This document shows positions 1 through 64,000 of a stretch of 64,000 bases of DNA, one piece after another. The notes under the pieces were generated by a model, which was given only the letters and a program-made list of their open reading frames with translations, was not told the origin of the DNA and ran no database searches. The stretch's first letter is position 1; each line of letters begins with the position of its first letter. The position numbers were made by a program, and so were the translations under genes. Source of the stretch: Calditrichia bacterium. GTDB lineage: Bacteria > Calditrichota > Calditrichia > RBG-13-44-9 > J075. The stretch lies in assembly GCA_028284905.1 (NCBI GenBank), contig JANQQU010000093.1, positions 1 to 64,000 of the forward strand, given 5' to 3'.

Positions 1-194
1 AAACCATGATTTATGCAGCTATGGTTAACGTAATGCTAAGACGGCTGGCTAAAAACAGAAAAATCGCCGGACCGTAAACTTTTCAAACACGCTCTAAGAT
101 CAATAAATGTTTAAAAAAATAGGGATTAGGCGATAGGCTTTAGGCGGTACCTTCAGCCTTTAGCCCTCAGCCTATACAAACTAAGGCCTTCTGC
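1..194. other. Intergenic, AGGC/GCCT-rich short repeats
   Basis: No gene is visible. Positions 127-180 hold several short AGGCT/AGGCG words followed by their complements (GCCTTTAGCC, CAGCCTAT), so the stretch just downstream of the fumarylacetoacetase stop codon can fold. It could act as a transcription end, but there is no clear T-tract. Confidence 0.35.
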
Positions 195-1487
195 CTACAA
201 AACTTCTCTTGCCGGCAATATTTTGCCGCTGGCTTCTCCGAAACCAACCCGATAGCCATCGCCCTGGCACCAGCCGGTAAGGATGACCGTATCGTTATCG
301 AGAATAAATTTGCGGGTTTCTTCCGGGGCGATGGTCAACGGTTTGCTGCCCCGCCAGGTTAGCTCCAGCATGCTGCCGTAAGAATCCGGCGTTGGCCCGC
401 TGATAGTGCCGGAAGCCATCATATCTCCCGGAGAAATATTACAGCCGGAGATGGAGTGATGGGTCAATTGCTGACGGATATTCCAGTACATATATTTGAA
501 ATTGGATTGGCAAATTCGTGTTGCCTTTTCCATGTTTTCGCTCTGCAAGTGCACTTCCAGATGGATGTCATAAGAACGGTTCTTGCCGCTATCCAGATAG
601 GGGAGTGGGGCAGGATCTTCCTGAACCGGACCATCGCAGCTAAACGGTGCGAGTGCATCGAGGGTGACAATCCAGGGAGAAATTGTTGTTGCAAAATTTT
701 TCGAGAGAAATGGCCCCAGCGGTTGATATTCCCATTTCTGAATATCCCGTGCGCTCCAGTCATTCACCAACACTTTTCCAAAAATATGATCCTCTGCGTC
801 AGCGAGGCGAATTGGCTTCCCAAGGTCGTTGCCCGGCCCGATAAAAAAGCCCATCTCCAGCTCAAAGTCGAGCAGTCGACAAGGGCCAAATACTGGCGGG
901 GCATTATCATCCGGGCGTGTTTGCCCATTCGGGCGGTGGATCGGCGTACCGCTGATAACCACTGAACTGGCGCGTCCATGATATCCAACCGGCACCCAAA
1001 GCCAGTTCGGCAATAGGGCATTATTGGGATCGCGGAACATCGTGCCGACATTGGTCGCATGATAGCGGGAAGAATAGAAATCGGTGTAATCACGAATATC
1101 GACTGGTATGGTCATCTCAATTTGTGACATGGGAATTAAAGCCGTATCTCTTAATTCGCTATTATCCCGCAAGTCGGCAGTACTCTCATTGAGAAGATAG
1201 CTAACGGTTTCGCGCACAGCGGTCCAGGCGGCGCGCCCGGCATTCATAAATTTGTTGAGGTAGATTTCGCCGGAAAAGAAAGAGTCTCCATTAAGCGCCT
1301 TATCGAAGAATCCTTTTTCTTCCAGGACGGAAAGATCCAGCACATAATCGCCGATGGCGATGCCGAGGCGGGCAGCACCGCCGGATTTTTTCCGGAATGC
1401 CCCATACGGTAAATTCTGGATGGGGAAGTGAGAATCTGGGGAGACTTCGATAAAGGACCGTAATTTTGGATCTGTGGTAGATTTCAT
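195..1487 (-). CDS. fahA: Fumarylacetoacetase
   Basis: Hydrolyses fumarylacetoacetate to fumarate and acetoacetate, the last step of tyrosine/homogentisate breakdown in the cytoplasm. The 430 residues match the family length. The N-terminal domain (about 1-125) is followed by the FAH catalytic fold. The usual metal ligands can be placed: D136 in the DYTDFYSS motif, E209 and E211 in LLDFELEMG, and D243 in VNDWSARDIQ; H143 and K263 are the expected catalytic residues. The start is the ATG at 1487. The next gene upstream on the same strand (unknown function) ends 59 bp away and is probably cotranscribed. No other tyrosine-degradation gene lies in the window. Confidence 0.95.
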   Translation of the reverse strand: MKSTTDPKLRSFIEVSPDSHFPIQNLPYGAFRKKSGGAARLGIAIGDYVLDLSVLEEKGFFDKALNGDSFFSGEIYLNKFMNAGRAAWTAVRETVSYLLNESTADLRDNSELRDTALIPMSQIEMTIPVDIRDYTDFYSSRYHATNVGTMFRDPNNALLPNWLWVPVGYHGRASSVVISGTPIHRPNGQTRPDDNAPPVFGPCRLLDFELEMGFFIGPGNDLGKPIRLADAEDHIFGKVLVNDWSARDIQKWEYQPLGPFLSKNFATTISPWIVTLDALAPFSCDGPVQEDPAPLPYLDSGKNRSYDIHLEVHLQSENMEKATRICQSNFKYMYWNIRQQLTHHSISGCNISPGDMMASGTISGPTPDSYGSMLELTWRGSKPLTIAPEETRKFILDNDTVILTGWCQGDGYRVGFGEASGKILPAREVL

Positions 1488-1546
1488 AAAACACCTTTGG
1501 GTAAAGAAAAATTATCTGTCAAAGCTATTTTGATCGTAGAAATAAT

Positions 1547-2539
1547 TTACAAAAGTTTCAGTTTGCGCAAGTCTTCCCGCGGTTCATCAAAACTGCAGCT
1601 GCCGAAAGAGATTACATGCTTCTGGCGGCTGGTCTTGATTTCATCCAGTGATACGCGCAGATTATTCCAGGCAAATGCCCGGGTGGAAAAGAGGAAATTG
1701 CTGGCATCCTCATCGGCGATAATTTCCTGAATTTCATCGCGGTCCAGGTTGTGTGCTTCCGCAGCGATAATCCCCCCGAAGAGATTGAGGAAACCGTGCA
1801 TTTTTACCATTTCTGCTTTGTTAAAATGCCGGACAGGATGATGAAGGCCGGCAGTGCCTTTAATCGCCACCTGCTGGCGAAGGCAGGCATCAATAACGAA
1901 GGCAATTTGTTCAGGACTGGGGTAATCCGCCGGGGCAACGCCGCCACAGCGAATTTTATAACCGGCGGTTTGATAAGCCGCAAAATGCCCGCTGCTTCTT
2001 ACCACGCTGTTATGTTCGGCAATAGCCTTGCTTACGGCGAGAACCGTTTGCTGCCATTCTTTTGGGAATCCACCTTCGTAGAATGGGTGAATTGTTTTCA
2101 GTTCACTATTTTCCAAAGCCTCCGCGACTTTACCGAGAAAATCGGTGATTTCCCGAACATCAGGGTTTGCTGCCAAGTCCGTGGGAATTTTTGCTTCGAT
2201 TGCATCGACAACTACCCGATCGCCATGAAATTCGCGAAATGCTTTAATAGCGTCGATATCTTTACTTAATCCGCTCAAAAACTCAGCGGCGTTCTCTCCG
2301 GGACGAAGCAGAACTGAAAACCGGAAGGGAGCACCTGCGTTAAATAGGATCGCTTTATAAGGTTGTAATTCTTTTAAACGTGAAGCAGGGCAAATGAATC
2401 TGGACAGCATCCAGGCATCCTGAGATGCGCGATATTTAGCATAATTCCTGATAGATTCATCCATGGAAAGCGCCGCGGGAGGAAACAAGCCGGCATAGTC
2501 GATGATGTTTTCCATGAACGCCCGAAATGGTTTTTTCAA
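1547..2539 (-). CDS. Conserved protein of unknown function upstream of fahA
   Basis: A 330-residue soluble protein with no signal peptide or membrane segment. I do not recognise a named family. Alternating hydrophobic strands and helices (VVVDAIEAKIP, HNSVVRSSGHFAAYQTAGYKIRCGG, VAIKGTAGLHHPVRH) suggest an alpha/beta barrel-like enzyme, and the conserved-looking GTAGLHHPVRH near residue 235 could be an active-site loop. The start is a TTG at 2539 with AGGAG seven bases upstream; an ATG eight codons later is the alternative. It lies directly upstream of fahA in the same orientation, which suggests a role tied to aromatic amino-acid catabolism. That role is inferred from context only. Confidence 0.7.
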   Translation of the reverse strand: MKKPFRAFMENIIDYAGLFPPAALSMDESIRNYAKYRASQDAWMLSRFICPASRLKELQPYKAILFNAGAPFRFSVLLRPGENAAEFLSGLSKDIDAIKAFREFHGDRVVVDAIEAKIPTDLAANPDVREITDFLGKVAEALENSELKTIHPFYEGGFPKEWQQTVLAVSKAIAEHNSVVRSSGHFAAYQTAGYKIRCGGVAPADYPSPEQIAFVIDACLRQQVAIKGTAGLHHPVRHFNKAEMVKMHGFLNLFGGIIAAEAHNLDRDEIQEIIADEDASNFLFSTRAFAWNNLRVSLDEIKTSRQKHVISFGSCSFDEPREDLRKLKLL

Positions 2540-2662
2540 ATCTCAACTCCTGTCGTCGTATCAATATTGTAACTACTCTCATCAAAAGGCTGGAAAAGTT
2601 ACAGAATTTTCACTCGAAATCAAAAGCGAATCTAAGAATCCGAAAATGCAAAATGGGCTTGT

Positions 2663-2690
2663 TTGCACAACTTCAGATGCTTAGTATAAT
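2663..2690 (+). promoter_or_regulatory. Sigma-70-type promoter of thiI
   Basis: TTGCAC at 2663-2668 and a perfect TATAAT at 2685-2690 are separated by 16 bp. They lie about 80 bp upstream of the thiI start codon, in the divergent gap to the minus-strand gene. The predicted transcript start is near 2697. Confidence 0.6.
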
Positions 2691-2768
2691 TGCGAAACAA
2701 ATGAAGAAGATGTATACTGTTTTAATGTTAGTAAGCTGATAAAATAGAAGAATTTACAGGAAGTAGCA

Positions 2769-3992
2769 ATGACAGGCAAAACTCGTTTCGGCATTATCAT
2801 ACACTATTCGGAAATTGGTCTGAAGGGAAATAACCGGAAAATTTTTGAGAACCAGTTAATTCGCAATATTCGCGAAGTATTGAAAGACATCGGGCGTTTT
2901 CGGATTGATCGCGCTTACGGGCGCTATCTTTTGCATCTTAAAGAGGAGGCTGATTGGGAAGCGATCAGCGAGCGGCTTTCCCGTGTGGTCGGCCTGGCCA
3001 ATTTCGCGCTTGCGGAAATAGTTGCTCAGGATGTAGAAGCGATGAAAGCCGCTGCCTGGCAGCAGATGTCCGAACTGACTTTTGATACTTTTCGCGTCGT
3101 TACCCGTCGTGCGCAGAAAAATTTTCCGATCCCCTCTATGGAAGTTTCCAGGCTTGTCGGATCAGTCATCGGAGAACGTAGTGGCGCCAGGGCGGAAATG
3201 AAAACACCAGATGTGAGTTGTTATATCGAGATCGTTGACAATTTTGCCCTGATTTATACCCGCAAATTACCCGGCCTGCGCGGGCTGCCGCCCGGCACTG
3301 GAGAGCGGGCAATTAGCTTGCTTTCTTCGGGGATCGACTCCCCGGTGGCCTCCTGGAAAATTATTACCCGCGGGGTAAAAGTCAATTTTGTTCACTTTCA
3401 TAGCATGCCTTACACCAGCCCAGCCGCCCTGACTAATACGAAGCGGCTGGTAGAGATTCTGACCAAATATCAAATGACCTCCCGGCTCTACAGTGTTCCT
3501 TTTGTCGCTATCCAACAGGCGATAATGACGACCGCTCGTCCGGAATATGGTGTTGTGCTTTACCGCCGGTCGATGATCCGCATCGCCGAAACAATTGCTC
3601 GGAAAGAACGTGCGAATGCGTTGATAACCGGGGAGAGTATCGGTCAGGTTGCCTCACAGACCCTGGCAAATATGCGGGCGATCAGTGAACCCGCCAACCT
3701 ACCGGTTTTGCGGCCACTTTCCGGATCGAATAAGGAAGAAATTATTAGTATTGCCCGCGAGATCGGCACTTTTGAAATTTCTACGGAACCTTATGAGGAT
3801 TGCTGCACATTGTTTATTCCCCGGCATCCGGAAACACGGGCGAATCTGGAGATTGTGCACGAAGCCGAATCGAAAATTGATCTTGAAAGCCTGGAGTATC
3901 AAGCCGTTCGGGAAACGGAAGTGCTGCGATTTAAGTATCCTGCCGTGGAAGAAAAGCCCCGGAAAACAACGGTACATGTTCCAAAACAGTGA
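2769..3992 (+). CDS. thiI: tRNA 4-thiouridine synthase ThiI, short form
   Basis: Adenylates U8 of tRNA and transfers sulfur to make 4-thiouridine; in many bacteria it also feeds sulfur to thiamine thiazole synthesis. The N-terminal ferredoxin-like and THUMP region covers about residues 1-165. The PP-loop SSGIDSPVASW is at 186-196 (usually SGGIDSPVA, so the first Gly is Ser here). At 407 residues it lacks the C-terminal rhodanese domain of the enteric protein (about 480 residues), so sulfur would come from a cysteine desulfurase by another route. PYEDCCTLF near residue 345 carries cysteines typical of the short form. It has its own promoter upstream. Confidence 0.93.
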   Translation: MTGKTRFGIIIHYSEIGLKGNNRKIFENQLIRNIREVLKDIGRFRIDRAYGRYLLHLKEEADWEAISERLSRVVGLANFALAEIVAQDVEAMKAAAWQQMSELTFDTFRVVTRRAQKNFPIPSMEVSRLVGSVIGERSGARAEMKTPDVSCYIEIVDNFALIYTRKLPGLRGLPPGTGERAISLLSSGIDSPVASWKIITRGVKVNFVHFHSMPYTSPAALTNTKRLVEILTKYQMTSRLYSVPFVAIQQAIMTTARPEYGVVLYRRSMIRIAETIARKERANALITGESIGQVASQTLANMRAISEPANLPVLRPLSGSNKEEIISIAREIGTFEISTEPYEDCCTLFIPRHPETRANLEIVHEAESKIDLESLEYQAVRETEVLRFKYPAVEEKPRKTTVHVPKQ

Positions 3993-4007
3993 CGTATAGA
4001 GAAGACG

Positions 4008-4104
4008 AATATCCAATGTCCAATGCTCAATATCCAATGTAGAAGTAAATTTCATTATTTAGTCCACTTTTACATTGGACATTTTAGATTGGACATTGGA
4101 TATT
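4008..4104. repeat. Two inverted copies of a dispersed ~40-bp repeat
   Basis: Between thiI and the HD-Pnk gene. Positions 4008-4024 (AATATCCAATGTCCAAT) are the exact reverse complement of 4088-4104. Each arm extends to about 40 bp, built from repeated TCCAATGTCCAAT words and ending near GTAGAAGTA or GTAAAAGTG. A third copy with the same ending lies at 21704-21744. The pair could form a long hairpin in the intergenic RNA. Confidence 0.75.
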
Positions 4105-4147
4105 AAAATCAGTTCTAATCTTTAACCCGCATAGATAGCCAAAACCA

Positions 4148-5383
4148 ATGCCTAATAAATTAGTCGACGCGCTGAATTCCGGCGCCACGCCAGGCCTGAA
4201 TGATTTCATCGAACAGTGGGGAGATCTTTTTCCCCTGATGTATGAAATGAAAAAAACCGAGCAGGATTCTGTCTGGCATGGGGAAGGAAATGTTTATATC
4301 CATACCCAAATGGTGCTGGACGAAATCTATCGTTGGCTGGCAGATGATGGGAAGGACGTAACGGCCGAGCAGCGAACAACCTTGATTCTCGGGGCGGTTT
4401 TTCATGACATTGCAAAGAGTCTGGTATCTGCACCGCAAATGCGTCATGGACGGATGAGAATTGTTTCGCCAAAACATGGGGACCGTGGGCGCTCCTACCT
4501 TGCGCTCAAGCTGCCGCAGTTGCCGCTCCCTCGCACAGTGATCCGGGGCGTTTTAGGCATTGTTGGTTTGCATCATGATCCAAAGTTGTTAGTAATCCGA
4601 AACAAGGATGTTCGTCAATATCGTGCGCTGGCCAGACTTGCGGACCTCAAAACACTTTACCAGTTTGAGCTGGCCGATATGCGCGGCCGCATTTGTCCCG
4701 ATCTTTCTGATCAGCTTGAACATCTTTCTATGTTTCGGATGTTTGCGGAAGACTGGGGATTATGGGAAAATGCCAACCCATACCAGGAGTGGCAGACGCA
4801 TATTGATGAAGCGATGGCGGATTTTCCGGCGGATACCCGGGCACTGGTTTATGCCAATGCTGTCCAGGATTATGAAGCGGGCATTATTTACCAGCCGGAG
4901 GAAGCGATCGCCCGATCCTATCAATATCGGGACAGTCATCCACAGCTGGTGATGGTTTGCGGACCGGCCGGCAGTGGGAAGTCTACCTGGATCAAAAAGC
5001 ATTTGCAGGATCATCAAATTATCTCTCTCGACGATATACGGCTCAAGCTGACTGGCCGGCGCAATGATCAATCAAAGAATGGGGAAGTACTTCAGGAAGC
5101 GAAGAAGCAGTTACGGCAGGGCCTTCGCGAACATCGCAAGATTGTCTGGGATGCAACTAATATTCGTCGCGATTTACGCCGTCCGATTATTCAACTAGGG
5201 GTTGACTATCATGCCCTGGTAACGCTGGTGGTTTTTCAAACGCCGGAGAGCGAATTGATCACCCGAAACCGGCAGCGGGAACATCCATTACCAATGGCTG
5301 CCCTACAGCGTCAATTGGATCGCCTGGAGTGGCCATATGCAAATGAAGCACATCGATTACTGTTTGCAGAAGAATACGAGTAA
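4148..5383 (+). CDS. HD-Pnk: HD phosphoesterase fused to polynucleotide 5'-kinase
   Basis: Predicted bifunctional end-healing enzyme that removes 2',3'-phosphates with an HD domain and phosphorylates 5'-OH ends with a kinase domain, as described for Runella slithyformis HD-Pnk. The HD domain spans about residues 40-180: H44, H52, the FHDIAK motif with H86-D87, and LHH at 141-143. A linker follows. The P-loop kinase is C-terminal: GPAGSGKST at 272-280, SLDDIR at 293-298 with the likely general-base Asp, WDATN at 334-338 and the arginine-rich lid R373/R377. The 411-residue length fits the family. No RNA ligase gene is adjacent, so the sealing partner is not visible here. Confidence 0.85.
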   Translation: MPNKLVDALNSGATPGLNDFIEQWGDLFPLMYEMKKTEQDSVWHGEGNVYIHTQMVLDEIYRWLADDGKDVTAEQRTTLILGAVFHDIAKSLVSAPQMRHGRMRIVSPKHGDRGRSYLALKLPQLPLPRTVIRGVLGIVGLHHDPKLLVIRNKDVRQYRALARLADLKTLYQFELADMRGRICPDLSDQLEHLSMFRMFAEDWGLWENANPYQEWQTHIDEAMADFPADTRALVYANAVQDYEAGIIYQPEEAIARSYQYRDSHPQLVMVCGPAGSGKSTWIKKHLQDHQIISLDDIRLKLTGRRNDQSKNGEVLQEAKKQLRQGLREHRKIVWDATNIRRDLRRPIIQLGVDYHALVTLVVFQTPESELITRNRQREHPLPMAALQRQLDRLEWPYANEAHRLLFAEEYE

Positions 5384-5421
5384 ACTTTCCCCTGAAAATT
5401 CGGAAATTGTGTATCCTTAAA

Positions 5422-5502
5422 GACACAGCTACGTGTCCGAAATGACACGCGTTTTTACGGTGATTCAGGCGCTTTCATTCATTCTGTGTCCTCTAGGACA
5501 CA
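5422..5502. promoter_or_regulatory. Cluster of GTGTC/GACAC dyads
   Basis: GACAC/GTGTC half-sites recur at 5422, 5433, 5444, 5486 and 5497 in alternating orientation. The best dyad is TGTGTCC-TCTA-GGACACA at 5485-5502, ending 98 bp upstream of the candidate sigma-54 -24 element at 5600. It may be an activator site for the lipoprotein gene at 5693. The rest of the 5384-5692 gap shows nothing else. Confidence 0.45.
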
Positions 5503-5599
5503 AAGCCTCTTTTCATCCATCCAAAATCAAATCGCATTCATCTTCTGAAAGCCTTGCCTGGTAAGGGTTTTACCGGTTTTTACTGTTTTGTTAAATTTC

Positions 5600-5614
5600 T
5601 GGCATACTGCTTGT
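5600..5614 (+). promoter_or_regulatory. Candidate sigma-54 promoter
   Basis: TGGCATACTGCTTGT fits the -24/-12 consensus TGGCAYR-N4-TTGC except for the last base. It lies about 80 bp upstream of the lipoprotein start at 5693. The overlapping TATAAG at 5615-5620 leaves a sigma-70 alternative open. Confidence 0.5.
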
Positions 5615-5692
5615 ATAAGTAAGGGACATCAGCAATCAGGATGCTGATATTTTTAAAAACAGGGATAGACAAAACAGACAATAGAGGTACCC

Positions 5693-6556
5693 ATGAAACT
5701 CGCTCCACTTTATATCTTTCTTGCCCTTTTCATCTTCTCCTGTAATCAGGACAAAATTGACCAGCTGGAAACCCAGAAAGCTGAAATCCAAAGCGAATAT
5801 GATCGCTTGATGGAAGAATCTCAAGCGAAGGATGAATTCATTGCCGAGTATACAAAAACATTGAATGATGTTTATGACAATCTTGAGCTGATTCGTAAGC
5901 GTGAGGGATTGCATCTGGAGATTTCCAAAAATCTGGAAAAAGAGCAAACCCCCGAATTGAAAATGAAGATGCTTAATAATATTTCCAGCATCGATAGCTA
6001 TCTGAAAAGCAGCAAAAAACGCATTGCCGGTTTGCGCAAAAAGATTAAAGACGGAGAGCTGAAAACGAGCTCGCTCAGTGAAATGGTTGAGGGCCTGAAC
6101 AAGGTGATCAGCGAACGGGAAGTGAAAATTCAGGAACTCCATGCGGAAACCGAAGAGCTTGGTATTCGGGTATCTGAAGTAGAAAAAGAATTGGAAAATA
6201 AAGAAGCACGGATCGCCGAACAAACCCGGGCGCTTAATACCGCCTACTATGTTGTCGGCACCGAAAAAGAGTTAAAGACTAAAGGCATTATCGAAGAAAA
6301 GGGCGGATTATTAGGCCTGCGTAAAACGAAGAAGCTGGCTGCCAATTTTGATCCGAACCATTTTACCGCTACCGATATCGTTGCAACATCTGCCATTCCG
6401 TTTGATCCGGCGGTGAAGAAGATCGACATTGTTTCTCCGCATAATCCGGAATCTTACCACATCGTTACGGATGAAAACAATCAGACTGTTTTGGAAATTG
6501 TTAATCCGGACGAATTTTGGAAGATTAAATATCTGGTAGTATTAGCTAAAAGTTAG
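5693..6556 (+). CDS. Coiled-coil lipoprotein
   Basis: A 287-residue lipoprotein. The signal peptide ends in FIFSCNQD with the lipobox cysteine at residue 17. Residues about 20-185 are almost continuous heptad-rich coiled coil (QLETQKAEIQSEYDRLMEE; ISEREVKIQELHAETEELG). A compact C-terminal region (about 190-287) contains GLLGLRKTKKLAANFDPNHF and ends in a beta-rich segment. The family is widespread in the FCB group but has no established function that I know of; a spacer or anchoring role in the periplasm is plausible. The ribosome-binding region ATAGAGGT at 5681-5688 is complementary to the tandem motif of the small RNA at 38985-39150. A possible sigma-54 promoter lies upstream. Confidence 0.85.
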   Translation: MKLAPLYIFLALFIFSCNQDKIDQLETQKAEIQSEYDRLMEESQAKDEFIAEYTKTLNDVYDNLELIRKREGLHLEISKNLEKEQTPELKMKMLNNISSIDSYLKSSKKRIAGLRKKIKDGELKTSSLSEMVEGLNKVISEREVKIQELHAETEELGIRVSEVEKELENKEARIAEQTRALNTAYYVVGTEKELKTKGIIEEKGGLLGLRKTKKLAANFDPNHFTATDIVATSAIPFDPAVKKIDIVSPHNPESYHIVTDENNQTVLEIVNPDEFWKIKYLVVLAKS

Positions 6557-6573
6557 ACCATATTCCTCCATAA

Positions 6574-6715
6574 GGCGGGTAGCATGTCGCTCCCATGTTG
6601 CCCGCCCCCTCTAATTAATACCTATTCCCGTAGCCATTAGCTTGGCTAGAGACGCCTCCGGCACCCAGGCATTGCCAATCCATGCCGCCTCCCTCTCTCG
6701 GAGGCGTTTCCTTTT
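6574..6715. other. Two GC-rich hairpins after the lipoprotein gene
   Basis: In the gene-free stretch 6557-6891. The first hairpin has 13-nt arms at 6574-6586 and 6594-6606 (GGCGGGTAGCATG with its complement, two wobbles). The second has outer arms ACGCCTCCG at 6652-6660 and CGGAGGCGT at 6699-6707, enclosing a GGCAT/ATGCC stem and followed by TTCCTTTTT. The second works as a terminator for the lipoprotein gene or as the 3' end of a structured RNA. The remaining 170 bp up to the next gene show no clear promoter. Confidence 0.5.
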
Positions 6716-6891
6716 TATAGGCTATCCTGAAAATTATATTCAGGTTGAAATAGATCTCCGCTTTTTACGTGCATTTCACAGACGTACCGTTTATTTTGCA
6801 AGTATTATTGATTGCTGTTAATTTGGGAATGCACTTCGCGTTAATTGTCCGTGATTAATATAGATTTGAAAATGATGACAGAGTGGTATTT

Positions 6892-7332
6892 ATGAGTATG
6901 CACTACAGTCCCGAGAAATTCAATCACTCCGCAATGGCCAGGCAACTCCTTGCTGACAATGATGTGCTATACGATAAAATTAGCAAGCATTGTGGCATCG
7001 ATCGCGAAAAAGTACCGCAACTATTAACTGAAGTAATACGCTTTCTCAATCTGATTGCTTTCAGCGAGCAGCGGCTAACACCGGGAAAAATGGTCGACGA
7101 TGCCTGGCACGAATTTATTCTTTGCACCAAAGCCTACTGGGAATTTTGCGAAGCGACATTCGGACGGATGATCCATCATCATCCCGGGGGGAGCGAGGAG
7201 GATAATGCCCGGCAATTCCGGAAAACGATCGGGTTGTATCAGCAGTACTTCGGGGCACCGCCAACACACTTTTGGGGAGCAGATATCACCCGACAACCAA
7301 CAGCAAATTGTGGCGGTTGCGAAGGCGATTAA
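6892..7332 (+). CDS. Glycine-rich domain (GRDP)-like protein
   Basis: A 146-residue cytoplasmic protein of the GRDP-like (formerly DUF1399) family. The diagnostic segment is GKMVDDAWHEFILCTKAYW near residues 65-83, followed by the histidine-rich IHHHPGG and a late YQQYFG. The molecular role of the family in bacteria is unknown. The ATG at 6892 is preferred because AGAG lies at the right distance; a GTG at 6883 is possible. It is convergent with the minus-strand lipoprotein, whose stop is only 3 bp away, so transcription ends must overlap. Confidence 0.8.
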   Translation: MSMHYSPEKFNHSAMARQLLADNDVLYDKISKHCGIDREKVPQLLTEVIRFLNLIAFSEQRLTPGKMVDDAWHEFILCTKAYWEFCEATFGRMIHHHPGGSEEDNARQFRKTIGLYQQYFGAPPTHFWGADITRQPTANCGGCEGD

Positions 7333-7335
7333 CTG

Positions 7336-7941
7336 TTACCAGGACAGCTGGTGCCAGTTTGCCGTATCTTTCCGTTTTGAGTCCGCGGGAAAGATGCCTT
7401 CTTTAAAATCTTCCCGGGAGGTCATCCCCCGAACTTCCACGCGCACCAGGGCATTTTCCAACTGCCATGCTTCTTTTGAAAACTGAAACTCCATCCCATC
7501 ATAAGGCAATAAGGTTTGTTGAAAAAGATCGCCTTCCACGCCTTCCGCTCTCAGCTGACGAAGTTTTTCGCGATCAAATTTAACCGTATTGGCAACCCAA
7601 CCCTGGTTGAATCCCCAGCGAGTTTTTGGCTCCTGATCGGTCCAACTGGTATCCGGCAAAACCCGGTCACCCAGTTGGGAAGAAGCGTGAACATTGACTA
7701 ATTCACCGGAGATTTCAAAAAACATATCATAGTAGATCGGTTTCTCCATACTGCTTTTTAGAGCGATGTAATAGTAAAATTGATCGGATTTTAAATACAT
7801 ATCGTTACGATCATCCAGCACTATTTTTTGTGCGTCCTGCCATTCTTCCGCAGAAATTTTCCCGTCTGTCAAAATGGGACGAACCTGACTTTCCTGACAT
7901 CCAAATAGCATTACAAACAATAATAAAATAATTGGCCGCAT
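7336..7941 (-). CDS. Lipoprotein with CBM9-like domain
   Basis: A 201-residue lipoprotein: signal peptide MRPIILLLFVMLFGC with the lipobox Cys at residue 15. The segment ILTDGKISAEEWQDAQKIVL is the usual N-terminal strand of the CBM9/DOMON-like sugar- or haem-binding fold, and the following alternation of strands agrees. The ligand is unknown. The start is placed at the ATG at 7941 because the six codons upstream precede the signal peptide. No gene cluster surrounds it; the operon upstream ends at 8151. Confidence 0.7.
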   Translation of the reverse strand: MRPIILLLFVMLFGCQESQVRPILTDGKISAEEWQDAQKIVLDDRNDMYLKSDQFYYYIALKSSMEKPIYYDMFFEISGELVNVHASSQLGDRVLPDTSWTDQEPKTRWGFNQGWVANTVKFDREKLRQLRAEGVEGDLFQQTLLPYDGMEFQFSKEAWQLENALVRVEVRGMTSREDFKEGIFPADSKRKDTANWHQLSW

Positions 7942-8114
7942 TTTAGTCTCTGTCTCCAATTTTGTAAGTGAATCTATTCTGGATAGGCAGTTTGTCCAGC
8001 GGGGAATTCTTAATTTTAGACAACTCTATTTGCTTGTTAACCGATCCCGGATTTCATCAACAAACGGTTGTTTAGCTTTAAAGTTTCAGGGGGGATTGCA
8101 GTCGGCAGGGAGTA

Positions 8115-8144
8115 AGCAGGTATGGATAAAGGATCATACCTGCT
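8115..8144. terminator. 10-bp hairpin downstream of the envelope operon
   Basis: AGCAGGTATG at 8115-8124 pairs perfectly with CATACCTGCT at 8135-8144, starting 7 bp past the stop codon of the minus-strand lipoprotein gene. There is no T-tract on the minus strand, so it may stabilise the 3' end rather than terminate transcription alone. Confidence 0.4.
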
Positions 8145-8150
8145 GAATGA

Positions 8151-8732
8151 TTAAAGCGGATCCGGCACATCGATCATTTGTTCAACGACATGGGAGATGG
8201 TGACCGATACTTGTATCTCGAAGGAACGCACCAGGTGAGAGACGTTGCCCTGGGCATTCACAACAATTCTACTCTCGTTATTTCCGTCGAGTATTTCCTG
8301 CAGGGCTGTCTGAAGTAAATCTACAGTGCTTTCGTTGAAAGTCGTGGTTTGGGGATTACCGACTAATTCTCCGACCACCGCGTTTTCCAGGGAGAGCAGG
8401 GTGACCGGTTGATATTCGCCATAGGTCATCACAAAATCCCCGGTAAAAATCGCATGAGATTGATCGACGTAAAGCAGTTCGTAACTGAGGCTTTCGATCG
8501 CATGATTTTTGACATCTGCCAGGGTAAGGTCGTCGCTAAGATTTGCTTCAATGGCATCGAGTACGTCCTGGGCGGTTAAAGTATCGCTATCGGCGTATTC
8601 AGTGAAGCCTTCTTCGAGATAGACCTGAAAATTGAAGCCATAGGTGTTTGGTATGGGAATCAGGATAATCTTGGTATCGCAGGCAAATTGCAGAATCCCT
8701 ATACAAAGCAGGGCGAAGGTTATCTTTTTCAT
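8151..8732 (-). CDS. Lipoprotein of unknown function
   Basis: A 193-residue lipoprotein. The signal peptide MKKITFALLCIGILQFAC places the modified Cys at residue 18. The mature part is acidic and beta/alpha mixed (LTAQDVLDAIEANLSDDLTLADVKNHAIESLSY), with no recognised domain. The start at 8732 is chosen because AAAGGA lies just upstream and the signal peptide begins there. It is the last gene of a four-gene minus-strand operon (FHA protein, surface protein, outer-membrane protein, this gene) with gaps of 45-60 bp. An accessory role at the outer membrane is plausible. Confidence 0.75.
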   Translation of the reverse strand: MKKITFALLCIGILQFACDTKIILIPIPNTYGFNFQVYLEEGFTEYADSDTLTAQDVLDAIEANLSDDLTLADVKNHAIESLSYELLYVDQSHAIFTGDFVMTYGEYQPVTLLSLENAVVGELVGNPQTTTFNESTVDLLQTALQEILDGNNESRIVVNAQGNVSHLVRSFEIQVSVTISHVVEQMIDVPDPL

Positions 8733-8792
8733 GCTGCAATCCTTTGGTTTATTTGGTTGTTTCTGCCGTTTCATGATATTCAGAGAATATTG

Positions 8793-9731
8793 TTACAAAC
8801 CTAGACTGACGCCGGCGTTAAGCAAATTTTGATTACCGAGATGATAATCGATATTTAGGTGGAGCACATACAGGTTGATCGCCAGACCGGCAAAAACCCG
8901 AAAATGATTTTTCCCCTGAATGCTAATGTCGATATCTTCCTCAATGCCTGCACTGGAGATGGTGTATTGGGCGTTGGCATTACTTTCTTCGTAGAGCAGA
9001 CCGCCGTAAAGGTCGATAATCGAAAAAGATTTTCCCGCCTCGGCATGAACTACCCAATTTTTGTTATCGATGAGATCACCGGCGTTTACACCATTAACAT
9101 CAAGGTCGGTGATCTCGAACTGTTGATAGGCAACTCCCACGGCAATATCCAACGGTTTCCCGGGAATAAATCGCCCGACATTGTGGCGTATACCTGCGCC
9201 AGCCAATGATATACCGCTAATATCCGCATCAGCACTGACTTTCAAGTAACGCACCGAAATTTCCGTGGCGGCAAAGCCAATTGTTACGGTTGGCACTACC
9301 AATCCGAGGGAGTTAATATCCAGTCCACCGGGAAAAACGTATTCGCTGCCGCCCTCGCCGGGAACAGTGGCGCCAATGCCGCTGCCGATCACTGTTGCTG
9401 TTTCGATGGACTGGGCAGGAATAAAGTCGCCTTCCGTTTCCGCGGTGAACATCCGCTGATTATCGGAAAACATTGCTGCCATTCCATTCAGGCGAAAATT
9501 AAGATGGAAGCCATCTTCCGGGATCTTCGCGGTATAGAACAGGCCGCTGTTTAAATTTGCCCCAAATCCGGTAACTAATGGGGTAAGATAACCGCGGGTA
9601 TTCTCCCCGGTATAACGTTCCAATATGCTCTCGAAATCCTGCCCGGCCAGCGAACCACCCAAAGCTGTCAGCAGTACAACCGCCCATAAGGCCAGGCGAC
9701 GCCGAATCGAATTTCTTTGCGATAATATCAT
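8793..9731 (-). CDS. Outer-membrane beta-barrel protein, DUF6588-like
   Basis: A 312-residue exported protein. The signal peptide runs to about residue 30 (RRLALWAVVLLTALGGSLAGQ). The mature part has the alternating strands and turns of a barrel and closes with a strand ending in GVSLGL. The early segment YLTPLVTGFGANLNSGLFYTA resembles the DUF6588 family of outer-membrane proteins. No substrate is known. The start at 9731 has GGGGA six bases upstream. It sits between the giant surface protein and a lipoprotein in the same operon and could be their membrane partner. Confidence 0.7.
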   Translation of the reverse strand: MILSQRNSIRRRLALWAVVLLTALGGSLAGQDFESILERYTGENTRGYLTPLVTGFGANLNSGLFYTAKIPEDGFHLNFRLNGMAAMFSDNQRMFTAETEGDFIPAQSIETATVIGSGIGATVPGEGGSEYVFPGGLDINSLGLVVPTVTIGFAATEISVRYLKVSADADISGISLAGAGIRHNVGRFIPGKPLDIAVGVAYQQFEITDLDVNGVNAGDLIDNKNWVVHAEAGKSFSIIDLYGGLLYEESNANAQYTISSAGIEEDIDISIQGKNHFRVFAGLAINLYVLHLNIDYHLGNQNLLNAGVSLGL

Positions 9732-9774
9732 ATTTTTCCCCAGCTTGTTCTTTCTAATAAGCGACAATCAATAC

Positions 9775-12630
9775 TTAACGGATCAGGGTCATCTTCCGGG
9801 TTTCGCTAAAACTACCGGCCTGCAATCGATAAAGATAGATACTGCTCGCGACCGCTGTGCCTTGCTCATCCCGGCCATCCCAGGAAACGGTATGTGTGCC
9901 GGTATTTCGCACATCATTGATCAGCGTGCGGACCTTTTGCCCTAGCGTGTTATAGATTGTTAATAAGACCTGCTCCCGCTGCTGTAGCTTAAAGCGAATG
10001 GTTGTTTCCGGGTTGAACGGATTAGGATAATTCTGTGCCAGTTCATAACTCACCGGCTGTAAGGGAATGCCCTCATTGTTGTTGAGCGCAAACATTTCCG
10101 TGCCGATAATCAGCCGTAAATCGTGGCGGCCATCTTCATCAGCATGTAAGGTGTATTGCCCATTCCGTTCACTTAAAATATTAAACCGTTCTCTATCAAA
10201 GAGGTAAATGTTATACCCGGCCGGTAAAGCAATTTCCTCAATGAAGGTAAGGGTAACAGCACCCGGAAGGTCATTGCTGCGCAATTCCAGATCCCAGATC
10301 GCCCCGCCAGCCCCATGGGATTTTACATGCTGCATAAAGCGTTCTTCATCGACAATAATCGACAGTCCGAGCTGCTCCTGAATTGCCGGGGGCTCCGGGT
10401 AATTCATTGCACTTTCCCCATAAACATCGGGCGATGCGCCTATAAAATTCTGAGTGTCCCGAATATCCTCACCAACAGCCTCTGCGCGTATTTGCAGTTT
10501 AAAATCCAATTGACTGGAGGATGTTGTTTTCGTCAAGGAGGCATTCGCATCCATTGCAATCGGTGGTACCGTCAGGATGATCGCGCTGCCAGGATTAAAT
10601 ACGAAACAACCTTCCCAGGGGCGGAGGCGATCGTCCAACAAAAACTCGCTGCCATCAAAATAATAGGGGCCAATTAATGCTTCGTCTGCACGAATGCTAT
10701 CCCAGGCTACCGGAAAAGCAAACGGGTTCCCAATCTGATTCCAGCCGGATAACAGGAGGATGCGCTGCGAATCCGCACTGGATTGAGTGCGGGCCAGATC
10801 GACATCGAACATGGTATCTTTGCTGGTAATGACCCAGAATGCCCGTCCGGGAAAAAATCCTTCACTGCCTTCTCCTTCTTCTTCAAAGTCGGGGAGTTCC
10901 CGGTATTGTCCGTCGGATTCTAAAAAGGGGAACCAGCGAAACAGTCGCCAACGTTGCGGATCATAATCGCCAAGCTCGTCACCCAGTACAGCCAGCGGGA
11001 ACGGGTTGCTTAAGGTCATCGGGACGGAAATCATTTTATACTGGAATTCCTGTAAGGATACCTGCGGAGTAATATATTCATCGCCGGCAAGCACCAGCGC
11101 AATCGGATTTTGCTCGGCATCTTTCGCCGGGAAAGTACGCTGAACCAGACCATCGGAAAAAGATATGTGGTATTCCACGCCCTGCTCAGTCATAAATTCT
11201 GCGGGAATGATGCCGCGATAACTGCCGTCGACCTGGGAAAGATTCGCGATTGTATATTCCTGCTGACCGCCGGGGCGATAACAGATAAAACTGAATAAGG
11301 GATCGAAATTTTCCGGGGCTTCAACATCTATTGTCAGTGTTTCCCCGATTCTGGGCAGATCCGTAATGTTAACATCAAAAAAGTTGCTGAGGCCAATGCC
11401 GCCAGGCAGGCCATATCCGTTCAAATCTCCATACCCATAGCCGTAAAGGCCGAAAGGCATCCCATTCGCGGAAGCAATGCGGTGGACGCCCGGGGAAATT
11501 TGAATCGTTGCCGTGGCATAGCCGCTTTCCCCAATCGGTTGAAAATTATTACTGCTAATCACTTCCTGATCGAGAATGATATTCCCAACGGCGGCAAGTG
11601 GTGCAATGATATTAATAAAGTGAGCACCCGATTCCCCGGCCGGGGTAGCGTAGGCGTAACCACTGAGAAATTGGCCAGTGGCCGGAATAATGCTCATAAA
11701 TCGATTAGGGTTCGTGCTTTCAATTTCCTGCGCTAATTGAATAACTTGCAACCCTTTTTTAGGGTCACCACTGCGGATTTCTGAGGGAGATTCGAGAATG
11801 TTTTCATAAACGCCGCCGGCATCCAGGGTGGATACCAGTTGGCCGTTCCAGTAAAGATCCGTATCATTTTCTTCCGCAATAACCTTCACCCGATTTAGAT
11901 TGATAATATTGGCAAAAGGAGCGAGGTAGTGCCGGCTGCCCCAGGAAACAGCTGGCGTCAACTGTTCGGTAGTATATCCACATTGCACGGCGCCGGCAAA
12001 ATTGCAGAGTTCACCACTGAAAACCGCTACCGGCAGGGAAGAGCGGATTATTGCCCCGCTCAGATCAAAATCCCGGAGAATCTGGTAAGTTTCTCCCCGG
12101 TTAAGGGTTGCGCTGGCAATTTCGTTTCCTTGAAAAGTTATTGAGATCTGATTGTCTTCAAATGGAGAAACAATACCGATTCGACTGGCAGCACCTTCAG
12201 TTACTGGCGAGGAAACCATGAAATACTTCATATCGAGCAGATCGAAAGGCAGGGCAGTAAAGGCATCGCCATTCATGGAAGCATTATCATAGCCCTGAAC
12301 AGCGACAGGTTTATCACTTTGGATATGAATACCCCGATCCGAGACAAAATCACTGCCCCCATGGACCACGGTTCCCGGCAAGTTTATGTAAGTCAATCCA
12401 CTTGCCGATAGGGTAAAGTTTTCCTGAAAGTTAATACCGGCCGCTGTTACGGTGCCAGTGGTTGCCGGTGCGCCACTAATCGCCAGGCTGAAAGACGAAG
12501 ATTCCGGACCATTTTCCTGGAACATTACCCAAAAATCGGTCCCGCGACTCTCTATTCCCTGGGCAAAAAGCAGCGTCGAAAAAACAGTTGCTGTCGTACA
12601 AAGCCATTTAATCAAAGTGCTACCGGGCAT
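9775..12630 (-). CDS. Large surface protein with IgGFc-binding-like N-terminus and C-terminal sorting domain
   Basis: A 951-residue secreted protein. After the signal peptide (to about residue 24), the segment SRGTDFWVMFQEN and the following repeats of polished beta strands match the IgGFc-binding N-terminal domain found in large bacterial surface proteins. The last 90 residues are a FlgD-like Ig fold starting NYPNPFNPETTIRF and ending SIYLYRLQAG..RKMTLIR, the type of C-terminal sorting signal used by type IX-like secretion. No catalytic motif is visible, so adhesion or matrix function is likely. The ATG at 12630 with AGGGGA upstream is preferred over a TTG at 12648. Confidence 0.85.
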   Translation of the reverse strand: MPGSTLIKWLCTTATVFSTLLFAQGIESRGTDFWVMFQENGPESSSFSLAISGAPATTGTVTAAGINFQENFTLSASGLTYINLPGTVVHGGSDFVSDRGIHIQSDKPVAVQGYDNASMNGDAFTALPFDLLDMKYFMVSSPVTEGAASRIGIVSPFEDNQISITFQGNEIASATLNRGETYQILRDFDLSGAIIRSSLPVAVFSGELCNFAGAVQCGYTTEQLTPAVSWGSRHYLAPFANIINLNRVKVIAEENDTDLYWNGQLVSTLDAGGVYENILESPSEIRSGDPKKGLQVIQLAQEIESTNPNRFMSIIPATGQFLSGYAYATPAGESGAHFINIIAPLAAVGNIILDQEVISSNNFQPIGESGYATATIQISPGVHRIASANGMPFGLYGYGYGDLNGYGLPGGIGLSNFFDVNITDLPRIGETLTIDVEAPENFDPLFSFICYRPGGQQEYTIANLSQVDGSYRGIIPAEFMTEQGVEYHISFSDGLVQRTFPAKDAEQNPIALVLAGDEYITPQVSLQEFQYKMISVPMTLSNPFPLAVLGDELGDYDPQRWRLFRWFPFLESDGQYRELPDFEEEGEGSEGFFPGRAFWVITSKDTMFDVDLARTQSSADSQRILLLSGWNQIGNPFAFPVAWDSIRADEALIGPYYFDGSEFLLDDRLRPWEGCFVFNPGSAIILTVPPIAMDANASLTKTTSSSQLDFKLQIRAEAVGEDIRDTQNFIGASPDVYGESAMNYPEPPAIQEQLGLSIIVDEERFMQHVKSHGAGGAIWDLELRSNDLPGAVTLTFIEEIALPAGYNIYLFDRERFNILSERNGQYTLHADEDGRHDLRLIIGTEMFALNNNEGIPLQPVSYELAQNYPNPFNPETTIRFKLQQREQVLLTIYNTLGQKVRTLINDVRNTGTHTVSWDGRDEQGTAVASSIYLYRLQAGSFSETRKMTLIR

Positions 12631-12675
12631 CTCACTCCCCTTTCGCAAATGTATTTATATCCTTTCCCGAATTGT

Positions 12676-13896
12676 TCAGGAGACGCTGCTTAAAGCTGCT
12701 TCCCTGGCAGCTGGCTCGGCATCTTTGAACATTAGTACTTCGGTGGGATTATCTACAAATTCCTGTTGCACGCTGGACATTTTTTCCATGTACTTATCCA
12801 CGAATAACTTCCGGAAAACATTGACATCAAAGACTTCCGGGTCTTCCGACATTAGTTGCCGAATGCGCTTTTTCAGCAGGCGGTATCCCTTAAAATTCAT
12901 ATAAAAGGGCAGTTTGGAAAGCACCGTCTTTAAAGCGCCAAACCCAACGCTTTCCTGAACCAGGCGGCGTTGTATCTTATCGGCAGCCAGAGGGGCCAAC
13001 ACTGCACGCGGGCCGTTTTCCAGCACTTGTCTGTAGCCTGCCAACATTGCTTTCTGGTGCAGGGTTAATTCAATAAGTTTTATTTCCAATGCATCGATGC
13101 GTCCATCAGCCCGCTCCTCGGAAATTGCCGGATCCAGCAAGTGCTCGATAATTTGTTCCCGATCAAGCGAGTGCAAGTCTTCGCTCTCAGCCTCAGCGTC
13201 AATGTTGACAAAATCCCGGCGGAAATTGACCGTCATTTGGCTGATTTCGATGAATGCATCGACGAGAATATCCAGCAGCTGCTCGCGCCGTTTTTCCAAC
13301 AGGTCGTTGGCGGCATTGCCATTCCCGTTTCTCTCCGGCAGATAATAACGATCGCTGTTATCGGTTTCCCGGATGGTGTTGGTCAGCATTCTCTCCAACT
13401 CACCATCGCCGGCATCAATCATGGTGGCAGCTTCATCGAGGGCATTTTGCAGCAGGAAAGCGCGGTTTTCCGGCTGCTGGGATCGATATTGTTTCTTTAA
13501 ACGATTCAGGACAGTGACTAATTCTTGCACATCATTCTGCAAAGGATTTTGGAAGACGACAGTGTGATCTTCCTCCGTTGCAGCGGCAATCTCGTGGAAC
13601 TCCAGTAAAAATTTTCCGATCATTACCTGATCTCCTTCCCGCAGCGCGTAAGGCTTGTTGGGATCAATTTTTACATCATTCAGGAAAGTAAAATTGGCGC
13701 TTTCACAATCGGTCAAATAACTAACGCCTTCTTTCCGTTCTATCCGCGCATGATGGCGGGAAACCTTTTTATCCGGGTCTTCCAGGCATATTACATTATC
13801 ATTATGGCGCCCGATGGTAATCGGGTCATCCTGAAATTCTTCTTCCCGGAGCCAGTCCGGATTGGCCGTATTACTTAGAACAAATTTGATGGACAT
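12676..13896 (-). CDS. FHA-domain protein
   Basis: A 406-residue cytoplasmic protein. The N-terminal FHA domain (about 26-98) binds phosphothreonine peptides: GR at 29-30, SRHH at 46-49 and N73 are the canonical binding residues. The long C-terminal part is mostly helical (residues 110-406), with LDSL-type heptads and a basic stretch FKGYRLLKKRIRQLM near 345-360. I do not recognise it; FHA proteins of type VI secretion have a similar layout, but no other such gene is present. The start at 13896 follows AGGAGG. It is the first gene of the four-gene envelope operon, perhaps linking kinase signalling to surface assembly. Confidence 0.8.
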   Translation of the reverse strand: MSIKFVLSNTANPDWLREEEFQDDPITIGRHNDNVICLEDPDKKVSRHHARIERKEGVSYLTDCESANFTFLNDVKIDPNKPYALREGDQVMIGKFLLEFHEIAAATEEDHTVVFQNPLQNDVQELVTVLNRLKKQYRSQQPENRAFLLQNALDEAATMIDAGDGELERMLTNTIRETDNSDRYYLPERNGNGNAANDLLEKRREQLLDILVDAFIEISQMTVNFRRDFVNIDAEAESEDLHSLDREQIIEHLLDPAISEERADGRIDALEIKLIELTLHQKAMLAGYRQVLENGPRAVLAPLAADKIQRRLVQESVGFGALKTVLSKLPFYMNFKGYRLLKKRIRQLMSEDPEVFDVNVFRKLFVDKYMEKMSSVQQEFVDNPTEVLMFKDAEPAAREAALSSVS

Positions 13897-14063
13897 GGGA
13901 AAGTATCCTCCTGTAAAATCCATTTTATGGGTTAGAACATCCTTTTATTAAACTGCCGGACGCCGACTCTCCTCTACTGTCCGCCGTTAATTTAAACAGA
14001 AAAATCACTGCAAAAATGACGCCGCGCAAACTGCCCCTCTGTTTTGATCCCGGTCAATTTTTG

Positions 14064-14112
14064 TGACGTATTATCAGATTTCTGATAATACGTCAGCTAT
14101 TCGTAGCTTTTT
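14064..14112. promoter_or_regulatory. Perfect 15-bp palindrome followed by a UUCG hairpin
   Basis: TGACGTATTATCAGA at 14064-14078 is mirrored by TCTGATAATACGTCA at 14081-14095 with two central bases. It is followed by AGCTA-TTCG-TAGCT and TTTT (14095-14112), a small terminator-like hairpin. The location in the 490-bp divergent gap between the FHA gene and a lipoprotein gene suits an operator or a transcription end. Confidence 0.55.
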
Positions 14113-14213
14113 CCTGCGGTAGTAAGTCGCAAAGAACTTGTTTGAAATTCCCATTAAGAATGAATGTTGTCGAAAAAAATGCTATCTGGAACGAAATTAA
14201 TGAATCTGTCCAT

Positions 14214-14228
14214 CTGTTTTGAAAACAG
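14214..14228. promoter_or_regulatory. Dyad upstream of a sigma-54-like promoter
   Basis: CTGTTTT-G-AAAACAG is a perfect 7-bp dyad ending 103 bp before the -24 element at 14332. Its TGT..ACA form and spacing resemble the dyads at 5485-5502 and 44636-44649. Confidence 0.4.
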
Positions 14229-14331
14229 GTGTTTAGGTGGGCTTGCCATGCCACATAAGATATTAGAAATCCTTAAAATAAGATTTCCCAAGCAGGCTTT
14301 TTTTCTCATCAGTATATTTTCTTCAGAAAAC

Positions 14332-14346
14332 TGGCATCCGATTTGT
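14332..14346 (+). promoter_or_regulatory. Candidate sigma-54 promoter
   Basis: TGGCATCCGATTTGT matches TGGCAY-N5-TTGY with the correct GG-to-GT spacing and lies 43 bp upstream of the lipoprotein start at 14389. It would drive the run of exported proteins that follows. Confidence 0.5.
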
Positions 14347-14388
14347 TTTTAGTTCGGGTGATTGGAATTATCTGTCATTGGAGGAATT

Positions 14389-14790
14389 ATGAAAGCACAT
14401 CTCACATTTCAATTATTTTGCCTGTTAGCAGCGGTCTTTTTATTACAGGCATGTCCGGAAAGTGGTAGCGGGCCGGACGATAATATCGAAAATCGCGTCC
14501 TAGTCGTCGATTCTTTGAGTGTCCTGGAAAATGCAAATCAAACATTAAAGCTGCAATTATTTGCGACGGTGCCAAATCCCTGTCACGAGTTTTCCCGAAC
14601 AGATGTCGTCAATACAGCAAATGAAGTTACCGTAAATATTTACAGTGAAATCGATCCGGCAATTTATTGTATTCAAATTCTTGGTCAGTTGGAACATACC
14701 GTTACGATTAATCTGCCGAATAGTGGGGATTACAGATTTCGTTTTCCCGGCCGAACCGGGACGTTGGATACAACCTTAACCATTAACTAA
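14389..14790 (+). CDS. Small lipoprotein
   Basis: A 133-residue lipoprotein with signal peptide ending LLQACPES (Cys at about residue 22). The mature domain is a short beta sandwich-like segment of about 110 residues containing three cysteines (one in VPNPCHEF and one in AIYCIQI besides the lipid-modified one), so one disulfide is possible. No family is recognised. The ATG at 14389 follows GGAGG. It starts a plus-strand transcription unit with an outer-membrane barrel 20 bp downstream and probably works with it. Confidence 0.75.
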   Translation: MKAHLTFQLFCLLAAVFLLQACPESGSGPDDNIENRVLVVDSLSVLENANQTLKLQLFATVPNPCHEFSRTDVVNTANEVTVNIYSEIDPAIYCIQILGQLEHTVTINLPNSGDYRFRFPGRTGTLDTTLTIN

Positions 14791-14810
14791 ACACATTTAT
14801 GGGGGATTAC

Positions 14811-16640
14811 ATGCGTGCTATTCATGCTTGTTTTTTTAATGCTTTACTCATTTTTACAACGCTTTTTTCATCGGCGCTCGTTGCACAATACAATTACGAG
14901 TCCGTCACGGAAAAGAGCTTTGAGCGATCATCTCTGTTTTTCACCAGTCATTTTCTGAATACTTTTGGCTTACCACGTTACCGGGAAGTGTCTGTTGGGA
15001 TAATTGACGATCCATTTTTGAATCTGCAGTTAAATCCTGCATCTATGCCGGACATCGGCAGCAAAAGCACCTATGTATATCTGGATTTTCGGGGGGATCG
15101 CACCGAAGCACCGATTGTTTATGATTATGCTTATTATGACTACGCCACTGTTGGATACGATGAATACTACCGCAGTTCCTATTTTATCGATCCGCGCTGG
15201 TATATCAACACCCGCACCGAGCCGGAGCCGGTATTTTCTCTCGGCCTGCTTACCCATCCTTTCGGAAAAAATGGTAACCGTAATCTGCTGATTGGCGGCT
15301 CTTACCAGCTGATTCATCGCGATGAACCATTTTATACAGTGCCAAATTGGATATATGCCAATCAGCGTGGCTACGATTCATTCGGTGCTACGGCGGAAGA
15401 TGCCTCCAGTATTCCGATCATCGATCGTTCCTTTGGGGAAGATGAAATGCGTATCAGCGGCCATCTGTTTTCCGGCATTGCAGCTTATCAGCTCTCTTCG
15501 CTAATTTCTGCAGGCATTTCGGTAAATGGTGTTCTTCAGGATCGCGATGGTATTTATAGCAACAAATACAGTAATAATTATAACAATGCAGATGTCTATG
15601 CCAGCGAATATAGCAATGATCGTGAACAGACCTACGATCATTTCGATTGGAGTGGGGGGATTAAGCTGCAATTGACATCAAAACTTGCATTTGGGGTAAA
15701 AGGCGGAATTTTGAATGGCAATGCCGATCAGGCCTACAATAATTACAATTTCTATGAGAGCGATTATAATTATTCCGGCGCCGGCACCAATCGTTCGGAA
15801 AACTATGGATTGGGTGATACTCGCCAATCCTGGGATCAGGATGGCACCACCCGTTACGGGCGCATTTATTTCAGTTACCAGGTAGAGCCGGGGGCACAAA
15901 TCAGTGGTTTTTTCCGCAGCGAACGCAGTGAGGTGGACCTCCTGAACAGCTCGTCTATTAACGATACCAGCTATAGCTTTTATCACTGGACCCACGATTA
16001 TTCTTTTTACCAGGGCACCCATGTGTCCTCATTATCCGATATTCGCAGCGGCAGTGGTGACAGAGAGAAAACCAGCCATCAGGCAGCGCTGAATTTTAAC
16101 TGGGAATTAACCCCGAAAAACACCTTGTTCGGCGGGATTTATGTTGCCAGCCGGAAGAACAGCATCAATACTCTCGAAGCAGTTTCCGCCAATCGTTTTT
16201 CCCGGGGCGAATGGATCAGTGATAATGATTCGGATGAACATCTGAATCATGTTATTGAAGACAAAACCCTGCGCTGGCAGTACGATGCATCCTACTGGAC
16301 GGTGCAAATTCCCCTCTTCACCCGTTTCAAACTGAATGAAAACTGGGGGTTCATGCTCGGTGTAAACCGCATCCTGAAAAATTGGGATATTGAAGAGCAA
16401 ACCCTCGCTGTTTTTGATCGCCGGCAAATAACCGATTTGGACGGGACAACCATTGAAACCAATTTTGGCGAACGCTATACCCAGCCGCGTCAGCGCATTA
16501 CCGAAGAGTATACCGATGTCATCACCAGTTTCGATGTAAACCTTTCGCCACAATTCGGGATCAGTCTCTTACTCGATCCGGAATTCCGGGATAATTTCCG
16601 AATTGCCCAGTGGTGGCTTGGTTTTCACACCCGGCTGTAG
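14811..16640 (+). CDS. Outer-membrane beta-barrel protein, tyrosine-rich
   Basis: A 609-residue exported protein. The signal peptide ends near ALVAQY (about residue 26). The mature protein is rich in Tyr, Asn, Asp and Ser with amphipathic strands throughout and ends WWLGFHTRL, in keeping with a large barrel of 16 or more strands. Loops such as YDYAYYDYATVGYDEYY are strikingly tyrosine-rich. I do not recognise a transport or porin family. The start at 14811 is chosen for GGGGGA five bases upstream. It lies between a lipoprotein and a small exported protein in one operon. Confidence 0.75.
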   Translation: MRAIHACFFNALLIFTTLFSSALVAQYNYESVTEKSFERSSLFFTSHFLNTFGLPRYREVSVGIIDDPFLNLQLNPASMPDIGSKSTYVYLDFRGDRTEAPIVYDYAYYDYATVGYDEYYRSSYFIDPRWYINTRTEPEPVFSLGLLTHPFGKNGNRNLLIGGSYQLIHRDEPFYTVPNWIYANQRGYDSFGATAEDASSIPIIDRSFGEDEMRISGHLFSGIAAYQLSSLISAGISVNGVLQDRDGIYSNKYSNNYNNADVYASEYSNDREQTYDHFDWSGGIKLQLTSKLAFGVKGGILNGNADQAYNNYNFYESDYNYSGAGTNRSENYGLGDTRQSWDQDGTTRYGRIYFSYQVEPGAQISGFFRSERSEVDLLNSSSINDTSYSFYHWTHDYSFYQGTHVSSLSDIRSGSGDREKTSHQAALNFNWELTPKNTLFGGIYVASRKNSINTLEAVSANRFSRGEWISDNDSDEHLNHVIEDKTLRWQYDASYWTVQIPLFTRFKLNENWGFMLGVNRILKNWDIEEQTLAVFDRRQITDLDGTTIETNFGERYTQPRQRITEEYTDVITSFDVNLSPQFGISLLLDPEFRDNFRIAQWWLGFHTRL

Positions 16641-16648
16641 GTGTAGTT

Positions 16649-17026
16649 ATGAAAAGTGTGATGTTCGTTGCAGTTTTATTGCTGATTTCTGCTTATACGT
16701 TCTTTGACAACTTTCAGGAAAAAGTGTCGGTCAATGCGACATTGAAAGGCATTTTTATTGAAAACCAGAGTAGCGAAAAAATTTTCTGCCTGGCAAAAAG
16801 CGCCCGTTCTCCGGGAGAGCTGCCAACAGATACGCTTGCTGCGGTACGCCTGCTGGAGATTAAACCGAATACTTACGAGTTGCTTCATTATGACAGTATT
16901 CATTACTACAGTGATAACGATACCGTAACACTATACTGGTGGCAAATGCAGGAAACCGATGCCGGGCGTAAAATTCGTAATTTTCACAGCAGCAGTATCG
17001 ATACCCGGTTCTACGTCAAACTCTAG
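16649..17026 (+). CDS. Small exported or membrane-anchored protein
   Basis: A 125-residue protein that starts 8 bp after the barrel gene. One N-terminal hydrophobic segment (MKSVMFVAVLLLISAYTFF) serves as signal or anchor. The rest is a small beta-rich domain (VNATLKGIFIENQSSEKIFCLAK; DTVTLYWWQMQETDAG). No family is recognised. It is the last gene before the double hairpin at 17059-17142 and is probably a periplasmic accessory of the barrel. Confidence 0.65.
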   Translation: MKSVMFVAVLLLISAYTFFDNFQEKVSVNATLKGIFIENQSSEKIFCLAKSARSPGELPTDTLAAVRLLEIKPNTYELLHYDSIHYYSDNDTVTLYWWQMQETDAGRKIRNFHSSSIDTRFYVKL

Positions 17027-17058
17027 CATCTCGAAGAAAATTTGCGATTCCCGAGTCT

Positions 17059-17142
17059 CTCCCGGGAAATCGGGGGAGTTTCCCGGGAGTCGATATTTTA
17101 CAAATCTGCAAACTTGTCGATTGGCAAGTTTGCGGATTTTTT
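17059..17142 (+). terminator. Two tandem strong hairpins, second with T-tract
   Basis: The first hairpin is CTCCCGGGAAA at 17059-17069 with an exact complement at 17079-17089. The second has a 15-bp stem, 17102-17116 with 17125-17139 (core GCAAACTTG/CAAGTTTGC), followed by TTTTTT. It ends the unit 14389-17026. Confidence 0.85.
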
Positions 17143-17281
17143 CCGGAACGATTTTTCTATTTTAACGCTAGAATAAACAAGGAGAAAAAAGTTTCGTAAC
17201 TGTTTCGCTTTCAGGTTGCCTCGAAGCAATATGATTTGTAAATTTTAAATTCACCACATTTCAAATTTTAAAGGAGCACCG

Positions 17282-17902
17282 GTGAGATTTTCAAACCGCT
17301 TTATCGTATCTGGTCTCTTCATTTTTCTGTTGGGATTTTTACCGTTGTCCGCTCAGCCGGATGTATCCCTGCTTTCTCTAAAAATCGGGTCTATCCGTAA
17401 TTTACAGGACGCTTCATTTGCCGAAAACAATCAACGCTCGCTTTACCCGGAACTGGAAATCGGCGGAAAGCTCCTCAACCCTTCCGTGCGCTGGTCCGCC
17501 TACTGGGGATTTTGGGATGATGGCATTTCCGAGCCACTGCCCGTTGCCGATCTTATTACCTACTCATACAGCAGCAATGTGGTTGGTGCCAGAATTACCT
17601 ATGCATTCAGCGAAGATCAATCCGGGCGGCCGCTCCCGTTAAAGCTGGGATTTTTTACCGGCTATTCTCATCACTTTGTGGAAGCGCAATATATCGCCGG
17701 CGGAGATTTTGCCGGAGAAGGTGGGGAAGATTTTACCGGGGAATTTAATGCTTTCGATTTCGGGGTTCAGCTTAGTTTCAAATTACGCGGAGCTTTTAAC
17801 CTGCTTATCGAAATGGAGCAATTTATTCCGATCAACCCGGAGCTAAGTCTGCTTAATACCAACCGGCGCGTTTACAAAACAGGATTGAACTTCAACTTTT
17901 GA
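17282..17902 (+). CDS. Outer-membrane protein, small barrel
   Basis: A 206-residue exported protein with signal peptide ending LPLSAQ (about residue 25). Alternating strands (VRWSAYWGFWDDG, LKLGFFTGYSHHFVEAQYI) and a terminal strand ending TGLNFNF indicate an eight-stranded barrel. The glycine- and glutamate-rich loop GGDFAGEGGEDFTGEF is notable. The start is a GTG with AAGGAG upstream. It begins the unit that carries the two-component system and may be part of its sensory or target set. Confidence 0.75.
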   Translation: MRFSNRFIVSGLFIFLLGFLPLSAQPDVSLLSLKIGSIRNLQDASFAENNQRSLYPELEIGGKLLNPSVRWSAYWGFWDDGISEPLPVADLITYSYSSNVVGARITYAFSEDQSGRPLPLKLGFFTGYSHHFVEAQYIAGGDFAGEGGEDFTGEFNAFDFGVQLSFKLRGAFNLLIEMEQFIPINPELSLLNTNRRVYKTGLNFNF

Positions 17903-17937
17903 GCGCAGCAGTGCAGAGAGATGAAATGGAGACAGTT

Positions 17938-18333
17938 ATGAAAGCAGCACAGTGGATCATCCTTGTTAGTATTGCCTTGCTTATTGTTGGTTGTGCCAGT
18001 CAACAGCAGCAACAACCGCAGGCCGTGAAAAAGGCGGTCGATTTTGGTGATTTTTATCGCCTGGTCGTAGAAGATGCATCGCCGGCAATGGCCAGTGAAC
18101 AACTCCGTCTCACTGTGGGTTACAGCGGCTGCAGCGATAATCATCCGTTTAAAGTAGATTACCGGGTAATCAACAGTAAAACCGCCGAAGTATGGCTGGT
18201 ACACGATGGTCTCGGTGAAGCCTGTGAGAAATTCATTACCGAAAGCCGGACACTGGATCTCCCCAAAGCGCTCCTTGCCTTTGAGAAAATTATGCTGCAA
18301 GTGCCCGGGGCAGAGCCAATATCTTTACGATAA
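17938..18333 (+). CDS. Lipoprotein preceding the histidine kinase
   Basis: A 131-residue lipoprotein: signal peptide ending LLIVGCASQ with Cys about residue 19, then a polyglutamine-rich linker (SQQQQQPQ) and a compact domain of about 100 residues (FGDFYRLVVEDASP..LTVGYSGCSDNHPF..EVWLVHDGLGEACEKF). Two further cysteines could form a disulfide. No named family. It ends 12 bp before the histidine kinase start, so it is cotranscribed and is a good candidate for a periplasmic input to that kinase. Confidence 0.75.
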   Translation: MKAAQWIILVSIALLIVGCASQQQQQPQAVKKAVDFGDFYRLVVEDASPAMASEQLRLTVGYSGCSDNHPFKVDYRVINSKTAEVWLVHDGLGEACEKFITESRTLDLPKALLAFEKIMLQVPGAEPISLR

Positions 18334-18345
18334 CTTATCGCTATC

Positions 18346-19776
18346 ATGAACTCGAAAACACCCCTCTTGCGCCGCTTGTCCTTCCGCGCCCGTATTATTA
18401 TAACTTTCACTTCGCTTACTGCGATATTACTGGTGATTATGGCGCAGGTCGGATATTATTCCGTGCGCACGCTATATCTCAATCAACTGTCCGAGCAAAC
18501 CGGACTGTTAACGCAGTTGATTGCTAAAAATCTCGGCACCCGCTACCTCACCTTTCTCGACCCACTGGCGAAGGATAATCCGGCATTTGATTATTATCAG
18601 CGAAACATGCAGGCCCAGGCGGATGCGATGCTGCTCCCGAATATTTTTATTTTTGATGATAACTTTAAAATTCTTGCCCGCGCGAATGAATCCCAGGCGG
18701 TCGGTAGTGTCGATACCCGCCTGCTGCTGAATAAAACCGAAATAGAGGCGTTGGCAGTCGGTAAATACAGCACTTCTCTGCCTTTCAAGGGGGACGACAA
18801 GCAATGGTATATGTGGGGGTTTTATCGCATGAATCGCCATCACTGGCTGGGGATCCAGGAGAATGCCAGTCGCTTAGAGCGGGTGGAATCGCTGGCGAGT
18901 TATTTCACCTGGATCAGCTTCGCGGGCATATTGCTTACCGGGCTGATCGGCTGGGTGCTGGCGAGAAGCCTCGCAAAGCCGGTGGAGAAGCTCATCAGTT
19001 TTAGCCAACTGCTCGGGCAGGGAAAATTTGACACTGCAATTCCGGAAGGCATCTACGGGGAATTGCAAACCCTGGCAAACGCGTTGGACAAAATGCGCCA
19101 TGATCTCGACCGGCATCATCAGGAGAAGGAGACGATGCTGGCGCAAATTGCCCATGAGATACGCAATCCACTCGGGGGAATGGAATTGCTGGCCGGTTTG
19201 GTCAGGGAAGATTTACAACAGCAGCAAGCGGATAGCGGTTATATTGATAAGATTTTATCCGAGATTGCCGGATTGAAATCTTTGATTAGCGATTATCTGA
19301 ATTACAGCCGGCCGCAACAGGCACGCCCGGAGATGGTCAATATCCCGGAAGTGCTTGCAGATGCCAGCACTGATTGGGAACAGGTGGTTTCGGAAAAGGA
19401 GATTCGTCTCTCAAAGATGCTGGAAACAGATACGATTTATTTCGATCGTCATCATCTCCGTCAAGTGCTTTCCAATTTACTGGGGAATAGTGCACAGGCA
19501 TCCCCGAAAAATGGGGAAATAACAATATCTGCTACAGCCGAAGGTAAAGATGTGGCGATATCAGTGGCGGACGAAGGTCCTGGCATTAGCCCGGAAAATA
19601 TTCCCAGAATCTTCGACCCGTTTTTTACCACCCGGGACGAAGGCACTGGCCTTGGCCTGGCGATCTGCCAGAAACTTTGCCGGGAAAACGGCATGGAAAT
19701 ACTGGTTGAAAATAATCCTGAGAGTGGTTGTACTTTTACTTTCCGCAGAAATACAAATGGAAAGCTTGCGGATTGA
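18346..19776 (+). CDS. Sensor histidine kinase (NtrB/ZraS-like)
   Basis: Membrane kinase that autophosphorylates and passes phosphate to the response regulator encoded at 20346. Two membrane segments (about 17-40 and 185-207) bracket a 145-residue periplasmic sensor domain. A HAMP linker follows (207-258). The phosphoacceptor is H270 in AQIAHEIRNPLGG. The ATPase domain has the N-box NLLGNSAQAS, DEGPGIS, FDPFFTT and GTGLGLAI. There is no PAS or receiver domain. A META lipoprotein lies between the kinase and its regulator, an unusual order. Confidence 0.93.
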   Translation: MNSKTPLLRRLSFRARIIITFTSLTAILLVIMAQVGYYSVRTLYLNQLSEQTGLLTQLIAKNLGTRYLTFLDPLAKDNPAFDYYQRNMQAQADAMLLPNIFIFDDNFKILARANESQAVGSVDTRLLLNKTEIEALAVGKYSTSLPFKGDDKQWYMWGFYRMNRHHWLGIQENASRLERVESLASYFTWISFAGILLTGLIGWVLARSLAKPVEKLISFSQLLGQGKFDTAIPEGIYGELQTLANALDKMRHDLDRHHQEKETMLAQIAHEIRNPLGGMELLAGLVREDLQQQQADSGYIDKILSEIAGLKSLISDYLNYSRPQQARPEMVNIPEVLADASTDWEQVVSEKEIRLSKMLETDTIYFDRHHLRQVLSNLLGNSAQASPKNGEITISATAEGKDVAISVADEGPGISPENIPRIFDPFFTTRDEGTGLGLAICQKLCRENGMEILVENNPESGCTFTFRRNTNGKLAD

Positions 19777-19920
19777 ACAAGATAAACGCTGTGAAAGTAT
19801 AACGAATGTAGCTAGCTAAAAATTGATTTCGTTTTTTATAATGCTTAAGCCTTCTTTATTTTTGGCTAAGGCATAAAATGTTTCAGAAAGTAAACTGCCC
19901 ATTTTAACGGGAGAAAAGTC

Positions 19921-20349
19921 ATGAAAAAATTACTTCTTATATCTCTACTGGCAATCTTTTTTGCCTGTAGTGGAACGGACACAACGGAACCTGACCCGGT
20001 CGCAGACTTAACTGCTGCGAGCTGGGAACTTAGCTTTATTATCCAGGATACGACGGTCTTTTTTACACCGGATGGCATCGATTACACAATTGAATTCAGC
20101 GAATCTGGCGAAGTGCACGGTAAAATTGCCTGCAACAGTTTTAGTGCCATTTATCGGACGACACCTGCGGATTCCCTGGAATTCCGGGATGTTACTTCTA
20201 CGCTGGTGTTATGTGCGACCGATCCGCTGGGAACGATGTATCTCAACGGGCTAGACACTGCTGGTTCCTATGAAATGGAAGAAAACAAGCTCTTCATCTA
20301 TTACAACAGCCGAAAGAGTGTTATGGTTTACGTGGCGGAACCGGAATGA
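19921..20349 (+). CDS. META-domain lipoprotein between kinase and regulator
   Basis: A 142-residue lipoprotein: signal peptide ending IFFACSGT with Cys at residue 16. The META domain is recognised by ASWELSFI, YTIEFSESGEVHGKIACNSFSAIY and TSTLVLCATDP, which hold the family's cysteine pair CN..C. META proteins (HslJ, YbbK) are envelope stress or drug-resistance related. It overlaps the response regulator start by 4 bp (ATGA), so the two are translationally coupled. It may report envelope state to the kinase; that is inferred from position. Confidence 0.85.
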   Translation: MKKLLLISLLAIFFACSGTDTTEPDPVADLTAASWELSFIIQDTTVFFTPDGIDYTIEFSESGEVHGKIACNSFSAIYRTTPADSLEFRDVTSTLVLCATDPLGTMYLNGLDTAGSYEMEENKLFIYYNSRKSVMVYVAEPE

Positions 20350-21704
20350 CAATCGGTAAGAAAAAAATTATTGTGGTGGACGATAATCCCACCATGCGGC
20401 TGGGAATGGTCGAAAGCCTGCGCCGGGAGGGATATGCGGTTAGCGAATTCGAAAATGGCGAAGCAGCATTGAAATCATTTCGAAAAAAGCCGGTGCCCCT
20501 GGTAATTACCGATTTGAAGATGGCTCCGCTCGATGGTATTGCACTGTTGCAGCAGATTAAGGAAACCCATCCCGGCACGGAAGTCATCGTCGTCTCTGCC
20601 TTTGGCACAGTGGAAACCGCAGTGCAAGCCATGCAGCTTGGCGCCGCAGATTTTCTCACAAAGCCGTTTTCGCCGGACGAGCTGCGGGTGCGGGTGAAAA
20701 ATGTTTGGGAACGCATTCAGCAACGCCGTACTCTCGACCAATTACTGGCCGAAAAGCAACTGCTGCACGATGAGCTGTTTCCGGAGATGATCGGAAACTC
20801 CCCGCCGATGCAACAACTGTTCGACCTGATACAGCGCATTGCGAAGGAAGACAGCACCATACTGATCGAAGGGGAAAGCGGCACCGGAAAAGAGCTTGCC
20901 GCCCGGGCAATTCATCAGAATAGTGAACGTAATGGGAAACCATTCATTAAGGTGAATTGCGGTGCTTTAAATGATAATTTGCTGGAAAGCGAATTGTTCG
21001 GTCATGAAAAAGGCGCTTTTACCGGGGCGATTCGCCAGAAAAAAGGGCGTTTCGAACTGGCCGATGGCGGCACCCTTTTTCTCGATGAAATTGGCGACAT
21101 TTCTACCGCGATGCAGGTGAAGCTGCTACGCGTGCTTCAAGAGAGAGAGTTTGAAAGAGTTGGCGGGGAAGTAACCATTACGGTAGATGTGCGGATTATC
21201 TGTGCCACCCATCGTAATTTGCCGCGACGGGTGCAGGAAGGGGAATTCCGGGAAGATCTTTACTATCGCCTTAGCGTTATTCCCATGCAGCTGCCGCCAT
21301 TGCGGGACAGACGGGAAGACATTCCCGAATTGGTGAATCATTTTCTGCAAAAACGCAGCCAGCCAAAGACGATTACAGCCGAGGGAATCAATTTGTTGAT
21401 GGAGTATTCCTGGCCGGGAAATATCCGTGAACTGGAAAATTTGATGGAGCGCCTGCAGGTGATCGCTCCCGGACCGGAAATTGATCCGCAACTTATCGCC
21501 GTTCATCTCGGCAGTGGTATCAGTCATAATACTTCCGGGCAGTACGACAATTTGCCTCTGGATGATGCACTTTATGCCTTTGAAAAGAACCTGATTGTTC
21601 ACGCGCTGAAAAAATGTGATAATGTTAAAAACCGGGCAGCGAAATTGCTCGGGATTAAAACCAGCACGCTTTACTATAAACTGGAGAAGTTTGATTTGCT
21701 GTAG
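20346..21704 (+). CDS. Sigma-54-dependent response regulator (NtrC/ZraR family)
   Basis: DNA-binding activator of sigma-54 promoters. The receiver domain covers about 5-120: acidic pocket VDDN at 11-14, phosphoacceptor D56 in VITDLKM, K106. The AAA+ domain covers about 147-380: GESGTGKE at 176-183, the sigma-54 contact loop GAFTGA at 223-228, Walker [13 protein letters not shown] Fis-type helix-turn-helix closes the protein ([20 protein letters not shown]). All key residues are present. Three sigma-54-like promoters with upstream dyads occur in this window and are candidate targets. A copy of the dispersed repeat begins at its stop codon. Confidence 0.95.
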
Positions 21705-21744
21705 AATGTCCAATGTCCAATATTCAATGTCCAATGTAAAAGTG
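21704..21744 (+). repeat. Third copy of the dispersed ~40-bp repeat
   Basis: Same architecture as the copies at 4008-4104: tandem TCCAATGTCCAAT words ending in CAATGTAAAAGTG. The match to the reverse complement of 4065-4104 is close over 40 bp. It begins at the last base of the response-regulator stop codon. Confidence 0.75.
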
Positions 21745-21823
21745 AGTAACTTGGAAATTGGGAGTTGATTATTCTAAATTGGAAATTTTTAGTTTAGATT
21801 TTACAAAAATTTAAAAACAACGC

Positions 21824-22456
21824 ATGAATACACGCCAACTCATTAAATTTTTCTTTAGCCTCTTCCTGCTGCTACCATTTTTGGGCGCGGCACAGGAGGT
21901 TGGTATCAGCACCCTAAAAATCAATTCCGGCCATTACGAGCTGGAAAAACCGCGTGGCATTGGGCTGGCTGCTGCATACCCGCTCAACAAGAATTTACGG
22001 CTGGTGGTTGAATATGGCTATTTCAAAAATGAACGGGTTTATTACGGTTTTCTGACTGGCGGCTTCTTTATCGCCGCGCCCCCGACGCCGCAATCGGTAG
22101 AAAGCAACACTACATTACATGTTGTAGAGATAAGCGTCATGGTCGATCTTTTTCGTATCCATCATTTTCAGATTAGCGCTAATCCTTCGCTCGGCTGGCA
22201 CATGCTGGACGCAAATCGTTATGGTCGCAGTAGCGGCGAAAGCGCTGATCTCTTCGGCGTTACCAAACCCGGTTTAGGATTTGCCCTTCGGCTGGAAACA
22301 CCAGATGTCCGTTCCCTGCCGTTCATTTTTTTCCTTTCCGGGAAAGCGAAAGTGCTCCTTTCGTCGAATATATTAATTACCGATGTGGAAGCGCCGTTTC
22401 ATGAAGAGATCGGCTTAACCCAGCTTCAGGCCGGGGTCAGTTTTCGCTTCAAATAA
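21824..22456 (+). CDS. Outer-membrane protein, small barrel
   Basis: A 210-residue exported protein. The signal peptide ends near LGAAQ (residue 24). Amphipathic strands, a loop of FIAAPPTPQS and a final strand GVSFRFK ending in an aromatic residue indicate a small beta-barrel. No family is recognised. It starts 119 bp after the response regulator and its stop overlaps the next gene's reading frame, so it may belong to the same regulated unit. It resembles the barrel at 17282 in size and in the opening STLKINSG versus SLKIGSI, perhaps a distant paralogue. Confidence 0.7.
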   Translation: MNTRQLIKFFFSLFLLLPFLGAAQEVGISTLKINSGHYELEKPRGIGLAAAYPLNKNLRLVVEYGYFKNERVYYGFLTGGFFIAAPPTPQSVESNTTLHVVEISVMVDLFRIHHFQISANPSLGWHMLDANRYGRSSGESADLFGVTKPGLGFALRLETPDVRSLPFIFFLSGKAKVLLSSNILITDVEAPFHEEIGLTQLQAGVSFRFK

Positions 22457-22482
22457 TGCAGGATGCAGATAAGAAGGCTTTT

Positions 22483-23493
22483 ATGAAATATTTTATGATA
22501 CCATTTATGTTACTTTTATGCCTCAGCGCAGCAGCGCTGCAGGCCCAGAGGATTACTACCGCCGAACGCGCCTATGATGAATTACAGACCGAACTCGCCA
22601 GTGAGCAATCCCGTCTGGACTCTCTCAATGGCTTACTGGCTGCCCAGGCTGCAAAAATCGATGCTACCAAGAAAAGCGCTTCTCCGGATCAGAACGCTAT
22701 CCGGGAAATGATGGCCGCCGGTCTGGAGATTAGCCGTCAGATCGAAAGCGCCCAACGCAGACAGGAGCAACTGAATGCCCGGGCTGCAGATCAGCGCCAT
22801 CTGCTTGCCGAGCAATATGCCGCCACGATTGATTCTCTGCGCCAGTTGGAAAACAATGGCGATTACCAGGGAGACCGCCAGAAGCTTCAGCAGCAAATTA
22901 GCGCCTATACCGAAAAATTTATTTTGTTCTCCCCGGCCTTTCAGGCGCTATCTTTTGATCCCCGCAAAATCGGGGATATTCATTTCGAGGAGATTGACGA
23001 TTCCCTGGAACGGGAAATAGCGCTCAGCTACCTGCAAAACGCCTTATCTGATGTCGACTCGCATCTGGTGCATATTCGCCGGAACAGCGATGCCATTTAC
23101 GCCACGATTCGTCTGGAAGAGAAAACCCGGGAGTTCCTGGAAGAAGTTGATGATCCTTCCTTTGGGTTGCTTTCCGGCGCTTCCGAAAACATTTCCGCGA
23201 CCGCTAATTTTGAATCTCAGGATGGCCGTACTAGCACCGGGGATGAAACGGCATTGGATGTTGCTACCGCGCCGGTGAGCGGCTTTACGAAGCAATTGGA
23301 AAGCATCTCACTATTCATTCGCCAGCTGGATATCGATGATCCGGATAATCTCCTGACTCACTGGCAAAATCGTAACGACGGCTCGCTGACGCTGGAAATG
23401 TATTTAGACCTTCTCAAAGATGCCGAAAAGCGCCTGGAATCCTACGCGAAGACCATTTCGCGGAAGCTGGAAACCGCCGGCGAAAATCGCTAA
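22483..23493 (+). CDS. Exported coiled-coil protein
   Basis: A 336-residue protein with signal peptide MKYFMIPFMLLLCLSAAALQAQ. A long alpha-helical coiled coil occupies about 25-130 (AERAYDELQTELASEQSRLDSL; ESAQRRQEQLNARAADQRHLLAEQY), then a helical C-terminal domain with FLEEVDDPSFGLL and a serine/threonine-rich linker. No enzymatic motif. The ATG at 22483 with AAGAAGG upstream is preferred; an earlier ATG at 22456 overlaps the previous stop. It is probably a periplasmic structural partner of the barrels on both sides. Confidence 0.75.
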   Translation: MKYFMIPFMLLLCLSAAALQAQRITTAERAYDELQTELASEQSRLDSLNGLLAAQAAKIDATKKSASPDQNAIREMMAAGLEISRQIESAQRRQEQLNARAADQRHLLAEQYAATIDSLRQLENNGDYQGDRQKLQQQISAYTEKFILFSPAFQALSFDPRKIGDIHFEEIDDSLEREIALSYLQNALSDVDSHLVHIRRNSDAIYATIRLEEKTREFLEEVDDPSFGLLSGASENISATANFESQDGRTSTGDETALDVATAPVSGFTKQLESISLFIRQLDIDDPDNLLTHWQNRNDGSLTLEMYLDLLKDAEKRLESYAKTISRKLETAGENR

Positions 23494-23526
23494 ACTATTC
23501 AATTCTCAATATTTGGGTTAACTATC

Positions 23527-24582
23527 TTGATTCGCTCTCAACAATCATCCGTTGCTGTACGGCAATATCTGCGAACGCTTTCGTTTGCTTTATTGATGCT
23601 GATGTCGGCGGTGTTAAATGGGGGAGAATTGAGTTACAAAATTAGCGGCGAAGGCGGGGGCGCGCGAACAGCTTTCGATTTTTTTACGCCGCAGCGATTT
23701 GCACTGGGGCGTTTTTTCGGGCAAATCCGCTACCAGGAAAAAAACCGCAACTATGATTGGCTACTGCAGGGGAATTTTCGGCCGGAGCTGTATTTATCGA
23801 CATCTACGACGGCAATATTAACACTCAATTTAAAAATGCAATTTCTGAAAAAAGGCCGTCACTTTCACTGGCAGTTTTTTTTCGAAAACAAGCAGCAGTA
23901 TCTTCGCCTCAGCGAGAACAACTTTGGCATAGATGTTATCCAGATTGGCGGACAGGGCATCTGGCCGATACGTCCCGGGAATATTCTTACCCTGACCACA
24001 GGCTATCACGCCAGGGATTTTTCCGGCAGCTTCGACAATAAAATCGATGCACTAAACGCCGTGCTTCAATGGCGAAAATCGATTAAAGGTGCAACACGGT
24101 TCGTCAGTGGTTTTTACGGGGAAACATTTGATATCAGTAGCATTACCAGCCTTACCCAATTCGGAAACCGCGATAGTAACCAGGGGTATCGATTTGGCCC
24201 GGAAATCGGATTGATGCATAAACGAAATTACGTTTTTAACGGCATTTACCGTTTTCTGCTGCACCGCTCGGACATCACCGATACCGATGCCCATGAACAC
24301 CATATCCGCCTGCTTGCCGGCAAGTTGATTAGCCGGGACTGGTCACTGTTCTTTTTGCTGGATTATTATATTCGGGATTTGTCTCTGGAAAATCAGGATA
24401 ATATCAACCTGCTCTACACCCCAATCGATACGGAAAACCGCTTTTACATCAAGCTGGAACGAGAGCTTGATACACGAAGCACCTTGTTCTTCCGTATCGA
24501 TTATCTCAATGAAGACCTTGCCCGCCAGGGCGTCAATTACTCCGGCTGGCAAGGTACTATTGGGCTTTCATTTCGCGATTAA
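23527..24582 (+). CDS. Outer-membrane beta-barrel protein
   Basis: A 351-residue exported protein. The signal peptide is LRTLSFALLMLMSAVLNGGE. The mature part consists of regularly spaced amphipathic strands with aromatic girdles (FHWQFFFENKQQYLRL; WSLFFLLDYYIRDLSL; TLFFRIDYLNED) and ends GTIGLSFRD. The start is a TTG at 23527 without a good ribosome-binding site; an internal ATG near 23596 would lose most of the signal peptide. Its stop lies 18 bp from that of the convergent ABC permease. Confidence 0.75.
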   Translation: MIRSQQSSVAVRQYLRTLSFALLMLMSAVLNGGELSYKISGEGGGARTAFDFFTPQRFALGRFFGQIRYQEKNRNYDWLLQGNFRPELYLSTSTTAILTLNLKMQFLKKGRHFHWQFFFENKQQYLRLSENNFGIDVIQIGGQGIWPIRPGNILTLTTGYHARDFSGSFDNKIDALNAVLQWRKSIKGATRFVSGFYGETFDISSITSLTQFGNRDSNQGYRFGPEIGLMHKRNYVFNGIYRFLLHRSDITDTDAHEHHIRLLAGKLISRDWSLFFLLDYYIRDLSLENQDNINLLYTPIDTENRFYIKLERELDTRSTLFFRIDYLNEDLARQGVNYSGWQGTIGLSFRD

Positions 24583-24600
24583 ATCTAAAATCAAAAATGT

Positions 24601-27021
24601 TTATTCGTAGCGCAACGCGTCCACCGGATTGGACAGCGCCGCACGAATTGTCTGGTATCCGATCGCTAGCGCCGTAATTATCAGCGTTACCACGATGGTC
24701 ACTGCAAATACTTCCCAGCCGATAGCAATCCGATAAGGATAATCCGCCAGCCAGCGATCCATCAGGAAATATGCCAGTGGGCCGGCAACTGCCAAAGCTG
24801 CTACGACCAGTTTCAGGAAAGATGTTGCGATTAAGCGGACAATCCCCGGCACTGTAGCACCAAGTGTCTTCCTGATGCCAATTTCCCGGGTTTTACGGGC
24901 GACGGTGAAAGAGGCCAGGGCGAATAATCCCAGGCAGGCAATGCTAATGGCGATCAGGGAGAAAAATCCGCTGACAGTGCCCATTCGCTCTTCCGCCCGG
25001 TATTGCTCGGCAAAGCGCTCGTTGACAAAGAAATAATCGAAAGAGCGCTGTGGGTCCAGACCAACCCATTTATCCTGTAGCAGCGATAATACACTTGAGA
25101 TGTTTTTGCCAGCCACTGCGACGGACATGTAATTATGTGCCCGGCTTTCCGTTGGGCGATAGTGGTGAATGACCGGGATGATTTCATTCTGCAGCGACTC
25201 GAAATGAAAATTTTTAACGACGCCGATAACGGTAAACGGCCGATTGCCGCGACGGACAGTTTTTCCGACGGCCGTCTGCCATCCCATAGCTTCTACTGCT
25301 GCCTCGTTGAGGATAATCGCTTCATCCGCATCAGTGGAAAATTCTGTGGAGAAATTTCGTCCTTCCAGAATCTCCATGCCAAATACATCAAAGAAATTCT
25401 CGTCGGCTACTGCGACCCGAATCCGCAACGGTTCCTCCCGCTGCCAGTCTTCCGGCCAGGCGAAGGTGTTCATGTTTGGATATTCACCAGGAACGCCAGA
25501 AGAAGAGGCAACGCCCCGAATACCAGCAGTTTGTAACAACTCATCCTTTAAGGCTTGTAAATGTACCGCGGCGGTTTCCCGGTCACTAAAATCTCCAACA
25601 TTAACGGGAATCGCCACAATATTGTCCTGACGGAAATTGAGATCCTGCGACTTCATAAACTCAATTTGCTGCCAAACGATAATGGTCCCCAATATCAGAA
25701 TAATCGACAGGCCAAATTGCACAACCACCAGGGTTTTGCGAACATTGCCAGTGGAGAGTAAACGGTGCCGCCATTTACCGCCAAATTTCTCTTTAGCCAG
25801 CCCGGAGGCATTTTTCAATGTATCAATCGGCTTGAAGCCGGAAAGAACCAGTGCAGGATAACTTCCGGAAATTAAGCCGACGGAAAGGCCAAGCAGAAGC
25901 AGTGTACCAATGACCGGTAAATTCGCGCCGATATCGAACGTCAATGCCAGTTCATAAAGATTGTTGAATGCCGGCAGCAGTAGCTTAGCCAGTCCCACAC
26001 CAATGACCAGGGCAAACATGCTGAGCATTAAAGATTCGCCGAGGAATTGCCAAATCAGCTGCAAACGCTGGGCGCCAAGCACTTTGCGCATGCCGATTTC
26101 CCGGGCGCGATCCAATGAGCGGGAAGTGGCCAGGTTCATAAAGTTGATAGAAGCAATCAGGAGAATCATCGCTGCGATGCCGAGTAAAATATATGCGTAG
26201 CGATTTGCACTGGTCTGTGCATTATAAAAGCCGGTAATCGGCAGTAATTTTAGCTGGTGATTTTTGCTGCCATTCGGACCATCGGTCCCCCAGGTTTTTT
26301 CTACCAGACCTGGTAATTTGGCCTGCAGCGCAGCAGCACTTTCCGGCGTATTAAGCTGAACATAGGTTTCCAGAAATGCGCTGTTCCAGTTTTGCTGGGC
26401 ATCTTCATCATCGGGGTCAATCAGGCTTTCTACATTTACCAGTAAATCCACTTCAATGGTCGAGTTCTCCGGCACCGGCGCGAGAACCCCACGTACCGTA
26501 TATTCGTTGCGGTAATTAATGCTGATTGTTTTTCCAATCGGGTTTTCATCGCCGAAATATTTTTCGGCGATTTCCTGGCTGAGGATAACAGCGCTGCGTT
26601 CTTTTAGCACGCTCTCACTGCCGCCGTTTGCCAATGGGAAGGTAAATATTTCCAGAAAGGCGGGATCCGCATATGTCACCCTGTCCTGAAATTTATTATC
26701 GCCGGAAATAACCCAGCGATTCCGGGTAAAAGCGCGGCTGGCGCTAACAACTTCCGGGTAATCCTGCTTCAGTTCGTTTGCCAGGGGAATCCAGGTATCA
26801 TATAATATTTGAGTGCCGGTGGCGGTATTACGCTCTTTGTAAACAATGAAGGTTTCATCGCCATTTTCATGGAAAGCATCATAGCTTAATTCGTTGCGGG
26901 CGTAAAGGAAAATTAGAATGGCTGCGGCGATGCCGATCGACAATCCGAGGATATTGATAAAGGCATGACCCCGATGCCGTAGCAAGTTACGAAACGTAAT
27001 CTTTAGATAATTGGCAAACAT
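24601..27021 (-). CDS. MacB/FtsX-type ABC permease (806 residues)
   Basis: Permease subunit of a mechanotransmitting ABC exporter with eight predicted membrane segments: about 22-42, 280-303, three near 330-410, and a second set near 430-450 and 690-790. Two MacB periplasmic core domains lie between, so the gene is an internal duplication. Coupling helices read REIGMRKVLG and REIGIRKTLG, and the protein ends NPVDALRYE. It lacks its own ATPase domain; the two ATPases just upstream (27483-28889) are the likely motors. A 460-bp gap with a terminator separates it from them. Two paralogues lie at 39292 and 46656. Confidence 0.9.
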   Translation of the reverse strand: MFANYLKITFRNLLRHRGHAFINILGLSIGIAAAILIFLYARNELSYDAFHENGDETFIVYKERNTATGTQILYDTWIPLANELKQDYPEVVSASRAFTRNRWVISGDNKFQDRVTYADPAFLEIFTFPLANGGSESVLKERSAVILSQEIAEKYFGDENPIGKTISINYRNEYTVRGVLAPVPENSTIEVDLLVNVESLIDPDDEDAQQNWNSAFLETYVQLNTPESAAALQAKLPGLVEKTWGTDGPNGSKNHQLKLLPITGFYNAQTSANRYAYILLGIAAMILLIASINFMNLATSRSLDRAREIGMRKVLGAQRLQLIWQFLGESLMLSMFALVIGVGLAKLLLPAFNNLYELALTFDIGANLPVIGTLLLLGLSVGLISGSYPALVLSGFKPIDTLKNASGLAKEKFGGKWRHRLLSTGNVRKTLVVVQFGLSIILILGTIIVWQQIEFMKSQDLNFRQDNIVAIPVNVGDFSDRETAAVHLQALKDELLQTAGIRGVASSSGVPGEYPNMNTFAWPEDWQREEPLRIRVAVADENFFDVFGMEILEGRNFSTEFSTDADEAIILNEAAVEAMGWQTAVGKTVRRGNRPFTVIGVVKNFHFESLQNEIIPVIHHYRPTESRAHNYMSVAVAGKNISSVLSLLQDKWVGLDPQRSFDYFFVNERFAEQYRAEERMGTVSGFFSLIAISIACLGLFALASFTVARKTREIGIRKTLGATVPGIVRLIATSFLKLVVAALAVAGPLAYFLMDRWLADYPYRIAIGWEVFAVTIVVTLIITALAIGYQTIRAALSNPVDALRYE

Positions 27022-27482
27022 AACGGCTCCTGTTTTTTCAAGACAGACAATTCGTTTGTAAAATTGTTGCAGATATCAAAAGGAAGACGGGAGGAAAGGG
27101 GAAATAGTTTATGAAAAAATGCGAATTACGAAAAATGTGGTTAGCAATTATGGATTGAGGCGTTATTGCGAAGATATATCAGAGAGTATAACTAATTCTC
27201 TCCCGGATCTTAATATTATGGTAATAATTGTCACTTATATTAGAGCCATCGATTTTCAGAAATGATTACAATATCTTTACTTTAATAAATTCCAACTTCT
27301 GAAGTTGGAGGGATTTCCTGTCAGGTTACTTCTATTCGATTGTCGTCAATCGGGGAGAGGTCCTGGTACTAATATGGCTCTCATGAGCAGTACTCTTCTA
27401 TTACATAAGTACCCTTTCTTGTTAAAGCCAAAAGCCTCCCGAATCGGGAGGCTTTTTTATTTACGAATAATGGTGGAAAAAA
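27022..27482. other. Intergenic region with three hairpins
   Basis: No convincing gene. Short perfect dyads lie at 27292-27308 (CCAACTTC-T-GAAGTTGG) and 27337-27352 (CGATTG-TCGT-CAATCG), followed by the terminator at 27432-27454. The arrangement could mark an untranslated leader of the permease (minus) or a short plus-strand RNA ending at the terminator. No strong promoter was found for either. Confidence 0.35.
27432..27458. terminator. Bidirectional terminator after the ABC ATPase genes
   Basis: AAGCCTCCCGA at 27432-27442 is exactly complementary to 27444-27454. T-runs flank it on both strands (TTTTTTA on plus, TTTTGG on minus). It lies about 30 bp past the stop of the ATPase gene at 27483. 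Confidence 0.8.
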
Positions 27483-28172
27483 TCAGGCGTGGGCTTTTTC
27501 GATAATCTCTTCACCCTGCACCCGGCCATCAAGCAGATGGATAGTCCGGTCGCCATACTGGGCGTTTTTCTCGGAGTGAGTCACCTGAATAATCGTCGTT
27601 CCTTCCTGATGAAGGGTGCGGAAGATATCCATAATTTCTTCACCCTGGCCGGAGTTGAGATTACCCGTCGGTTCGTCCGCTAACAACAGGGTTGGGCGGG
27701 TAATAATTGCCCGGGCAATACCAACGAGTTGCTGCTGTCCACCGGATAGCTGACTGGGGAAAAGATCCTTTTTACCGACAATTTTAAAACGGTCGAGAAT
27801 ATCACCCACCAGGCTTTTTCGTTCTTTCGATTTCACCTTTTTATATAGCAAGGGCGTTTCGATATTTTCGTAAACCGTTAACTCGTCGATTAAGTGATAC
27901 GCCTGAAAGACAAAACCGATGTGCTCCTTATGGATATCAGAGCGCTTCCGTTCGCTGATGTTATGCACCGGCTGATCGAGGAATCGATACTCGCCGTTTG
28001 AGGCATTATCCAGCATACCGAGAATATGCAGTAAGGTCGACTTGCCGGAGCCGGATGGCCCCATAATCGTTACAAACTCGCCCTGCTGTATATCCAGGCT
28101 GATATCCTGCAGCACATAGGTTTTTACAAATCCATTTGAGTAAAATTTAAATATGTTCTTTAATTCAATCAT
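27483..28172 (-). CDS. ABC transporter ATPase (LolD/MacB type) with degenerate motifs
   Basis: A 229-residue cytoplasmic ATPase. Walker [10 protein letters not shown] is near residue 36, Q-loop VFQAYH, Walker [12 protein letters not shown] with the catalytic Glu, and H-loop VTHSEK. Two positions differ from its neighbour and from most of the family: the signature reads [14 protein letters not shown] (Arg to Leu) and the D-loop reads NLNSGQG (Asp to Asn). This suggests the degenerate half of a heterodimer with the ATPase at 28200. The ATG at 28172 with GGAGGG upstream is preferred. It follows the other ATPase by 27 bp. Confidence 0.9.
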
Positions 28173-28199
28173 TATGCCCTCCAACGGCGGCTTTTTTCA

Positions 28200-28889
28200 T
28201 TAAACACGGAAAGAATCTTTGATGTTTTCCGTTACCACATGACCGTCGAAGAGGTGGATAATCCGCTGGCAATATTCAGCATAAGATGGTGAGTGTGTTA
28301 CCATAATAATCGTAGTGCCTTCTTCGTGCAATTGGGTCAGCATGTTCATTACTTCATCACCATGGGTAGAGTCCAGGTTACCAGTCGGCTCATCCGCGAG
28401 AATCAGTTTCTGTCCGCCGACAACTGCACGGGCTACGGCCACACGCTGCTGCTGACCACCGGACAACTGCTGCGGAAAGTGATTGGTTCTGTGCATAATG
28501 CCCATTCTTTCCAGAACGGTATTTACTTTCTTTTTACGATCGGCAGCCGGCACACCCAGGTATAACAGGGGCAGTTCGACGTTTTCATAAACCGTCAATT
28601 CATCAATCAGGTTAAAGCTCTGGAAAATGAAACCAATGTTTTCTTTACGCAGATTGGAACGCTCTCTTTCCGAATACTTTGATACTTCCTGATCAAGAAA
28701 ATGATATTCGCCACCGCTGGGATTATCGAGAAGGCCGAGAATATTCAACAGGGTCGATTTTCCACAACCGGACGGGCCCATAATTGCAACGAACTCACCT
28801 TGTTTGACTTCGATATTTACGCTGTTTAATGCAGTCGTTTCTACTTCTTCCGTTGTGTAAAGCTTCTTTAAATTGACGGTTTTAATCAT
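28200..28889 (-). CDS. ABC transporter ATPase (LolD/MacB type), canonical
   Basis: A 229-residue ATPase with all consensus motifs: Walker A GPSGCGKST, Q-loop [17 protein letters not shown], signature LSGGQQQRVAVARA, Walker [14 protein letters not shown] and H-loop VTHSP. It powers FtsX-type permeases that move lipoproteins, peptides or drugs across the envelope. It is encoded between the membrane-fusion protein (28998) and the second, degenerate ATPase in the same direction, and starts at an ATG behind AAGGAG. Confidence 0.93.
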   Translation of the reverse strand: MIKTVNLKKLYTTEEVETTALNSVNIEVKQGEFVAIMGPSGCGKSTLLNILGLLDNPSGGEYHFLDQEVSKYSERERSNLRKENIGFIFQSFNLIDELTVYENVELPLLYLGVPAADRKKKVNTVLERMGIMHRTNHFPQQLSGGQQQRVAVARAVVGGQKLILADEPTGNLDSTHGDEVMNMLTQLHEEGTTIIMVTHSPSYAEYCQRIIHLFDGHVVTENIKDSFRV

Positions 28890-28997
28890 TGCTCACTCCT
28901 TCTTATTGATGGCTGATCCAAACTATTTCCGGTGTTAGTGCTTTCCGGATCTCTCTCCTGTTTGAACCATTAGACAGTAGTTTTTCCAAAAAGTTTA

Positions 28998-30290
28998 TTA
29001 ATTTTTTATAATCAGCTTATCGATATCACCATAATTGTCGTAAGAAGAGGTAATTACCCGCTCTCCCGACTGTAATCCATCGAGTACTTCAAAGACCTGG
29101 GTATTCTGACGGCCAAGGCGAATGTTGCGCTTTACAGCTTCGCCGCCATCTTCGGTGAGCACATACACCCAGTTTCCACCGGTCTTCTGATAAAACCCAC
29201 CGCGAGAAATCATGGTGGCATCTTCCAGGTCACCCAGTTCCAGGCGGATACGAACGGTTTGCCCGCGGCGAACCTTCGGCACTTCACCTTCAAATTCCAT
29301 GTCGACTTCAAAACGGCCGTTGGTAACTTCCGGGTAAACAATTTTGGTTACCAGAGTATATGTTTGACCGGCAAAGTCGAATTGTCCGCGCTGGCCGATG
29401 CCAATTTTAGCAATATAGTGCTCGTCAATTGCCGCGCGTACTTTGAAACCATCGAGAACGTCTACCTGACCGAGGCGCTGGCCTTGCGATTTCGACTCAC
29501 CAATTTCAGCGTTTAGTGAGGTCAACTGTCCGGATACAGGTGCGCGGATAGTTAAATTTTCCAGGCGGCGGCGGGCAATTTTCAGATTGTTTTCCAAACG
29601 GCCGACATTGCCTTCCAACTGTCGCAGCTGGATTTCCTGAAAGGAGGAATCCCGCTTAAAGGCCTGCACCGCCAGTTGCTGGCGTTTCTTCTCAAATTCA
29701 TAGTCGTCTTTGCTTTGCTCGAACTCATCCTTGGAAATCAAGGTCTGCTGGAACAGTGCTTCCTGATTACGATAAATACGGTGCAAACGACGCACTTCAT
29801 ATTCGCGATTGATCAGGAGCTGACGACTTTGGGTTTGATTTTGATCCAGGGTGAAACGGGTGTTGGTAAGCAAGTTGCGCTGTTCCGCAACCAGGGCATC
29901 CTGACTGGAAATCTGCAAATGCAGGGAAGTATTTTCCAAACGCAGAATCTGATCGCCTTCTTTAACGATGCTACCTGCTTGACGATAGATTGTATCTACC
30001 TGACCGCCTTCTACGGCATCGAGATAAATAGTTTTAATGGGTAAAACATTACCGGTTACCGGGATAAACTCCTGAAAGGGGCCATGAGAAACGGTGCTGA
30101 TGGTAATTTTCTCGGCCTGAACGTTCAGTTTTGAGCTATGATCACCTAGTAACAAGTTATAGAGTACTACGATGACAAAAAGTCCGCCGACGGCAACGCC
30201 AGCAATTTTCTTTGGGGGCCACTTCTTCTTCTTAATCTTTCGATCCATCGAATTCTGGGTCGAAATCTTTTCTCCTCGTGGTTGGTCCAT
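28998..30290 (-). CDS. Periplasmic adaptor (HlyD/MacA family)
   Basis: A 430-residue membrane-fusion protein. One membrane anchor at about 27-50 (KKIAGVAVGGLFVIVVLYNLLL). Split lipoyl (biotinyl-like) halves near 85-115 and 250-275 (NLTIRAPVSGQLTSLNAEIGES) flank a long alpha-hairpin coiled coil (about 120-245). Beta-barrel and membrane-proximal domains follow and end with GLQSGERVITSSYDNYG. It links the inner-membrane ABC exporter with an outer-membrane channel. It is the first gene of the adaptor-ATPase-ATPase operon; no TolC gene is adjacent, though one occurs at 35607. Confidence 0.92.
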   Translation of the reverse strand: MDQPRGEKISTQNSMDRKIKKKKWPPKKIAGVAVGGLFVIVVLYNLLLGDHSSKLNVQAEKITISTVSHGPFQEFIPVTGNVLPIKTIYLDAVEGGQVDTIYRQAGSIVKEGDQILRLENTSLHLQISSQDALVAEQRNLLTNTRFTLDQNQTQSRQLLINREYEVRRLHRIYRNQEALFQQTLISKDEFEQSKDDYEFEKKRQQLAVQAFKRDSSFQEIQLRQLEGNVGRLENNLKIARRRLENLTIRAPVSGQLTSLNAEIGESKSQGQRLGQVDVLDGFKVRAAIDEHYIAKIGIGQRGQFDFAGQTYTLVTKIVYPEVTNGRFEVDMEFEGEVPKVRRGQTVRIRLELGDLEDATMISRGGFYQKTGGNWVYVLTEDGGEAVKRNIRLGRQNTQVFEVLDGLQSGERVITSSYDNYGDIDKLIIKN

Positions 30291-30749
30291 GACATTCTCC
30301 GGTGTTAAATCGCATCAATCCTATTTCGATTTTTCTTAATACGCAGTGAATCTATGCAGATAGTTTCACCCTTACGTGGAGAAACCAAAGAAGATTCACT
30401 GCTTATAAACTTTCTTAAACTCTGCATAAACTCACCGGCACTTAGTCCAACGATTTTCTATTTCAACTTCTGTGCCATTTTCTGTTTATCGCCGGTGAGC
30501 GGGCATAACGCCTGTTTATTCCCCTTTCGGCGACGATATGGTGTTCATTCCGCGACATCGCCTGTTCGTTATTGAACAGTCTAACAAATCTCAAAGAATT
30601 AGACAAACGAAGTGGCTATTGAGATATTTTTCAGACTTACCGCAAAATTATAATATTCAGGGCAACCCCGGAGTGATTTTTTATTTGCAGATCGGGAAAT
30701 TTCGAATATATTGGAATCCGTTGCATATGCAACTAAATACAGGACGACA
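30291..30749. promoter_or_regulatory. Divergent control region between adaptor operon and marR-efflux operon
   Basis: No gene. An 11-bp inverted repeat (GCAGTGAATCT at 30343-30353 and its complement at 30392-30402) encloses a smaller GTTTC/GAAAC stem, next to the minus-strand adaptor start. GTCTAA at 30579-30584 and TTAGAC at 30599-30604 form a dyad suited to a MarR dimer. A perfect TATAAT at 30649-30654, about 95 bp before the MarR start, is the likely -10 of the efflux operon, but its -35 is weak. Confidence 0.5.
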
Positions 30750-31235
30750 ATGAATCACATCTTATCTGCAATTGAAAATGGTCAAACGCTGGGGTTTCTG
30801 GTGAATCGCACCGCCCGGATGATGAGCAATACACTGCGCAAGGCTTTTCTTGCTGCCGGCTACGATGTAACCCCGGAACAATGGGGGATTTTATCCCGCC
30901 TTTGGCAGGAAGATGGCATTTCCCAACAGGCTTTGGCGAACATAAATTTCAAAGATAAGACAAATATTAACAGATTGATAAACGGCTTAGAGAAACGACA
31001 GCTGATCGTCCGCATGCTCGATACCGCCGACAAGCGTAATAAACTCATTTATTTGACACCTGCCGGAAAAAGTTTGCGCCTGAAGCTCCTGCCAATCGTG
31101 AAAACGGTGCTGGAACAGGCCACTGAGGATATCGATCTACAAGAGCAGCAATTACTCGAATCCTTGCTCGATAAAATTTATCTCAATCTGAATCAAATTG
31201 ATGAAAAAGAAATAGTGCAAACAAACGATAAATAA
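30750..31235 (+). CDS. MarR-family transcriptional regulator
   Basis: A 161-residue winged-helix repressor. The recognition region is ISQQALANINFKDKTNINRLINGLEKRQLI, followed by the wing DTADKRNKLIYLTPAGKSL, both typical of MarR. Helices at both ends form the dimer. It is the first gene of the operon with an RND adaptor, pump and outer-membrane channel (gap 16 bp), so it most likely represses that efflux system until a ligand binds. The ATG at 30750 is preferred over an upstream TTG at 30711. The GTCTAA/TTAGAC dyad upstream is a possible operator. Confidence 0.93.
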   Translation: MNHILSAIENGQTLGFLVNRTARMMSNTLRKAFLAAGYDVTPEQWGILSRLWQEDGISQQALANINFKDKTNINRLINGLEKRQLIVRMLDTADKRNKLIYLTPAGKSLRLKLLPIVKTVLEQATEDIDLQEQQLLESLLDKIYLNLNQIDEKEIVQTNDK

Positions 31236-31251
31236 ATGGAAAGGCGAGATT

Positions 31252-32418
31252 ATGGCAGAAAAAAAAGGCCGCCGCTTTTGGAAAACCCTGGCACTGGTTC
31301 AGGCAATATTAATCATAGGTTACCTGGCAATGAATTTTTTCAGTGGCTATAAGGAAGAGCCACCGGTAAGAGCTTCTCAGCGCCCGGCAAGAATAGTACA
31401 GACTGAAATCGTGAAATTATCCGATGTGCAGTCGCAAATAGTCGCTTTTGGACGACTGACATCTTCCCAGCCAGTCGACTTGCTCAGTGAAGCAGAGGGC
31501 AAATTGCTGGCAGGAAATATTCCTTTTAAACCCGGCCAGTCCTTTCGTAAGGGCGATTTGCTGATTCAGGTGGACGATCGGCAAGTATTGCTGGATTTAA
31601 ACAGTGCGAAAAGCGATCTACTCAATGCTCTCGCCTCTGTATTGCCGGAAATCAAGGTCGATTTTCCCGGCGAATATCCTATCTGGGAAAATTACTTTAA
31701 CAGTTGCGGATTTGACGCCCCGCTGGCAGAACTTCCGAAAGCAGCTAATCAGCAAATCAAACTTTTCCTTTCCCGCTTCAATGTCTACAAGCTTTACTTC
31801 AATGCCCGCAATCTGGAAATCAAACAGGAAAAGCACCGAATTTATGCGCCTTTTAACGGCACTATCGCCACGGCGGATCTGCGGGCTGGCGCTAATGTCC
31901 GTAACGGCACCCGCCTGGGGCAAATCATCAATCTGGACAACATGGAAGTCGCGGTACCAGTCGCGGCGGAAGATATTCGCTGGATCGATCCCTATCAGAA
32001 GATCACCTTCACCTCAACTGAAATGAGTGGCAGCTGGACAGGAGAAATTAAGCGGATCGGCCGAACGATTGATTCGCAAACCCAAACGATTCAGGTGTAC
32101 ATGACCCTGGACACTGATGGAAACACGCCACTGTTTGACGGCATTTTTCTCCAGGCAACCATTCCCGGCAGAGCGATAGAAAACGGACTTAGCATCCCGA
32201 AAAGTGCTGTTTATAATGATGATTACGTTTATCTCATCAACAATCGCCAGCTCGAATACCGGCAAATAGAAATTGCCCGTAAAGAGATAGAAACAGCTAT
32301 CGTCACCAGCGGCCTTAAAAATAACGATACGCTCGTCGTAGAAGTATTGCAAGGCGTCGCCCCCGGCATGCCGGCAGTGCCCCGGGCATCAATGATGACG
32401 GAAGGAGGCAGCCAATGA
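31252..32418 (+). CDS. RND efflux periplasmic adaptor
   Basis: A 388-residue membrane-fusion protein of an RND pump. N-terminal anchor at about 13-31 (ALVQAILIIGYLAMNFF), first lipoyl half GKLLAGNIPFKPGQSFRKGDLLIQVDD, short alpha-hairpin about 115-195, second lipoyl half RIYAPFNGTIATADLRAGANVRNG, then the barrel and membrane-proximal domains. The hairpin is shorter than in AcrA. It ends 4 bp inside the pump gene (ATGA overlap), indicating translational coupling. Confidence 0.92.
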   Translation: MAEKKGRRFWKTLALVQAILIIGYLAMNFFSGYKEEPPVRASQRPARIVQTEIVKLSDVQSQIVAFGRLTSSQPVDLLSEAEGKLLAGNIPFKPGQSFRKGDLLIQVDDRQVLLDLNSAKSDLLNALASVLPEIKVDFPGEYPIWENYFNSCGFDAPLAELPKAANQQIKLFLSRFNVYKLYFNARNLEIKQEKHRIYAPFNGTIATADLRAGANVRNGTRLGQIINLDNMEVAVPVAAEDIRWIDPYQKITFTSTEMSGSWTGEIKRIGRTIDSQTQTIQVYMTLDTDGNTPLFDGIFLQATIPGRAIENGLSIPKSAVYNDDYVYLINNRQLEYRQIEIARKEIETAIVTSGLKNNDTLVVEVLQGVAPGMPAVPRASMMTEGGSQ

Positions 32419-35400
32419 GAAGGGTTATTGCCTTTTTTATCCGCCATACCGTCTGGACAAATGTTCTCCTGATTTCCACTTTGTTGTTCGGCTTCTACTC
32501 CCTGGCGCAAATGCGTTTTTCCTTTTTTCCGGAACTGCAGACAGATTTTCTAACCATTCAGGTGCCTTTCCCCGGCGCTTCCCCGCAGGAGGTTGAGGAA
32601 GGTGTTGTTTTAAAAATAGAAGAGAATCTCGATGGCCTGGAAGGGGTTGAGCGGGTGACTTCCGTTTCCCGGGAGAACTTTGCAACCGTTAGTGTTGAAG
32701 TGAGCGGTGGTTATGAACTCGACAAAGTGCTCAATGATGTTAAGAACGCCGTCGATCAGATTAATTCATTTCCACAAAACAGTGAAAAGCCGGTTATTTT
32801 CGAACAGAAATTCCGCGCCCAGGCGATAACAATTGCCATTTACGGTGATACCGACCTGTTTAACTTAAAATTTATTGCAGAATCTCTGCGGGATGAATTG
32901 CTGGCTACCCCGGAAATTTCCCAGGTGAATATCAGCGGGCTACCCAGTCAGGAAATATCTATCGAGGTTTCCGAAGCAAATTTACGACGGTACAAATTAA
33001 CCTTTGATGAAATCTCTCAGGCGGTCCGCACCGCAAACATTAATATCTCCGGCGGTAAATTCGAGACCCGCAGCGAAGAAATCCTGATCCGTGCTTATGG
33101 TCGGAACTATTATGCTCGCGAGCTGGAGAACTTGGTTGTGCGCGGAAATCCTGACGGCACGGTTATCCGCCTGAAGGATGTTGCCTCCGTGCGGGAATCC
33201 TGGGAAGATATACCGAACCGGGTTTATTATAACGGGCAAAACACCGTCACACTGGTAGTGAACAAAACGCAGGACGAAGATATTCTCGCCGTCGTCAGTA
33301 CCGCCCGGGAAATTGTTGAGCGATTTAATGAAAATAATACTACTATCACAGCGCTCCCCGTGGACGACCGCACCGTTGGCTTGCAACAACGGATCGACCT
33401 GCTCACCAAAAATGGCCTGATCGGTTTATTCTTGGTAATTATCATCCTTGGCGTTTTTATGAATCTGCGCCTCTCATTTTGGGTGTCTATCGGTATTCCA
33501 TTTTCATTTGCCGGCATGTTTATTATCGCGAATTTTGTGGGACTTACCATCAATGTTATTTCCACCTTCGGAATGATTATTGTAGTCGGTATTCTCGTGG
33601 ATGACGCCATCGTTGTCGGGGAGAATATTTTCTCCCACTATGAGCGGGGCAAACCTCCGTTGCAGGCTGCCATTGACGGCACGGTAGAGATGCTCGGGCC
33701 GGTCTTTACATCGGTTATCACCACCATTGTCGCCTTTACGCCTTTCTTTTTTCTCGATGGATTTTTGGGGAAATTTATCTGGCACATGGCGCTGGTGGTA
33801 ATCGCCTCACTGGCCTTCTCCTTGCTGGAAGCATTTTTAATTTTGCCTCCCCATCTTGCCCACTCCAAGGCGCTTTCCCCGGAAAAAGAACACAGTAAAA
33901 TCCGCCAGAAGTTGGAACGAGGTATTCATCATATTACCCACAGTCTTTATGCGCCGATGCTGAAAGCAGCATTGAAAAACAGGTGGGTCGTTTCCATCAT
34001 TCCGGTAGGTCTGATATTAATGACCGTCGGCCTTGCCCAGGGCGGATTTATTCGTTTTACGCCCTTCCCGTTCATTGATGGTGATCAGCTACCGGTTAAT
34101 ATCTCACTGGTATCTGGTCGTCAGGAAGCGGATACGGATGCGGTGCTGGCAAGAATCGAAAATGTTGCCTGGGAACTGAATGAGCAGCTTAAATCTCAGC
34201 GGCCAGACGGTGAGGATGTCATCCTCGGTATTCGCCGCCAGCTCGGCAACAATGACTTCGGTGAATCCGGCAGCCATACCGGCAAACTGATTCTTCAGCT
34301 ACTGGATGGCGAATCCCGTAATATGGCCAGCTTTGCAGTCGCCGCCCGCTTGCGCGGAATGGTCGGCCCGGTGCCGGAAGCACAGAATATCACTTTTGGA
34401 CGGCAGGGATTTTTTGGTAAACCAATCTCGATCAGTCTGCTGGGAGACGACTTAACAACGTTGAATAATGCCCGGGACTTAATGGTTACCGGGATGAAAA
34501 ACATGCCTACTTTGAAAGATGTCACCGATTCCAATCAGGAAGGCCGCCGGGAGTTGGATATCCAGCTAAAGCCGCGGGCCTATGCACTTGGGCTGACATT
34601 AAATGAAGTGGCCCGACAGGTGCGACAGGGATTTTTCGGACAGGAAATTCAGCGTATCCAGCGCGGTCGGGATGAAATTCGTGTATGGGTGCGCTACCAG
34701 GAAAGTGATCGTGCCGCACTTGGCTTCCTGGATGAAATGCGCGTGCGTGTCCCGGGTGGACAGGAATATCCGTTCAGCGAGTTGGCGAACTATACCATCA
34801 AGCGCGGGTTGAATGCGATTAATCATCTCGACAAAAAGAAAGAGATTAAAATTGAAGCGAACCTCGCTGACGAACAGGGCGATTTACCACCTGTTTTGGC
34901 AGAAATACAAAACGTCCTGGTCCCGTCTGTTCTGAGTCAAGTTCAAGGTGTTACCGTCTCATACGAAGGTCAGTCACGCAATCGTGAAAAAGAAGCGGCA
35001 TCAATGCAAAGAGCTTTTCCGATGGCATTGTCGATTATGTTTATTCTGCTCATTCTTGTCTTCCGCTCATACCTGCAGGCAATTCTGATTTTCTCCTTGA
35101 TTCCCTGGGGCGTCATGGGGGCTGCCTGGGGGCATGGCATCCAAGGTGTCCAGATCTCCTTCCTTTCTCTCTATGGAATTATTGCACTTTCGGGAATTAT
35201 TATCAACGACAGTATCGTTTTCGTTGATCAGATCAACCGATTTTTAAAGCAAGGTCAGAAAATCAAGGAAGCGATTTACAATGCCGGTCTCTCCCGCTTG
35301 CGTCCGATTTTGCTGACAACTTTTACGACATCATTGGGATTGGCGCCGCTGATTGCCGAAACCAGCCGTCAGGCGCAGTTCCTGGTGCCAATGGCAGTTT

Positions 35401-35588
35401 CTGTGGCTTACGGACTTATTTTCGGCACCTTTGTTCTCTTGCTGGTGTTGCCGGCGAACTTTTTAATTATGAATGACTTACGGGTATGGTTTAGCAAGCT
35501 GTTCAGCAGATTGAGCACTTCAACAAGCGTCGTTACCCCGGAAGCTGTAGAACCAGCGGTTAAAGAACTCAAGACCCAAGTGACTTGA
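32415..35588 (+). CDS. RND multidrug efflux pump (HAE1/AcrB-like)
   Basis: A 1057-residue inner-membrane proton-driven exporter. Twelve membrane segments arranged as 1+6+5 with two large periplasmic loops. The first segment follows the RND opening (FFIRHTVWTNVLLISTLLFG). The proton-relay pair lies in GILVDDAIVVGEN near residue 395, the usual TM4 motif. The second half has SLYGIIALSGIIINDSIVF and ends its last helices with LVLPANF. The substrate is unknown. Adaptor upstream and TolC-type channel downstream complete a tripartite pump. Confidence 0.95.
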   Translation: MRRVIAFFIRHTVWTNVLLISTLLFGFYSLAQMRFSFFPELQTDFLTIQVPFPGASPQEVEEGVVLKIEENLDGLEGVERVTSVSRENFATVSVEVSGGYELDKVLNDVKNAVDQINSFPQNSEKPVIFEQKFRAQAITIAIYGDTDLFNLKFIAESLRDELLATPEISQVNISGLPSQEISIEVSEANLRRYKLTFDEISQAVRTANINISGGKFETRSEEILIRAYGRNYYARELENLVVRGNPDGTVIRLKDVASVRESWEDIPNRVYYNGQNTVTLVVNKTQDEDILAVVSTAREIVERFNENNTTITALPVDDRTVGLQQRIDLLTKNGLIGLFLVIIILGVFMNLRLSFWVSIGIPFSFAGMFIIANFVGLTINVISTFGMIIVVGILVDDAIVVGENIFSHYERGKPPLQAAIDGTVEMLGPVFTSVITTIVAFTPFFFLDGFLGKFIWHMALVVIASLAFSLLEAFLILPPHLAHSKALSPEKEHSKIRQKLERGIHHITHSLYAPMLKAALKNRWVVSIIPVGLILMTVGLAQGGFIRFTPFPFIDGDQLPVNISLVSGRQEADTDAVLARIENVAWELNEQLKSQRPDGEDVILGIRRQLGNNDFGESGSHTGKLILQLLDGESRNMASFAVAARLRGMVGPVPEAQNITFGRQGFFGKPISISLLGDDLTTLNNARDLMVTGMKNMPTLKDVTDSNQEGRRELDIQLKPRAYALGLTLNEVARQVRQGFFGQEIQRIQRGRDEIRVWVRYQESDRAALGFLDEMRVRVPGGQEYPFSELANYTIKRGLNAINHLDKKKEIKIEANLADEQGDLPPVLAEIQNVLVPSVLSQVQGVTVSYEGQSRNREKEAASMQRAFPMALSIMFILLILVFRSYLQAILIFSLIPWGVMGAAWGHGIQGVQISFLSLYGIIALSGIIINDSIVFVDQINRFLKQGQKIKEAIYNAGLSRLRPILLTTFTTSLGLAPLIAETSRQAQFLVPMAVSVAYGLIFGTFVLLLVLPANFLIMNDLRVWFSKLFSRLSTSTSVVTPEAVEPAVKELKTQVT

Positions 35589-35606
35589 TAACAAGGAATC
35601 TAAAAA

Positions 35607-36926
35607 ATGATAATACGTTTTCTTATCTTGCTAAGCCTGCTGTTTATGCCGTTGCAGGCTCAGGAAAGTATCTCGGCGGAAGATGCAATAACGATCGGCC
35701 TGAAGAATAATTACAATATCCGTATCGCCCGTAATGATGCGCGCATTGCCCGCAACAATGCCGGGAAAGGCACCGCCGGATTTTTGCCGACAATTGATGC
35801 CAGTGGATTCAGTCAACTGGCACGCTCCGATCAGGAAACCAATAATCCCTTTTCTGCTGGAGGCGGGATTAGTGATACAGAAACCCTTAACGGGCGTATC
35901 GCGCTCAACTGGACAATTTTCGATGGGTTGAAAATGTTTGCCAGTAAAGCGCAGTTTAATGCGCTTGCCGAACTGGGTGAAGCGCAGGCGAGAAATACTA
36001 TCGAGAATACCGTCGTAACGGTTTTAACCGCTTACTTTAACCTGGTTCAGCAGGAGCAACGGCTGGATGTGGCTCGCAACAGCCGGGACATTTCCGCAGA
36101 ACGCCTGGAGAAAGCAACTATTCGCCGGGAAGTCGGTGGTGCTTCATCGACGGATCTGCTCAATGCCCGTGTTGCCTTCAATAACGACCAGGCTGCTGTG
36201 CTGGAACAGGAACTGGCGGTTGTCATTGCCCGTAACCAGCTGAACATTGCATTAGCACAGGATCCCGCTACCAGTTTTGCCGTGGCGGAGGATATCCTCG
36301 TTGCACCCATGGATATTGCTATAGAGGAATTGCAGCGATTGGCGGCGGATAACAACAGCGGTTTACTTGTGGCCCGCCATAACAAAACTTCTGCAGACAA
36401 GGGGGTAGAAATCGCCCGCGGTAATTTTCTGCCCCGGGTAACCCTTTCCGCGGATTATGGCTATACGGATCGCAATACAACAGTCTCGACCATGCGCGAG
36501 AACTTTCCACCGGAGATTAGTACTCAAAGCACCGATGGGACGATATCCCTTAATGCATCCCTGAATCTCTTTAATGGATTCCGGGATAAAATCGATTTGC
36601 AAAATGCGCGTATTACCGCCCGGAATCAACAATTGCAGCTGGAGAAAACCCGTATGGAGCTGCGTGGAATTGTTGCAGAGAAAAATGCCGAATTTCAAAA
36701 TCGGTTACAGTTGCTCAATCTGGAATTGGAGAATGTAGAAGCTGCCCGGCAAAACCTGGCATTAATTCAGGATCGTTATCGGATTGGCGCGGCAAACTCA
36801 TTGGAATTTCGTGATGCACAAGTTAATTTAAACCGAGCGGAAATCGCCTTGATTACTGCCCGATACCAGGCCCGTATTTCCCGCCTGGAAATAGAACGCT
36901 TAATTGGCCGCCTGGCCATCCAGTAG
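35607..36926 (+). CDS. TolC-family outer-membrane channel
   Basis: A 439-residue outer-membrane factor. Signal peptide MIIRFLILLSLLFMPLQAQ. Two OEP repeats are visible: the first with SAEDAITIGLKNNYNIRIARND and paired long helices, the second with VARHNKTSADKGVEIARGNFLPRVTLSADYG. The QDRYRIGAANSLEFRDAQVNLNRAE stretch is a typical late OEP motif. No lipobox. It forms the exit duct of the RND system and could also serve the MacA-like adaptor at 28998. It starts 18 bp after the pump. Confidence 0.93.
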   Translation: MIIRFLILLSLLFMPLQAQESISAEDAITIGLKNNYNIRIARNDARIARNNAGKGTAGFLPTIDASGFSQLARSDQETNNPFSAGGGISDTETLNGRIALNWTIFDGLKMFASKAQFNALAELGEAQARNTIENTVVTVLTAYFNLVQQEQRLDVARNSRDISAERLEKATIRREVGGASSTDLLNARVAFNNDQAAVLEQELAVVIARNQLNIALAQDPATSFAVAEDILVAPMDIAIEELQRLAADNNSGLLVARHNKTSADKGVEIARGNFLPRVTLSADYGYTDRNTTVSTMRENFPPEISTQSTDGTISLNASLNLFNGFRDKIDLQNARITARNQQLQLEKTRMELRGIVAEKNAEFQNRLQLLNLELENVEAARQNLALIQDRYRIGAANSLEFRDAQVNLNRAEIALITARYQARISRLEIERLIGRLAIQ

Positions 36927-36969
36927 ATAATGGCCGTTACCAGCCGCGAATTTGAATGACGGATTTATT

Positions 36970-37212
36970 ATGACAGTAAATGTAAAATTTTTTGCCCTTG
37001 GGAAAGAATTAATCGGCGAGAATCAATTGGAAATGACCGTGCCGGATGGTGCCACTGCCGGGGATTTGATCGATCAATTAAAAGAAAAATATCCACGTTT
37101 TGCCGAACTGAACAGTTTTCTCGTCGCGGTAAACCTGGAATACGCTGAGCTGAACACACCTTTAAACGATGGGGATGAAGTTGCGGTAATTCCCCCGGTA
37201 AGCGGAGGATAA
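36970..37212 (+). CDS. moaD: Molybdopterin synthase small subunit
   Basis: An 80-residue ubiquitin-like protein that carries sulfur as a C-terminal thiocarboxylate in molybdopterin synthesis. The C-terminus VIPPVSGG with the required Gly-Gly is intact. The ATG at 36970 is preferred; a TTG at 36952 would add six residues. Followed by moaE with one base between. It lies 43 bp after the TolC gene and may be cotranscribed with the efflux operon. No other molybdenum cofactor gene is in the window. Confidence 0.9.
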   Translation: MTVNVKFFALGKELIGENQLEMTVPDGATAGDLIDQLKEKYPRFAELNSFLVAVNLEYAELNTPLNDGDEVAVIPPVSGG

Positions 37213-37213
37213 A

Positions 37214-37624
37214 ATGATCGAAATAACTGCAGAGCCGATTGATGTGCAAAAAATTATTGCTGCCGCCAGTAGTGATGATTGCGGTGCATTAAATGTCTTT
37301 CTGGGAACGGTGAGAAATCATAGCCGGGGAAAGGATGTTAACCGTCTGGAATATGATGCTTATCCGGCAATGGCCAGCAAGATGATCCAGCGGATTGTTG
37401 ATGAAGCAGGGGAGAAGTGGGATGTTCGAAAGAGCGCGATTTCTCATCGTACCGGCGTTTTGGCGATCGGGGACGTTGCCGTCGTCATTGCTGTTGCCAC
37501 GCCACATCGCCAGGATTCGTTCGCTGCCTGCCAATACATCATTGATCGCTTGAAGGAAATTGTACCTATCTGGAAAAAAGAAGTGGCTGTCGATGGGGAA
37601 ACCTGGATTGACAGCCATGCCTGA
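37214..37624 (+). CDS. moaE: Molybdopterin synthase catalytic subunit
   Basis: Converts precursor Z (cyclic pyranopterin monophosphate) to molybdopterin with sulfur from MoaD. The 136 residues fit the family. Recognised motifs are FLGTVRNHSRGKDV at 29-42, YDAYPAMA, SHRTGVLAIGDVAV, and LKEIVPIWKKE with K114 and K121, which correspond to the two catalytic lysines. It is followed by a 27-bp perfect hairpin that separates it from the convergent parA gene. Confidence 0.95.
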   Translation: MIEITAEPIDVQKIIAAASSDDCGALNVFLGTVRNHSRGKDVNRLEYDAYPAMASKMIQRIVDEAGEKWDVRKSAISHRTGVLAIGDVAVVIAVATPHRQDSFAACQYIIDRLKEIVPIWKKEVAVDGETWIDSHA

Positions 37625-37634
37625 GGGGGAAATA

Positions 37635-37700
37635 AGCAAACCCCAAAGGGGCAAGTGAGCAAACTTGTATATCTGCTCACTTGCCCCTTTGGGGTTTGCT
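37635..37700. terminator. 27-bp perfect inverted repeat between convergent genes
   Basis: Positions 37635-37661 and 37674-37700 are exact reverse complements with a 12-bp loop. It starts 10 bp past the moaE stop and ends 18 bp before the parA stop. The stem is longer than an ordinary terminator; T-richness follows on the plus strand (37711-37720). It probably insulates the two converging transcripts. Confidence 0.7.
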
Positions 37701-37718
37701 CATCTGTTTCAAAGTTTT

Positions 37719-38537
37719 TTAACTTGCCGCATTTGCTGCTGTTTCTGGCAGAGACTCCTGGTATTCAAACTTCTGAATAATCTCTCCGGCTAGGCTGAGA
37801 AAATCACGTGCGCCATGGCTATCCGGACAATATTCGAAAATCGATTGTCCATATGCCGGTGCTTCCGCCAGCGCGACATTTACCCGCAGACGAGTTTCCG
37901 TTACCGCATCTTCAAACTGCTGATGTAATTTTTCAACAACTTTCCCGGAAAGGCGATTACGCACGTCGTACATCGTTGGTACCACGGTAAGGCTTTGACG
38001 GTTCAGCTTGTTAAATTTCCTTACCCGGCTGATCAGAGACATGGTTTTTTTTGTCGCTTCCAGTCCCAAATATTGGCACTGTACGGGCATCATAACATTT
38101 TCCACGCATACCAGGGCATTGATCGTTAAAAAGCCCGCAGCCGGTGGGCAGTCTATGAGGACATAGTCATACTCATTTTCCAGTGGCTTCAGTAGATTTC
38201 GCAACAAATAACAGAAGTATGTATCTTTGGCTTTTACAAAAATATTTGATAGCGACAATTCCAAATTCTTCAACTTTTTTCCGCCGGGTAATAGATGAAG
38301 ATTGTCACTTTTTTCAATGACAACATCGGAGAACTTTAAATCTTTTTCCAGTAGAAACTCTACACCCTTAATCTGAAAAGGGTCTACCCCATGGCAGTAT
38401 GTCAGGTCGTTGTGAGGATCCAGATCGATCAGTAGCACCTTTTTTCCAAGCATGCTTAATGCGCCACCCAGGTTGCCCACCACAGTTGTTTTACCAACGC
38501 CTCCTTTTAAACTTAATATTGCAAAAGCCTTCATCAT
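37719..38537 (-). CDS. Orphan ParA-family ATPase
   Basis: A 272-residue MinD/ParA-type ATPase. The deviant Walker A KGGVGKTT is at 11-18 with both signature lysines K11 and K16. Walker A' is LLIDLDPH (D40), and Walker B YVLIDCPPA is near 130. VVPTMYDVRNRLS is typical of Soj-like ParA. No parB or parS site is visible beside it, so it may position a protein cargo rather than partition DNA. A divergent or upstream small RNA lies at 38985-39150 on the same strand, with two terminators between. Confidence 0.9.
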   Translation of the reverse strand: MMKAFAILSLKGGVGKTTVVGNLGGALSMLGKKVLLIDLDPHNDLTYCHGVDPFQIKGVEFLLEKDLKFSDVVIEKSDNLHLLPGGKKLKNLELSLSNIFVKAKDTYFCYLLRNLLKPLENEYDYVLIDCPPAAGFLTINALVCVENVMMPVQCQYLGLEATKKTMSLISRVRKFNKLNRQSLTVVPTMYDVRNRLSGKVVEKLHQQFEDAVTETRLRVNVALAEAPAYGQSIFEYCPDSHGARDFLSLAGEIIQKFEYQESLPETAANAAS

Positions 38538-38868
38538 TATAATTTCCTCAGAATTTCTGCTACGTTGCCGGATATATGTCGAATGAAACTTTATATCACT
38601 CTTTATTATCGAACCATATTGCGTAAATGATTAGTTAATTTGAAGACAAAATAGGGAGTAATTTTCCCGTTTGTCCTGGCCTGTCAAAAACCTAAATCTA
38701 AATAATTGAAGCTTCCGGTTCCCTCCGGTAGGTTAACTCAATATCGTAAAATGTAATATTTTTCGGAGAACGCAACGGTTCAACTCACAATTTCCCGGTA
38801 GACTTTTTTGGGAAATTTTTGACCAGGTGCATCTTTTTGAAATTTCGGTTGTCGGGTGAAATAAGAGA
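38538..38868. other. Leader region of the parA gene
   Basis: No gene. On the minus strand a TTGACA occurs at 38687-38682, but no good -10 follows at 17 bp, so the promoter of parA is not certain. The rest, including a C/G-rich TTCCGGTTCCCTCCGG word near 38712, shows nothing I can assign. Confidence 0.3.
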
Positions 38869-38869
38869 T

Positions 38870-38900
38870 GGCAAAAAAAAACCGGCCTTATCGGCCGGCT
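38870..38900 (-). terminator. Second terminator of the minus-strand small RNA
   Basis: On the minus strand AGCCGGCC-GATAA-GGCCGGT is followed by nine T residues (plus-strand A-run 38873-38881). It lies about 105 bp past the first terminator and would stop read-through from the small-RNA promoter before parA. Confidence 0.8.
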
Positions 38901-38984
38901 TTTGAGAGTAACGCAGTTTTAATCAACCATCTTAGTAGGAGAAGTAATACATAAGGTGTCTATTCTTAAAGTACTGTTATTGTT

Positions 38985-39014
38985 AAAAATGGCCGACCAG
39001 GGGCATGGTCGGCC
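38985..39014 (-). terminator. Intrinsic terminator of the small RNA
   Basis: On the minus strand the stem 39014-39006 / 38999-38991 (GGCCGACCA with exact complement) encloses a 6-base loop and is followed by ATTTTT at 38990-38985. Confidence 0.8.
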
Positions 39015-39150
39015 GCTGAGGGAATCCTATCGACAAGCGACAGGATTTGTAGAGGTTAGAGGGGGTTATAGAGGTTGAAGCCATTGTTTGTTTTCCAAAA
39101 AAGTTTCAATTTTTTGCCCTGTAAAAAATGGGCGTTTTGAGCGTTTTTGC
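38985..39150 (-). ncRNA. Probable small RNA with tandem anti-Shine-Dalgarno-like motifs
   Basis: The transcript is predicted from about 39150 to 38985 (about 165 nt). It has a consensus promoter at 39157-39185. Moving 5' to 3' it contains an A/T-rich leader, three tandem units AACCTCTAT (39076-39068), AACCCCCTCT (39067-39058) and AACCTCTAC (39057-39049), a 10-bp hairpin (39047-39023) and an intrinsic terminator (stem 39014-38991, then TTTTT). The C/U-rich units are predicted single-stranded and complementary to AGAGG-type ribosome-binding sites. A 33-codon ORF (39084-38983) exists but has a weak ribosome-binding site. I recognise no known RNA family. Confidence 0.65.
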
Positions 39151-39219
39151 AATAGCATTATACAACATGAAAAACGGCTTGTCAAGAGAAAAAAACAAAA
39201 ATATCGCCCAAAACGCTCA
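39129..39219. promoter_or_regulatory. Inverted pair of operator-like repeats flanking the promoter
   Basis: CGCCCA-AAA-CGCTCA at 39205-39219 and, in reverse, CGCTCA-AAA-CGCCCA at 39143-39129 match at 13 of 15 positions. Each arm is two CGCYCA hexamers 9 bp apart. The arms sit on either side of the small-RNA promoter; the downstream arm overlaps the predicted transcript start. Confidence 0.6.
39157..39185 (-). promoter_or_regulatory. Consensus sigma-70 promoter of the small RNA
   Basis: On the minus strand TTGACA (39185-39180), a 17-bp spacer, and TATAAT (39162-39157): every base matches the consensus. It points away from the permease gene at 39292. Confidence 0.85.
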
Positions 39220-39291
39220 TTTTTTTCAAAAAAGAAGCGTTTCTAAAAATCACTTTGCTTGCAATGTTTTAATCACGAAGGAGTTAACCTA

Positions 39292-41667
39292 ATGTTTAAG
39301 AGTTATTTACGCACTGCGATTCGAAATCTGCTCAAACAAAAGATGGCTTCGGCTATTAACATTATCGGTCTGACGGTAACAATCGGCTGTGTTATCGTTT
39401 GCTATTTATTTATCGATTTACAATTGAATATGGATAATTTCCATGAGCATCGGGATAGTGTCTATATGGTCGAGTATACAATTAGCCTGTCCGAGAAAAC
39501 AGAAACATGGGGAAATTCTCCACTTCCCCTTGGTATAGAAGTTCAAAATGATATTCCCAGTGTTTCCGGGATGACGCGTGTTGGCAGCGCTGCCGGTGCC
39601 ATGCGCTACCAGGAGCAAGTGTTTAATGAGAACATTCGCTTTGTCGACAAGGATTTTTTCGACATGTTTTCGTTTCCACTGAAAGAGGGAAGCAGGGATG
39701 TTTTCGACAACCGGGATCGTCTGGTAATAACCGAATCAATTGCCCGGAAGTATTTTGGCCAGAAAAACCCGATTGGAAAGCCAATTATTATTACATTTGA
39801 GAACAAGCAATCACTTAGTTTTGTTGTTGGCGCTGTTGCGGAAAATTTGCCGATAAACTCCAGCTTCAGCTTTAGCATTTTAGCTGCGTTTGACCGGCAA
39901 AGCGAACTGGGTATGGACATGAACGATTGGGCGACCCTGACCCGCGCAACATTTCTGAAAATTGATAATCCAGCCGTGGTGGCAGATGTTGAAAAACGCT
40001 TGCAGACTTATCTCCCCCGGCAAAATGCTGCTGACGTCAATCGCCCCATGCAGTCTTTTAAACTGGATTCATTCCGGGACATTCCAACCAAAGCGTTTGA
40101 CGTCCGGGGCAGTGTGCTTGCAAAAGTGCTTCCCGGCGGCGCTATTTTCTTCGCTATTCTAACAGTATTGATCCTCTCGCTCGCTTGCTTGAACTACGTC
40201 AATATTGCCATTGTATCGGCTACCCGCCGCCAGAAAGAAATCGGCATCCGGAAAGTTATCGGCGGCAGTAAAACTCAGTTGATCTGGCAATTTCTCGGCG
40301 AGCACCTGGTGCTCTGCGTGATCGCATTGGTTCTGGGTGTTTTTCTGGCAGAAGCGTTTTTAATTCCCGGTATCAACACGCTAATGGATGTAGATCGGGC
40401 TTTCCAGTTAAGTTACCTCGACAATATAACACTTTGGGCCTTCTTTGGATTTGTCTTGTTGATTACCGGATTGGGCGCTGGTGCATACCCGGCCTTTTAT
40501 ATCAGCGGATTTCAGCCGGTTACGATTCTGCGTGGCGCCCAAACCGTTCAGGGGAAAAAGCGTTTCACCCGGGTGTTATTAACTATCCAGTTTATGGTCT
40601 CTTTTGTGCTGATCATCTTTGGGATAATCAGCAGACAAAATGTTGAACATCAGCGCGAACGGGATTGGGGATACGATCAATCTCAAACGATCATTATTCC
40701 GGTTAGCGATGCACAGGATTTGGCGATCTTTGCGAATATCGCCAGCCAGTACTCCGGTGTGAAAAATGTTGCTGGCACCAGCCACCACGTTGGACGCTCA
40801 AAAACCGCCGGCATCGTGGAAATATTAGAAGATCGTTACGATGTTGCAGAATTCGCGGTTGGTGCAAACTATCCGCAAACCATGAAGATGCGCCTACAGG
40901 CCGGGCGTTATTTCCAGGAGGACCTCCAATCTGATATCGATAATGCGGCATTGGTGAATGAGACATTTCTGAAAACGACCGGGTGGAGTGCGGCTGATGC
41001 TGTTGGTCAGACAATGCAACTGAATGGAGAAGACCGCACGATCGTCGGCGTTATCGCGGACTTCCATTATAATGCTTTTGTTTTCAAAATTCAGCCGGTT
41101 GTTATGCGTCCCTCGTTGCCGGAGGAACATCGCTATCTGGCCATTGAAGCTGGCTCAGGAAATATTATCGCAACTGCGGATTACCTGAAAAAATCATGGG
41201 CGACAAAGTTCCCCAATCTCACTTATGAGGGCTTCTTTCAGGATGAAGTATTTGATGGATATTTTCGGGGAATGACGGCGTCAGCGAGCATGTTCACTTT
41301 TCTATCCGCTGCAACTTTGTTAGTTTCCTGCATGGGACTTTTCGGTCTGGTCGCTTTTACGATCGCTCGCCGGATGAAAGAGATCAGCATTCGGAAAGTG
41401 CTCGGTGCCGGCACTTTACAGGTGATTAGTCTAATCAACCGGGAATTCTTTATGGTATTATTGTTTGCCATCGTCCTGGGAGGCACTATCGGTTTCTTTA
41501 CGATTGATGCATTATTCAGTAAGCTCTTTGTCTATCACAGTCCGCTTAGTTTTCAGCCATTCTTACTTACTGGATTGATGGTCTTTTTTGTCGCGGCATT
41601 AACAATTGTTTCGCAAGTATATCGGGCTGCGTTGGTGAATCCGGTGAAAAATTTACGGGATCAATAA
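39292..41667 (+). CDS. MacB/FtsX-type ABC permease (791 residues)
   Basis: Second paralogue of the double permease at 24601. The N-terminal helix is INIIGLTVTIGCVIVCYLFI; the first coupling segment reads KEIGIRKVIGGSKTQLIWQFLGEH and the second KEISIRKVLGAGTLQVISLI; it ends NPVKNLRDQ. Two periplasmic core domains and eight membrane segments are evident. No ATPase gene is adjacent, so it must borrow one, perhaps those at 27483-28889. The ATG at 39292 follows AAGGAG. The CGCYCA operator-like arm lies 73 bp upstream and could coregulate it with the small RNA. Confidence 0.9.
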   Translation: MFKSYLRTAIRNLLKQKMASAINIIGLTVTIGCVIVCYLFIDLQLNMDNFHEHRDSVYMVEYTISLSEKTETWGNSPLPLGIEVQNDIPSVSGMTRVGSAAGAMRYQEQVFNENIRFVDKDFFDMFSFPLKEGSRDVFDNRDRLVITESIARKYFGQKNPIGKPIIITFENKQSLSFVVGAVAENLPINSSFSFSILAAFDRQSELGMDMNDWATLTRATFLKIDNPAVVADVEKRLQTYLPRQNAADVNRPMQSFKLDSFRDIPTKAFDVRGSVLAKVLPGGAIFFAILTVLILSLACLNYVNIAIVSATRRQKEIGIRKVIGGSKTQLIWQFLGEHLVLCVIALVLGVFLAEAFLIPGINTLMDVDRAFQLSYLDNITLWAFFGFVLLITGLGAGAYPAFYISGFQPVTILRGAQTVQGKKRFTRVLLTIQFMVSFVLIIFGIISRQNVEHQRERDWGYDQSQTIIIPVSDAQDLAIFANIASQYSGVKNVAGTSHHVGRSKTAGIVEILEDRYDVAEFAVGANYPQTMKMRLQAGRYFQEDLQSDIDNAALVNETFLKTTGWSAADAVGQTMQLNGEDRTIVGVIADFHYNAFVFKIQPVVMRPSLPEEHRYLAIEAGSGNIIATADYLKKSWATKFPNLTYEGFFQDEVFDGYFRGMTASASMFTFLSAATLLVSCMGLFGLVAFTIARRMKEISIRKVLGAGTLQVISLINREFFMVLLFAIVLGGTIGFFTIDALFSKLFVYHSPLSFQPFLLTGLMVFFVAALTIVSQVYRAALVNPVKNLRDQ

Positions 41668-41710
41668 ACGCTGTCTCAATAGATCTCAATTAACCTTTAT
41701 AATCGCATTG

Positions 41711-41757
41711 GCGGCTGTCGGGAATTGTCTAAATTCTTCGGCAGCCGCTATTTTTTT
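41711..41757 (+). terminator. Terminator after the permease
   Basis: GCGGCTGTCG at 41711-41720 pairs with CGGCAGCCGC at 41739-41748 (one wobble), followed by TATTTTTTT. Confidence 0.8.
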
Positions 41758-41842
41758 CCGCTTCTTTTTATTTGGTGTTTAAGCGGCAACCTCGTAAGTT
41801 TAGCCTCAACAGATCAAGTAATTGTAATAACAGGAGTGAAAT

Positions 41843-42838
41843 ATGGAATATCGTTTTCTTGGTAAATCCGGGTTAAAAGTATCGGCATTGTCGTTTGGCG
41901 CCTGGGTTACATTTAGCGATCAAATCGGGGATACTACCGCCTACGATTGCATGACGGCAGCCTATGATGCCGGCGTTAATTTTTTTGACAATGCTGAAGC
42001 ATATGCCGGCGGCGAAGCAGAAGTCATGATGGGAAAAGTGATTAAAAAAGCTGGCTGGAAGCGCAGTGATCTGGTGGTATCCACGAAAATATTCTGGGGT
42101 GGCGGTGGGCCGAACGATCGCGGTCTTTCCCGCAAACACATTGTTGAGGGGACAAACGCTGCGTTGGAGCGCCTGCAAATGGATTATGTCGATCTGATTT
42201 TCTGCCACCGGCCGGATATGTATACCCCGATGGAGGAAACAGTGCGGGCCATGCATCATGTTGTTGATCAGGGAAAGGCTTTTTACTGGGGCACCAGCGA
42301 GTGGAGTGCTGAAGAAATTCGCCAGGCCTATGAAATTGCCCGTCGGGAAAACCTGATCCCACCATTGATGGAACAGCCCCAATACAACATGTTTACCCGG
42401 GAGCGGGTCGAAAAAGAATATTCTCGTTTATATGATGATATCGGCCTTGGTACAACGATTTGGAGTCCGCTTGCCAGCGGCTTACTGACCGGCAAATATA
42501 ATGATGGTATTCCCGAGGGTAGCCGTCTTTCATTGGAAAGCTACCAGTGGTTGCGTGATCGCTTTGAAAACGATGGCTGGGGAGAAAAAATTGAACGAGT
42601 AAAATTGCTCACTAAGCTTGCTGATGAAATCGGTATTTCTACTGCGAAACTCGCTTTGGCTTGGTGTCTGAAGAATCCCAATGTCAGCACAGTGATTACC
42701 GGCGCCTCGAAAGCCAGTCAGGTTGTGGAAAACATGACAGCGTTGGAAACTGTAAAACTGCTAACGCCGGAAGTGATGACGCGGATAGATGAAATCCTCG
42801 CTAATAAACCGGTTGCTGAGACCGACTGGCGGGGATAA
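41843..42838 (+). CDS. Aldo/keto reductase, Kv-beta-like subfamily
   Basis: A 331-residue NADPH-dependent carbonyl reductase with the TIM-barrel catalytic tetrad D49, Y54, K82 and H122 ([22 protein letters not shown]). The opening [21 protein letters not shown] and the segment [13 protein letters not shown] match the group related to the voltage-gated potassium channel beta subunit and bacterial YghZ. The natural substrate is unknown; detoxification of aldehydes is usual. It has a clear ribosome-binding site (CAGGAG) and a strong terminator downstream, so it is a single-gene unit. Confidence 0.94.
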
Positions 42839-42899
42839 TAACACTGTGCTGAATATCGCAGTTACAATCAAGTTCTCGGCTAATTTGGACGTTCTTAAA

Positions 42900-42939
42900 A
42901 ACAAAAAAGCTTTCTGGAATTCTGGAAAGCTTTTTTGTT
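42900..42939. terminator. Terminator between AKR and DUF3179 genes
   Basis: The arms AACAAAAAAGCTTTC (42900-42914) and 42925-42939 are perfect complements with a 10-base loop. T-runs face both ways, so it can serve the converging genes. Confidence 0.85.
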
Positions 42940-42976
42940 AAATAGTAATTCAAACGGCTATAAAGTGGCAGCACTA

Positions 42977-43669
42977 TTATTCAATATGCAGAAAACGACT
43001 ATCCGGATTTTCCTGAAACCAGGTATTCCAACGCGTAAATTCCGATGCGAATTCCGACAATTTTTGGTCTTTGTAGAACCCACCGATGCAGGTGAGGCCA
43101 TCGGTCCCATCCAGATGATACCACAAACTTTCCGTTTCCCAATCATAAAGCACAAATGTGTCCCGATAGGTCCAGCCACTGGCGCTTAATGTTAATGATC
43201 GTCCATCTATTTCCCGACTGTACACGGCAGCCAATTGAACAAGCGGTCAGTAAGCGATAGCGACGTGAGTTGTATCGAAAAATTCATTCACGATTTCATT
43301 TGTTTTCAAAATGTAGATCGGGTATGCCCGGCGATCATCATTAATTTCCGTACCGATAACCAGGAAGTTTTGATTAGCCGAAGGAAATCCCGGTTCTCCC
43401 GCGGAGACCATTTCAAAATCATTAATAGGGCGAATGGCATCCGGACCCAGGCCAAATTGGAAACCATTCTCATTAAAACCATAGTTCCTTACGGCATGAG
43501 AAATATCCCATTCCTTACCGGTGCGATCGACGATAACGATCGGCTCGTTTGATGGCGGACCGGTAACATCGCCACCATCGCCTCCACCGGGATTATTTCC
43601 TCCGCTATTGCTGCACGCGGTGAGAATAAATCCCAGCAGCAAAACTGTTACGATATATAAAATTCTCAT
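42977..43669 (-). CDS. DUF3179 lipoprotein with in-frame UGA, probable selenoprotein
   Basis: The two halves 43247-43669 and 42977-43246 lie in one frame, separated only by TGA at 43249-43247. Read through, this gives 230 residues: lipoprotein signal with LTAC (Cys 19), a Gly-rich linker, NDDRRAYPIYILKTNEIVNEF, then AY-UGA-PLV at residue 141, then SREIDGRSLTLSASGWTYRD and YDWETESLWYHLDGT. These segments match DUF3179 on both sides of the UGA. In that family the motif is normally YCPL, so the UGA replaces the conserved Cys. A weak stem-loop (GGCUG/CAGUC, 7-base loop) lies about 19 nt downstream. The alternative is a nonsense mutation. Confidence 0.7.
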
Positions 43670-43802
43670 TCCTGCTCCTTGTGCTCTACGAATTTCTGCG
43701 CAATGTTCTTTAATCTGAAATTGCGATTGTTAACCGAAACATAAAACCCGAATTCGTAATGAACTGTAAGCTTTCCCACATTAGGCCTCCATCCCTGGAA
43801 AG

Positions 43803-44438
43803 TTATAATAGATCGGTAAGTGAAGAAATTGAGCGAGTGTTGCATGCGGAAAGCCTTTGTGCATCCTGGTGGCCACCTTGCACCAACCAGCAATCGATGC
43901 CAATGGTATCGGCAACTTCATAGTCGTGCACGGTATCTCCGACTAACAAAACGTTTTTCGGCGGATGATCCAGGTTTTCCATCATTCGCCGGGCATTATC
44001 TGTTTTACCATGCGCATGATGATCATCAATGCCTTTGACATCCTGAAAAAAGGGGACCAACTCATAAAAGTGGACAATTTCCTGTAATGAACTATGCTTA
44101 CTGGCAGAAAGAATTGACTGCCCGATGTTCTTTTCCTGCAGATGATTTAATAATTCGCGGGCACCATTCTGCAGTTCACATTCAAATTTCCGCCGGTCAT
44201 ATTCAGTAATAAACTCCGTACTGACGTGTTCGAAGGGTTCCTGGTCAAAATCAAACCCTAACGCCTGGTAATAATTTTTTACCGGAAATGAAAAAATCTC
44301 CCGATACTGTTCTTCGTTTATTTCCGGCATCTTCCTTTTTCGCAAAAGGCCATTCATTATTTCCATACAAAGCCAGGCATCATTCAGCAGTGTGCCGTTC
44401 CAATCCCATATGACGTATTTATAATCGGTAATCTGCAT
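43803..44438 (-). CDS. HAD-family hydrolase, phosphoglycolate phosphatase-like
   Basis: A 211-residue phosphatase of the HAD superfamily. Motif I is DWNGTLL (12-18): the nucleophile D12 is present, but the usual second Asp is N14, as in a known DWNGT subgroup. Motif II is ILSAS, motif III K144 region GKTDNAR, motif IV LLVGDTVHDYEVA. The cap domain (about 20-85) is small and helical. The substrate is unknown. Its stop lies 133 bp from the start of the DUF3179 gene on the same strand; there is no evidence that they are linked. Confidence 0.88.
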   Translation of the reverse strand: MQITDYKYVIWDWNGTLLNDAWLCMEIMNGLLRKRKMPEINEEQYREIFSFPVKNYYQALGFDFDQEPFEHVSTEFITEYDRRKFECELQNGARELLNHLQEKNIGQSILSASKHSSLQEIVHFYELVPFFQDVKGIDDHHAHGKTDNARRMMENLDHPPKNVLLVGDTVHDYEVADTIGIDCWLVQGGHQDAQRLSACNTRSISSLTDLL

Positions 44439-44635
44439 TTTCTTCTACTCTCCAATTGATCAATTTTTCTATTATAATTCCCCGTTTTTTTCCGGGCAAC
44501 CGAATTTCCGGGGAAATATTAGCAGGTTGTTCCCAAATGGTTAGAAAAAAGCGGCTAACGCCTTAACTTTTATAAAGAATAGCGTTGCTTTTAACTTTTA
44601 TTTTGTGTTTTTTAGCATAGTTAGTGTAAGTAAGG

Positions 44636-44649
44636 GTGTTATATAACAC
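44636..44649. promoter_or_regulatory. 14-bp perfect palindrome upstream of sigma-54 promoter
   Basis: GTGTTAT-ATAACAC is a perfect dyad ending 121 bp upstream of the -24 element at 44771, the usual distance for a sigma-54 enhancer. Confidence 0.5.
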
Positions 44650-44770
44650 AAACCTGTCATATTTATGAATATGTGCCAAAGAATGCACTACATCTACAAA
44701 CCACTATTATTAAATACCTTACTCAATTTTTCCTTGGTTTTTTTTCCAAAAAAGCAGGCGGACATTCAAA

Positions 44771-44785
44771 TGGTATATGCTTTGC
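44771..44785 (+). promoter_or_regulatory. Sigma-54 promoter of the DUF4332-DUF937-LysM cluster
   Basis: TGGTATATGCTTTGC agrees at every conserved position with TGGYAYR-N4-TTGC. The predicted start lies about 70 bp before the ATG at 44867. No good sigma-70 promoter competes with it. Confidence 0.75.
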
Positions 44786-44866
44786 TTGAAACTAAATCTT
44801 ATTCATTTCCCAACAACAGAATGGGGAAATAAAACTCTTCACACAATTAAGGAAAGGCGGTATAGA

Positions 44867-45280
44867 ATGGCGAATTACACGATTAGCGACATCGAAGGAA
44901 TCGGCCCGGTATATCAAGAAAAACTGAAAGCAGCCGGCGTACGTTCCGTTATGGCTTTGTTGAAGCGCGGTGCATCCCGTCAGGGACGCAAAGAGCTTGC
45001 AGATGCCACCGGTCTGGATGCTTCCCAAATTTTGCAATGGGTTAACATGGCGGATTTATACCGCGTTAAAGGAATCGGTAGTGAGTATGCTCAGCTTCTC
45101 GAAGCTGCCGGTGTTGATACGGTTAAAGAACTCCGCAATCGTAATGCAGAAAACCTTCATGCCAAAATGAAAGAAGTAAACGAAGCCGGACGTGCCAAAG
45201 TGCGTCAATTACCCAGCCAGGGTATGGTAAGCGCCTGGGTTGCAGAAGCTAAGCAGCTGGACCCGATGGTAACGTATTAA
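44867..45280 (+). CDS. DUF4332 helix-hairpin-helix protein
   Basis: A 137-residue cytoplasmic protein with two helix-hairpin-helix units: IEGIGPVYQEKLKAAGVRSV (8-27) and VKGIGSEYAQLLEAAGVDTV (about 65-84). The family (DUF4332) has the non-sequence-specific nucleic-acid-binding fold of DNA repair proteins, but its role is unknown. The ATG at 44867 follows AAGGCGG. Driven by a clear sigma-54 promoter and followed by its own terminator. Confidence 0.9.
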   Translation: MANYTISDIEGIGPVYQEKLKAAGVRSVMALLKRGASRQGRKELADATGLDASQILQWVNMADLYRVKGIGSEYAQLLEAAGVDTVKELRNRNAENLHAKMKEVNEAGRAKVRQLPSQGMVSAWVAEAKQLDPMVTY

Positions 45281-45297
45281 ACAAGTATTTATTTTTG

Positions 45298-45343
45298 CCC
45301 GGTAGCTGTTAAACCTATAGTTTACAGGTTGCCGGGTTTTTTT
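45298..45343 (+). terminator. Imperfect terminator after DUF4332
   Basis: A CCCGG..CCGGG stem (45298-45336, with mismatches) is followed by seven T residues. It may be partial, letting some transcription continue to the DUF937 gene. Confidence 0.7.
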
Positions 45344-45361
45344 ACAGAAAGGAAAATTGAG

Positions 45362-45976
45362 ATGTCTGGATTTGTAGATGATTTTATGAAAGTTTTAGGA
45401 CCGGAAGTTAGCAAGCAACTTTCTTCCTCATTGGGGATCGACAAAAATGCCGCGACCCAAATTATTCCGCAGCTTGCGCCAATTATTTTAGGTGGCCTGA
45501 AGCGTCAGAAAGATAATTTCGGGGGACAGGCCCGTGTTGACCATATTCTCAACAAATACGGCAGTGCCAATGCACTGGACGATATTGGAGGCGTCTTTTC
45601 CAAGGTTTTAGGCAGCAACGCCGTAGATCCTCGTTTAGGTGGTTTACTAGGGGACTCCGGTATGCAGGCGACCGATCATATCGCCAATCAATTTAAGTTA
45701 GACGGTAATATTGCAGCAAAGCTTATTCCGATGCTTGCCCCGATGATCCTCGGATTCCTTACCAAGAAGCGCGATGGTGGCGGAGGTTCTGCAGGACTGG
45801 GTTCTACAGGTATCGAATCGTTACTGGACCAGGATGGCGATGGTCAAATTCTCGATGACATTGCCGGCTTTCTGCTGGGTGGCGCAATGGGTGGTGGTTC
45901 CCAGCGTGGTGGCGGTGGTGCCGGTGGACTGCTTGGCAGCCTGCTTGGTGGATTACTTGGCGGCAGAAAACGTTAA
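45362..45976 (+). CDS. DUF937 protein
   Basis: A 204-residue protein of the DUF937 family. Two internal repeats each centre on a conserved hydrophobic helix: IIPQLAPIILGGLKRQK (about 35-51) and LIPMLAPMILGFLTKKR (about 122-138). The glycine-rich C-terminus (GGGGAGGLLGSLLGGLLGG) could insert in or bind membranes. The sequence DQDGDGQILDD resembles an EF-hand calcium loop. The function of the family is not established; many members respond to stress. The ATG at 45362 follows AAAGGA. Confidence 0.9.
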   Translation: MSGFVDDFMKVLGPEVSKQLSSSLGIDKNAATQIIPQLAPIILGGLKRQKDNFGGQARVDHILNKYGSANALDDIGGVFSKVLGSNAVDPRLGGLLGDSGMQATDHIANQFKLDGNIAAKLIPMLAPMILGFLTKKRDGGGGSAGLGSTGIESLLDQDGDGQILDDIAGFLLGGAMGGGSQRGGGGAGGLLGSLLGGLLGGRKR

Positions 45977-46009
45977 ACGGATTCTGAATTAATAGCTATC
46001 CCAAAGTTT

Positions 46010-46039
46010 GCTCTGTTTCAGAGCGCCGCCAATCAGCGG
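46010..46039 (+). other. Tandem small hairpins between DUF937 and LysM genes
   Basis: GCTCTG-TTT-CAGAGC (46010-46024) is followed by CCGC-CAATCA-GCGG (46026-46039) and TTTGACGTTTT. They could be processing or weak termination sites. The rest of the 200-bp gap shows no other signal. Confidence 0.4.
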
Positions 46040-46179
46040 TTTGACGTTTTAGTTCGAAAACCCTGGCACTTTGGGGAATTTTCCGAAAAAGTATTTTATG
46101 TTTATGGATCGATTCATTAATATTGAAAATTAACATTTAATCTACGTCGAATCGTTAATAATAAATCAAGGAGACACGT

Positions 46180-46566
46180 ATGTCAGTACAGGACAAATAT
46201 CGTGCAGTTTTAGAGCTGGGCCAGAAGCTTGGCGTAAAAGACGGCTATGTTGAAGAAGCTATGGGTGTATTGAAAATTGGTGGCACCGCAGCGACGCAAT
46301 ATGATAAAGACCAGCTCTGGGACAAGATCAAAGAAATTGGCGGCGAAAGCCCTGCAGACCTGGAAGCAAGCATTGAGGTTGAAGAGACCGGCTATTACGG
46401 TGTATACACTGTAAAAAGCGGCGATTCCCTTAGCAAAATTGCCAAGTGGTTTCTCGGAAACCCGATGAAATATATGGACATCTTCAATATGAATAAAGAC
46501 GTCCTGAAAAACCCGGATCTGATTCATCCCGGTCAGGACTTAAAAATTCCTTTCAGAGATTCCTAA
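46180..46566 (+). CDS. LysM-domain protein
   Basis: A 128-residue protein. Residues about 76-125 form one LysM module (YTVKSGDSLSKIAKWFLGNPMKYMDIFNMNKDVLKNPDLIHPGQDLKIP), which binds peptidoglycan or other N-acetylglucosamine polymers. The N-terminal 70 residues are helical (QDKYRAVLELGQKLGVKDGYV) and I do not recognise them. There is no signal peptide, as in cytoplasmic LysM proteins such as YgaU/Kbp, whose N-terminal BON domain is absent here. The start follows AAGGAG. It ends with a strong terminator, and its neighbours suggest a stress-induced set. Confidence 0.88.
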   Translation: MSVQDKYRAVLELGQKLGVKDGYVEEAMGVLKIGGTAATQYDKDQLWDKIKEIGGESPADLEASIEVEETGYYGVYTVKSGDSLSKIAKWFLGNPMKYMDIFNMNKDVLKNPDLIHPGQDLKIPFRDS

Positions 46567-46587
46567 TCGACAGAAGGTATTAAATTG

Positions 46588-46623
46588 AAAAAGGGAAGCT
46601 GATTTTCAGCTTCCCTTTTTTTA
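46588..46623. terminator. Strong terminator after the LysM gene
   Basis: AAGGGAAGCTGA (46591-46602) and its exact complement (46606-46617) with a 3-base loop and T-run on plus; an A-run lets it also serve the convergent permease gene. Confidence 0.9.
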
Positions 46624-46655
46624 TTGTCCCACCTTAAAATATATCTGCTAAATAT

Positions 46656-49049
46656 TTACTCGTAGCGTATTGCATCCACCGGATTGGAGAAAGCAGCTTT
46701 CAATGATTGATAGCTAACGGTAAGCAAAGCGACTAATAATGCACCCAATGCTGCACCAATGAAGATATCCGCCGCAGCAAATCCCATCGGCATTTGATAG
46801 GGATAACGCTGTAGCCATTCTCCCATCACCAGGTAACCAATCGGCCAGGCAAATAAACTGGCCCAAAGCACCAGTTTCAGAAAATCCTTACCGATCAGGG
46901 TAACAATTTGTGGTGTCGTAGCGCCCAATACTTTTCGGATACCGATTTCTTTAGTGCGCTGAATTGTATTGAAGGCAGATAAGCCGAAGAGCCCCAGGCA
47001 AGCTATCAGGACCGCCAGGGAAGCGCAGTAAGTAATAATCTCCGCCAGTGCTTCTTCTATGGTATAGAGCTGCTTGAAATTTTCCGAAACCAGGAAGTAG
47101 TTCATATCCAAAGAGGGCATTAATTTATCCCACTGTGCCTGCACAGCTGCGACATTGTTCTGCCAATCATCACCGGAAAATTTAATGGACATATAGCGGA
47201 ATCGCGCGTTGGTTTCACCGCTGTAAAAATGAATCAGCGGCTGTACCGGATCCCGTAAGGATTGATAATGGAAGTCTTTCATTACCCCGATAATCCGATA
47301 AGGCTGACTTCCGAAGAACAATGTTTTTCCTTCTGCCTGCTCCCAGCCGATCACTTTCCTGGCCGCTTCATTAATCATTACAGCATCTTCGCGATCGCTC
47401 CCCATTTCGCTGGAAAAGGAGCGCCCTTCGCTGAGCCCGATACTATATGTTTCAAAATACCTTTCGTCAGCGGATGCCCAGCGCCAGTCCAGCTGTTGGG
47501 CCTGATCCCATCCTTCCGGGCGGGCTAGCGCATAGGAACCGCGATAGCGCCCTGGTACCGAAGAAGAAAATGCCACTTCCTGCACAGCACTATTTGCAGA
47601 AACCTCATTTCGTAAAGTGGTATAGGCAGAAGCAGCGCTTTCCGGATCGGGAAAAATGCTCGCGTTTAAATTTACCACCATCATATTACTCTGGTCAAAA
47701 TTGAGATCATGGGATTTCATATAGTCAATTTGCCTGAGCACAATGCCGGTTGCGATAATCATACCGATGGAAATGACAAATTGTGCAACAACCAGACCGT
47801 TACGCAAGGTCGAATTTCCCCGGGAGTTTGCCCTGGAAATGGAGAGGCTCTTCATCACCTGAATCGGATTAAAGCGCGAAAGGTAAAGTGCCGGGTAGAT
47901 GCCGGCAAACAGACCAACGATTATTCCCAAACCGATCAGGCCGAAAAGTAGTTCCGGCTGATTAATGTAGGATAATTCGAGATTCATCTCTACCAACTGG
48001 TTAAAGCCGGGAAGCAACAGTTCGGCAATCCCTGCACCAAGCAACAAGGCAAGCGCCGTTACCCCCATGGATTCGCCAATAAACTGGTAGAATAATCTAA
48101 GACGGTTGGCCCCAAGCACTTTCCGCATGCCGATTTCCCGGGAACGAAACATCGAACGGGCTGTGGTTAAATTGGTGAAATTTATACAGGCAATTGCAAT
48201 GAGCGCCAGGGTGAGGCCGAGCAGAATATATGCGTAGCGGTCCATCCCGGCAAATTCGTTGTTTACTTGCGTTAGCGGCATCAAGCGAAAAATGACCTTT
48301 TCCGGACTATTCTCATCAAAATATTTTGCCGTAAACGGAATAAACTTTTCTTCCAGTTCTGCCGGATCCGTACCCGGCTGCAGTTGCACATAAGAGAACA
48401 GGAAAGATCCATTCCAGCCAATATTGCGCATCCAGGGGATATTGGTGTAATTCTCCCAGGGGATGATAAAATCGTAGGTAAATGTGGAATTGGCCGGGAT
48501 GTCCGCCAGAACGCCAGTAACCGTATAGCTGCTGCTATCATCCAGCTGCAATACCGAACCGAGTGGGGAAGTTTCGTTGCCAAAATATTTAGTGGCCATT
48601 TCCCGGGAAAGCACAATGGAAGATTTTTCCTGCAAGGCAGTTTCCGGGTTGCCTTCTATCAGCGGAAAGTTGAACATCTGAAAAAAATCGGCTTCGGCAA
48701 AATCTATTTCTTCCCGGAACCGTTTCTCATCGTGAGAAATCCAGGCGCCAATGGTAAAAGAGCGATAACCGCGAACAATTTCCGGAAATTCTTTTTCCAT
48801 TTCCGGCACTGTCGGCAGCCAGGTGTCATAGACAGTTAAAGTGCCCTCCGGAGAGGGGCGGTCGCGATAGAGAAAATAGAGGTCGTCTACATTATCATGA
48901 AAGCTGTCAAAAGTAAGCACGTTCCAGGAAAATAGGAGCATCAGTATACTGACACCAATGCCAATCGATAGACCGAGAATATTGATAAAAGCATACACAC
49001 GATGCTTAAAGAAATTACGAAAAGCGGTTTTCATATAGTTTAGAAACAT
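46656..49049 (-). CDS. MacB/FtsX-type ABC permease (797 residues)
   Basis: Third paralogue of the double permease. The first helix is INILGLSIGIGVSILMLLF; coupling segments read REIGMRKVLGANRLRLFYQF and KEIGIRKVLGATTPQIVTLI; it ends NPVDAIRYE, like the protein at 24601. It is closer in sequence to that copy than to the one at 39292 by eye. Eight membrane segments and two core domains. No ATPase lies beside it. The ATG at 49049 with GAGGAG upstream is preferred over a GTG at 49061. Confidence 0.9.
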   Translation of the reverse strand: MFLNYMKTAFRNFFKHRVYAFINILGLSIGIGVSILMLLFSWNVLTFDSFHDNVDDLYFLYRDRPSPEGTLTVYDTWLPTVPEMEKEFPEIVRGYRSFTIGAWISHDEKRFREEIDFAEADFFQMFNFPLIEGNPETALQEKSSIVLSREMATKYFGNETSPLGSVLQLDDSSSYTVTGVLADIPANSTFTYDFIIPWENYTNIPWMRNIGWNGSFLFSYVQLQPGTDPAELEEKFIPFTAKYFDENSPEKVIFRLMPLTQVNNEFAGMDRYAYILLGLTLALIAIACINFTNLTTARSMFRSREIGMRKVLGANRLRLFYQFIGESMGVTALALLLGAGIAELLLPGFNQLVEMNLELSYINQPELLFGLIGLGIIVGLFAGIYPALYLSRFNPIQVMKSLSISRANSRGNSTLRNGLVVAQFVISIGMIIATGIVLRQIDYMKSHDLNFDQSNMMVVNLNASIFPDPESAASAYTTLRNEVSANSAVQEVAFSSSVPGRYRGSYALARPEGWDQAQQLDWRWASADERYFETYSIGLSEGRSFSSEMGSDREDAVMINEAARKVIGWEQAEGKTLFFGSQPYRIIGVMKDFHYQSLRDPVQPLIHFYSGETNARFRYMSIKFSGDDWQNNVAAVQAQWDKLMPSLDMNYFLVSENFKQLYTIEEALAEIITYCASLAVLIACLGLFGLSAFNTIQRTKEIGIRKVLGATTPQIVTLIGKDFLKLVLWASLFAWPIGYLVMGEWLQRYPYQMPMGFAAADIFIGAALGALLVALLTVSYQSLKAAFSNPVDAIRYE

Positions 49050-49333
49050 ATTGCTCCTCACTAGAATTAGTCACTGGTTTCACATCCATTTAAATTCCCT
49101 GCCAGCCTATTGCCTTATTCAAGAAATATGCCAATTTGTAAAGCCCCTACTTGCGGGGGATTTAAGCGGAGATGTCGAAAACATTGTTCGGGCAGCGGAC
49201 AGCAGGTGTGCGGAAGTGGACAAAATACGCTAATGCAATGGCCGGAAACCTGGTGGGTAATAAACAAAAAGCTGCACCGGTTTCTGATGCAGCTTTACGA
49301 AGTTGAAGCGAATGCTATGTCAGCGAAAGATTA

Positions 49334-51016
49334 TTAATCCTTTTTGGCATTGTCACCATCTTTCGAGGTCGAAGTGCTCTTTTTCTTTGTCGCGGGCCGG
49401 CGGGTTCTGCGGGGGCGTTGAGTCGGTTTGCTATCGCCACTATTATTGCCAGCATTTGCATTGTCTGCAGCGGGTTTATTATCCGATGCGTTACTTTGCT
49501 GTTGCGGGGAGCGGGAGCGATTACGATTATTGCCACCGGACCGTCGCGGCCGCCGATTACGATTACCGCTGCGGGACCGTCGCCGATCTCCCTCAGGTTT
49601 CAAATCGTCATTCTCACCGGGTTGAACAGTGCGCTTCGGCGGTGGAGGCAACTCCAGCCATTCCTCATCGGGAAAGGTGCTGGGCAATTCCCGGCCAAGA
49701 TATTCGATGATCGCCGGTAACTGGAAAGAGCCTTCTTCGCAGGCAAAGCTGATCGAGGTGCCGCTTTCGCCGGCACGCCCGGTACGGCCAATACGGTGAA
49801 CATAATCTTCCGGATCATTCGGCAAGGTATAATTAATGACGTGATCCATCGATTCGATATGGATACCGCGGCCAGCCACGTCTGTAGCAACCAGCACTTG
49901 AAATTTGCCTGCCTTGAAATCTTCCAGCGTGCGAAACCGTTTCTTCTGCGGCACATCGCCGGAGAGCATTTTAGAGCTGATATTATAGCGTCTGAGCTTT
50001 TCCGTCAAACGGCGGGTTTCATCCCGGCGATTACAGAAAATCAGCACTCGCGTCAGTTTCTTTCGGGTGATGATATTGTAGAGCAAAGCAAATTTTTCAT
50101 CTGTTGTGACAATATAAATGACCTGATCCACACTATCTGCGGCGACATGCTCCGGCTCGATGACCACTCGCACCGCATCGCGGGTCCAGCTATTGGAAAG
50201 CCGTTCCACATCGCCGGTCATTGTTGCACTAAAGAAGAGCGTCTGGCGCTTATCTTTCGGCGGCGTTTTGTAGACAATCTTTTTGACATCAGGAATAAAT
50301 CCCATATCAAGCATGCGATCTGCTTCGTCGATAACGAGAATTTCAACTTTGCGAAAATCGATCATTTTACGTCCGGCGAAGTCGAGCAAGCGGCCGGGAG
50401 TGGCAACAACGACATCGACCGGTCTTTCAGTCAATTTTTTCTGCTGCTTCCGGAAATCCATTCCGCCGTAGATCGTTTGTACTTTTAAGCCGGTATATTT
50501 GCCCAGCCCTTGCGCATCTTTATAGATTTGCTGAACCAACTCCCGGGTAGGGGCAAGAATCAGCGCGCGCGGTACACCCGGTTTGGGTTTGTCTTTCGGG
50601 CGATTTCGCATCAGCCGGGCAAAGATGGTAATCAAAAACGCGGCGGTTTTCCCGGTGCCGGTTTGTGCCTGGCCGGTCGCATCCCGTCCGGAGAGCGTGC
50701 TGCCCAAAACTTCTGCCTGAATCGGTGTACAATACTTAAAGTCCAGGTCGGCAACCGCATGCATAATACCATTTGGTAAATTCAAATCATGAAAGCGTTT
50801 CTTCCCCTCTTCAGGTTCAACCTTAAACTGGGAAACATCCCAACGCTTTTTCGGCGGTCTTTTCGTTTCCTGCTGGTCCCGCCCTTCCGGCCGGCGTTTC
50901 CGCGGGCGATTGGATTTCTGAGAATCTCTCTGGTTGCGGGGTTTTGCCGTTGGTTTTTTCGTCGTTTCATCTTTCCCAAAGGCATTCTTTACAAACTGGA
51001 TAAACTTTTGAATCAA
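49334..51016 (-). CDS. DEAD-box RNA helicase (RhlE-like)
   Basis: A 560-residue ATP-dependent RNA helicase. A basic N-terminal tail (to about 75) leads to the Q motif (F93..Q100), Walker A AQTGTGKT at 117-124, [16 protein letters not shown], the SAT motif, and in the second RecA domain [12 protein letters not shown] and [11 protein letters not shown] long basic, Asn/Arg-rich tail (about 470-560: [20 protein letters not shown]) is probably an RNA-binding extension. It may act in RNA decay or ribosome assembly. The start is a TTG with GGAG upstream. The CsaA gene ends 28 bp before it on the same strand. Confidence 0.94.
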
Positions 51017-51044
51017 AATAATTCTCCTTCGCTGTATGCTGGCG

Positions 51045-51404
51045 TTAAGACACCTGCATACCGTTTTCTACCGGGGACGTCGGCGTTAAGAGCATCGTTC
51101 CCTGCTTCGCACATACGGCAGCCAAAACCAGCACTTCCGATTTAACGCCGGCTATCTGTTTCGCCGGAAAATTCATTACGGCGACAATCTGCTGCCCAAC
51201 CAGCATTTCAGGCGTGTAATTTTCCACGAGTTGTGCTGAGCTGGTTTTTATCCCAAGGGTGCCAAAATCGATGGTTAACTTGTAGGCGGGTTTCTTTGCC
51301 CGGGCATTGGGGGTTGCGGAGATAATGGTTCCGGTAGAAATATTTACTTTTTGGAAATCTTCTATATCGATGGTTTCTGATACCTTCAAAACTGTTGCCT
51401 GCAT
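51045..51404 (-). CDS. csaA: tRNA-binding domain chaperone CsaA
   Basis: A 119-residue protein with the EMAP-II/Arc1-like tRNA-binding OB fold. The hallmark segments are [38 protein letters not shown] and [22 protein letters not shown], matching CsaA closely in sequence and length. In Bacillus subtilis it has secretion-related chaperone activity. The ribosome-binding site is weak. It is cotranscribed with the DEAD-box helicase 28 bp downstream. Confidence 0.93.
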
Positions 51405-51808
51405 CTTGTTTTACACACTCAATCATCGCCAGGTGCTACTACTTCATCCACATATCCGGGGTGCCGCTCTACTTTTCGCCAGGCTATGGTGATTCAGCAA
51501 AATAAGGTAAGGATGAGGAAAACACAAGCGTCCATTTTATCCGCTTTACCCGGGCACGATTCCGGAAAGTCTTATTTTATAGTATTTTCCGGCTGCAAAT
51601 AGTGACGAAAACGGCTTTTTGAAAAGGAAGGATGAATATTTATTCTGATTTTCGTCTTTTTTATTTCGGGATTATTCCATTTCTTAAACAAGTTAAGAAC
51701 TGTTTTACAACGCCAAAGTTGGTTGCAATTCAATTCGAATCTGGCTTTACAGGCCAGGCATTGGCAGTAACTAATTATTTATATCACTCGCTTACATTTG
51801 AGGTAATA
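51405..51808. other. Divergent gap between csaA and the amidohydrolase
   Basis: No gene is visible. The amidohydrolase frame stays open back to 51632, but those codons precede the lipoprotein signal and are not credible. No clear sigma-70 or sigma-54 promoter was found. Confidence 0.4.
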
Positions 51809-53533
51809 ATGAAAAATTATCGAGTAAAATTACGCCTTCTAATCCCCTGTTTACTCACCGGATGTTTGATGTTTGCCGGTTGCAGTGATACCCCGGTGGC
51901 CGATCTGGTTCTGCTGGATGGGAAAATTGTCACTATGGATGACAATAATCCCGAAGCAGAGGCGCTGGCAATTAAGGACGGAAAAATTATCGCGCTGGGC
52001 AATAGCGCTTCTATGCAGGCTTTTATTGGTGATGAAACTGAGCAGATTTCTCTCGGCGGCCAACTGGCTGTGCCCGGCTTTGCGGATGGGCATGCACATG
52101 CCATGGGGCTTGGCTATGCGAAAATGAACCTGGATTTAACCCAGGTAACCAGTTGGGATGATCTCGTTGCAATGGTGAAAGATGCTGCGGAAAAAGCGGC
52201 GCCCGGCGAGTGGATCCTGGGGCGCGGCTGGCATCACGAAAAGCTGGGGCAACCGTCTGGGCCGACCACCCAGGGATATCCCTCGCATCATGCGTTAAGT
52301 GCGGTATCCCCGGAAAATCCAGTCATGCTGGATCATGCCAGCGGCCATTCCATTTGCGTTAATGCAAAAGCGATGGAATTAGGCGGTGTTACCCGCGAGA
52401 CGGCGGATCCGCCCGGCGGTGAAATTATTCGTGATAAAAATGGCGACGCGATCGGGATTTTCCTGGAAAACGCGGAAAAATTTATTGCAGATGCTAAGAA
52501 AGCAGCAGATGCCCAGCGCTCTCCGGAGCAGATTAAGGCAGAGAAAATCCGGGCAATTCAACTGGCTGAGGAAGAATGCCTGGCAAAAGGCATTACCAGC
52601 TTTCATGATGCCGGATCATCATTCGAGACGATTGATCTCTTTAATGAGCTCGCCGCAGAAAATCAGCTAAGGGTACGTTTTTGGATCATGATCATCGATT
52701 CGTTGCACTTGATGCGGGAAAAGAGTAAAGATTACCGGGTGATCGACGCTGGCAATGGACATCTGACAGTTCGGGCGATCAAACAATATGTTGATGGTGC
52801 ATTGGGCTCCCATGGGGCCTGGTTATTGGCGCCATACAGCGATCAACCACAAACGTCCGGCTTGAACACGACCTCTCTGGAAGATTTGAGTGCTGTCGCA
52901 GAAATTGCATTGGAAAATGATCTCCAGCTTTGTACGCATGCAATTGGGGATCGGGGCAATCGGGAGATGCTCGATATCTATCAGCAAGCATTTGCCGGGG
53001 CGGATGGGAAGAAGGATCTCCGCTGGCGGATTGAACATGCCCAACATCTTGACCCGGCGGATATTGGCCGTTTTAAAGAGTCCGGTATTATCGCTTCCAT
53101 GCAGGGGGTGCATTGTACTTCCGATGGGCCCTGGGTGCCGAAACGGATTGGGGAAATGCGGGCGGAGGCCGGTGCTTATGTCTGGCGAAAATTGATCGAA
53201 AGTGGTGCAACAATCGTTAACGGCACCGATGCGCCGGTGGAAGATGTTGATCCTCTTGAGAACTTTTATTCAACGGTTACCCGCATGATGTCCAATGGAG
53301 AACAGTTCTATCCAGGACAGGCAATGAGCCGGGAAGAAGCGTTGCGTTCGACAACCCTGAACGCTGCTTACGCCGCATTTCAGGAAAATGAGAAAGGCTC
53401 GCTTGCAGTGGGTAAACTGGCGGATATTACCGTTCTCTCAAAAGATATCATGACAATCCCGGCTGAGGAAATTCTCAATACGGAAGTCGTTTACACGATT
53501 GTTGACGGGGAAATTCGCTATCAGAAAATGTAG
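51809..53533 (+). CDS. Amidohydrolase-family lipoprotein (YtcJ-like)
   Basis: A 574-residue lipoprotein: signal peptide ending LMFAGCSDT (Cys about residue 25). The amidohydrolase barrel begins DLVLLDGKIVTMDDNNPEAEALAIKDGKIIALG; the metal-binding HAH is in FADGHAHAMG near residue 95. LGRGWHHEKLG and IKQYVDGALGSHGAWLLAPY are typical of the YtcJ/exoenzyme-regulatory AepA subgroup; the late NGTDAPVEDVDPL holds the catalytic Asp. The substrate is unknown. A periplasmic or outer-membrane location is predicted from the lipobox. The ATG at 51809 is chosen for that reason. Confidence 0.9.
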   Translation: MKNYRVKLRLLIPCLLTGCLMFAGCSDTPVADLVLLDGKIVTMDDNNPEAEALAIKDGKIIALGNSASMQAFIGDETEQISLGGQLAVPGFADGHAHAMGLGYAKMNLDLTQVTSWDDLVAMVKDAAEKAAPGEWILGRGWHHEKLGQPSGPTTQGYPSHHALSAVSPENPVMLDHASGHSICVNAKAMELGGVTRETADPPGGEIIRDKNGDAIGIFLENAEKFIADAKKAADAQRSPEQIKAEKIRAIQLAEEECLAKGITSFHDAGSSFETIDLFNELAAENQLRVRFWIMIIDSLHLMREKSKDYRVIDAGNGHLTVRAIKQYVDGALGSHGAWLLAPYSDQPQTSGLNTTSLEDLSAVAEIALENDLQLCTHAIGDRGNREMLDIYQQAFAGADGKKDLRWRIEHAQHLDPADIGRFKESGIIASMQGVHCTSDGPWVPKRIGEMRAEAGAYVWRKLIESGATIVNGTDAPVEDVDPLENFYSTVTRMMSNGEQFYPGQAMSREEALRSTTLNAAYAAFQENEKGSLAVGKLADITVLSKDIMTIPAEEILNTEVVYTIVDGEIRYQKM

Positions 53534-53562
53534 GATACTTATTAAGTCAATTGTATAAAAAG

Positions 53563-53600
53563 AAACGCCGCTCAATGAGTTCTTTGAGCGGCGTTTTCAA
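53563..53600. terminator. Terminator after the amidohydrolase
   Basis: AAACGCCGCTCAA at 53563-53575 is exactly complementary to 53584-53596; A-rich upstream and T-rich downstream, so it can serve both converging genes. Confidence 0.85.
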
Positions 53601-53620
53601 TATATAAATTGTTTTCAAGC

Positions 53621-54421
53621 TTAGTCGTCAATCATGCGGCGATGATTGTTTGGGCAGACCCCGTAAGTACAATCATAAAAGCCTTCATCCCAAACTTCAT
53701 CCAGCCAATAATGCCCACGACAGTATATTTTGTCGCAATCGGGGCAATAGGCATCAATACCCTGTTCCACGTTCATCCTTATCATCAAATCGTGCAACTC
53801 GGCAATTCGTTCTTCCTTTAACATATTGAAAAATTTCTTCGCATGTTTCAGCTCGAAATCGCCGGTATGGGTTAAGCCTTTATAGATGAGCCGTTTCTCC
53901 CGGGCATGATGGGGCGTACCGATTTTAAATACATAGGAAATCGTTCCGCAAATGCCGCATAGCAACTGGTACTCGGTCGGGCCGATTTTAAATACGGTAT
54001 TGCCGGGAGGGGACATTTTTTTATCGGAGAGTAACTCCTCAATACCTGCCTGCAGGGCGAGCGGCTTCCAGCATTCTTCAAAGGCTGCTGTGAGCGCAAC
54101 TTCCAATTCCCGCGCTTTTTTATCGCTGCTGGTGCGTAATTCACTAATTACCTGCTTAAAACGGCTTTGGGCAGAGGAAAGCGTCAAATGAACGGAGTTA
54201 TAGTAACCGGCCTGTTGTTCGCGTATATTTTGCTTGCGAAGATCCCAGGCAGTAATCAATTGGTAATAGATATCCTGAACATCGCCAATCCACATATTAC
54301 GCTGTGGTTCGTCCATATTCGTTTGCCAGTTCCAGAAATTAATAATTTGATCCCGGACAGTCTTTAGCTTGTCTATGGACTCCTGAACATACCAATTTTC
54401 TTCGTTTGTAATTCGCCGCAT
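53621..54421 (-). CDS. Unknown protein with zinc-ribbon cysteines
   Basis: A 266-residue soluble protein that I do not recognise. The first 160 residues are helical and Trp/Gln-rich (MRRITNEENWYVQESIDKLK; INFWNWQTNMDEPQRNMW). The C-terminal part carries three cysteine groups: LLCGICGTISY, AYCPDCDKIYCRGHYW and CTYGVCPNNHRR, enough for two zinc-binding knuckles. It may bind nucleic acid or protein; nothing further can be inferred. Its ribosome-binding site is weak and no partner gene adjoins it. Confidence 0.75.
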   Translation of the reverse strand: MRRITNEENWYVQESIDKLKTVRDQIINFWNWQTNMDEPQRNMWIGDVQDIYYQLITAWDLRKQNIREQQAGYYNSVHLTLSSAQSRFKQVISELRTSSDKKARELEVALTAAFEECWKPLALQAGIEELLSDKKMSPPGNTVFKIGPTEYQLLCGICGTISYVFKIGTPHHAREKRLIYKGLTHTGDFELKHAKKFFNMLKEERIAELHDLMIRMNVEQGIDAYCPDCDKIYCRGHYWLDEVWDEGFYDCTYGVCPNNHRRMIDD

Positions 54422-54677
54422 AGTTTAATATCGTTTGTTAAACAATCGATGAACTTAAGGAACAATAACTGATTATTTGAGCAAAATTGTTGTGCGTCAA
54501 GCGAATAAGTTAAATATTTTTTTTTCAAACTTCAACCTTTTTGCAAAGGTAATTTGGCGCTTATTTCAGTATATTATTAAACCAATGCGGATATATTCCC
54601 GAAACTTCGGATGAACGAAATAAGCATTGCCCCTGCTGTAATCGGAAGCGATATTATTCTTTAAAAACAGGAGCGTT

Positions 54678-55805
54678 ATGCGTTATCTCAAGTGGCTATT
54701 TTACAGTTGTTTCATGAGCACTTTAGTGTTTGCGCAACAGTCGGAATGGGAGCGCCAGCGACAGCAGGAACGGGAAGCCTGGGAACGCCAGCGCGCGCAG
54801 GAGCGGCAGGCCTGGCAAACGCAGGCAACTGCTGAGCGGGAACGCTGGCAGGATATGGTTGACCGGGAATCGGCGGCATGGCAGGCTCATGTGGCCGCGG
54901 TGAAAAAACGCTGGCAGGATATCCGCTTCTCCGATGTTAAAAATTGGGTCGGCTATGATGAGGCCCTCAATCGTCGCTTTTCAGTTGATTTCGAGAATGG
55001 CAATTTGCAATTAGAGGTGCTTGGCCAGCAGAACAGTGCGCCGGAAGTTCTACGGAAAAATGCCCGGGATATGCTGGACGAATTGCTGCAGGAAACAACT
55101 GCCGGCAGCGATCGCCCAATTCTCGAAGACCAGCTGGATATCAATCCAGATAGTAGAGATATCCCCGGTGCAATGGTAGAAAGAGAGAGCTATACTGCAC
55201 CGGATGGTAATATCTACGAGAAAATGACTATCAATATTCCCTTTAAGCAAAACCACCTGCGCATCCGTGCAGCGAAAGTTTTGCCGCTGGTTAAGAAGTA
55301 TGCTGCCAAATATAGTATCGATCCGAAGTTGATAATGGCAATTATTCATACCGAATCCGCTTACAATCCGAAGGCAATATCGACCTTCCGGCGAAGCAGG
55401 GGGCGGGTCGGCCATGCGTACGGACTGATGCAATTAGTGCCTTATTCCGGTGGCAAGGAGGCGTATCAATATATCGGCGGGCGTGGGGAGCCAACTCCGG
55501 CACTTTTGTTTACTCCGGAAAAAAATATTGAACTGGGCGTCGTCTATCTCCACAAACTGGGGCAGTATTATTATGCGGGTGTTACCGACTCAGAGAAAAA
55601 GCAATATCTGATTGCTGCGGGATACAATACCGGTCCGCAAAATGTCGCCCGTGGAGTGGTTGGCAAAAGGGATATCCCGGCAGCGATCCACACTGCAAAT
55701 GGGATGACGCCATCCAGTTTATTTAATCACCTCGTTGTTAACCTGCCTTATCAGGAAACCCGGGATTATATTCAGAAGGTTTTTCGCAGGATTCGGTTGT
55801 ATTGA
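54678..55805 (+). CDS. Lytic transglycosylase (MltC/SLT type) with Trp-repeat coiled coil
   Basis: Cleaves peptidoglycan between N-acetylmuramic acid and N-acetylglucosamine, forming 1,6-anhydro ends. The signal peptide ends FAQ (about residue 19). Residues 24-79 carry Trp at exactly 11-residue steps (24, 35, 46, 57, 68, 79) in a Glu/Arg/Gln-rich helix. A DUF3393/MltC-like middle domain follows (about 85-190). The SLT catalytic domain (about 200-365) has the catalytic Glu near 225 in AIIHTESAYNP, then AYGLMQLVPYSGG and AAGYNTGPQNVARG. It is convergent with, and overlaps, the next gene by 68 bp. Confidence 0.9.
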   Translation: MRYLKWLFYSCFMSTLVFAQQSEWERQRQQEREAWERQRAQERQAWQTQATAERERWQDMVDRESAAWQAHVAAVKKRWQDIRFSDVKNWVGYDEALNRRFSVDFENGNLQLEVLGQQNSAPEVLRKNARDMLDELLQETTAGSDRPILEDQLDINPDSRDIPGAMVERESYTAPDGNIYEKMTINIPFKQNHLRIRAAKVLPLVKKYAAKYSIDPKLIMAIIHTESAYNPKAISTFRRSRGRVGHAYGLMQLVPYSGGKEAYQYIGGRGEPTPALLFTPEKNIELGVVYLHKLGQYYYAGVTDSEKKQYLIAAGYNTGPQNVARGVVGKRDIPAAIHTANGMTPSSLFNHLVVNLPYQETRDYIQKVFRRIRLY

Positions 55806-56868
55806 ACAATTGAAACTCACCAATCAACGGCAGATGATCGGAAATATGCCAGGTATCTGCCTGCCGCACATAGCTCTTGATCAATTTCAGATTCGGATCA
55901 TAGAAAAAATAGTCCAGCGTGATTTGCGGACGATCGAATTTCGGATCATTCGGAAAATGTGTTAACCACTCCCGGCTATTAGGTCCATTGACATCTTCAA
56001 GAGATGGGATTGAGGGATACTTGTCGAATAGGTATTGAATTTCAGTCTCGGCCCGGTATTCCGTTTTTTGCAATTCGGATAACCACTGAAACTGAATACC
56101 GGGGGGGAGCAAATTGAAATCGCCGCCAATAATCCAGGAATGTCCTTTATTTTGATATTCCGCCAGGATTTCGTCAACCCGGATAATCTGCTGTTGCATC
56201 GTGTTGCAGCCTTTTGCCCAGGTATCGAGGTGAGTATTGAGGAGAACTAACGGTTGTTGACCGGCAACCGGTAACTCAACTGCTAACACCGCTCTTTTAA
56301 AAAGAAATTGGCGAGAGAGGACATTTCTGGGAAGCTGCGGCAAACGAAACCGGGTCGCCTTGGTGATGCGATACTTGGATATCGTTACCAGCTTCATACC
56401 TGCTGGGCCCATAACGTTAGGGTGAGGGACGAAGCGGGCTTTCCAGTAAAATGTGCTGGCATAGCAAGCATATTCATCAGGAAGCATTTCTAACAGACGG
56501 GTGAGCTGGTCTTCATAATCCGTGCGCTTGGCCCCGTCGTTGACTTCCTGTAAAAGAATGATATCAGGATTTTCAGCCCGAATGACCCGTGCGACTTCCC
56601 TGAAAGTATTGCTTATGTCTTCCCGACTGGGACGGCTGTCCGGCCCCTGACTACCGGGAATGTCATAGAAAAAGACATAATTCTTCCCGGCCATATACTG
56701 CACATTATAACTGAGGATTTTTAGCGATTGACTCGGCTGTAATTCCGGCGCGGTATCCGCAGATAAATAAGGCGCTGCCTGCACTTCTTTCGGGTGAAAG
56801 GTCGATGTCCAAATTAGTATTCCAGAAAAAAGCAGAATTGAGATTAGCAGCAGAAACCAAAAGATCAT
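55738..56868 (-). CDS. Endonuclease/exonuclease/phosphatase-family protein
   Basis: A 376-residue exported or anchored protein with an N-terminal hydrophobic helix (MIFWFLLLISILLFSGILIW). The EEP fold is shown by LKILSYNVQYMAG (metal-binding Asn), IILLQEVND (Glu), LLNTHLDTW, IIGGDFNLLPPG and HISDHLPLIG (final Asp-His). The substrate, a phosphodiester in lipid or nucleic acid, is unknown; the membrane anchor favours a lipid headgroup or extracellular nucleic acid. Its ATG overlaps the EI24 stop codon (TAATG). The last 68 bp overlap the SLT gene on the opposite strand. Confidence 0.88.
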   Translation of the reverse strand: MIFWFLLLISILLFSGILIWTSTFHPKEVQAAPYLSADTAPELQPSQSLKILSYNVQYMAGKNYVFFYDIPGSQGPDSRPSREDISNTFREVARVIRAENPDIILLQEVNDGAKRTDYEDQLTRLLEMLPDEYACYASTFYWKARFVPHPNVMGPAGMKLVTISKYRITKATRFRLPQLPRNVLSRQFLFKRAVLAVELPVAGQQPLVLLNTHLDTWAKGCNTMQQQIIRVDEILAEYQNKGHSWIIGGDFNLLPPGIQFQWLSELQKTEYRAETEIQYLFDKYPSIPSLEDVNGPNSREWLTHFPNDPKFDRPQITLDYFFYDPNLKLIKSYVRQADTWHISDHLPLIGEFQLFNTTESCEKPSEYNPGFPDKAG

Positions 56869-57650
56869 TAAGCGACAGCCTTATCCGCTGAATCCGAGAA
56901 ATTGTCGGTATTTTCCAGGGCAGCGATGGTGCCGGCAATCGTACCATAGGAAGGGGCAGCAAACCAGCCGATGAAAGGAATTAAGAGCATCAGGGTAAAT
57001 CCGGCACCGAGTCCGCTGGCCAGTCCGCGATTCGCTTTCATGAATGCAAAGCTTTCCGGGGCGGAATAGCGCCGGCGCTCCAACACAATATCCAGCAGGC
57101 CGAATCCACTATAATAAGCCTGTATCATGAAGAGTAAAAAGGTGGAAACGATCGGACCGGCGAGCGGCACAAAAACGACGGCCCAGGCGGGAATTGTCAG
57201 GAGAATCGTGCGAAATATGTTGCGCAGGTTGATGTGCAGGCTACGGAAGATATCCTTGCTCATCTGCCGAACACTAAACTCCGAGCTGGACTTGCCAAAG
57301 AGCTTTTCTTCTGCTTTCTCGGAAACGAAACCGAGAATCGGTGCGAATAGAATTAGTACGACATGTTTGTAGGTCATATAGGCAAGGATCAGGAAAAGAA
57401 GCCAGGTGAGAATTGCCACGATAAAAAGAGTCGCCTGCCCTTTAATGGCGTCCGGAATGAAATTCGCGTTGATGTAGCTGGAAAAATCTTCCGCGAGGAA
57501 TGTCCCCAGGAAAATCAGGATAAGAATGTAGCTAAGGCTTAAAAATCCCGGCAACATCAGATATGGCCAAAAACGCTGCTTAAAAATAAAGTGATGCGCT
57601 TTACTGTAATATCCCAGCCCGGTAAAAAAAGAGCGAAAAAAATGATTCAT
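56868..57650 (-). CDS. EI24/CysZ-family membrane protein
   Basis: A 260-residue inner-membrane protein with four to six helices (about 32-55, 75-110, 140-165, 205-230). YLMLPGFLSLSYILILIFLG, FVSEKAEEKLFG and WAVVFVPLAGPIVSTFLLFMIQAYYSGFGLLD match the EI24 (CysZ) domain, in which enteric CysZ takes up sulfate. The C-terminal segment LLIPFIGWFAAPSYGTIAGT is also typical. The transport function is inferred from family only. It lies within the five-gene minus-strand operon with the M1 peptidase. Confidence 0.88.
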   Translation of the reverse strand: MNHFFRSFFTGLGYYSKAHHFIFKQRFWPYLMLPGFLSLSYILILIFLGTFLAEDFSSYINANFIPDAIKGQATLFIVAILTWLLFLILAYMTYKHVVLILFAPILGFVSEKAEEKLFGKSSSEFSVRQMSKDIFRSLHINLRNIFRTILLTIPAWAVVFVPLAGPIVSTFLLFMIQAYYSGFGLLDIVLERRRYSAPESFAFMKANRGLASGLGAGFTLMLLIPFIGWFAAPSYGTIAGTIAALENTDNFSDSADKAVA

Positions 57651-57692
57651 AGTGAAAAATGCTCACCTGTATATCAAACAGTTTTACTTCAT

Positions 57693-58310
57693 TTACTTCA
57701 ATTTAGAGATAATGTTTTGCACATCAGGAATTGCCCGCTCATCAATCACCATCTTCAGATTACGGGCGTAGCCGATTATTTCGCCAAGCATGTCCATATA
57801 CCAATGATACTTCTCCTTTAGCTTGCCGTCTGCGGTATAATATTCACTGGCCGGTTTATCAAGATGCGGCAACAGTATTTCCCGGGTGTAGGATTGATAC
57901 AGTGCATAACGATTTTTGAGCGCTTGAACAGCATTGTTGCCGATGGCAATTTTCCCAATCAGATTAATCCCCAACGCTTCAAAACTGCGATCCTGCGAAA
58001 CTGCCCGGATAATCAACCCTTCGAAATCGAAGCTTAGCTTGATCGGTTTGGGCAATGGCTGTTTACCCTCAGCCTGCTCAGTTAGATAAGCCTGCCGGAT
58101 GCTATCCAGGCGAGCGCTATCCTGTTCCAGAAAATTGGACAAGTAGCGCAACTCCAGAATAAATACTTCACAATATTCTACTTTTCGTTTGTCTTCCGCA
58201 ATTTGCTGACTATAACCGTTCAACCAAAAGGCCAGGTAAACCCCACAGAAAACGATCATCATTTCCAGGGCCCATTTGACCAGGGTTGTTCTGTCTATCT
58301 GCCAGTTCAT
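57693..58310 (-). CDS. Membrane-anchored protein of unknown function
   Basis: A 205-residue protein with one N-terminal membrane helix (LVKWALEMMIVFCGVYLAFWLNGY, about 10-33) and a helical soluble part (QQIAEDKRKVEYCEVFILELRYLSNFLEQDSARLD). The layout resembles DUF6090-type proteins that start with a short anchor and continue as a coiled coil, but I cannot assign it. It overlaps the M1 peptidase gene by 4 bp (ATGA) and is translationally coupled to it. Confidence 0.75.
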   Translation of the reverse strand: MNWQIDRTTLVKWALEMMIVFCGVYLAFWLNGYSQQIAEDKRKVEYCEVFILELRYLSNFLEQDSARLDSIRQAYLTEQAEGKQPLPKPIKLSFDFEGLIIRAVSQDRSFEALGINLIGKIAIGNNAVQALKNRYALYQSYTREILLPHLDKPASEYYTADGKLKEKYHWYMDMLGEIIGYARNLKMVIDERAIPDVQNIISKLK

Positions 58311-59995
58311 TCGCTATCGGACAGTTCCATCAGGAGCCAGGAATTCGGGTCAATTTTGTAAGCTGTTCCCGGTTTCCAGGGAATGCTTCCCTCGCCATCA
58401 CTCATATCAACTCGCGTAATCTGGTTATCGATGGATACTTCCACCGGCAGAGAAAAAGGAAGATTCTCCGGCGCTTCCCAACGCAGGGCCAATTTGTCCG
58501 CTTCCTCACTTACCAGTAGCTTTGGCAGGGCCGGTTGCCGGAGATATACTTCGAAATACCAATCGAGCTTTTTCCCGGATAGATTCTCTACCAGCATCAG
58601 GTAATCGTCGGTGGTGGCAAAGCGGCACTGACTGCCGTCGGTAAGTGCTTCCATTGCTTCGGTCGGGTAAGCAAAGCGGCGAATTGATTTAAAGAAGTTC
58701 TCCTCGCCCAGCAGATAGCGCAGGGTATGCAATACCCAAACACCCTTGTTGAAAACATCCCCGTCGGACTCCTCATACTTCGGTGGTACAAAATAGCGTT
58801 GAACGGTAGTTTCGGAAACTCGCGGGGCGACCGGGCGCTCATTGCGCATTCTTTGCCGGGAGCCAGCCAGGGCCTGCAAATAAGATTCACGACCGTGCAG
58901 GTGTTCTACATAAAGGGGATGCATATAGGAGCAAAATCCTTCATGCAGCCAGAAATCCCGCCAATCCAGTGCGGTTACCAGATTTCCCCACCACTCATGG
59001 CCCAATTCATGATGATGAAGAATGTCATAGCCAAAAGGGGCATTGGAATAATCTGCACCATAGGCGATAATCGTTTGATGTTCCATTCCGAGAAACGGAG
59101 TTTCCGCAACGCCGTATTTATCTGCCCGAAAAGGGTAGGGGCCGCAGAGGTTCTCAAAAAATGCCAGATGCTCGAGAATCTGCTTAAAAAGCACTTTCCC
59201 TTTTTCGTAGTTCTCCGGCAATACCCAATAGGTAACCGGAATATTTTCCCCGGCGATGCTTTTATAGTTGCCTTCGATTGTGCGATAGGGGGCAATGTTC
59301 AGAGCAACACCGTAGTTGTTGATCGGCGTGGAAACAAACCAGCGATAGGTGCGGGTATTATTCTCGTTTTTGCGGACTTCCCGTAAGCGCCCGTTAGAAG
59401 CGACAATTAAGGGCTGGGGAACCGTGATGTTTAATGCCATCGAATCCGGTTCATCGGAAGGATGGTCTTTGCAGGGCCACCAGAGATCCGCGCCATCGCT
59501 CTGATTGGATGTGGCAATCCAGGGATCGCCATCAGCTGTTTCCGCCCAGGTAAAGCCGCCCACCCAGGGGGGACGCGGGGCAACCCGGGGTTTGCCGCCG
59601 TAGGTCACTGCCAGCGAAATCGCTTCGCCGGGCTGGCGGGTGCGGGTAAGATGTATCCAGATTTTACCCTCTTTTTGCTCATAACGCAGTGGCGCAGGAT
59701 TCTCATTTCCTTTCTCCTGCACGGCACTAACCGTTAAAAATGTATCGAGATCGAGAACGAACCATTCCAATGGATGCAATATAGAGGCATAAACCGTGAG
59801 GGTGCCGTTTATCGATTTTTCATCGGGCAGCACTTCTAATGACAGATCATAGAACTGGACATCATATCCGGCTTGTTCGGGTGAAAGGGGGCCACCGGAG
59901 GATGTCGGGCTATGGCCCAGGTAGCGTTGCGCATCCAGCGGCATGCTAAGCAGGATACTGCAAATAAGTAGTAAAATCCCTAAAGATTTTCTCAT
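58307..59995 (-). CDS. M1-family aminopeptidase
   Basis: A 562-residue exported zinc peptidase. The signal peptide is MRKSLGILLLICSILLSMPLDAQ. The substrate-binding GMEH motif (303-306) stands in place of GAMEN, and the zinc site is HELGH at 329-333 with the third ligand E352, spaced as HEXXH-X18-E. The gluzincin tail is short, so the protein is a compact M1 form. It cleaves amino-terminal residues or dipeptides from peptides, probably in the periplasm. The ATG at 59995 with GAGG upstream is preferred. It belongs to the operon 60468-55738. Confidence 0.92.
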   Translation of the reverse strand: MRKSLGILLLICSILLSMPLDAQRYLGHSPTSSGGPLSPEQAGYDVQFYDLSLEVLPDEKSINGTLTVYASILHPLEWFVLDLDTFLTVSAVQEKGNENPAPLRYEQKEGKIWIHLTRTRQPGEAISLAVTYGGKPRVAPRPPWVGGFTWAETADGDPWIATSNQSDGADLWWPCKDHPSDEPDSMALNITVPQPLIVASNGRLREVRKNENNTRTYRWFVSTPINNYGVALNIAPYRTIEGNYKSIAGENIPVTYWVLPENYEKGKVLFKQILEHLAFFENLCGPYPFRADKYGVAETPFLGMEHQTIIAYGADYSNAPFGYDILHHHELGHEWWGNLVTALDWRDFWLHEGFCSYMHPLYVEHLHGRESYLQALAGSRQRMRNERPVAPRVSETTVQRYFVPPKYEESDGDVFNKGVWVLHTLRYLLGEENFFKSIRRFAYPTEAMEALTDGSQCRFATTDDYLMLVENLSGKKLDWYFEVYLRQPALPKLLVSEEADKLALRWEAPENLPFSLPVEVSIDNQITRVDMSDGEGSIPWKPGTAYKIDPNSWLLMELSDSE

Positions 59996-60018
59996 TGTGC
60001 ACCTCATTTTTCAAACGG

Positions 60019-60468
60019 TTATTTTGGAAAGCGAACGCTCATCATCATTCGTTCACATTGTTGAATTTCCCGCTGGGCCGCCGCTTCCTGATAGGCGTTC
60101 CAGGCACATCCATAAAACCCAAATGCAGCATGATCATCCCGCTGGATAAACCAGGCACGAGTAAACAGTTCCCGGGTTTTCTCCGCCAGTTGATAGCTTG
60201 CGCTGCCGAAAAGATGACTATCGTTATCGGCCAATGGTTCTTTAACTTCAAAGGGCGCGGGCACATTTCCGTTAGAAATCAGTTGTTCTGCATTGCGAAA
60301 CAAAGTTTCTGCATCGATTGATTTCTTCTCGACGCTAGCAACATTAATTCTCAGAACACCTTGTTGATTATCGTGCCTGGCCAGGATGAAATTTTCGGTA
60401 GGAAAAAATTGCCATTCGGTGGTCGCACGCAGGGAGATACCCCCAATCGAAATTGTTGCCAATTCCAT
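60019..60468 (-). CDS. Unknown 149-residue protein upstream of the M1 peptidase
   Basis: A soluble protein without signal peptide. It begins with beta strands (MELATISIGGISLRATTEWQ), then GVLRINVASVEKKS and helices, ending FYGCAWNAY..CERMMMSVRF. The order and the Trp-rich opening recall the DcrB/PsbP-like fold, but I cannot confirm this. It is the first gene of a five-gene operon (gaps or overlaps of 23, 4, 42 and 1 bp downstream), so it probably serves the same envelope process. Confidence 0.65.
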   Translation of the reverse strand: MELATISIGGISLRATTEWQFFPTENFILARHDNQQGVLRINVASVEKKSIDAETLFRNAEQLISNGNVPAPFEVKEPLADNDSHLFGSASYQLAEKTRELFTRAWFIQRDDHAAFGFYGCAWNAYQEAAAQREIQQCERMMMSVRFPK

Positions 60469-60599
60469 ATGTCTCTGTTTCCCGGTAGGTTTATCGGTAT
60501 GTATTTATGGCATATTAGAATATGCGCCCGGATATTCGATAAGATGAAAAGGCAAGAAGCGAATACCGCCTTTCCGGACGCGGGTTGTTAAACGCATAT

Positions 60600-61529
60600 T
60601 TACTGATAAGGGCCCAGTGCATGATAATTACTGCCGATGACGATGGTCAGCTGGTAATCTTGCCAGCGACTGCCCTCCACGGCAATATTCGAATGATCAA
60701 TCTTAAGGGTATTGGCAAGATTACGGGCATAGTCCATATAGGGCCCGTTCACCAGGATCAGGGTGTTCGGATAGCGAAAGTGATCGGCGTTTTCGGTATT
60801 CATAATATCATACGCCTGATTCTCCAGATAGGTCTTGAAGCGGTTCGCAACGCCACCTTTTCCGCAGCCATTGAGTATCTGAATTTTTATCGTCTCAATT
60901 TCACCCTGGCCGCCAATATATTCGAGATTGCCGGTGCCAACGTCATTCGAAGTATTTTCCGTGGTCGTCTCTTCCGCTTCACCCGCATCACTCAGCGGGG
61001 AATCTAACGGATCGTCGTTAATCTGTTCAGTATTATTTGTCAACGGCTGCTCGTTACCAACGGTGCCATTACCCAGCCAAAAGGAGAGGAGTAGCAAGAG
61101 GAAGATCATGGCGATTGTAACCATTTGGAAATTCTTTAGTTGTCGTACTTCCTTGCCAAGGTTTTGATTATAGGCGAGAAGCGCTTTTTCCATTCGGGTG
61201 CTGCCGCCGGTGCGGGCGTTGCTGGCCATGTTTTCGGCAAATCCTTTCCCGAGTCGGTCGAGGTCTTTGCGCAATTGCTCCGCTTTCTGCTGTGTCGTTA
61301 AAAGCACTCTGCGGGTATTTTCGAATCCATTTAGCAGCGCCACGTGGGTGCGATTTAATTCCTTGAAAACCGCGGAAAGTTTCGCGACTTCTTCCGCCAC
61401 CCGACCAGTTGCATCAGATGCGCCATTAATGTTATCCAGGGCAGATTTGTAGCTAATCAGCTGCTTTTGAAGCTCAGCGAGCAGGCGCGATGTTTCTGCA
61501 AATTCATTTTGGGTATCAAATTTGTCCAT
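60600..61529 (-). CDS. LytR_C-domain membrane protein
   Basis: A 309-residue protein. The first 130 residues form a cytoplasmic coiled coil (SRLLAELQKQLISYKSALDN; KAEQLRKDLDRLGKGF). One membrane helix follows at about 136-152 (MVTIAMIFLLLLLSFWLGNG), then an acidic linker. The LytR C-terminal domain is at about 210-300 (IKIQILNGCGKGGVANRF; YPNTLILVNG), found in cell-envelope proteins related to wall-polymer attachment. The catalytic LytR-CpsA-Psr domain is absent. The ATG at 61529 overlaps the upstream stop (TGATG), so it is coupled to the NERD gene. Confidence 0.88.
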   Translation of the reverse strand: MDKFDTQNEFAETSRLLAELQKQLISYKSALDNINGASDATGRVAEEVAKLSAVFKELNRTHVALLNGFENTRRVLLTTQQKAEQLRKDLDRLGKGFAENMASNARTGGSTRMEKALLAYNQNLGKEVRQLKNFQMVTIAMIFLLLLLSFWLGNGTVGNEQPLTNNTEQINDDPLDSPLSDAGEAEETTTENTSNDVGTGNLEYIGGQGEIETIKIQILNGCGKGGVANRFKTYLENQAYDIMNTENADHFRYPNTLILVNGPYMDYARNLANTLKIDHSNIAVEGSRWQDYQLTIVIGSNYHALGPYQ

Positions 61530-62818
61530 CAGCTTTTTTTCCACATTCTTTGCAGTATGATGTCGTTTTGTTTGACAATGTAGGCGATTATTTTATTGAT
61601 TTCAACCCCGGGATTATCCTCTGGCGGATCATCAAATGATGCCGGCAGTCGGGTTGAAACAGTATTCTGCGGTTCAGGTGGTGATTCGACAGGTTCTGGT
61701 GCCGGTGCTTCATCCGGCGCTTCTTCTGCCTCAGCGGCGGCAACTTCTTCCTCAGTCATTTCCCGATAGAGGGATGGATCTGTTTCCCCGGCGGAATATT
61801 GAATGATTTGCCGTTCCTGCTTTTCTGGTAGCGGGGGCACCACAAAATCTTCCGGCTCCGGCTCGGCCTCAAACACTTCCCCAATCTCCTCGATGGCTTC
61901 ATTATCATCACGTTCTTCTGCAACTGGCGGCGTTTCTGCCGGCGCAATGTCCAGCGGCTCGGATGCATCTGACTGCATACCGTACACATCTTCCATGTCG
62001 ACGTCCGGTTCGCGGGGGAGTGGCTCTCCCATTTCATAGAGCGCGGCTGCGCTATCCGGTTTTTTAGTTGCTTCCGGGGGCGCTGCTTCTGCGATTGTTT
62101 CTACGGGTTGAGGGGGCTCGGGCGTTGGAGGTGCAACTTCTACTTCGTTCGGTAATTCTGGTGTTTCGACTGCTGGCGGCGTTTCTTCTGCCGAAGGTGT
62201 TGCTGGCTGTAATACTTTCCGAATGGCTGCCAATTGAGGGCGATTCAATCCGTAGGCGTTGATAAAAACCGGTTCGCGGCGATGCATTAAAGCATTTTCC
62301 ACTGTGGATTCATTTACCATAGGATTCCGCACAATATCAGAAGTAATAATGTGTTGCTCAGGAAATGTCTCCTCCAGCTGACGAAGGTTGATATCCGAAT
62401 CATTGATATTGATCAGCACCGCGAGATGGTGAACGGCAAAAAGTAATTTCTCTTTATTGCTGCCGCTGTTTTCACTGAGCAGCGCCGGTTCGCCTTCCAA
62501 AAGCATTTTTAAAAGAATCGATTTCTCATATGCCCGGCGAAGCGGGTTACGAACCGCGCTTTCTTTCCCGTCAATAAAGAGTTGGCATTCTTTCAAATTG
62601 CCGCTGAGAACCTGTTCAATTTCCCATACTTCCAGTTCAATCACCCAAAGACCATAATTAGGGTGAAGAATGACGAAATCTATTCTTTGATTTCCCTTGG
62701 GCAGAATGACATCATGCCATATATAAAACTGATCCGACAGCTTCGTCCAGAGAAAATGATAGAGAAACTCCTTGCTCTGGATTTCACTGCCGTGAAGTGC
62801 TGTCACCATTACTGCCAT
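61529..62818 (-). CDS. NERD-domain protein with altered nuclease motif
   Basis: A 429-residue protein. The NERD fold, a nuclease-related PD-(D/E)xK fold, is at about 12-125: QRIDFVILHPNYGLWVIELEVW contains D47 and E61, but the lysine expected in ExK is E63. Catalysis may therefore be lost or changed. A long Pro/Glu-rich linker (about 215-390) and a short helical C-terminus (VEINKIIAYIVKQNDIILQRMW) follow. No signal peptide. It is translationally coupled to the LytR_C membrane protein, which suggests a membrane-tethered pair; their shared job is unknown. Confidence 0.82.
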   Translation of the reverse strand: MAVMVTALHGSEIQSKEFLYHFLWTKLSDQFYIWHDVILPKGNQRIDFVILHPNYGLWVIELEVWEIEQVLSGNLKECQLFIDGKESAVRNPLRRAYEKSILLKMLLEGEPALLSENSGSNKEKLLFAVHHLAVLININDSDINLRQLEETFPEQHIITSDIVRNPMVNESTVENALMHRREPVFINAYGLNRPQLAAIRKVLQPATPSAEETPPAVETPELPNEVEVAPPTPEPPQPVETIAEAAPPEATKKPDSAAALYEMGEPLPREPDVDMEDVYGMQSDASEPLDIAPAETPPVAEERDDNEAIEEIGEVFEAEPEPEDFVVPPLPEKQERQIIQYSAGETDPSLYREMTEEEVAAAEAEEAPDEAPAPEPVESPPEPQNTVSTRLPASFDDPPEDNPGVEINKIIAYIVKQNDIILQRMWKKS

Positions 62819-62890
62819 GAAAGGTCCTGTAATTTTTTAGGCTTAACTGCTAAAGAATAATACGTTTATCATGAAAATCAAAACAATATT

Positions 62891-63643
62891 CTAAATCTGT
62901 CGTTGGCGGGTAATTTCCGCAAGAACGATCCCGGCAGCTACAGAAGCATTCAGTGATTGGGTTTTGCCACTTTGCGGGATGTAAAATAGCTCATCACATT
63001 TTTTTTGTAGTAACGGCCGCAATCCTTTTTCTTCGTTACCAACGATAAATGCACAGGGGCGCCGAAAATCCATTTCCCAGATCGGTTTACTGCCCTCCAG
63101 GGAGGTGCCGTATATCCAGACACCGTTTTCTTTCAATTGATCGACCGCCCGGGAAAGACTATCAGCTTTGTAGAGCGGGCAATGCATTGCTGCGCCGGCA
63201 GATGCTTTCACAACGGTGTCGGTAACCGGCACGTTTTCCCGGTCCGAAAATAGCACACCTTCCACAGAAAAAATTTCTGCACTCCGAATGATCGCCCCCA
63301 TGTTGTGGGGATCCTGAATTCTGTCCAGAATGACAATCGAGGGCGGGATATTATGCTCGCCTTCAGTTGTCATGCGCCAGGTAACCAGGTCCAGCAAAGC
63401 TTCCATAGGAAGGATTTCCACCGGGGCAATCAAGGCGACAATTCCCTGGTGATTTCCATTCCCTGCCAGCTGTTTCAGCTTACGGGCATCGGCGTTGGTT
63501 ATCGAGACGTTTTGCGCCCGGGCAATCCGGTAAATGTGGCGGATTTTATTGCCCTGCAGGCCATGTTGCACATAAATTTTCTGAACAGCGTCTTCTTGTT
63601 CCAACGCTGAAATTACCGGATTTCGGCCGTAAATGTAGGGCAT
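62891..63643 (-). CDS. rlmB: 23S rRNA (guanosine-2'-O)-methyltransferase RlmB-like
   Basis: A 250-residue SPOUT (TrmH-family) methyltransferase that uses S-adenosylmethionine. The N-terminal substrate-binding domain opens YGRNPVISALEQ. The knotted C-terminal domain has LDRIQDPHNMGAIIRSAEIF (motif 1 with N and R), FIVGNEEKGLRP (motif 2) and IPQSGKTQSLNASVAAGIVLAEI (motif 3). These match RlmB, which methylates G2251 in Escherichia coli numbering; another 2'-O target cannot be excluded. It is a separate unit, 72 bp upstream of the NERD gene. Confidence 0.9.
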   Translation of the reverse strand: MPYIYGRNPVISALEQEDAVQKIYVQHGLQGNKIRHIYRIARAQNVSITNADARKLKQLAGNGNHQGIVALIAPVEILPMEALLDLVTWRMTTEGEHNIPPSIVILDRIQDPHNMGAIIRSAEIFSVEGVLFSDRENVPVTDTVVKASAGAAMHCPLYKADSLSRAVDQLKENGVWIYGTSLEGSKPIWEMDFRRPCAFIVGNEEKGLRPLLQKKCDELFYIPQSGKTQSLNASVAAGIVLAEITRQRQI

Positions 63644-63771
63644 TTTATCTGACCTGGGTCAATGGGTAAATGTTCTTATAAAAAATGAATCAATAAAATT
63701 ATTAAAACAGAAAAATAACCAGCTAAATCTTTCCTCGTAGTTTGAACAACGCAAAACGAACAACGAACATC

Positions 63772-64000
63772 CTATTCCAGCCAAATTCCCCGGTGCGCAT
63801 CGGTCTCCAGGCGTTCGGCAAGCTCTTCTGCATCAAGGTCCGCCCGTTTGGTAAGGAATGATATCAACATTGGAAGATTTACGCCGGAGAGCACTTTTAT
63901 ATCGGGAAATTCCCGGGTAAGCATTTTGGCCGCGGTCCAGCAACTGCCTCCCCGGAGGTCAACCATTATCAATGAACGGTTGAGGCTGTTATCGCGAATA
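63772..64000 (-). CDS. PTS mannose-family EIIA component, partial (5' end outside window)
   Basis: The frame is open to the window edge; 75 codons are present. SLIMVDLRGGSCWTAAKML and SGVNLPMLISFLTKRADL are the late motifs of the EIIA-Man fold (usual DLFGGSP..N and GVNLPML). The phosphorylated histidine lies in the missing N-terminal part. In this kind of bacterium it usually belongs to a regulatory phosphotransfer chain rather than to sugar uptake. The gene ends 128 bp before rlmB on the same strand. Confidence 0.85.
   Translation of the reverse strand, partial: IRDNSLNRSLIMVDLRGGSCWTAAKMLTREFPDIKVLSGVNLPMLISFLTKRADLDAEELAERLETDAHRGIWLE

Follow-up and report, generated by a model that had tools for sequence, protein, structure and literature searches.

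Small RNAs such as RsaE/RoxS, LhrC and RepG reach G-rich or Shine-Dalgarno (SD) sites through an unpaired C/U-rich seed, and several of them have no need of Hfq. The putative small RNA described here, which lies in a 64-kb window of DNA (the whole stretch of 64,000 nucleotides that was analysed) from a member of the Calditrichota, is like them in its putative C/U-rich seed but belongs to another phylum and differs in sequence. Repeated C/U-rich motifs resembling the anti-SD sequence have also been described in CcsR1-4 of Rhodobacter sphaeroides and in the SmelA075-type CCUCCUCCC RNAs of the Rhizobiales (PMC8307010, PMC3927594). The window RNA shares such repeated motifs with the CcsR RNAs, which act in photooxidative stress (PMC8307010, PMC3927594), and just as the CcsR RNAs derive from 3'-UTRs, the corresponding tract in two related genomes (G005 and G006) forms part of an mRNA's 3' region. 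However, in the CcsR and SmelA075-type RNAs CCUCCUCCC is presented in hairpin loops, whereas the window tract is linear, predicted to be unpaired and devoid of CCUCCUCCC; the CcsR promoter is of the RpoHI/HII type, whereas that of the window RNA is of the sigma-70 type with putative operator boxes; and the CcsR family is Hfq-associated, whereas Hfq (PF17209) was not found in the 16 genomes of the window's order that were searched (the same search was positive in 5 of 14 control genomes). Furthermore, the CcsR and SmelA075-type RNAs have no sequence homology to the window RNA at Rfam thresholds. Membership of the CcsR/CCUCCUCCC family is ruled out by the loop motif, the promoter type and the Hfq association.

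The second point of comparison is with MerR-type cobalamin proteins. The CarH-type operator consists of tandem 11-bp direct repeats, nAnnTnnACAn, over the promoter (PMC8156234), and the protein of PDB entry 8JBS, for which the structures 8JBS and 8JBT are available, has been named CtMerR (PMC11796333). The candidate regulator described below is like CtMerR and CarH/LitR (PMC11796333, PMC8156234) in combining a MerR-type helix-turn-helix with two B12-binding domains and in its cobalamin residues (W, E, H and H), and the systems are also alike in apparent autoregulation, a carotenoid/photolyase-type regulon and primary-sigma promoters. The Calditrichota case differs from CarH in its putative operator, where 9-bp TGAGCG repeats form inverted pairs around the promoter in place of tandem 11-bp repeats over it, and from both CtMerR and CarH/LitR in that its regulon includes small RNA genes.

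The probable small RNA locus

The locus comprises the following features, listed in the direction of transcription.

39205-39219, minus strand: candidate upstream operator box TGAGCGTTTTGGGCG, one mismatch to TGAGCGnTTTGAGCG, ending 19 bp before the -35 element
39180-39185, minus strand: -35 element TTGACA, with a 17-bp spacer to the -10 element
39157-39162, minus strand: -10 element TATAAT, with a 17-bp spacer to the -35 element
38985-39150, minus strand: putative small RNA of ~165 nt, from its fold and the promoter and terminator at its ends
39129-39143, plus strand: candidate downstream operator box TGGGCGTTTTGAGCG, inverted, one mismatch to TGAGCGnTTTGAGCG, starting 13 bp after the -10 element
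39049-39076, minus strand: G-free C/U-rich tract AACCUCUAUAACCCCCUCUAACCUCUAC, the putative seed, predicted to be single-stranded
39023-39047, minus strand: 10-bp hairpin with a CUUGU loop, predicted with high pairing probability
38985-39014, minus strand: intrinsic terminator GGCCGACCA-N6-UGGUCGGCC-A-U5 (stem 39014-38991), predicted with high pairing probability

An initial annotation of this DNA had placed a consensus promoter on the minus strand, and TTGACA-17-TATAAT (39185-39157) is indeed the sole 12/12 promoter in the 64-kb window, against a mean of 0 in 20 shuffled windows. The ~165-nt RNA drawn downstream of it, with its 10-bp hairpin and intrinsic terminator, was likewise recovered by structure prediction, with a folding energy for 39150-38985 of -42.7 kcal/mol (z = -4.15) and equal stability in 0 of 200 shuffles. 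The tract AACCUCUAUAACCCCCUCUAACCUCUAC (39076-39049) is predicted to be unpaired over its full length (p about 0.9 or more), as had been proposed, but it lies nearly half-way along the RNA and not a third of the way in. Similarly, the suggestion that the RNA is probably new agrees with the search of the window against the Rfam covariance models, which gave 0 matches at the gathering threshold; the best sub-threshold score was for isrD (16.2 versus 37 bits), and relaxed thresholds yielded scattered weak matches and nothing else. No copy of the tract was present in the viral contigs searched. By sequence, the locus has features typical of an intrinsically terminated, trans-acting small RNA (its own promoter, an intergenic position, a terminator and a predicted unpaired seed), and we infer a transcript from what is probably an independent, free-standing small RNA gene. 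A second strong hairpin with a T-run (38872-38900; GCCGGCC..GGCCGG) is found ~85 bp past the terminator of the RNA.

Candidate operator boxes, probable regulon and candidate regulator

The promoter of the small RNA is bracketed by two inverted TGAGCGnTTTGAGCG boxes, a feature overlooked in the initial annotation, as was the light-regulon context; the downstream box (39129-39143) corresponds to about +7 to +21 of the transcript. As a 15-mer with at most one mismatch, TGAGCGnTTTGAGCG has 25 matches in the window's own genome (G000) against 0 for a reversed control. The strict paired-box pattern, GAGCGnTWTGAGCG-N40-68-CGCTCAWAnCGCT, occurs in all seven genomes of the family and in none of the 33 other Calditrichota tested, and among 84,980 GTDB species it was found on 13 contigs, eleven with Calditrichota-type titles and two from a 'Deltaproteobacteria' PRO9 MAG. 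The title of the latter (WYBG01 contigs, L094 and L106) is probably wrong, and the MAG would belong with G006 of the Calditrichota family.

At sigma-70-type promoters the gap between the end of the upstream box and the -35 element is 6-9 or 16-19 bp, with one outlier at 29 bp, and that between the -10 element and the start of the downstream box is 5-7 or 10-15 bp. The two distance classes differ by roughly one turn of the helix, a spacing to be expected if a protein binds the DNA on one face. In the operator candidate, two inverted copies of a 9-bp direct repeat, TGAGCGnTT-TGAGCG, surround the promoter. Elsewhere in the window, at 53556-53600, the half-box-like inverted repeat AAACGCCGCTCAA..TTGAGCGGCGTTT is probably a terminator hairpin.

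Paired boxes at quantised distances flank the promoters of genes for lycopene cyclase, GTP cyclohydrolase II and DUF4397 lipoproteins, and single or paired boxes adjoin the photolyase, fasciclin, SOUL and MerR/B12 regulator genes. The box-adjacent genes of G000 encode lycopene cyclase, DNA photolyase, GTP cyclohydrolase II, SOUL, fasciclin and 2-thiouracil desulfurase/DUF1722 proteins, and further an amine oxidase, a PAS-SpoIIE protein, TMEM220, an SDR and carbonic anhydrase (regulon proteins were assigned by Pfam, GTP cyclohydrolase II in the G005 homologue). In sister genomes, a second photolyase, a photolyase-related protein (DPRP), a CrtI-like oxidoreductase and further DUF4397 proteins are box-adjacent. 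Judged from known families, this appears to be the usual gene content of carotenoid or light-protection regulons, and the small RNA is very probably a member of the box regulon that these photoprotection genes share.

Several other box loci are of interest in their own right. The protein adjoining a single box at L059 3711-4907 (G000:C77) joins a SpoIIE phosphatase to a PAS_9 domain whose GKNCRFLQG motif is LOV-like, and is possibly a blue-light sensor inside the regulon. At L049 3562-3368 (G000:C1) a short leader, possibly an attenuator, separates a box promoter from a SOUL heme-binding gene; it carries a terminator-like hairpin and may contain a 38-codon ORF. A box-driven ArsC-like frame at about 3553-3164 of L065 (G003:C34) contains an in-frame TGA in NS(TGA)NTCKK, possibly selenocysteine, and at L066 3738-3870 (G003:C38) paired boxes and a promoter lie ahead of a G-rich segment and a hairpin, in sequence that is apparently non-coding. 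Finally, L046 6145-6378 (G000:C25:156144-156377) carries a second box-flanked 12/12 promoter, here with the boxes in direct orientation. Its RNA is structured and apparently non-coding, with a long GGATCTA...TAGATCC hairpin, a strong terminator and the sequence AAAGGGAGUGG, and like the window RNA it adjoins a MacB-like permease gene.

The candidate regulator in the window's own genome is a CtMerR/CarH-like protein (G000:C7:241572-242420). The regulators of the family are 288-289 residues long, and in three of these proteins Pfam assigned MerR/HTH_17, B12-binding_2 and B12-binding domains, the B12-binding score falling slightly under the cut-off in two of the three. The best PDB match is 8JBS (CtMerR; E 2e-28), with CarH next. 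Six of the seven family genomes have this gene next to a box, and in the fragmented G001 it was not found. Residues W138, E148, H149 and H186 are invariant in 6/6 regulators and correspond to the cobalamin residues W131, E141, H142 and H177 of CarH; furthermore, Wx9EH is present in all ten regulator loci read. In the GxxH motif the His is invariant and the Gly is found in one of six regulators, while in GxxxP the Pro is found in three of six and is absent from the G000 protein; because these two motifs are just partly kept, the light response is a putative one. All ten regulator loci that were inspected, which include four from outside the family, have boxes or degenerate half-boxes upstream, and exact 11-bp repeats were found upstream of none of the regulators at the loci inspected. 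The boxes upstream of the regulator genes support autoregulation and a link between protein and box, short of proof of binding, and the MerR/B12 regulator may bind the TGAGCGnTTTGAGCG boxes.

Related RNAs and their conserved core

In G002 (L075 3340-3480), directly downstream of a beta-carotene 15,15'-dioxygenase gene, a box 18 bp before TTGACT is followed by a promoter, a C/U tract and a strong terminator. In G005 and G006 (L047 5045-4953 and L048 5633-5725) a C/U tract and terminator are flanked by a box-driven DUF4397 gene on one side and by the next box promoter on the other; here the tract follows the terminator of the DUF4397 gene and is without a clear promoter of its own. Between these two genomes the tract and terminator differ at 1/76 columns, as against 9/81 in the box promoter and 7/77 in the preceding 3' region. 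A C/U tract with a terminator within 250 nt of a box would be expected ~0.27 times and was found at two independent loci besides the window, giving a P of about 0.03 that is indicative only, as the pattern was tuned after the first examples had been seen; the background was four matches, three of them copies of one site, over 1.09 Mb of strand-length distant from any box. In 40 genomes a sequence model recovered only the four known RNAs, BLAST likewise added no others, and the weak matches inspected were without close boxes. The C/U RNA was not found in G001, G003 or G004, of which G001 and G004 are fragmented MAGs.

The four RNAs align just in the C/U tract and the terminator position, and RNAalifold found no pair common to them. 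The three-unit layout and the 10-bp hairpin are both particular to the window: the hairpin (39047-39023) is confined to the window's genome and missing from the related RNAs. The conserved core appears from the alignment to be the C/U tract plus the terminator, and not the three units, the hairpin or the 33-codon ORF that spans the tract and the terminator stem at 39084-38983.

That ORF raises the question of whether the transcript is a short coding RNA in which the C/U tract represents Thr, Ser and Pro codons. ORFs of 20 and 14 codons, the latter with a GTG start, also cross the tracts of G002 and G005, respectively, but the peptides are unrelated, the starts have no clear SD sites, and the window ORF runs across the terminator stem; furthermore, stop codons require A and G, so that an open frame in C/U-rich DNA follows from its composition. 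Codon conservation, which the initial annotation had named as the alternative to a conserved RNA, was not seen, and we regard translation of this ORF as highly improbable. The element could also have no function of its own, as an attenuated leader or terminator fragment, for example that of the AAA_31/BcsQ-like gene (38537-37719), or as a side effect of operator placement. Although this gene is on the same strand, with the RNA ~450 nt upstream, and one structured leader-like transcript does precede SOUL at a box locus (L049), between the RNA and the gene stand two strong hairpins, each with a U-run (39014-38985 and about 38900-38872), and the C/U tract and terminator recur at box loci in two other genera; such an origin is rather improbable. 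The independent small RNA of the initial annotation is supported, its single-stranded C/U tract and terminator recurring at box-linked loci in two further genera, but the decoy role assigned to it is not.

Target pairing and proposed mechanism

According to that decoy proposal, the three units mimic the 16S anti-SD sequence and block AGAGG-type ribosome-binding sites (RBSs) of multiple targets. The CCUC of each unit is complementary to GAGG, the genome does use SD sites (AGGAG upstream of 18/102 genes versus 2.1 expected), and the G002 and G005 tracts hold CCUCC/CUCC, which is nearer to the true anti-SD. However, the tract paired with RBS regions no better than scrambled tracts did: its mean duplex energy with 118 predicted RBS regions, whose start choice was biased by SD score, was -8.42 kcal/mol versus -8.78 for scrambled tracts, of which 21 out of 30 did as well or better. 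With SD usage recomputed without this selection, AGAGG was not enriched upstream of starts (3/102 versus 2.3 expected), and TAGAGGTT before ATG was not over-represented genome-wide (19 versus 35 for the reversed pattern). Genes in this genome use AGGAG-type sites, whereas the complement of the window tract is AGAGG/AGAGGGGG. The ATAGAGGT site singled out earlier, upstream of the gene at 5693, does exist, but by duplex energy it ranks just 8th among the 118 RBS regions. We consider the decoy role quite unlikely; as these tests lent it no support, pairing with particular G-rich targets, independently of Hfq, is favoured.

A sponge, in which the C/U tract would bind a protein or titrate another RNA rather than pair with mRNAs, also has to be weighed. 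Repeated unpaired C/U units recall protein-titrating RNAs, and the same genome has the second box-driven structured RNA with AAAGGGAGUGG (L046 6145-6378). Yet 57 of 200 scrambled tracts paired with the L046 RNA as well as the tract itself did, and a candidate protein is lacking; this function is unlikely. For the favoured alternative, action in trans by base-pairing, we put the chances at about even.

The best explanation of the locus is that of a base-pairing small RNA in a light regulon controlled by a B12 photoreceptor, a reading that we hold with moderate confidence. In the dark, a tetrameric MerR-type adenosylcobalamin photoreceptor on both TGAGCGnTTTGAGCG boxes would exclude RNA polymerase from the sigma-70 promoter. 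In the light, the Co-C bond would be broken and the repressor would leave, and the RNA would then be made while the genes for carotenoids, photolyase, flavin synthesis and envelope proteins are expressed. Once terminated, the RNA would expose its G-free C/U tract, which would most likely pair with G-rich or purine-rich mRNA sites and so lower the translation or stability of the targets. The elements read from sequence are the promoter, the box phasing, the shared regulon, the box at the regulator gene, the terminator, the predicted unpaired tract and its recurrence; from these we infer the transcript, the binding of the regulator to the boxes, the direction of the light effect and the mode of base-pairing. 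Tentatively, and at slightly less than even odds, we extend this reading to a Calditrichota cobalamin photoreceptor regulon with an undescribed operator, which would control an Hfq-independent family of C/U-tract small RNAs together with photoprotection genes.

If true, this would be a direct link from light to riboregulation through vitamin B12 and, as far as our literature search showed, the first small RNA to be assigned to the control of a cobalamin photoreceptor. It would also provide a candidate DNA site for the CtMerR class, in which the structure has been solved and the operator described only as probably unlike that of CarH. Furthermore, a phylum that is almost without genetics would gain a regulon linked to function, a DNA operator and a regulator resembling B12 photoreceptors.

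What the first reader, a model, noticed from the sequence alone, without database searches (positions are those of the whole stretch)
42977..43669. In-frame UGA at the conserved cysteine of a DUF3179 protein: likely selenocysteine
The frame before and after TGA (43249-43247) is the same and both parts match DUF3179. The UGA stands exactly where the family has Cys in YCPL. A weak stem-loop with a G in its loop lies at the usual distance for a bacterial SECIS element. Selenocysteine is the economical reading; I believe some database names mark DUF3179 members as (seleno)proteins but could not check it here.
Basis: partly seen in the sequence, partly recalled or inferred. Interest (0 to 1): 0.72.

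Follow-up and report, generated by a model that had tools for sequence, protein, structure and literature searches.

The report
Selenocysteine codon in a DUF3179 lipoprotein
A stop-like UGA in this bacterial gene is almost certainly read as the rare amino acid selenocysteine, in a small, apparently lipid-anchored member of a protein family that was already known to include selenoproteins.

Summary
TGA 43249-43247 (- strand) is in frame in a DUF3179 gene (43669-42977); each side hits PF11376 alone, and the UGA sits where the family has Cys. The genome carries selA, selB, selD (itself with an in-frame UGA) and a tRNA-Sec. Relatives settle it: 63 other copies from Calditrichota, KSB1 and one Acidobacteriota genome have UGA at the same codon. 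An RNA hairpin 18-34 nt from the UGA, usually with loop CGUGU, is kept by paired base changes and exceeds synonymous recoding (155 of 186 pairs against 100.7 +/- 5.0; second phylum 167 of 198 against 114.8 +/- 4.9). In Calditrichota, UGA copies go with selA (12 of 13 genomes; 0 of 7 with only Cys copies). DUF3179 is already listed as a selenoprotein family (UxxC/T). This copy departs from that entry: it is one module of a family that I find to be an internal duplication, has Val at +3, and looks like a lipoprotein. Its biochemical function is inferred, not shown.

The parts
42977..43669 (-). DUF3179 selenoprotein gene, 230 codons plus stop, one DUF3179 module
   Evidence: translation; PF11376 105.2 bits over residues 87-227
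43247..43249 (-). in-frame UGA, codon 141, read as selenocysteine
   Evidence: aligned with Cys of relatives and with UGA of 63 other copies
43216..43232 (-). SECIS-like hairpin, nt 18-34 from the U of UGA; stem GGCUG/CAGUC, loop CCGUGUA
43613..43669 (-). predicted lipoprotein signal peptide with lipobox LTAC, lipidated Cys19
   Evidence: sequence; lipobox-like motif by rule in 31 of 41 one-module copies
43088..43090 (-). Cys194 codon, possible resolving partner of Sec141
   Evidence: Cys in 33 of 41 one-module copies
43675..43680 (-). AAGGAG, ribosome-binding-site-like, 5 nt before the ATG
   Evidence: read by eye
42903..42936 (.). near-palindromic hairpin with T run after the gene, possible terminator shared with the facing aldo/keto reductase gene
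   Evidence: read by eye; the terminator scan, which allows loops of 3-8 only, did not list it

Best explanation
The gene encodes a selenoprotein. Decoding: a SECIS hairpin right after the UGA recruits SelB with Sec-tRNA-Sec, so the ribosome inserts Sec141 and goes on to UAA, giving a 230-aa precursor (strongly supported by comparison; insertion itself not observed). The product is a predicted lipoprotein with one DUF3179 module, so the selenol faces the cell envelope (inferred from the signal sequence). Most likely function, inferred only (about 0.35): an envelope oxidoreductase in which the selenol of YUPL attacks a peroxide, thiol or disulfide, is resolved by Cys194 or an outside thiol, and is recharged by an envelope thioredoxin-like protein.
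For: Both sides of the UGA belong to one PF11376 domain. UGA is at the codon of the conserved Cys in 64 distinct copies from Calditrichota, KSB1 and one Acidobacteriota genome; 18 Calditrichota copies and one KSB1 one-module copy (L171) have Cys there. selA, selB, selD and tRNA-Sec are present; selD itself has a UGA. UGA copies go with selA: 12 of 13 genomes against 0 of 7 with only Cys copies. Hairpin kept beyond the protein code: 155 of 186 pairs against 100.7 +/- 5.0 for synonymous recoding, repeated in KSB1 with 167 of 198 against 114.8 +/- 4.9; covariation score 0.342 against 0.165 in shuffles, 0 of 500 as high. For the redox idea: second Cys in 33 of 41, and a thioredoxin-like gene (WCLPC) some genes away on the same strand in G016, with like genes in G014 and G015.
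Against: No direct evidence of Sec insertion. Energy of the single hairpin is not special. In this copy the loop is formally 7 nt with the G third, which misses one rule of the published bSECIS model. G036 has a UGA copy but no selA or tRNA-Sec was found, only a SelB-like gene cut by a contig edge and just under its cut-off. Copies are related, so counts are not independent events. For the function: Cys194 is missing in 8 of 41; the thioredoxin-like neighbour is absent here; the nearly invariant His before Glu (HE) is Asn in this copy.
Confidence: 0.95

Rival explanations
1. Pseudogene or assembly error: the UGA is a real stop, or a miscalled Cys codon, and the gene is broken.
For: The genome is a draft in 93 contigs; a lone UGA always allows this.
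Against: 64 distinct copies in many genomes share the UGA at one codon with intact frames on both sides, and three of four copies in this genome have it.
Confidence: 0.01
2. UGA is read through as another amino acid (such as Trp, or by stop-codon reassignment) or by leaky termination, without selenium.
For: An open frame beyond UGA alone cannot tell Sec from other readings.
Against: The UGA replaces a conserved Cys, which is the Sec pattern; a tRNA-Sec, selA, selB and selD are present; UGA copies go with selA; a UGA-anchored hairpin is conserved. Several one-module copies end at a UGA as their own stop, so UGA is not generally a sense codon.
Confidence: 0.03
3. The module is a degenerate Rieske-like domain: the Sec/Cys sits at the place of Rieske box II (CPxHG), and the protein binds a metal or is an electron-transfer protein instead of a thiol-type enzyme.
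For: The best second-look fold matches are NirD small subunits (4aiv Z 4.5, rmsd 4.0, 95 aligned; 3c0d Z 4.2, rmsd 4.1, 91 aligned) and several Rieske oxygenases, over model residues 92-204, which include the Sec site.
Against: Z under 5 on a model of pLDDT 70.9; Foldseek gave no match at E <= 0.001; profile comparison with 20 Rieske sequences gave probability under 0.5%.
Confidence: 0.1

Closest known systems
DUF3179 (PF11376) selenoproteins in the tables of PMC9312934 and PMC13188914, where the source cited is Zhang and Gladyshev 2007 (Olavius algarvensis symbiont; reference 60 of PMC13188914)
   Same: Same Pfam family, Sec at the conserved Cys of the family.
   Different: The tables give the motif as UxxC/T; this copy has UPLV, is a single module covering profile positions 12-147 of 292, and looks like a lipoprotein. 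Whether the tabled examples are full length was not seen.
Two-module Sec DUF3179 copies of the same phyla (UPLA and UPLC types, such as L002 and L047)
   Same: UGA at the same codon, hairpin at the same place.
   Different: Full-length two-module proteins; separate branches of the tree.
Cys DUF3179 proteins (CPLC, CPLT, CTLC)
   Same: Same family, Cys at the Sec position.
   Different: Two modules in the 18 Calditrichota copies; 0-3 of 6 hairpin pairs; found alone in genomes without selA, and beside Sec copies in four UGA genomes (G000, G006, G011, G015).
Bacterial SECIS model (PMC13188914, Fig 2 legend)
   Same: Small loop, short stem, 16-37 nt from the UGA.
   Different: In this copy G is third in a 7-nt loop unless the C-A next to the stem counts as closed; the usual loop here is CGUGU.

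Membership tests
Bacterial selenoprotein gene | in-frame UGA with homologous coding sequence on both sides | tested here: met
   both halves hit PF11376 on their own
Bacterial selenoprotein gene | UGA aligned with a conserved Cys of homologues (Sec/Cys pair) | tested here: met
   27 UGA, 18 Cys, 1 Ser among 46 Calditrichota copies with the site; a one-module Cys copy in KSB1 (L171)
Bacterial selenoprotein gene | Sec machinery in the same genome | tested here: met
   tRNA-Sec, selA, selB, selD
Bacterial selenoprotein gene | UGA-containing homologues in other organisms | tested here: met
   12 other Calditrichota genomes, 17 KSB1 genomes, one Acidobacteriota record
Bacterial selenoprotein gene | selenium present in the protein | not testable with these tools
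   needs mass spectrometry or selenium labelling
bSECIS model (PMC13188914, Fig 2 legend) | apical loop of 3-9 nt and upper stem of 4-16 bp | tested here: met
   7-nt loop, 6-7 bp in the fold of this copy
bSECIS model (PMC13188914, Fig 2 legend) | G in the first two loop positions | tested here: inconclusive
   third in the 7-nt loop of this copy; second in the 5-nt loop of the copies with the U-A closing pair, 27 of 64
bSECIS model (PMC13188914, Fig 2 legend) | 16-37 nt between UGA and apical loop | tested here: met
   19 nt
bSECIS model (PMC13188914, Fig 2 legend) | minimum free energy of -7.5 kcal/mol or lower | tested here: inconclusive
   -10.4 for the 48 nt from the UGA on, -5.3 for the hairpin alone
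DUF3179 (PF11376) | score over the gathering cut-off | tested here: met
   105.2 bits against 27
DUF3179 (PF11376) | full-length two-module profile | tested here: not met
   profile 12-147 of 292 only; the profile's two halves are homologous
Published DUF3179 selenoprotein entry | UxxC/T motif | tested here: not met
   UPLV here; C or T at +3 in 9 of 64 UGA copies
Rieske-like fold | fold match and profile similarity | tested here: inconclusive
   Z 4.5 at best; hhalign probability under 0.5%

The most novel reading that the evidence does not exclude
The one-module DUF3179 lipoproteins are a selenoprotein subfamily of their own: nearly always Sec (42 of 44 copies seen), multi-copy in the envelopes of Calditrichota and KSB1, having dropped the +3 Cys/Thr and taken up a distant Cys (Cys194) as resolving partner, with a shared SECIS loop CGUGU that points to a SelB preference common to these phyla.
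Probability: 0.45. Interest if true: 0.5.

Novelty: new variant of a known kind. Interest (0 to 1): 0.4.

Why it matters
A gene finder using the ordinary code would end this gene at the UGA (as the ORF list does) and split it in two. The family is abundant in little-studied phyla, so recognising the one-module Sec form corrects many gene models. It also gives a clean comparative case of a SECIS kept by compensatory change inside a coding region, with a defined loop to test on SelB. DUF3179 has no known function, and the Sec points to redox chemistry at YUPL.

Tried and rejected
Energy of the single hairpin: no signal. Rfam near the gene: 15 weak matches, none near its gathering score, none a SECIS. 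NCBIfam: no model matches. Solved structures by sequence: none. Foldseek: no match at E <= 0.001. Rieske idea: not backed by profiles (20 of 30 Rieske loci kept, two long-branch DUF3179 rows dropped). Viral contigs: 190 pattern matches, no relative. Gene neighbours: no partner common to all; dihydrouridine-synthase-like, beta-barrel-like and thioredoxin-like neighbours recur in 3 genomes each (the first two names are my reading of the sequences, only the thioredoxin-like one and its G016 neighbours were scanned). G027's TGA lies at the edge of the match, outside the domain.

Rows dropped before counts: the partial G035 copy; the divergent UVVC copy of G006 from the alignment (it is; read by eye, its hairpin is one base further on with loop AGUUU); one copy cut by a contig end (G113:C328) from the 41. 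Of the KSB1 places I read 37 closely (36 with UGA, one with Cys); the site residue of the other places there was not examined.

Full report
Observation. The - strand gene 43669-42977 is one frame of 230 codons with a single TGA at 43249-43247, codon 141. The 140 residues before it and the 89 after it each hit PF11376 (1.7e-7 and 3e-13), and the joined protein scores 5.8e-30, 105.2 bits against a cut-off of 27. The residues are IAYUPLVQLAAVYSRE.

Machinery. The window lies in an 8.55 Mb draft genome of 93 contigs. It holds selA (531.6 bits; two pieces that end at contig ends of C46 and C28), selB (332.7 bits, 349.5 with its neighbour in the frame), selD (388.6 bits with one in-frame TGA at VTCAGU) and a tRNA-Sec (73 bits; ARAGORN: TCA anticodon).

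Organism. G006 (same family) and G031 (same order) have contigs whose lengths equal those of named Calditrichota records (322,006 and 20,497 bases), so I place the window genome in Calditrichota. Its own name is not known to me.

Relatives in the phylum. Of 40 genomes, 21 have DUF3179, 47 matches in all. Reading each (Cys and Ser sites): 27 have TGA at the codon of the conserved Cys, 18 have Cys, one has Ser, and one is a fragment without the site. The TGA genomes are 13; selA passes its cut-off in 12. The exception, G036, shows a SelB-like gene cut by a contig edge (230.4 bits, cut-off 242.25), but no tRNA-Sec was found (its best hit is a tRNA-Ser). A strong tRNA-Sec hit is present in 10 of the 13 (missing in G016, G018, G036). 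Seven genomes have only Cys copies; none has selA over the cut-off, though G020 has a tRNA-Sec (71.5 bits). Fisher p is 1e-4, but 6 of those 7 belong to one family, so these are not independent events. selB was sought only in G000, G036 and three genomes behind named loci.

Other phyla. Named relatives with TGA come from KSB1 (L070, L073, L074) and an Acidobacteriota record (L075). In the phylum of G041 (KSB1), 25 of 82 genomes have DUF3179. Of 37 places I read there, 36 have TGA at the same column (17 genomes) and one, L171, has Cys. Three of the 36 repeat L070, L073 and L074. Distinct TGA copies number 64 in all.

SECIS. Counting from the U of UGA, nt 18-23 face nt 29-34 around a loop at 24-28, without gaps. 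Loops: CGUGU 58, AGUUU 3, AGUCU 1, CAGUU 1, CGUGA 1 of 64. Over 31 copies 155 of 186 positions pair; 2000 synonymous recodings give 100.7 +/- 5.0, maximum 117; 18 Cys copies have 0-3 of 6. The hairpin was fixed before I looked at the KSB1 copies; the 33 new ones give 167 of 198 against 114.8 +/- 4.9, maximum 129. Taking each distinct stem once (31), 156 of 186 against 114.9 +/- 4.5. Sixty of 64 copies have at least 5 of 6 pairs, one has 4. On 29 distinct rows, 4 of 6 pairs show changes on both sides (49 of 500 shuffles reach 4 as well); 17 such cells against 5.4 in shuffles and a covariation score of 0.342 against 0.165 (0 of 500 for both); slid structures reach at most 0.175. One pair links the first base of the Ala/Thr codon at +6 with the silent third base of the Ser codon at +10: G-C 23, A-U 9, G-U 6, A-C 2. 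Recoding and shuffles do not remove shared ancestry, so the numbers overstate independence. The single sequence folds no better than shuffles. The selD UGA of this genome is followed, by eye, by AGGUC-CGGGU-GACCU, a like hairpin.

Protein. The two halves of full-length DUF3179 match each other (hhalign 98.8%, E 1.2e-16; reversed control 0.4%), and the one-module Sec copies match the first half at 100%. So the family is a tandem duplication and this gene is the one-module form. The one-module clade has support 100/99 (21 Sec, one Ser); six UPLA two-module Sec copies form another clade (100/99); the Cys copies lie on one side of a branch with weak support 74/77. Over the phyla 42 of 44 one-module copies have UGA (my tally). 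The +3 residue is V 27, A 13, I 8, C 6, E 5, T 3, R 1, K 1 of 64, so most lack the UxxC/T motif. A second Cys, 194 here, is present in 33 of 41. A lipobox-like motif is found in 31 of 41 by rule. In this copy the His of the nearly invariant HE is Asn. The AlphaFold model is moderate (pLDDT 70.9, pTM 0.65). Its best matches are weak and Rieske-like and are not backed by profiles.

Literature. DUF3179 is in the selenoprotein tables of PMC9312934 and PMC13188914 as UxxC/T (passages seen). PMC13188914's reference 60 is Zhang and Gladyshev 2007 (reference seen; paper not held). The KSB1 paper PMC9012183 reports selA, selB and selD and says selC is absent; it does not mention DUF3179 (passages). Searches for DUF3179, Calditrichota or Caldithrix with selenoprotein and KSB1 with selenocysteine listed no report of the one-module form; of the papers listed I looked into the two reviews, the KSB1 paper, PMC5029168 and, from other searches, PMC8318568 and PMC12013277. 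Only open-licence papers were searched. That RefSeq names use '(seleno)protein' for this family is recalled, not checked.

Verdict. Selenocysteine at codon 141: 0.95. It is a new variant of a known selenoprotein family, not a new kind. The envelope-redox function is an inference at about 0.35.

Noticed in passing
L023 (G000:C21:22816-23739, - strand): selD of the same genome has an in-frame UGA (VTCAGU) followed, by eye, by a hairpin with loop CGGGU, close to the DUF3179 loop CGUGU.
   Followed up: partly
L067 (G006:C6:314919-317546); L065 (G031:C115); L176 (G110:C14): One-module copies stand in tandem. In G006 three lie side by side: two keep UGA, the third has Ser at the site and is divergent.
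   Followed up: partly
L171 (G068:C359:54121-54618): A one-module DUF3179 with Cys (YCILADLGG) and only 1 of 6 hairpin pairs; the rows listed for that genome show no UGA.
   Followed up: partly
L095:880-8519 (G016); similar in L092 (G014) and L094 (G015): The Sec gene starts a same-strand run with a PEGA/Omp28 protein, two secretion-tail proteins, a thioredoxin-like protein with WCLPC and a DUF6029 protein.
   Followed up: partly
alignment A4 (two-module DUF3179): Full-length DUF3179 is an internal tandem duplication; only the first module carries the Cys/Sec.
   Followed up: yes
G020: A tRNA-Sec hit of 71.5 bits but no selA over the cut-off and no UGA DUF3179 copy: a lost pathway or a gap in the assembly.
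   Followed up: no
KSB1 genomes and PMC9012183: The paper says selC is absent from KSB1, yet UGA DUF3179 copies abound there and selB passes its cut-off in G040 and G041; tRNA-Sec may have been missed. Not tested in KSB1 here.
   Followed up: no
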